This document shows positions 1 to 13,197 of a stretch of 13,197 nt of DNA, piece by piece (position 1 is the first letter of the stretch; every line of letters starts with the position of its first letter). The notes under the pieces were generated by a model. The model saw only the letters and a program-made list of their open reading frames with translations, did not search any database and was not told the origin of the DNA. The DNA comes from Bacteroidales bacterium (lineage in GTDB: Bacteria > Bacteroidota > Bacteroidia > Bacteroidales > UBA932): positions 1 to 13,197 of the forward strand of contig JAFZMA010000019.1 of NCBI GenBank assembly GCA_017551215.1. Reading direction: 5' to 3'. The position numbers and the translations under genes are program-made.

Positions 1-1
1 G

Positions 2-889
2 TACAACGCTGTAGCTTACGGACTTGACAAGGAGACCGGACTGATAGATTACGACGATATGGAGAAGAAGGCTCTGGAGCACAAGCCAAAACTGATAATC
101 GGCGGCGCCAGCGCTTATTCAAGAGAGTGGGACTGGGAGAGAATGAGAGCCATCGCAGACAAGGTGGGAGCAATCCTCTGGGTAGACATGGCACATCCTG
201 CAGGACTGATTGCCAAGGGTTTGCTGAAGAACCCTGTTAAGTACGCCCATATAGTAACTTCCACAACTCACAAGACACTGAGAGGACCTCGCGGAGGTAT
301 CATCCTGGTGGGCAAGGACTTCGAGAATCCTTGGGGACAGAAGACCCCTAAGGGAGAAATCAAGAAGATGAGCGCCATCCTCAACTCCTCCGTATTCCCT
401 GGCATCCAGGGCGGTCCGCTGGAGCACTGCATCGCCGCCAAGGCAGTTGCATTCTTCGAGGCACTGCAGCCGGAGTTCAAGACCTACGTAGAGCAGGTTC
501 ATAAGAACGCCGTTGTAATGGCAGAGGAGTTCATGGCAAGAGGCTACAAGGTTGTAAGCGGCGGAACAGACAACCACATGATGCTCATAGACCTTAGAAC
601 CAAGTTCCCTGAACTTACAGGAAAAGTTGTGGAGAACACACTGGTTCTGGCAGACATCACAGTCAACAAGAACATGGTTCCGTTCGACACCCGCTCACCG
701 TTCCAGACATCCGGTATCAGGGTTGGTACTCCGGCAGTTACGACCAGAGGACTCAAGGAGAACGATATCAAGTTCGTTGTAGGCCTGATAGACAAGGTGC
801 TGAATAACCTTACAGACGAGAAGGTTCTTGAGGATGTACGCCATCAGGTTGAGCAGTTGATGGCCGGACGCCCTCTGAACATCTGGTAG
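2..889 (+). CDS. glyA: Serine hydroxymethyltransferase, 5'-truncated by the window edge
   Basis: A PLP enzyme of the cytoplasm that interconverts serine plus tetrahydrofolate with glycine plus 5,10-methylene-THF, the main source of one-carbon units. The open frame runs in from the window edge at base 2, so about 295 C-terminal residues of the usual ~425 are present. Seen: the PLP-contacting segment [10 protein letters not shown] (D and H at about bases 185-193) and the family's lysine motif [13 protein letters not shown], whose Schiff-base lysine is the codon at 272-274. The downstream FPGIQGGP and GTPAVTTRG blocks are also typical of the family. The frame ends at TAG 887-889. The next gene, pnp, follows after 51 bp with no hairpin between them, so read-through is plausible. 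Family assignment is secure; only the N-terminus and promoter are missing. Confidence 0.97.
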
Positions 890-897
890 GGGATTCC

Positions 898-906
898 ATC
901 GCTGAG
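898..906 (+). other. ATCGCTGAG motif, site 1 (intergenic glyA-pnp)
   Basis: Exact 9-mer 9 nt after the glyA stop and 34 nt before the chosen pnp ATG, in the sense of both genes. It continues as ATCGCTGAGTAT, the same 12-mer as site 2. One of nine copies in the window; function unknown. Confidence 0.6.
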
Positions 907-940
907 TATGCTGCAGCAAAAAGAACATTTAGAAGAGATT

Positions 941-3259
941 ATGAATATTATCAAGAAAACAATCCAGCTCGCAGACGGAAGGACGATAGAAATTGAGACT
1001 GGAAAACTGGCCAAGCAGGCAGATGGCTCGGCCGTTGTAAAGATGGGTGGCACAATGCTTCTTGCCACCGTTACATGCGCCAAAGAAGCAGAAGAGGATG
1101 TGGATTTTCTCCCTCTTCAGGTAGATTACAAAGAGAAGTTCTACTCCGCGGGACGTTTCCCTGGAGGTTTCATGAAGAGAGAGGGCAAGGCAAGCGACTA
1201 TGAGATTCTGATTGCCAGACTTATAGACCGTGCACTCAGGCCTCTGTTCCCGGAAGATTTCCACGCAGCCGTATTTGTATCGGTGAACCTCATTTCAGCA
1301 GACAAGGATACTCAGCCGGACGCTCTTGCAGGTCTTGCAGCAGCAAGTGCCCTGGCAGTTTCCGATATACCTTTCAACGGACCTATTTCAGAGGTCAGGG
1401 TTGCCCGCATAGACGGACAGTATTGCATCAATCCGGGTTTCAAGGATCTGGAAAAGGCAGACCTGGAACTCATGGTTGGAGCAACAGCAAAGAACATCAT
1501 GATGGTGGAGGGAGAAATGAAGGAAGTTTCCGAGGAGGTTATGCTCGGCGCCATCATGTTCGCACACCAGGAAATCAAGAAGCATTGCGCTGTTCTTGAG
1601 GAACTTACGGATGCAGTTGGCAAACGCCAGAAGAGGGAGTATTGCCATGAGGTCAACGACGAGGATATCCGCCAGGCATGCTCCAAGTTCTGCTACGACC
1701 GCTGCTACGAGATAGCAAAGGCAGCAATGCCAAAGCAGGAGCGCACAGAAGCTTTCGATAACCTCAAGGAAGAGTTCATGCAGACCATTCCGGAAGAGGA
1801 AAGGGAAGAGAAGACCGCAATGGTAAACCGCTACTATGCAGCCGTTGAGAAGAAGGCCATGAGAGACCTCATCCTCAACGAGGGCCGCCGTCTGGACGGA
1901 CGTGCTACAACAGATGTCCGCCCAATCTGGTGCGAGGTAGACTATCTGCCATGCGCCCACGGAAGCGCAATCTTCACCCGCGGAGAGACCCAGAGCCTTG
2001 CAACGGTAACACTGGGTACCAAGCTGGATATGAAGGAGATGGACGAGGTGCTCATTGAGCGCACAGAGCCATTCGTACTCCACTACAACTTCCCTCCGTT
2101 CGCAACCGGAGAGGCAAGAGCCCAGAGAGCAACTTCCAGAAGGGAGGTGGGCCACGGCAACCTGGCAATGCGCGCCCTCAAGCCGATGGTTCCTACCGGA
2201 GAGGAAAACCCTTACGCAATAAGAGTTGTCTCAGATATCCTTGAGAGCAACGGTTCTTCTTCAATGGCAAGTGTTTGCGCCGGATGTCTGGCACTTATGG
2301 ACGCCGGTATCCAGCTTAAGAAACCTGTAGCCGGAGTGGCAATGGGACTCATAGAGCAGGACGGCAAGTATGCCATTCTTTCAGATATCCTCGGCGATGA
2401 GGACCACCTCGGAGACATGGACTTCAAGGTAGCCGGAACCAAGGACGGAATAACTGCAACCCAGATGGACATCAAGTGCGATGGCCTCTCGGAAGAGATT
2501 ATGGCAAAGGCACTTGCACAGGCCAACCAGGCACGTCAGCACATCATGGGAGAGATGATGAAGACTCTGGACGCTCCACGTCCTGAGCTTAAGCCTCACG
2601 CTCCTCGCATCGTCCAGATCAGAATTCCTGGAGAGTTTATCGGAGCCGTTATCGGCAAGGGCGGAGAAGTCATCCAGAAGATCCAGAAGGAGACAGGTAC
2701 AACAGTTACCATCACTGAGGAAAAGCAGGACGACGGAACCAGCATCGGAGCTGTAGACATCTTTGGAACAGACAAGGAGAGCATGGAGAAGGCTCTCAAC
2801 TGGATTAAGGGCATCACCACCGTTCCGGAAGCCGGACAGGTATATCACGGAAAGGTTGTTTCCATCCAGGACTTTGGAGCATTCGTGGAGATACTTCCTG
2901 GCAAGGAAGGTCTGCTGCACATTTCCGAGATGGCATGGAAGAAGACCGAGAAGGTAGAGGATGTTGTAAAGATGGGCGATGAGGTAGATGTCAAACTCCT
3001 TGAGATAGACGAGAAGACCGGCAAGATGCGCCTCTCCATGAAGGCCCTTCTGCCTAAGCCTGAGGGCTATGTAGAGCCTGTAAGGCGGCCTCGTCCAGAG
3101 GGCGGCAACAACCGCAACGGCAGCCGTCCTAACGGAAACCGTCCAAACGGAAACCGCGGAGGCAACAACAGTCACCAGAATAACAACCGTGGAGACCGTC
3201 AGAACAACCACTCTGACCGTTCACACAATACTCCAAAGGACAATCCATCCGGAGAATAA
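941..3259 (+). CDS. pnp: Polyribonucleotide nucleotidyltransferase (PNPase)
   Basis: Phosphorolytic 3'-5' exoribonuclease of mRNA decay; family members form trimeric rings. The 772-residue reading starts at ATG 941 ([21 protein letters not shown]), which matches where homologues begin; an in-frame ATG at 908 would add 11 untypical residues. Domains in order: first RNase PH fold ([16 protein letters not shown] region), helical domain, second RNase PH fold with the catalytic block [15 protein letters not shown] near residue 485, a KH domain with the GxxG loop VIGKGG near residue 573, and an S1 domain at about 632-702 ([21 protein letters not shown]). The last ~65 residues form a low-complexity tail rich in Asn, Arg and Gly with repeated NGNRPNGNR, probably a flexible RNA-binding extension. 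A hairpin terminator candidate follows at 3305-3337. The usual neighbour rpsO lies about 1.1 kb away in the opposite orientation. Confidence 0.97.
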
Positions 3260-3304
3260 AGACGGCAGTTTTTAACAAGAGACTGATATACAGATGAATA
3301 AGTG

Positions 3305-3337
3305 TTTGTGGGGTATGCTTTTAAGTTACCCCACAAA
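3305..3337 (+). terminator. Hairpin downstream of pnp, probable terminator
   Basis: Perfect 11-bp stem: TTTGTGGGGTA at 3305-3315 pairs with TACCCCACAAA at 3327-3337 across an 11-nt loop. It starts 46 nt after the pnp stop. The following TGTTTAAAT is only weakly T-rich, so an RNA-protecting 3' hairpin or attenuator is an alternative. Confidence 0.6.
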
Positions 3338-3344
3338 TGTTTAA

Positions 3345-3353
3345 ATCGCTGAG
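3345..3353 (+). other. ATCGCTGAG motif, site 2 (intergenic pnp-pnuC)
   Basis: Exact 9-mer, extended to ATCGCTGAGTAT as at site 1. It lies just after the pnp hairpin and 37 nt before the pnuC-like start codon, in the sense orientation. Confidence 0.6.
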
Positions 3354-3390
3354 TATTATATTATTATAAAATACGTTCTACAGAAGAGGG

Positions 3391-4224
3391 ATGGCAGGAG
3401 CGTTACGCATAAATGACAGGAAGTTCAACTTCTGGTTCAACATGTTCATTCTGGTGGGGATGATAACTGCCGTTGTGGTGGTCAACGTCCTCAAGATCCA
3501 GGCTCAGCACGCTGTCACTGTAAAGCAGATAGTTGTGGCCGTGGGTGCTATCATGGGAGTGGTCAATACCGTCCTTAGCGCCAACGGCAACATCTGGACA
3601 TTCCTGTTCGGCTTAATAGACGTGAGCATAGGTGCGTACGCCAATTACGACAGCGGCAACATGGGACAGTTTGCCCAGCATGCCTTCTACTTCCTCCCGA
3701 TGCAGTTCATCGGCTATTGGCAGTGGAGAAAACTCGGAGCGGGCCGGAGGATAAAACGGGAAAAATCAAGCGCTGAAACCGAATCGTCCGGTTCAGAATA
3801 CAAGACTGAGATCTCAAAAGTCAAGGCCCGCAGGCTTACCGGGCGGCAGTGGATATATGTTGGCATCGCCATAGTATTGGGAACGGCGCTGTGCTACGGC
3901 ATCCTCTACTGGATAGACCTTAAGCAGCTTGAGGCCGGAAAAATCGCTGAGATAGACCAGGCCAAGCTTTTCCTTGACAGCTTTGTCCTGGTGCTGAACT
4001 TTGCCGGGCAGATACTGATGTCCTACGCATACGCAGACCAGTGGTATCTGTGGAACCTGGTGAACATCTTCTCCATAATGCTGTGGACCAACCGCCTGAT
4101 GAGCGCCCAGAGCGACAGCTACACCATAGTGATGGTGATCAAGTACGCCTTCTACCTGCTCAACTCCCTGAACGGCCTCCGCATCTGGCTCAAACTCAGC
4201 AGACCTCAGCTCTCAACCGAATAG
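3391..4224 (+). CDS. pnuC: PnuC-family vitamin-precursor transporter
   Basis: Inner-membrane facilitator of the PnuC family, whose members import nicotinamide riboside or, in variants, thiamine or riboflavin, with trapping by a cytosolic kinase. The 277-residue protein has about seven or eight hydrophobic segments (roughly residues 14-38, 44-62, 65-82, 90-108, 150-172, 187-212, 215-235, 243-265). Family-like blocks are QFIGYWQWRK near residues 107-116 and QWYLWNLVNIFSIMLW in the C-terminal half, resembling the W-x-x-W-N substrate-site region. A polar loop at about 117-150 (many K, E, S) separates the two halves. The start at 3391 follows AGAAGAGGG and fits membrane topology. No THI, RFN or NAD riboswitch was recognised in the 131-bp upstream gap, and no kinase gene is adjacent, so the substrate is unassigned; nicotinamide riboside is the default guess. 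Confidence 0.85.
   Translation: MAGALRINDRKFNFWFNMFILVGMITAVVVVNVLKIQAQHAVTVKQIVVAVGAIMGVVNTVLSANGNIWTFLFGLIDVSIGAYANYDSGNMGQFAQHAFYFLPMQFIGYWQWRKLGAGRRIKREKSSAETESSGSEYKTEISKVKARRLTGRQWIYVGIAIVLGTALCYGILYWIDLKQLEAGKIAEIDQAKLFLDSFVLVLNFAGQILMSYAYADQWYLWNLVNIFSIMLWTNRLMSAQSDSYTIVMVIKYAFYLLNSLNGLRIWLKLSRPQLSTE
3943..3951 (+). other. ATCGCTGAG motif, site 3 (inside pnuC)
   Basis: Exact copy read in frame as Ile-Ala-Glu within the pnuC-like gene, sense orientation. Confidence 0.5.
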
Positions 4225-4280
4225 GCATCAGAAGTTCTCCAAACGCCTTACGCTTCGCTTCATCCCGCCCTGCCACCAAA

Positions 4281-4308
4281 AAAGGGTTGGCCATGTGGTC
4301 AACCCTTT
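4281..4308 (-). terminator. Strong terminator of rpsO, possibly bidirectional
   Basis: A 12-bp stem with one G-T pair: 4281-4292 pairs with 4297-4308 around the loop ATGT. On the minus strand the stem runs into TTTTTT (the AAAAAA at 4278-4283 on plus), 22 nt past the rpsO stop, which is a classic intrinsic terminator. On the plus strand it ends in CTTTAT and could also stop transcription from pnuC. Confidence 0.85.
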
Positions 4309-4330
4309 ATCATTGTAGAAACTCGTGCGA

Positions 4331-4606
4331 TTACTTACGCAGATTGAGTTCCTTGACGATGTTCCTGTATCTCTCAATGTCAACTTCCTTAAGATAATCC
4401 AGGAAGCGGCGTCTCTTACCTACGAGCATCAGAAGTGCACGCTGTGTAGCATGGTCCTTCTTGTTCCTCTTCATGTGCTCGGTAAGGTGAGCGATACGGT
4501 AGGAAAATAAAGCAATCTGACTTTCAGCAGAACCAGTGTCTTTATTAGACTTTCCGTACTTGCCAAATATCTCTTGCTTCTTGTCTGAATTCAAATACTC
4601 AGCCAT
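4331..4606 (-). CDS. rpsO: 30S ribosomal protein S15
   Basis: Primary 16S rRNA-binding protein of the small-subunit platform. The 91-residue product is close to the usual 88-89, with typical blocks: DTGSAESQIALFSYRIAHLTEHMK in the first half and HATQRALLMLVGKRRRFLDYLK in the second, containing the rRNA-contacting His/Asp and basic residues. It starts at ATG 4606 and stops 22 nt before the terminator at 4281-4308. It is monocistronic here and divergent from the YgjP-like gene, with a candidate promoter at 4681-4688. In many bacteria rpsO sits directly upstream of pnp in the same operon; here the two are near each other but on opposite strands with pnuC between. Confidence 0.97.
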   Translation of the reverse strand: MAEYLNSDKKQEIFGKYGKSNKDTGSAESQIALFSYRIAHLTEHMKRNKKDHATQRALLMLVGKRRRFLDYLKEVDIERYRNIVKELNLRK

Positions 4607-4680
4607 TGTGCTTAAGATTTTTGTTTGTTAATAATTGTTTTAACCGTGGAGAACCCGCTCGAGTTTCCCCATCGGGGACG

Positions 4681-4688
4681 CAAAGATA
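4681..4688 (-). promoter_or_regulatory. Candidate rpsO promoter, -7 element
   Basis: On the minus strand this reads TATCTTTG, an exact match to the Bacteroidota -7 consensus TAnnTTTG, 74 nt before the rpsO start. The expected TTTG at about -33 is not clean at the usual spacing, so confidence is moderate. Confidence 0.5.
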
Positions 4689-4785
4689 TGAAAGTTTTTC
4701 AAAATCCAAGCATTTAGTGTGGCATTTGGCTTTCAAACCAAGGGGAGGTTTTGATGTGGAATGGCTTGGGCGTTCAGAGTTTTTG

Positions 4786-4793
4786 TAATTTTG
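4786..4793 (+). promoter_or_regulatory. Candidate promoter of the YgjP-like gene, -7 element
   Basis: TAATTTTG fits TAnnTTTG exactly; an imperfect CTTG lies 17 nt upstream at 4765-4768. Transcription would begin around 4798-4800, leaving a very short leader before ATG 4813, which favours the in-frame ATG at 4828 as the real start or a near-leaderless mRNA. Confidence 0.5.
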
Positions 4794-4812
4794 CGTTCGA
4801 ACTAAACCGCGG

Positions 4813-5439
4813 ATGTTTAGAGCCGATATGCAGAGCAAGATAGTAAAATATGATAACGGGCTGGGGGAGGTGACCTTTACAAAGTATCCCCAGAGCCGGT
4901 CTATCAGGGTGATGGTGTCCGCCAAGGGGGAGGTCAAGGTTACCCTGCCTCCGTATGTGGGCTATGAGGAGGCGGAGCGGTTCCTTTTTTCCGTTGGCGG
5001 AAAGATTGTGGCACAGAGGAATGAGGTGCTCAGACGCCTGCAGTCTGCCGCCCAGGCCGGAGCTCCGTCCGACTATCAGACTAACAAGTTAGCTCACAAG
5101 ATTCTGCCGCAGCGTACCCGTCAGATGTACGAGCTTATGACGCAAAAGGTCACCATCCGCAATCGCCTGGGGATTGTGATTAAGGACCCGTTCCGCTACA
5201 ACAGGGTGGCAATAAAGGACAACTCCTCCAACTGGGGAAGCTGCTCAACGCTGCGCAACATCAACCTCAACATGAAACTTGTCCGCCTTCCGGAGGAACT
5301 TATGGACTATGTCATAGCCCACGAACTCTGTCATCTGGTCTATCCCAACCACAGCACAAGGTTCCACGCCCTCCTGAATGCAATAACGGACGGCAAGGAA
5401 AAGACTCTTGCCGCCCGTCTGAAGCAATACAAGCTGTAA
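4813..5439 (+). CDS. YgjP-like (DUF45) zinc metallopeptidase
   Basis: Predicted soluble cytoplasmic metallohydrolase of the YgjP/DUF45 family, related in fold to SprT and WSS1-type proteases; no substrate is established. The 208 residues contain the zinc site AHELCHLVYPNHSTRFH (H170, E171, H174 and the NHS..F block with H180), and the family's upstream WGSCS at 141-145. There is no signal peptide. The N-terminal half, with VTLPPYVGYEEAERF, is also family-like. A second in-frame ATG at 4828 would shorten it by five residues and suits the candidate promoter better. It is divergent from rpsO, and its stop is only 5 bp from the stop of the convergent lipoprotein gene, so the two transcripts must overlap at their 3' ends. 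Family call is strong; cellular role unknown. Confidence 0.88.
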   Translation: MFRADMQSKIVKYDNGLGEVTFTKYPQSRSIRVMVSAKGEVKVTLPPYVGYEEAERFLFSVGGKIVAQRNEVLRRLQSAAQAGAPSDYQTNKLAHKILPQRTRQMYELMTQKVTIRNRLGIVIKDPFRYNRVAIKDNSSNWGSCSTLRNINLNMKLVRLPEELMDYVIAHELCHLVYPNHSTRFHALLNAITDGKEKTLAARLKQYKL

Positions 5440-5444
5440 CTCCC

Positions 5445-6173
5445 TTATCGCTGCATCTTCACGAAGGTAGTGCCGTTGAACTGGTATTCAACGGGATTTG
5501 CCAGTTCCCACAGCCTGTCATCGGCGATGTAGCTAGGTCTGAGCAAAAGGACATTGTTGTCTTGTTCTCCGTGCCTGAGGTCTATGCCCCTAAGAGAGCC
5601 TTTCTCCCTGTCATACTCTCTCTTCATTTCCTTTACGGCGGACTTCAGGTCTGCAGGAACATCCACACCCTCAAAGAATTCGTCAAAAGCAGGAGCCTTG
5701 ATCGGGTTCTCCACTTCTGTAAGCGCTCCGTCTTTTAGGATGAAGGTATTCATCTTGTCCAGAACAGCCCCATCCACACCGGCTTCCGTGTAATATAGTA
5801 CAAAGATGCCGTCTTCTTCATTTAGCATGTGGTAGCAGTAGAGGTAAACTATGTCGTAGATGCCGCCATCTCCGTTCATGAAGCTGATGAAGTTAGGTGA
5901 AGTGTACTCATCAAAGACACGCTTAGTTTCGGTGGCATTTCTGTAAACGGAATCTGGGATTCTATTCGGAATCATGCTACGCGGAATGAGCTTGAGAGCT
6001 TCCTGGGCATAATCTGTGTTATATGCAACTGGCTGTGGCTCAGCCTCCGGAGTCTGGACCGCCTCGGTCTGTGTGGTGTCAGCGGCCGGAGCTGCAGCCT
6101 CTCCCGGCTTGCCCTTGCAGCTAGTCATAAAGGCGAGGGCTGCGAGTAATAATACTATCTGATAAGTCTTCAT
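5445..6173 (-). CDS. Lipoprotein of unknown function
   Basis: A 242-residue protein, starting at ATG 6173 (an ATG two codons upstream at 6179 is also possible). The N-terminus is a lipoprotein signal: MKTYQ, a hydrophobic run and the lipobox-like MTSC, so it is probably lipidated and anchored in the inner or outer membrane. After the Cys comes an Ala/Pro/Thr/Glu-rich linker to about residue 48, including VQTPEAEPQP, then a folded domain with many acidic and aromatic residues (for example DGGIYDIVYLYCYHML and DGIFVLYYTEAG). I do not recognise the family. It is the last gene of the minus-strand cluster, after a probable terminator at 6189-6218, so it may have its own promoter. Its linker shares the string VQTPEA, and most of the underlying DNA, with the lipoprotein at 10243. 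Confidence 0.8.
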   Translation of the reverse strand: MKTYQIVLLLAALAFMTSCKGKPGEAAAPAADTTQTEAVQTPEAEPQPVAYNTDYAQEALKLIPRSMIPNRIPDSVYRNATETKRVFDEYTSPNFISFMNGDGGIYDIVYLYCYHMLNEEDGIFVLYYTEAGVDGAVLDKMNTFILKDGALTEVENPIKAPAFDEFFEGVDVPADLKSAVKEMKREYDREKGSLRGIDLRHGEQDNNVLLLRPSYIADDRLWELANPVEYQFNGTTFVKMQR

Positions 6174-6188
6174 AAACAAAAGAAAAAT

Positions 6189-6218
6189 AGGCTTGCCCGA
6201 ATCGCGTCAGACAAGCCT
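6189..6218 (-). terminator. Hairpin after the 92-residue gene, probable terminator
   Basis: AGGCTTG (6189-6195) pairs with CAAGCCT (6212-6218). On the minus strand the stem is followed by TATTTTTCTTTTG. It lies 16 nt after the stop of the gene at 6235, which separates that gene from the lipoprotein downstream. Confidence 0.6.
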
Positions 6219-6234
6219 GTCAATTGAAGAAATG

Positions 6235-6513
6235 TTACTTCTGGCTTAGAGCGCTAAGTCTCTCGTAGAGAGCATCTATACCTTCTATAAGCTCCTTTGT
6301 CACTCCCTTGTAATACTTGTCTGCCTTGATTTCAGGATTGCGGTTGTTGATCTTGTCAAAGAGGTCGTCCTGGAGGTCGAGTGCATCGCCGATGATTTCC
6401 CCAACCTTGTCCATCTTCTCCTCTCCGTTGAGTTCCAGATAAATGAAGCAGTCGTCTACAAGTTCTGCAACAAGGAATTCTACATCCTTCTTAATAGTTC
6501 TTAAATTTCTCAT
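6235..6513 (-). CDS. Small conserved-looking protein of unknown function
   Basis: A 92-residue, probably helical, acidic cytoplasmic protein (MRNLRTIKKDVEFLVAEL and onwards) with no signal peptide, Cys-rich motif or membrane segment. Patterns such as VDDCFIYLEL, IIGDALDLQDDLFDKIN and the C-terminal ALYERLSALSQK suggest an amphipathic helical bundle. It resembles small hypothetical proteins that I recall being common in Bacteroidales, but I cannot assign a function. It is third in the minus-strand cluster, 59 bp after the epimerase, with motif site 4 in that gap, and is followed by a hairpin terminator at 6189-6218. Coding status is supported by length, normal composition and start/stop placement. 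Confidence 0.75.
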   Translation of the reverse strand: MRNLRTIKKDVEFLVAELVDDCFIYLELNGEEKMDKVGEIIGDALDLQDDLFDKINNRNPEIKADKYYKGVTKELIEGIDALYERLSALSQK

Positions 6514-6541
6514 ATAATTCTTTTAATGTTTTCTTTTTTTA

Positions 6542-6550
6542 CTCAGCGAT
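6542..6550 (-). other. ATCGCTGAG motif, site 4 (intergenic epimerase - 92-aa gene)
   Basis: Exact copy on the minus strand, 22 nt after the epimerase stop and 28 nt before the next start codon, sense orientation. It continues as ATCGCTGAGTA, like sites 1 and 2. Confidence 0.6.
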
Positions 6551-6572
6551 AAAAACGCGTTGTCATAATCTT

Positions 6573-7757
6573 TTATTCCTCTGCGGCATACTTGAGGTTC
6601 ACGCCCTTGTTCATCTCCAGACCCAGACCAGGCTTGGAAGAAGGAACTATGCGTCCGTCCTCTACGGTGGAGGAGTGGAATACGTCGTTGGCAATCAGCC
6701 AGTTGCCGTCTAGGTCCGTCCACTCGCACACGGGAGCTATCTGCGCGCCTGCAGCGATGGCTACGGAAGTCTCCGTCATACAGCCGATCATCAGCTTCAT
6801 TCCCAGAGCCTGCGCCAGAGATACCATCTCCCTTGCCTCGTGCAGTCCGGTGCACTTCATCAGCTTGATGTTGATTCCGGAATAGTGGCCGTAAAGCTTT
6901 CTTACATCGCTGAGCCTCTGGCAAGCCTCATCCGCCATGATAGGAAGCGGGCTTCTCTCTGTAACCCAGCCGGTTTCCTCAAGCATCAGCTTTGGCATCG
7001 GCTGCTCAATCATGTTCACGTTCTTGGTTGCCAGCCAGTTAATCATGTCAAGGGCATAGTGCTTGTCTTTCCAGCCCTGGTTTGCATCTATGCAGATGGT
7101 GGTATCTGTGACCTCACGTATAGTGTTGATCATCATCTTGTCCTGCTCCTCCGTGCGGCCCAGCTTAACCTTGATAAGATGGCCCTCAGCGGCGGCTTCC
7201 TTTGCCTTCTCCCTTACCTCTTCCTTGCTTGCAAGACCTACGGTGAATGAGTTGTAAGGGCAGTTCTTAGGGTTGAATCCCCAGATTTTCCACCATGGCT
7301 GTCCGATCATGTTTCCTACCAGATCGTGGAGGGCGATGTCTATGGACGCTTTTGCGGCGCAGTTGTAAGTTGTGATAGCGTCCATCTCTGCCATAATCTC
7401 TCCGATCATGAACGGATCCTTGAAGGTCTTAAGCACAGGCCTTGCCTTCTTCAAATAGTCTATGGCTGAGTTAGTTGTCTCTCCCAGGTATGGAGGCATG
7501 GCGGCCTCTCCGTATCCAACATATCCGTCGTAGGTGATTCTTGTCAGGACGATAGGGGTTGTGCTTCTGGAACTGTTGGAAATGGTGAAAACGTGTTTCA
7601 TCTTAGCGGTGAACGGGCACCATTCAAGCTCCAGCTCCTTCTTCCCGGACGGCTTGGACACACCCTTTGCGCGGGCGAAAATCTGCGATGGACTCAGCAG
7701 AGCGGCAGCGGCTGTAAGCAGTCCTGCGCTCTTAAGGAATGTTCTTCTGTCGGTCAT
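6573..7757 (-). CDS. Tat-exported L-Ala-D/L-Glu (dipeptide) epimerase
   Basis: Enolase-superfamily enzyme that racemises the Glu of L-Ala-D-Glu from murein, so that ordinary peptidases can finish digestion. The 394 residues begin with a twin-arginine signal (DRRTFLKSAG, then a hydrophobic Ala/Leu run to about residue 29), implying export across the inner membrane. Catalytic signature seen in order: acid-base KxK (K196-V-K198), metal ligands D224 (IDANQGW), E251 (IEQPMP) and D276 (MADEA), and the opposing lysine K298 (NIKLMKCTG). The DLD at 348-350 (EWTDLDGNW) matches the DxD that binds the dipeptide amino group in AE-epimerases. It lies 64 bp downstream of the NlpC/P60 peptidase that would generate its substrate, in the YkfC-YkfB type of pairing. 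The activity is well supported; other dipeptide specificities within the family are possible. Confidence 0.9.
   Translation of the reverse strand: MTDRRTFLKSAGLLTAAAALLSPSQIFARAKGVSKPSGKKELELEWCPFTAKMKHVFTISNSSRSTTPIVLTRITYDGYVGYGEAAMPPYLGETTNSAIDYLKKARPVLKTFKDPFMIGEIMAEMDAITTYNCAAKASIDIALHDLVGNMIGQPWWKIWGFNPKNCPYNSFTVGLASKEEVREKAKEAAAEGHLIKVKLGRTEEQDKMMINTIREVTDTTICIDANQGWKDKHYALDMINWLATKNVNMIEQPMPKLMLEETGWVTERSPLPIMADEACQRLSDVRKLYGHYSGINIKLMKCTGLHEAREMVSLAQALGMKLMIGCMTETSVAIAAGAQIAPVCEWTDLDGNWLIANDVFHSSTVEDGRIVPSSKPGLGLEMNKGVNLKYAAEE
6906..6914 (+). other. ATCGCTGAG motif, site 5 (inside epimerase gene)
   Basis: Exact copy on the plus strand, antisense to the gene; the coding strand reads CTC AGC GAT (Leu-Ser-Asp). 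Confidence 0.5.
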
Positions 7758-7799
7758 CTTGTGTGTATTTTAAAATGTTTATCTGTTTTTCCAGTTAAT

Positions 7800-7808
7800 C
7801 TCAGCGAT
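7800..7808 (-). other. ATCGCTGAG motif, site 6 (intergenic NlpC/P60 - epimerase)
   Basis: Exact copy on the minus strand, 13 nt after the NlpC/P60 stop and 42 nt before the epimerase start, sense orientation. It overlaps a small CGAT/ATCG stem-loop. Confidence 0.6.
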
Positions 7809-7821
7809 GCAATATCGGTGC

Positions 7822-9033
7822 TTAATTTGTGAGGCCGGCGTTCTTAACACTCACAACGCCTTTGCCCTGGTCTGCCGTGCCGATGATTCTGCGGGCCTTG
7901 AGCAGGCGCTTTGCTCCGGCGTAGTAATCCTTCTCCCCAGGAATCAGGCTGTTGATTCTCACCACGTTAGATGAGTGGATAATCATGCCGTCTCCCATGT
8001 AGATAGCAACGTGCGTAACCCTTTCCTTGCGGCCGTTCTCCGCCTTGCGCCCGAAGAAGATCAGGTCTCCCGGACGCAGGTTGCCGAGCGCAGCCTTTGT
8101 GTATTCTCCCTCCACAAAACGATGCACATCCACGCTGTCTCCGGTCTTGCACTGCTGAGACGCGTCCCTCCTCAGCACATACCCGTTGAGGAAGTATGCA
8201 GTTTTGCTCAAACCGCTGCAATCCACGCCCTTTACGCTGGTTCCGCCCCAAACGTAAGGGAACCCGCAGAACTGTTTTGCGGTCTCCACAACGTTCTTCT
8301 CCGTAGGAACGGCGCTGTCCATCCAAGCCTTCAGATCCATAACCTCAGACGCCTGAATATAGCCAGTTCTGCCATCCGCCACAGACACCTTCCTCCAGCT
8401 TCCGGCCTTGCCTTCATCGATGAGTATACAGCCCCAAACCAGGTCGCTCACCGGCAGGCTGTTCACGTTCTTGTCAGAGTAAAGGGTTGTATATTTGACC
8501 TTTACAAAAACCTTAGGCTTAGCAAGGTAGGCATCGTACTCCTCCTTAGTCATCTCAGCGATGCTGCGGGTTATCACCCACGCGGTGTAGCCTTCCATAT
8601 TTACGCAGCGATACCAGTCGTCGTACTCCTCCAGTATCCGCACCGGCATACCCATCAGGGCCTGCGTTCCGCTCTCCGCACTGAACCTCCCGTCGCAGTT
8701 GAAGCTTGCCGTAGACATGCACACTATGCCGTATGTCTTGCCCTTCAACTTTGCGGACGGCAGCAGGTCTATCCTGTTCTCCGCAATTATTCCTGCCTCT
8801 GCCAGGCGTGCGGTAAGAGCCTCAACGGCAGCCTTCTCCGTGGTAGCACCAACGAGAAGGAGCTTCCCGCCCTTCTCTATCAGGTTCACCTCGTAGGTCT
8901 TGTCTCTGGAATCGGGAGCGAACTCGTTCAGAACCTCCCTGTTAATACGGTTGAAAAGGGAACCCATGTCTTGCCCCCAGGCGCACAGGCTCATGAATAG
9001 GGCTGCGGAAAGCAGCATGCAGAATTTCTTCAT
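7822..9033 (-). CDS. Exported NlpC/P60 gamma-D-glutamyl-L-diamino acid endopeptidase (YkfC type)
   Basis: Cell-wall peptide hydrolase expected to cut L-Ala-gamma-D-Glu from the diamino acid of murein stem peptides. The 403-residue protein has an N-terminal Sec signal (MKKFCMLLSAALFMSLCAWG, likely cut before QDMG). Next comes a region of about 100 residues, then SH3b-like parts (around 120-155 and 172-230, with VRILEEYDDWYRCVNMEGYTAWV and WRKVSVADGRTGYI). The NlpC/P60 catalytic domain spans about 245-385. Catalytic residues visible: C272 (GVDCSGLSK), H341 (VTHVAIYMGDG) and third residue H353 (IIHSS). The GFPYVWGGTS and LRPGDLIFFG blocks are typical. It is the first gene of the minus-strand cluster, with a -7-like element at 9056-9063, and the epimerase follows directly. 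The YkfC-like role is inferred from domain order plus that neighbour. Confidence 0.9.
   Translation of the reverse strand: MKKFCMLLSAALFMSLCAWGQDMGSLFNRINREVLNEFAPDSRDKTYEVNLIEKGGKLLLVGATTEKAAVEALTARLAEAGIIAENRIDLLPSAKLKGKTYGIVCMSTASFNCDGRFSAESGTQALMGMPVRILEEYDDWYRCVNMEGYTAWVITRSIAEMTKEEYDAYLAKPKVFVKVKYTTLYSDKNVNSLPVSDLVWGCILIDEGKAGSWRKVSVADGRTGYIQASEVMDLKAWMDSAVPTEKNVVETAKQFCGFPYVWGGTSVKGVDCSGLSKTAYFLNGYVLRRDASQQCKTGDSVDVHRFVEGEYTKAALGNLRPGDLIFFGRKAENGRKERVTHVAIYMGDGMIIHSSNVVRINSLIPGEKDYYAGAKRLLKARRIIGTADQGKGVVSVKNAGLTN
8554..8562 (-). other. ATCGCTGAG motif, site 7 (inside NlpC/P60 gene)
   Basis: Exact copy on the coding strand, read in frame as Ile-Ala-Glu. Confidence 0.5.
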
Positions 9034-9055
9034 CGCATTGAATATTTACGAATAA

Positions 9056-9063
9056 CAAATATA
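9056..9063 (-). promoter_or_regulatory. Candidate promoter of the NlpC/P60-epimerase cluster, -7 element
   Basis: The minus strand reads TATATTTG, an exact TAnnTTTG match, 22 nt before the NlpC/P60 start codon. No clear TTTG is present at the -33 position. Confidence 0.5.
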
Positions 9064-9130
9064 CAAAAAAGAAAGAATCCGCGCCATCCCCAGCCCTTCA
9101 GAACCCTGTCCTGCTGAACGGAAGTGCCGT

Positions 9131-9237
9131 AAGGCTTTTCAGAAGCCTTCGCTCTGCTCATCCCTCCCACTTCGCAAAGCTTGTGGGCCCCTCCCATTTA
9201 TGTGGTCATGGGTGACCACAGGCCCTTGAAAAGCCTT
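9131..9237. repeat. Structured unit with terminal inverted repeats
   Basis: AAGGCTTTTCA (9131-9141) is repeated inverted as TGAAAAGCCTT (9227-9237). Nested inside are GGGCC (9185-9189) with GGCCC (9221-9225), CCCAC (9166-9170) with GTGGG (9183-9187), and a perfect hairpin TGTGGTCA-tggg-TGACCACA (9201-9220). It abuts the 56-bp repeat exactly. It could be a miniature element or a transcribed structured RNA. Confidence 0.55.
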
Positions 9238-9293
9238 CCGCTCTTCCTGTTCTCTCCCCACCCAGCACATCCAACCGTTTTACCGCATCTCTG
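9238..9293 (+). repeat. 56-bp direct repeat, copy 1
   Basis: Identical at 54 of 56 positions to 9739-9794, in the same orientation, 501 bp apart; it begins CCGCTCTTCCTG. The high identity implies recent duplication or gene conversion. Confidence 0.85.
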
Positions 9294-9301
9294 GACGTTT
9301 T

Positions 9302-9515
9302 TGCTCCCTCTGTCCCATTCCATGTATCAGAAAGTGCACTTTCCCCCTAAAAGTGCTCTCGCTGTCCTGTTCTGCAGCGATTGGCCCTGCAACGCAAACC
9401 CCTCAATATATGTTACTTACGCACTTTAACCTATGCAATTTTCTATAGGTTCAATGTGGGAACTCACTGATTTCCAGGCATATCCCTTGCAGAGCGTTTC
9501 TCCCAAATTTCTCCT
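9302..9515 (-). repeat. Dispersed repeat family, copy R3 (inverted)
   Basis: On the minus strand this aligns with R2 (12445-12705) over about 200 bp. Shared blocks in the same order are GCTCTGCAAGGGATATG (R2: GCGCTGCAAGAGATGTA), TTGAACCTAT, GCGTTGCAGGGC, CAGCGAGAGC and TGGGACAG..GGAGCA. It contains a 7-bp hairpin (AACCTAT 9428-9434 with ATAGGTT 9445-9451) and the perfect palindrome AAAGTGCACTTT at 9331-9342. Outer ends are approximate. Confidence 0.7.
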
Positions 9516-9608
9516 TTCTGGATTCCGCTCCCGCCAGCGTTCCTGCCTTTCAGCTATGCAGACGCACTCCTACATCAAAACCTCCACCTGCAAGCTCATT
9601 CCAGAATA

Positions 9609-9722
9609 GCAGGTGGCGGCCAACTGCCTGAAGAACAGTAATATGAGGATTTTTCCTCCAGCGCTTTTGCGGGAGGGATATCTCTTATGGGCCTGATATC
9701 CAACCTCTTATCCGCCACCGCC
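9609..9722. repeat. Hairpin element, copy 1 (GGTGGCGG...CCGCCACC ends)
   Basis: Ends in inverted GGTGGCGG (9612-9619) and CCGCCACC (9712-9719). The first 30 bp match copy 2 at 27 of 30 positions, and the right end (GCCTGAT...TTATCCGCCACCGC) also matches. The centre differs from copy 2 but still folds: CCTCCAGCGC with GCGGGAGG around TTTT (9655-9676), extended imperfectly to 9641-9688. Confidence 0.65.
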
Positions 9723-9738
9723 TTACCAGTGCCGTTCC

Positions 9739-9794
9739 CCGCTCTTCCTGTTCTCTCCCCACCCAGCACATCCAACCGTCTTACCGCATATCTG
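9739..9794 (+). repeat. 56-bp direct repeat, copy 2
   Basis: Second copy of 9238-9293 with two substitutions. It lies between the two hairpin elements. Confidence 0.85.
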
Positions 9795-9810
9795 CCAGCC
9801 AACACGGAAT

Positions 9811-9926
9811 GCGGGTGGCGGCCAACTGCTTGAAAAACAGCGGCTTAAGTGGTTGGTCCTGCGCGATTTTTGCTGCAGGGCTAACCATTTATAAGCCTGA
9901 TTACAAGGTATTTATCCGCCACCGCT
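9811..9926. repeat. Hairpin element, copy 2
   Basis: Same terminal inverted repeats as copy 1 (GGTGGCGG from 9814; CCGCCACC at 9916-9923). The centre makes a long stem: GGCTTA (9842-9847) with TAAGCC (9892-9897), then 9850-9862 with 9875-9887 (TGGTTGGTCCTGC against GCAGGGCTAACCA) with only two G-T pairs. Because the centre differs from copy 1 while pairing is retained, structure appears to be conserved rather than sequence. Confidence 0.65.
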
Positions 9927-9932
9927 TACGTT

Positions 9933-10008
9933 CCGGCAGTTATCCTCGCCAAGCGAGGAGAGCCCCTCAATAGCTCCCCACAGCCTTGGCGGGAGATAAC
10001 TGCTCCGG
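9933..10008. repeat. Imperfect inverted repeat
   Basis: The left arm 9933-9953 (CCGGCAGTTATC...GCCAAG) is repeated inverted at 9985-10008 (CTTGGCGG...GATAACTG..CCGG) with two small length differences. An alternative local stem CCTCG/CGAGG sits at 9944-9958. Confidence 0.6.
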
Positions 10009-10070
10009 CAACCCTTCCCACGCCTGCATTCCGTATGTCAGCAGCCGCATCTGATGAACTGAAAAATGTA

Positions 10071-10078
10071 TAACTTTG
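10071..10078 (+). promoter_or_regulatory. Candidate promoter of the lipoprotein-radical SAM pair, -7 element
   Basis: TAACTTTG matches TAnnTTTG exactly; no clear -33 TTTG was seen. Transcription from about 10084 would place the whole 14-bp tandem array in a 5' leader of roughly 160 nt. Confidence 0.5.
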
Positions 10079-10098
10079 TATGAACGCGGAATACTGGT

Positions 10099-10238
10099 AC
10101 GATTGAACCAGAACAGTAGAACCAGTACGATTGAACCAGTACGATTGAACCGGTACGGTAGAACCAGTACGATTGAAGCAGTACGGTAGAACAATTACGA
10201 ATGAATAACTACAATTGAACAAGAACGATTAAACGATA
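10099..10238 (+). repeat. Ten tandem 14-bp units upstream of a lipoprotein gene
   Basis: Ten contiguous 14-bp units fill 10099-10238, ending 4 bp before ATG 10243. The type unit is ACGATTGAACCAGT, with a variant ACGGTAGAACCAGT. Units 3 to 6 are nearly identical and units 7 to 10 are degenerate, as in an ageing slippage array. TACTGGT just upstream (10092-10098) is complementary to the ACCAGTA at several unit junctions. The unit length is not a multiple of three and the array is not convincingly coding. Confidence 0.9.
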
Positions 10239-10242
10239 CTTT

Positions 10243-11088
10243 ATGAAAAGGGTTTTAATAATTGCCTCTGCGATTGCTGTTTCTGCATTGACAGTATGCT
10301 GCAAGTCCAACAGCCAGACCCAGGGTCAGCAGCCAGAGCAGACAAACGGAAATGAAACAGTCCAGACGGTACAGACTCCGGAGGCCGGAACTTTGACCGC
10401 ATACTACGCTACGGAAGACTTCAGCGATATCCCAAGTGACCGCCATTTTCAGAAGGGAGAGCTGATCAGCGATGACAATGATCCGTTTAACAAGGTTCTG
10501 GACTATGATGCAGAAAACTACAAGTTTCTACCGGAAGAAGCCGAAGACGGCAGCGTGTATGGTGATTTCATCTTCCCGAAGTCCAAAGCCGAGAAGAAAA
10601 CATACACACAGAACCAGCTGACAACGGAACTTGTCGGTGATAGAGCTATCTTCAAAGATGACAAAGGCAACATAGCAACCATATTCAAATCCAACAGAAA
10701 CGGTCAGACTCTCTATACAATGAACAGTGAGAAATGGGAATTTGAACCAGCTCCGGAGGATGTTCTGAAAAAGTATGACAACTGCTTTGTTATCACTGTC
10801 CATTTTTCTGACGGTCTGTTTGAAGAGCCGCTGGAAACCGATGGAGATATCATCAAGCTGTACCAGACGGAAGGTGATCCTGCAAACCCTACATATCGTG
10901 GCCTTATAGAAGACGGCTGGTATAACAAAGGTGATTGGGACTATAAGAAATCCGCATACGATGAAAACGGAAATCTTCTGGTTCCTCAGGAAAGGACCGT
11001 GGACATTCCTATGGAGCATTCCGTTGCGTATATCGGCTCCCTCAACGCCCTTTACGTAGATGGCATCCTGTACTACAGGGTCAAGTAA
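10243..11088 (+). CDS. Lipoprotein of unknown function
   Basis: A 281-residue protein with a lipoprotein-type signal: MKRVLIIASAIAVSALTVCCKS, with the lipidated residue either C19 or C20. A Gln/Asn/Thr-rich linker follows (to about residue 47), containing VQTVQTPEAG, then an acidic domain with many Asp, Glu, Tyr and Phe. Local patterns include SDDNDPFNKVLDYDAENYKF, FKDDKGNIATIFKSN and, at the end, HSVAYIGSLNALYVDGILYYRVK. I do not recognise the family; it is likely an envelope-anchored protein. The start at 10243 is the first ATG after the 14-bp repeat array. The radical SAM gene begins 5 bp after its stop, so the two are probably co-transcribed and may be translationally coupled. Its linker resembles that of the lipoprotein at 5445-6173 (VQTPEA). 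Confidence 0.85.
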   Translation: MKRVLIIASAIAVSALTVCCKSNSQTQGQQPEQTNGNETVQTVQTPEAGTLTAYYATEDFSDIPSDRHFQKGELISDDNDPFNKVLDYDAENYKFLPEEAEDGSVYGDFIFPKSKAEKKTYTQNQLTTELVGDRAIFKDDKGNIATIFKSNRNGQTLYTMNSEKWEFEPAPEDVLKKYDNCFVITVHFSDGLFEEPLETDGDIIKLYQTEGDPANPTYRGLIEDGWYNKGDWDYKKSAYDENGNLLVPQERTVDIPMEHSVAYIGSLNALYVDGILYYRVK

Positions 11089-11093
11089 ATGGT

Positions 11094-12290
11094 ATGGCAG
11101 AACTGAATTCGTTTGTGGACTATTTCCGTAAGAAGTACGGGGCGCGGATGCAGAAGGTAGTTGTAGACGCTGGCTTCACGTGCCCTAACCGCGACGGAAG
11201 CAAAGGTACGGGCGGCTGCTCCTTCTGCCTGAACAACGCCTTCCACCCCAACTATTGCACCCCGGACAAGCCCATCCACCAGCAGATAGACGAGGGCATA
11301 GAGTTCCACCGTGTCCGCTACCGCCATGCTCAGCGATACATTGCTTATTTCCAGCCGTATAGCAACACCTACGCCCCGGTAGAGCGCCTGAGGGAACTCT
11401 ACGCCGAGGCCCTTTCCCATCCGCTCATAGAGGGCCTTGTCATCGGCACCCGCCCGGACTGCATCGATGAAGAAAAGCTGGACCTCCTCCAAAGCATCCA
11501 GGAAGGAACGTTCAAAATGCCTGCACGGAAAGTTACATCTTCAAAAGTTTCGCAGACAGAGCATATCTCTGAATTTGCAGGAGAGAATCTTTTCGGAGAT
11601 GGTTCTTCTGGCGAAAAGTCCGTTGGCAATAGTTTTGCGAAAGAAGGTTTTGTTGGAGAATATCATGTCGAAGAAAGATCTGTTGGAGAAGGAATTTATG
11701 GGGATTGTATTGGGAAGAAGATTGTAATCGTGGAATATGGGATAGAGAGCTGCTACAATAAGACGCTGGAGAGGATCGGCCGCGGCCACGATTTCGAGTG
11801 CGCGCGGCGGGCGGTGGAAGCAACGGCCAAGCACGGCCTCACCCAGTGCGCCCACTTCATCTTCGGGCTGCCGGGGGAATCGCTGAGCCAGATGATGGAA
11901 GAGGCGGAAATCATCAACACCCTGCCCTTGAACAGCGTCAAGTTCCACCAGCTGCAGATAATCCGCGGCACCAGGATGGAGGAGGAGTATCGTACTCAGC
12001 GACAGGATTTCCACGAGTTTACGCTGGATGGCTATCTGGACTTTATGGCGGAGTTTATCCCGCGCCTGCGCCCGGACATTTATATAGACCGCTTTGCCAG
12101 CGAGGTTCCTCCGCGATACCTTTCCCCGCTCCAGAAGGGCTGGGGCCTCATCCGCTACCAGGAACTCCTCGCCCTGCTCCGCCAACGCATGTCCGCGAAC
12201 AGCCCCGCCGCGAATCTCAGCCAGCATGTGAGTGCGCCAGATAGCCCAGCGAATCTCCGCCAGGGTCAGTTTGCGCCGGGAAAGTTTTGA
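11094..12290 (+). CDS. YhcC/TIGR01212-family radical SAM protein with repeat insertion and repeat-derived tail
   Basis: Radical SAM protein of the YhcC type, related to the Elp3 group; substrate not established. The [4Fe-4S] cysteines are C30, C42 and C45 (FTCPNRDG, then GGCSFC). Family blocks YFQPYSNTYAP, GTRPDCIDEEKLDLL, VEYGIESCYNKTLERIGRGHDF and HFIFGLPGES are all present. Two oddities are visible. Between LDLLQSIQEG and IVIVEYG, where I recall only a short loop in homologues, lies a ~70-residue insertion (about 139-208) made of 15-bp-period units. Beyond the normal C-terminus (about residue 366, LRQRM) a tail repeats NSPAANLSQ..SAP and DSPANLRQGQFAP; its DNA belongs to the dispersed repeat that recurs downstream. 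Neither disrupts the frame, so the enzyme may be functional. The start at 11094 overlaps no other gene and is 5 bp after the lipoprotein stop. Confidence 0.92.
   Translation: MAELNSFVDYFRKKYGARMQKVVVDAGFTCPNRDGSKGTGGCSFCLNNAFHPNYCTPDKPIHQQIDEGIEFHRVRYRHAQRYIAYFQPYSNTYAPVERLRELYAEALSHPLIEGLVIGTRPDCIDEEKLDLLQSIQEGTFKMPARKVTSSKVSQTEHISEFAGENLFGDGSSGEKSVGNSFAKEGFVGEYHVEERSVGEGIYGDCIGKKIVIVEYGIESCYNKTLERIGRGHDFECARRAVEATAKHGLTQCAHFIFGLPGESLSQMMEEAEIINTLPLNSVKFHQLQIIRGTRMEEEYRTQRQDFHEFTLDGYLDFMAEFIPRLRPDIYIDRFASEVPPRYLSPLQKGWGLIRYQELLALLRQRMSANSPAANLSQHVSAPDSPANLRQGQFAPGKF
11329..11337 (-). other. ATCGCTGAG motif, site 8 (inside radical SAM gene)
   Basis: Exact copy antisense to the gene; the coding strand reads GCT CAG CGA TAC (Ala-Gln-Arg-Tyr), a different frame from sites 3, 5 and 7. 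Confidence 0.5.
11526..11717 (+). repeat. 15-bp-period coding tandem array inside the radical SAM gene
   Basis: Twelve to thirteen units of 15 bp (one of 12 bp) keep the frame and encode pentapeptides: RKVTS, SKVSQ, TEHIS, EFAG, ENLFG, DGSSG, EKSVG, NSFAK, EGFVG, EYHVE, ERSVG, EGIYG, DCIGK. The consensus is roughly E-x-x-V-G. The stretch is visibly more AT-rich than the flanking gene. Confidence 0.8.
11879..11887 (+). other. ATCGCTGAG motif, site 9 (inside radical SAM gene)
   Basis: Exact copy, sense orientation, read GAA TCG CTG AGC (Glu-Ser-Leu-Ser). A one-mismatch copy (CTCAGCGAC) lies at 11995-12003. Confidence 0.5.
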
Positions 12291-12444
12291 AGAATAGGCG
12301 CTGCAAGAGATATAGCTGAAAACCAGCAAGTTGTTAAAATGAGCCTAACTGAAAACGCATAGGTAAAAAGTTGTAAGGTGCACATATTGAGCTACTTGCG
12401 TTGCAGGACGATTTTCGTAGAATGTTTCACTGGGAGCAATTGAG
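12239..12444 (+). repeat. Dispersed repeat family, copy R1 (overlaps the radical SAM 3' end)
   Basis: Tandem with R2 at a 206-bp period; identity is roughly 80% by eye. Its first 52 bp are the last codons and stop of the radical SAM gene (DSPANLRQGQFAPGKF), and the rest is non-coding. It contains a GCGCC...GGCGC inverted pair around the stop codon and a CCTA...TAGG pair near 12345-12362. Confidence 0.8.
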
Positions 12445-12705
12445 AGATAGCCCCGAGAATCTCCGCCAGGGTCTGTTTGCGCCGGGAAAGTTTTGAAGGA
12501 TAGGCGCTGCAAGAGATGTAGCTGAAAATCAGCAAGTTGTTAAAATGAACCTACCTGAAAACGCCCAGGTTAATAGTTGTAAGGCACTCATATTTAGAGA
12601 TTTACGTTGCAGGGCGATTGCGGCAGAATATGTCAGCGAGAGCGTTTGAGGAAGGTAATGTGCCTGCTGACACAGAGATTGGGACAGCAGGAGCACTTTA
12701 AAAGA
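12445..12705 (+). repeat. Dispersed repeat family, copy R2
   Basis: Second tandem copy; its start would encode DSPENLRQGLFAPGKF and a stop, but there is no upstream gene for it to end. It carries GCGCC...GGCGC and AACCT...AGGTT inverted pairs. Beyond the R1 match it continues to align with R3 through TGGGACAG..GGAGCA, almost to the start of the phosphoesterase gene at 12713, so this repeat forms that gene's entire upstream region. The right boundary is approximate. Confidence 0.75.
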
Positions 12706-12712
12706 AAGTTTT

Positions 12713-13197
12713 ATGAGAAGAATATTGTTGATAGCGGTTTTGGGAGTGCTGGCGGCACTGTCAGTCGGCGGATGCGGCCAGCGTACGTTTATGTTTGTGC
12801 AGATGAGCGATCCGCAGATTGGTTTCAGAGATAAAACCCCAGGATATGTTCACACGGACTCTTTGTTTGCAGAGGCCGTCCGAAATGTGAATTCTAATAT
12901 CTATAACGGGTATTTATACAAGGACCGCGCTTACAAGGCATCATTTGTAATCATAACTGGAGATCTTGTAAATGACCAGAAGGATGCTCTCCAGGATTCC
13001 ATCTACAGGGCAAACCGTGCAAAGATAAAGGTTCCCGTGTATGAGATTCCGGGCAATCACGACATCCGCCCGTGGACCCCGGAGAACCACTCAAACTATC
13101 TTGCGTTAAGGGGATATGACCGTTTCTCCTTCAGATATAAAGGTTGTGCGTTCATTGGCATAGACTCCAACTGCATAATAGACGCAGAGGATTCCAA
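12713..13197 (+). CDS. Calcineurin-like metallophosphoesterase lipoprotein, 3'-truncated by the window edge
   Basis: Start of a dinuclear-metal phosphoesterase; 161 codons are present and the frame is still open at the window edge. The N-terminus is a lipoprotein signal (MRRILLIAVLGVLAALSVGGC, lipidated C21), so the enzyme should face the periplasm or cell surface. Metal motifs in order: D33 in SDPQIG (Gln where many family members have His), D84 in TGDLVND and GNHD at 114-117. The DPQ form with GDLVND and GNHD recalls the CPPED1/CSTP1-like branch, whose substrates are poorly defined. The upstream region consists of repeat R2, with no clear TAnnTTTG promoter. The call to superfamily is strong; substrate is unknown because the C-terminal His motifs lie outside the window. 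Confidence 0.9.
   Translation, partial: MRRILLIAVLGVLAALSVGGCGQRTFMFVQMSDPQIGFRDKTPGYVHTDSLFAEAVRNVNSNIYNGYLYKDRAYKASFVIITGDLVNDQKDALQDSIYRANRAKIKVPVYEIPGNHDIRPWTPENHSNYLALRGYDRFSFRYKGCAFIGIDSNCIIDAEDS

Follow-up and report, generated by a model that had tools for sequence, protein, structure and literature searches.

A putative DNA-uptake word with phylogenetically ordered dialects in a genus of Bacteroidales

To our knowledge, uptake words have been established in two proteobacterial families only. ComP is a type IV pilin, and the USS of H. influenzae is evenly spaced. According to the available part of a previous study, the DUS of Neisseriaceae occurs in eight dialects that follow phylogeny around an invariant inner core, CTG, and ComP is the DUS-binding protein of this family (PMC3630211). 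The USS of Pasteurellaceae is described, in the accessible part of another study, as a core of 9 bases that leads into an A/T tract, with AAAGTGCGGTCAATTTT as extended USS; its two types likewise follow phylogeny, and a type IV minor pilin has been proposed as its receptor (PMC12616744).

No uptake or Chi word of Bacteroidota was found in the titles and abstract openings listed from the open-licence literature, and ATCGCTGAG, the word reported here, gave only unrelated titles among the matches listed when searched there as text. Riemerella columbina belongs to the same phylum as the genus studied here and to a different class. Its own DNA was the best competitor in transformation, a self-preference for which the available part of the source offers only A/T-rich k-mers as candidates and no specific word (PMC7965970). 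Transformation of R. anatipestifer was shown, in the accessible part of the paper, to require ComEC, DprA, ComF, and RecA, together with four proteins that have no homologs among the uptake machines known (PMC8459023). The available part of PMC1193525 yielded nothing on a Bacteroides Chi.

In the window, i.e., the whole stretch of 13,197 nt that was analysed, the original prediction had placed nine exact copies of ATCGCTGAG, and every position and strand was borne out. The chance expectation of about 0.1 also held, since the mean over 200 dinucleotide-preserving shuffles was 0.13 and the maximum 2. Judged by order-2 and order-3 Markov models, no 9-mer in the window is more over-represented than ATCGCTGAG, and the dispersed 9-mer score of the window was 34.2 in a set of 81 sequences (the window and 80 loci), where the others reached at most 15.8, none half as high. 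Four copies are intergenic (898, 3345, 6542, and 7800) and five genic. The degenerate motif RTCGCNGAG has 13 copies in the window, the ATCGCCGAG variant at 2390 being partly shared coding sequence, because it recurs in the pnp gene of relatives:

898..906, plus strand: ATCGCTGAG, intergenic between glyA and pnp, opposite an alignment gap in relative G024
2390..2398, minus strand: ATCGCCGAG, a RTCGCNGAG variant within pnp, also in pnp of relatives
3345..3353, plus strand: ATCGCTGAG, intergenic between pnp and a PnuC-like gene, 19 bases identical in G024
3943..3951, plus strand: ATCGCTGAG, within the PnuC-like gene, read as I-A-E; G024 has ATCGCCGAG
6542..6550, minus strand: ATCGCTGAG, immediately 3' of an enolase-superfamily gene, retained in G024
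6906..6914, plus strand: ATCGCTGAG, within the enolase-superfamily gene, antisense, retained in relative G001 (L001); G024 has ATCGGTGAG
7800..7808, minus strand: ATCGCTGAG, flanked by two minus-strand genes, intact in neither G024 nor G001
8554..8562, minus strand: ATCGCTGAG, within an NlpC/P60 gene; G024 has ATCGCGGAG
10266..10274, minus strand: ATCGCAGAG, a RTCGCNGAG variant from the motif scan
11329..11337, minus strand: ATCGCTGAG, within a radical SAM gene, antisense, absent from G024 and G001
11879..11887, plus strand: ATCGCTGAG, within the radical SAM gene, retained in G024 and G001
11995..12003, minus strand: GTCGCTGAG, a RTCGCNGAG variant from the motif scan
12109..12117, minus strand: ATCGCGGAG, a RTCGCNGAG variant from the motif scan

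A genome-wide, clade-specific word exists in the relatives, for which 39 genomes of the nearest genus and 260 other genomes of the family were counted. A count near expectation, or enrichment confined to the window, had been named beforehand as refuting the prediction; neither was seen in the relatives, where the word lies far above Markov expectation in samples and reaches hundreds of copies in whole genomes. ATCGCTGAG occurs in 168-625 copies in 11 of the 39 genus genomes (reversed control word, 0-3) and exceeds 53 copies in none of the 260 family genomes outside the genus. Another 12 of the 39, all distinct from these carriers, have 125-717 copies of CTGTCGGGA, and a third word, CTATCG[GT]GA (CTATCGKGA), reaches 103-195 copies in six genus genomes (18-40 for its reversed control), in which both other words stay below 100. 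The ten remaining genomes have fewer than 100 copies of all three words, and nine of these ten carry ComEC. No clear word emerged from the genus samples G002, G041 (34 kb only), G043, G030, and G042, and in the G013 sample ATCGCCGAG (16) outnumbered ATCGCTGAG (14). The exact word is sparser in its 11 carriers (about one per 3.5 to 10 kb) than the predicted one per 1.5 kb, a spacing that fits the degenerate RTCGCNGAG instead, at 0.50-0.69 per kb in the G001, G024, and G018 samples. Outside the genus, CTGTCGGGA was seen in 101-150 copies (control, 11-33) in four of the 260 genomes; three of them (G083, G164, and G134) showed no clear word in fragmented samples of 26-47 kb, which are little informative because only one to three copies are expected there.

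These words are dialects ordered by phylogeny, with exceptions. At least three are found in the genus, CTGTCG-N-GA, CTATCG-N-GA, and RTCGC-N-GAG, with R-TCG-(C)-N-GA and an A-rich 3' tract in common. In sequence logos, TCG and GA are near-invariant and one position (position 6 of ATCGCTGAG) is nearly free; ATCGCTGAG is the consensus of a word with the core [CA]-RTCGC-N-GAG and an A-rich 3' flank. The window alone, on which the earlier view was based, could show neither the dialects nor this near-free position. The A content of the 3' tract is 65% vs. 30% in G033 and 44% vs. 27% in G018, and the A/T flanking tract, a trait of the USS type, is present. In a midpoint-rooted PNPase tree that covers the window plus 30 of the 39 genus genomes, CTGTCGGGA genomes fall on either side of the root and ATCGCTGAG carriers in a single clade of 13 rows, within which G002 and G041 are nested as exceptions with just 50 and 52 copies. 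Orthologous pnp loci hold 34 RTCGCNGAG and no CTGTCGNGA in the crown group (10 genomes, 53 kb), no RTCGCNGAG and 10 CTGTCGNGA in the basal group (11 genomes, 57 kb), and five RTCGCNGAG and no CTATCGNGA in the middle group (six genomes). The dialects overlap in G033, where CTATCGNGA stands at 33 times expectation alongside CTGTCGNGA.

In its many genome-wide copies, its related words tracking phylogeny, and its invariant inner core, this word resembles the DUS of Neisseriaceae, from which it differs in its unrelated sequence and in that uptake is what we infer here. T2SSF, the type IV pilus platform protein, was matched in none of the 39 genus genomes (the control was recovered in 13 of 14), which would set the machinery apart from that of the uptake-word systems described. 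Close word pairs (up to 100 bp apart, any orientation) are not in excess either, with five in G018 vs. 4.4 expected (three inverted) and four in G033 vs. 5.7 expected, and the words of these samples are not paired in the manner of Neisseria terminators, where inverted pairs are common though not defining. With the USS of Pasteurellaceae it shares a short core with an A-rich tract, phylogeny-linked types, and even spacing, the evenness in G018 lying above 99.6% of 2000 random placements; it differs in core and phylum and in the near-free inner position of the genus word.

From these properties of the word we infer an uptake function: it is probably the uptake word of a DNA-transformation system, marking the chromosome as self. 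ComEC and DprA are each present in 38 of the 39 genus genomes, as well as in the control genome Bacteroides ihuae, and their presence does not prove competence. A candidate outer-membrane or periplasmic protein would bind the word on double-stranded DNA, and word-bearing DNA would be preferentially taken up through an outer-membrane channel that apparently involves no type IV pilus; ComEC would then pass one strand, which DprA and RecA would recombine. The word may accumulate through the uptake bias itself, and drift of the receptor may cause drift of the word, giving dialects that would hinder exchange between species. The domain DUF5689, which one Riemerella uptake protein contains, was tried and rejected as a receptor marker, as it is found in 21 of the 39 genomes and absent from the four top CTGTCGGGA carriers.

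We further lean towards the view that uptake words evolved independently a third time, in Bacteroidota that lack type IV pili, as a self-recognition family whose candidate receptor was respecified at least twice within the genus (CTGTCGNGA to CTATCGNGA to RTCGCNGAG), and that its dialects may be recombination barriers between species. If true, uptake words arise outside the two known families and without type IV pili, and natural transformation shapes these uncultured Bacteroidales. The word would then be a handle for isolating the receptor and making the group genetically tractable, and the dialect series would allow testing whether words isolate species.

The main rival is a Chi-type hotspot, at which AddAB/RecBCD would read the single-stranded word while processing a break and turn from degradation to RecA loading. 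The word is, like Chi sites, short, dispersed, and over-represented genome-wide, and a PDDEXK_1 (AddB/RecB-type) domain was matched in 38 of the 39 genus genomes. Known Chi sites (E. coli, L. lactis) have a clear leading-strand preference. Two crown samples gave G-rich to C-rich strand counts of 61:65 (126 of the 147 G018 sites, short contigs and tails excluded) and 46:41, with 95% intervals of 0.39-0.57 and 0.42-0.64, and G033, at 98:73 (0.50-0.65, p 0.066), leans slightly to the G-rich strand at most. The check for strand skew that had been proposed thus found, in these samples of relatives, little or no replication-strand bias, with G033 borderline. A 9-10 base core that has an A-tract and leaves one inner position free also speaks against Chi, as do several dialects inside one genus. 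Where the original prediction had proposed an uptake word or a Chi-type site, the former is favoured by what relatives show, a word of uptake type throughout the genome that comes in dialects and hundreds of copies, carries an A-tract, and uses both gene orientations, and Chi is unlikely because a strong strand bias is lacking.

A transcriptional or post-transcriptional regulatory motif, or the target of an orphan methyltransferase, is less probable still. It would agree with the four intergenic copies among nine in the window and with an intergenic density above the genic one in the G024, G013, and G033 samples. Against it, intergenic density does not exceed genic density in G018, G001, G036, and G046 (gene sets are approximate throughout, from a home-made caller that overlooked the gene at 11094-12290 of the window), and the words lie in both orientations relative to genes, with same-to-opposite gene-strand counts of 73:63 in G018 and 62:53 in G033 showing no bias. 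Conservation at orthologous positions, which the prediction had proposed to look for, turned out low: of 70 crown sites that could be aligned, only 16 have stayed intact, compared with 37% for random 9-mers from these alignments (those below 300 bp, below 70% identity, or above 98% were dropped), and word conservation is 0.66 vs. 0.61 for the flanks. Such low conservation suggests turnover and counts against a site-specific role, and a purely regulatory motif is disfavoured because the sites are mainly genic and weakly conserved when aligned. Methylation alone would leave hundreds of extra copies without a reason.

A word for chromosome segregation or organisation (of the KOPS, Noc, SlmA, or matS type), also raised in the original prediction, would be in line with sites that are spread, and in G018 more evenly than at random. 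It is very improbable because a strong strand bias is lacking: replichore polarity is not clear, and no macrodomain is left out, as each of the 25 bins of 20 kb in the G033 samples contains at least 3 words, with a variance/mean of 1.17. Several hundred sites are also far above the numbers of Noc, SlmA, and matS sites.

An origin of the word as a side effect of codon usage or composition, or from a short mobile repeat, has next to no probability, although genic copies in G018 favour the gene's own sense in frame 0 (I-A-E, 51 of 136) and fall within four of six frame/orientation classes in 132 of 136 cases, and although own-sense frame 0 is likewise the commonest class for ATCGCCGAG (28 of 57), since synonymous-codon shuffles (60 for each of seven samples of relatives, the window left out) contradict it with observed counts 6 to 55 times the shuffle mean, e.g., 135 vs. 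8.1 (sd 3.2) in G018 and 115 vs. 2.1 (sd 1.5) in G033, bearing out in relatives the earlier argument that codon or protein constraint is inadequate. Within this one genus, other genomes have a different word in its place, and a mobile element is not indicated because the core lacks long conserved flanks, apart from the A-tract and weak neighbours.

The degenerate motif has a density of 0.50-0.71 per kb in four samples. An uptake word would be expected to mark the core genome more than acquired islands, on which the samples are divided. Compositionally atypical genes of G018 are not word-poor, the two fifths with the least typical genes having 0.41 and 0.46 per kb vs. 0.19 in the most typical fifth. 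Low-GC 5-kb windows contain fewer words, significantly so in G033 and G001 and without significance in G024 (p 0.18) and G018 (p 0.50). A BREX island sits in the longest motif-free gap of the four samples, a borderline observation with 0.06 such gaps expected in that sample.

As originally predicted, the window carries nine exact copies of ATCGCTGAG, starting at 898, 3345, 3943, 6906 and 11879 on the plus strand and at 6542, 7800, 8554 and 11329 on the minus strand. The chance expectation had been put at about 0.1, in agreement with dinucleotide shuffles (n = 200; average 0.13, maximum 2). The word ranks first among the 9-mers of the window under order-2 and order-3 Markov models, and its degenerate form RTCGCNGAG has an observed/expected ratio of 16.1. 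The gene content looks like ordinary chromosome; two ORFs are without a Pfam match, and the others were assigned by Pfam as follows:

partial SHMT
PNPase
PnuC-like transporter
YgjP-like metallopeptidase
enolase-superfamily enzyme
NlpC/P60 protein
radical SAM protein
partial metallophosphoesterase

Judging from the copy counts, it is close to certain that the word is clade-specific, genome-wide and over-represented, and that it has dialects. Whole-genome counts come from relatives' genomes, the window being represented by its 13.2 kb only. According to the PNPase scan, the closest match to the window PNPase (93%) is locus L001 in G001, a Bacteroidales assembly from yak rumen, which holds ATCGCTGAG 326 times vs a single copy of the reversed word. 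The proposed genome-wide over-representation was recovered in these relatives, with the window's own genome outside the count: 168-625 copies are present in 11 of the 39 genomes searched in the genus of G001, and the word never exceeds 53 copies in the 260 genomes outside it (family set of 299 genomes, drawn from a larger group). The counts track PNPase identity to the window, as all ten genomes with near-full PNPase at 93-97% are high ATCGCTGAG carriers and no genome at 91% or below is one; of two PNPase fragments, the one from G040 (92%) belongs to a high carrier and the one from G037 (93%) does not.

The claim that codon constraint does not explain the word held in samples of relatives, for ATCGCTGAG and for the dialects described below. 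Compared with synonymous-codon shuffles within genes (n = 60), 135 occurrences were observed vs 8.1 (sd 3.2) in G018, 115 vs 2.1 (sd 1.5) in G033, 20 vs 1.2 in G046, and 9-23 vs 1.4-3.3 in G001, G024, G036 and G013. Four of the six frame/orientation classes hold 132 of the 136 genic copies in G018, including 51 in the sense I-A-E frame. Copies on the same and opposite strand as the gene number 73:63 in G018 and 62:53 in G033, and the bias is not significant in four smaller samples. Spacing is evener than random in G018 (CV 0.81 vs 0.99; 0.4% of 2000 simulations), leans toward evenness in G033 (7.6% of simulations), and does not differ from random in the G024 and G001 samples; when the G033 samples are divided into 20-kb bins (n = 25), the counts are near Poisson (variance/mean 1.17).

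Dialects were discovered by k-mer search of partial genome samples and then counted in whole genomes. CTGTCGGGA is the top word in the G033, G046 and G035 samples, and CTATCGTGA or CTATCGGGA in those of G025 and G027. CTGTCGGGA reaches 125-717 copies in 12/39 genomes, none of which is among the 11 high ATCGCTGAG carriers, and CTATCG[GT]GA reaches 103-315 copies in 9/39, six of which have both other words below 100 copies. At least one of the three words is present at 100 or more copies in 29 of the 39 genomes, and none in the other ten (G002, G011, G012, G014, G026, G034, G037, G042, G043 and G047). The PNPase phylogeny, built from the window plus 30 of the 39 genomes (midpoint root, for drawing only), places ATCGCTGAG carriers in a starred clade of 13 rows, window included, and CTGTCGGGA carriers on either side of the root, with CTATCG[GT]GA carriers between. 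The exceptions are G002 and G041 (50 and 52 copies), which adjoin G036 inside the ATCGCTGAG clade with weak support, and G012 (CTGTCGGGA x33) among CTGTCGGGA carriers.

Observed/expected ratios of RTCGCNGAG are 11.6-17.8 in samples of the crown, the clade of ATCGCTGAG carriers, and 0 to 4.4 elsewhere; those of CTGTCGNGA are 68, 57 and 11 in G033, G035 and G046, and those of CTATCGNGA 45 and 29 in G025 and G027, yet also 33 in G033. Orthologous pnp loci gave RTCGCNGAG 34 times, some of them coding sequence in common within pnp, and CTGTCGNGA 0 times in the crown (10 genomes, 53 kb), 0 and 10 times in the basal group (11 genomes, 57 kb), and RTCGCNGAG 5 times and CTATCGNGA 0 times in the middle group (six genomes, 30 kb). 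In the G013 sample, ATCGCCGAG (16) stands above ATCGCTGAG (14). Palindromic TATCGCGA / ATCGCGATA are enriched in the samples of G001 (17 vs 1.2 and 11 vs 0.33 expected) and G045 (16 vs 2.0 and 12 vs 0.9), and could be remnants of the CTATCGNGA dialect. CTGTCGGGA was also found in G083, G123, G134 and G164, from other genera of the family (101-150 copies vs 11-33 for the control), a possible sign of a wider or older spread.

Within the G018 logo (147 sites), T2, C3, G4, G7 and A8 are near-invariant, A is sometimes replaced by G at position 1, position 6 follows the order T>C>G or A, C or A (seldom G) stands just 5' of the core, and positions 11-14 are A/T-rich. The G033 logo (171 sites) has near-invariant C1, T4, C5, G6, G8 and A9, with G>C>T at position 7 and A-rich positions 12-15 (78% A at 15); the pooled A tract is 65% A vs 30% in G033 and 44% vs 27% in G018. 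Our alignment matches C-T-R-TCG-N-GA with R-TCG-C-N-GA-G, with one additional base separating TCG from GA in the crown word.

DNA uptake is the most likely role of the word, a reading we favour with some reserve. Eight DUS dialects, tracking phylogeny around an invariant CTG core, are described for Neisseriaceae in PMC3630211; for Pasteurellaceae, PMC12616744 describes two types of USS, with an A/T tract besides the 9-base core. Like these, the present words have dialects, a core and a tract; the sequence is not shared, and neither are pili as far as judged by T2SSF (type IV pilus/type II secretion platform), which was found in 0/39 genus genomes and in 13/14 control genomes. ComEC and DprA are each present in 38/39, and also in Bacteroides ihuae, and their presence is no proof of competence; DUF5689 is present in 21/39. 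R. columbina, also of Bacteroidota, prefers its own DNA, and the candidates listed in PMC7965970 are A/T-rich k-mers only. Transformation of R. anatipestifer, as described in PMC8459023, involves ComEC, DprA, ComF and RecA, along with four proteins that have no homologs among the known uptake machines. The Riemerella cases are therefore precedents in the phylum for self-preference and for uptake without the classical machine.

The main rival, that the word is a Chi-type recombination site, seems unlikely. A PDDEXK_1 nuclease of the AddB/RecB type is present in 38/39 genomes; G-rich and C-rich strands carry 61:65 copies in G018, where the comparison covered 126 of the 147 sites, 46:41 in a further four crown samples and 98:73 in G033 (p = 0.066).

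For the uptake reading, genomic islands were also considered. The longest motif-free gap of four samples (14.3 kb) lies in G024 and contains the following feature:

L171 (G024, contig C24), 7547-19182: motif-free BREX-type defence island with BrxP, BrxC, PglZ and BrxL, and an adjoining DUF1016/YhcG nuclease

This gap is borderline, because 0.06 such gaps are expected in the G024 sample, and our confidence in uptake is slightly lowered by it and by the middle-group pnp loci without their own dialect. Low-GC 5-kb windows have fewer words in G033 and G001; the deficit is not significant in G024 and G018, and atypical genes show none.

We read the comparison of individual sites as turnover. Of the nine words in the window, three are kept in syntenic G024, two are position-6 variants and four are lost; in pooled crown alignments, 16/70 words are intact vs 37% of random 9-mers in the same alignments.

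About 1.15 kb of the window (9081-10227) is missing from the syntenic G024 and G001 stretches; it has no ORF of at least 100 aa and no exact ATCGCTGAG, and contains a 56-base repeat pair (96%; 9238, 9739). Immediately upstream of the ORF at 10243 lies a GTACGATTGAACCA-like array of a 14-base unit (10097-10234; 7.4 copies, TRF). No Rfam match was found in the window. Finally, a 206-base tandem duplication (12239-12650) is located at and past the 3' end of the radical SAM gene, and judging from alignment lengths there appears to be one unit in G024 vs two in the window.
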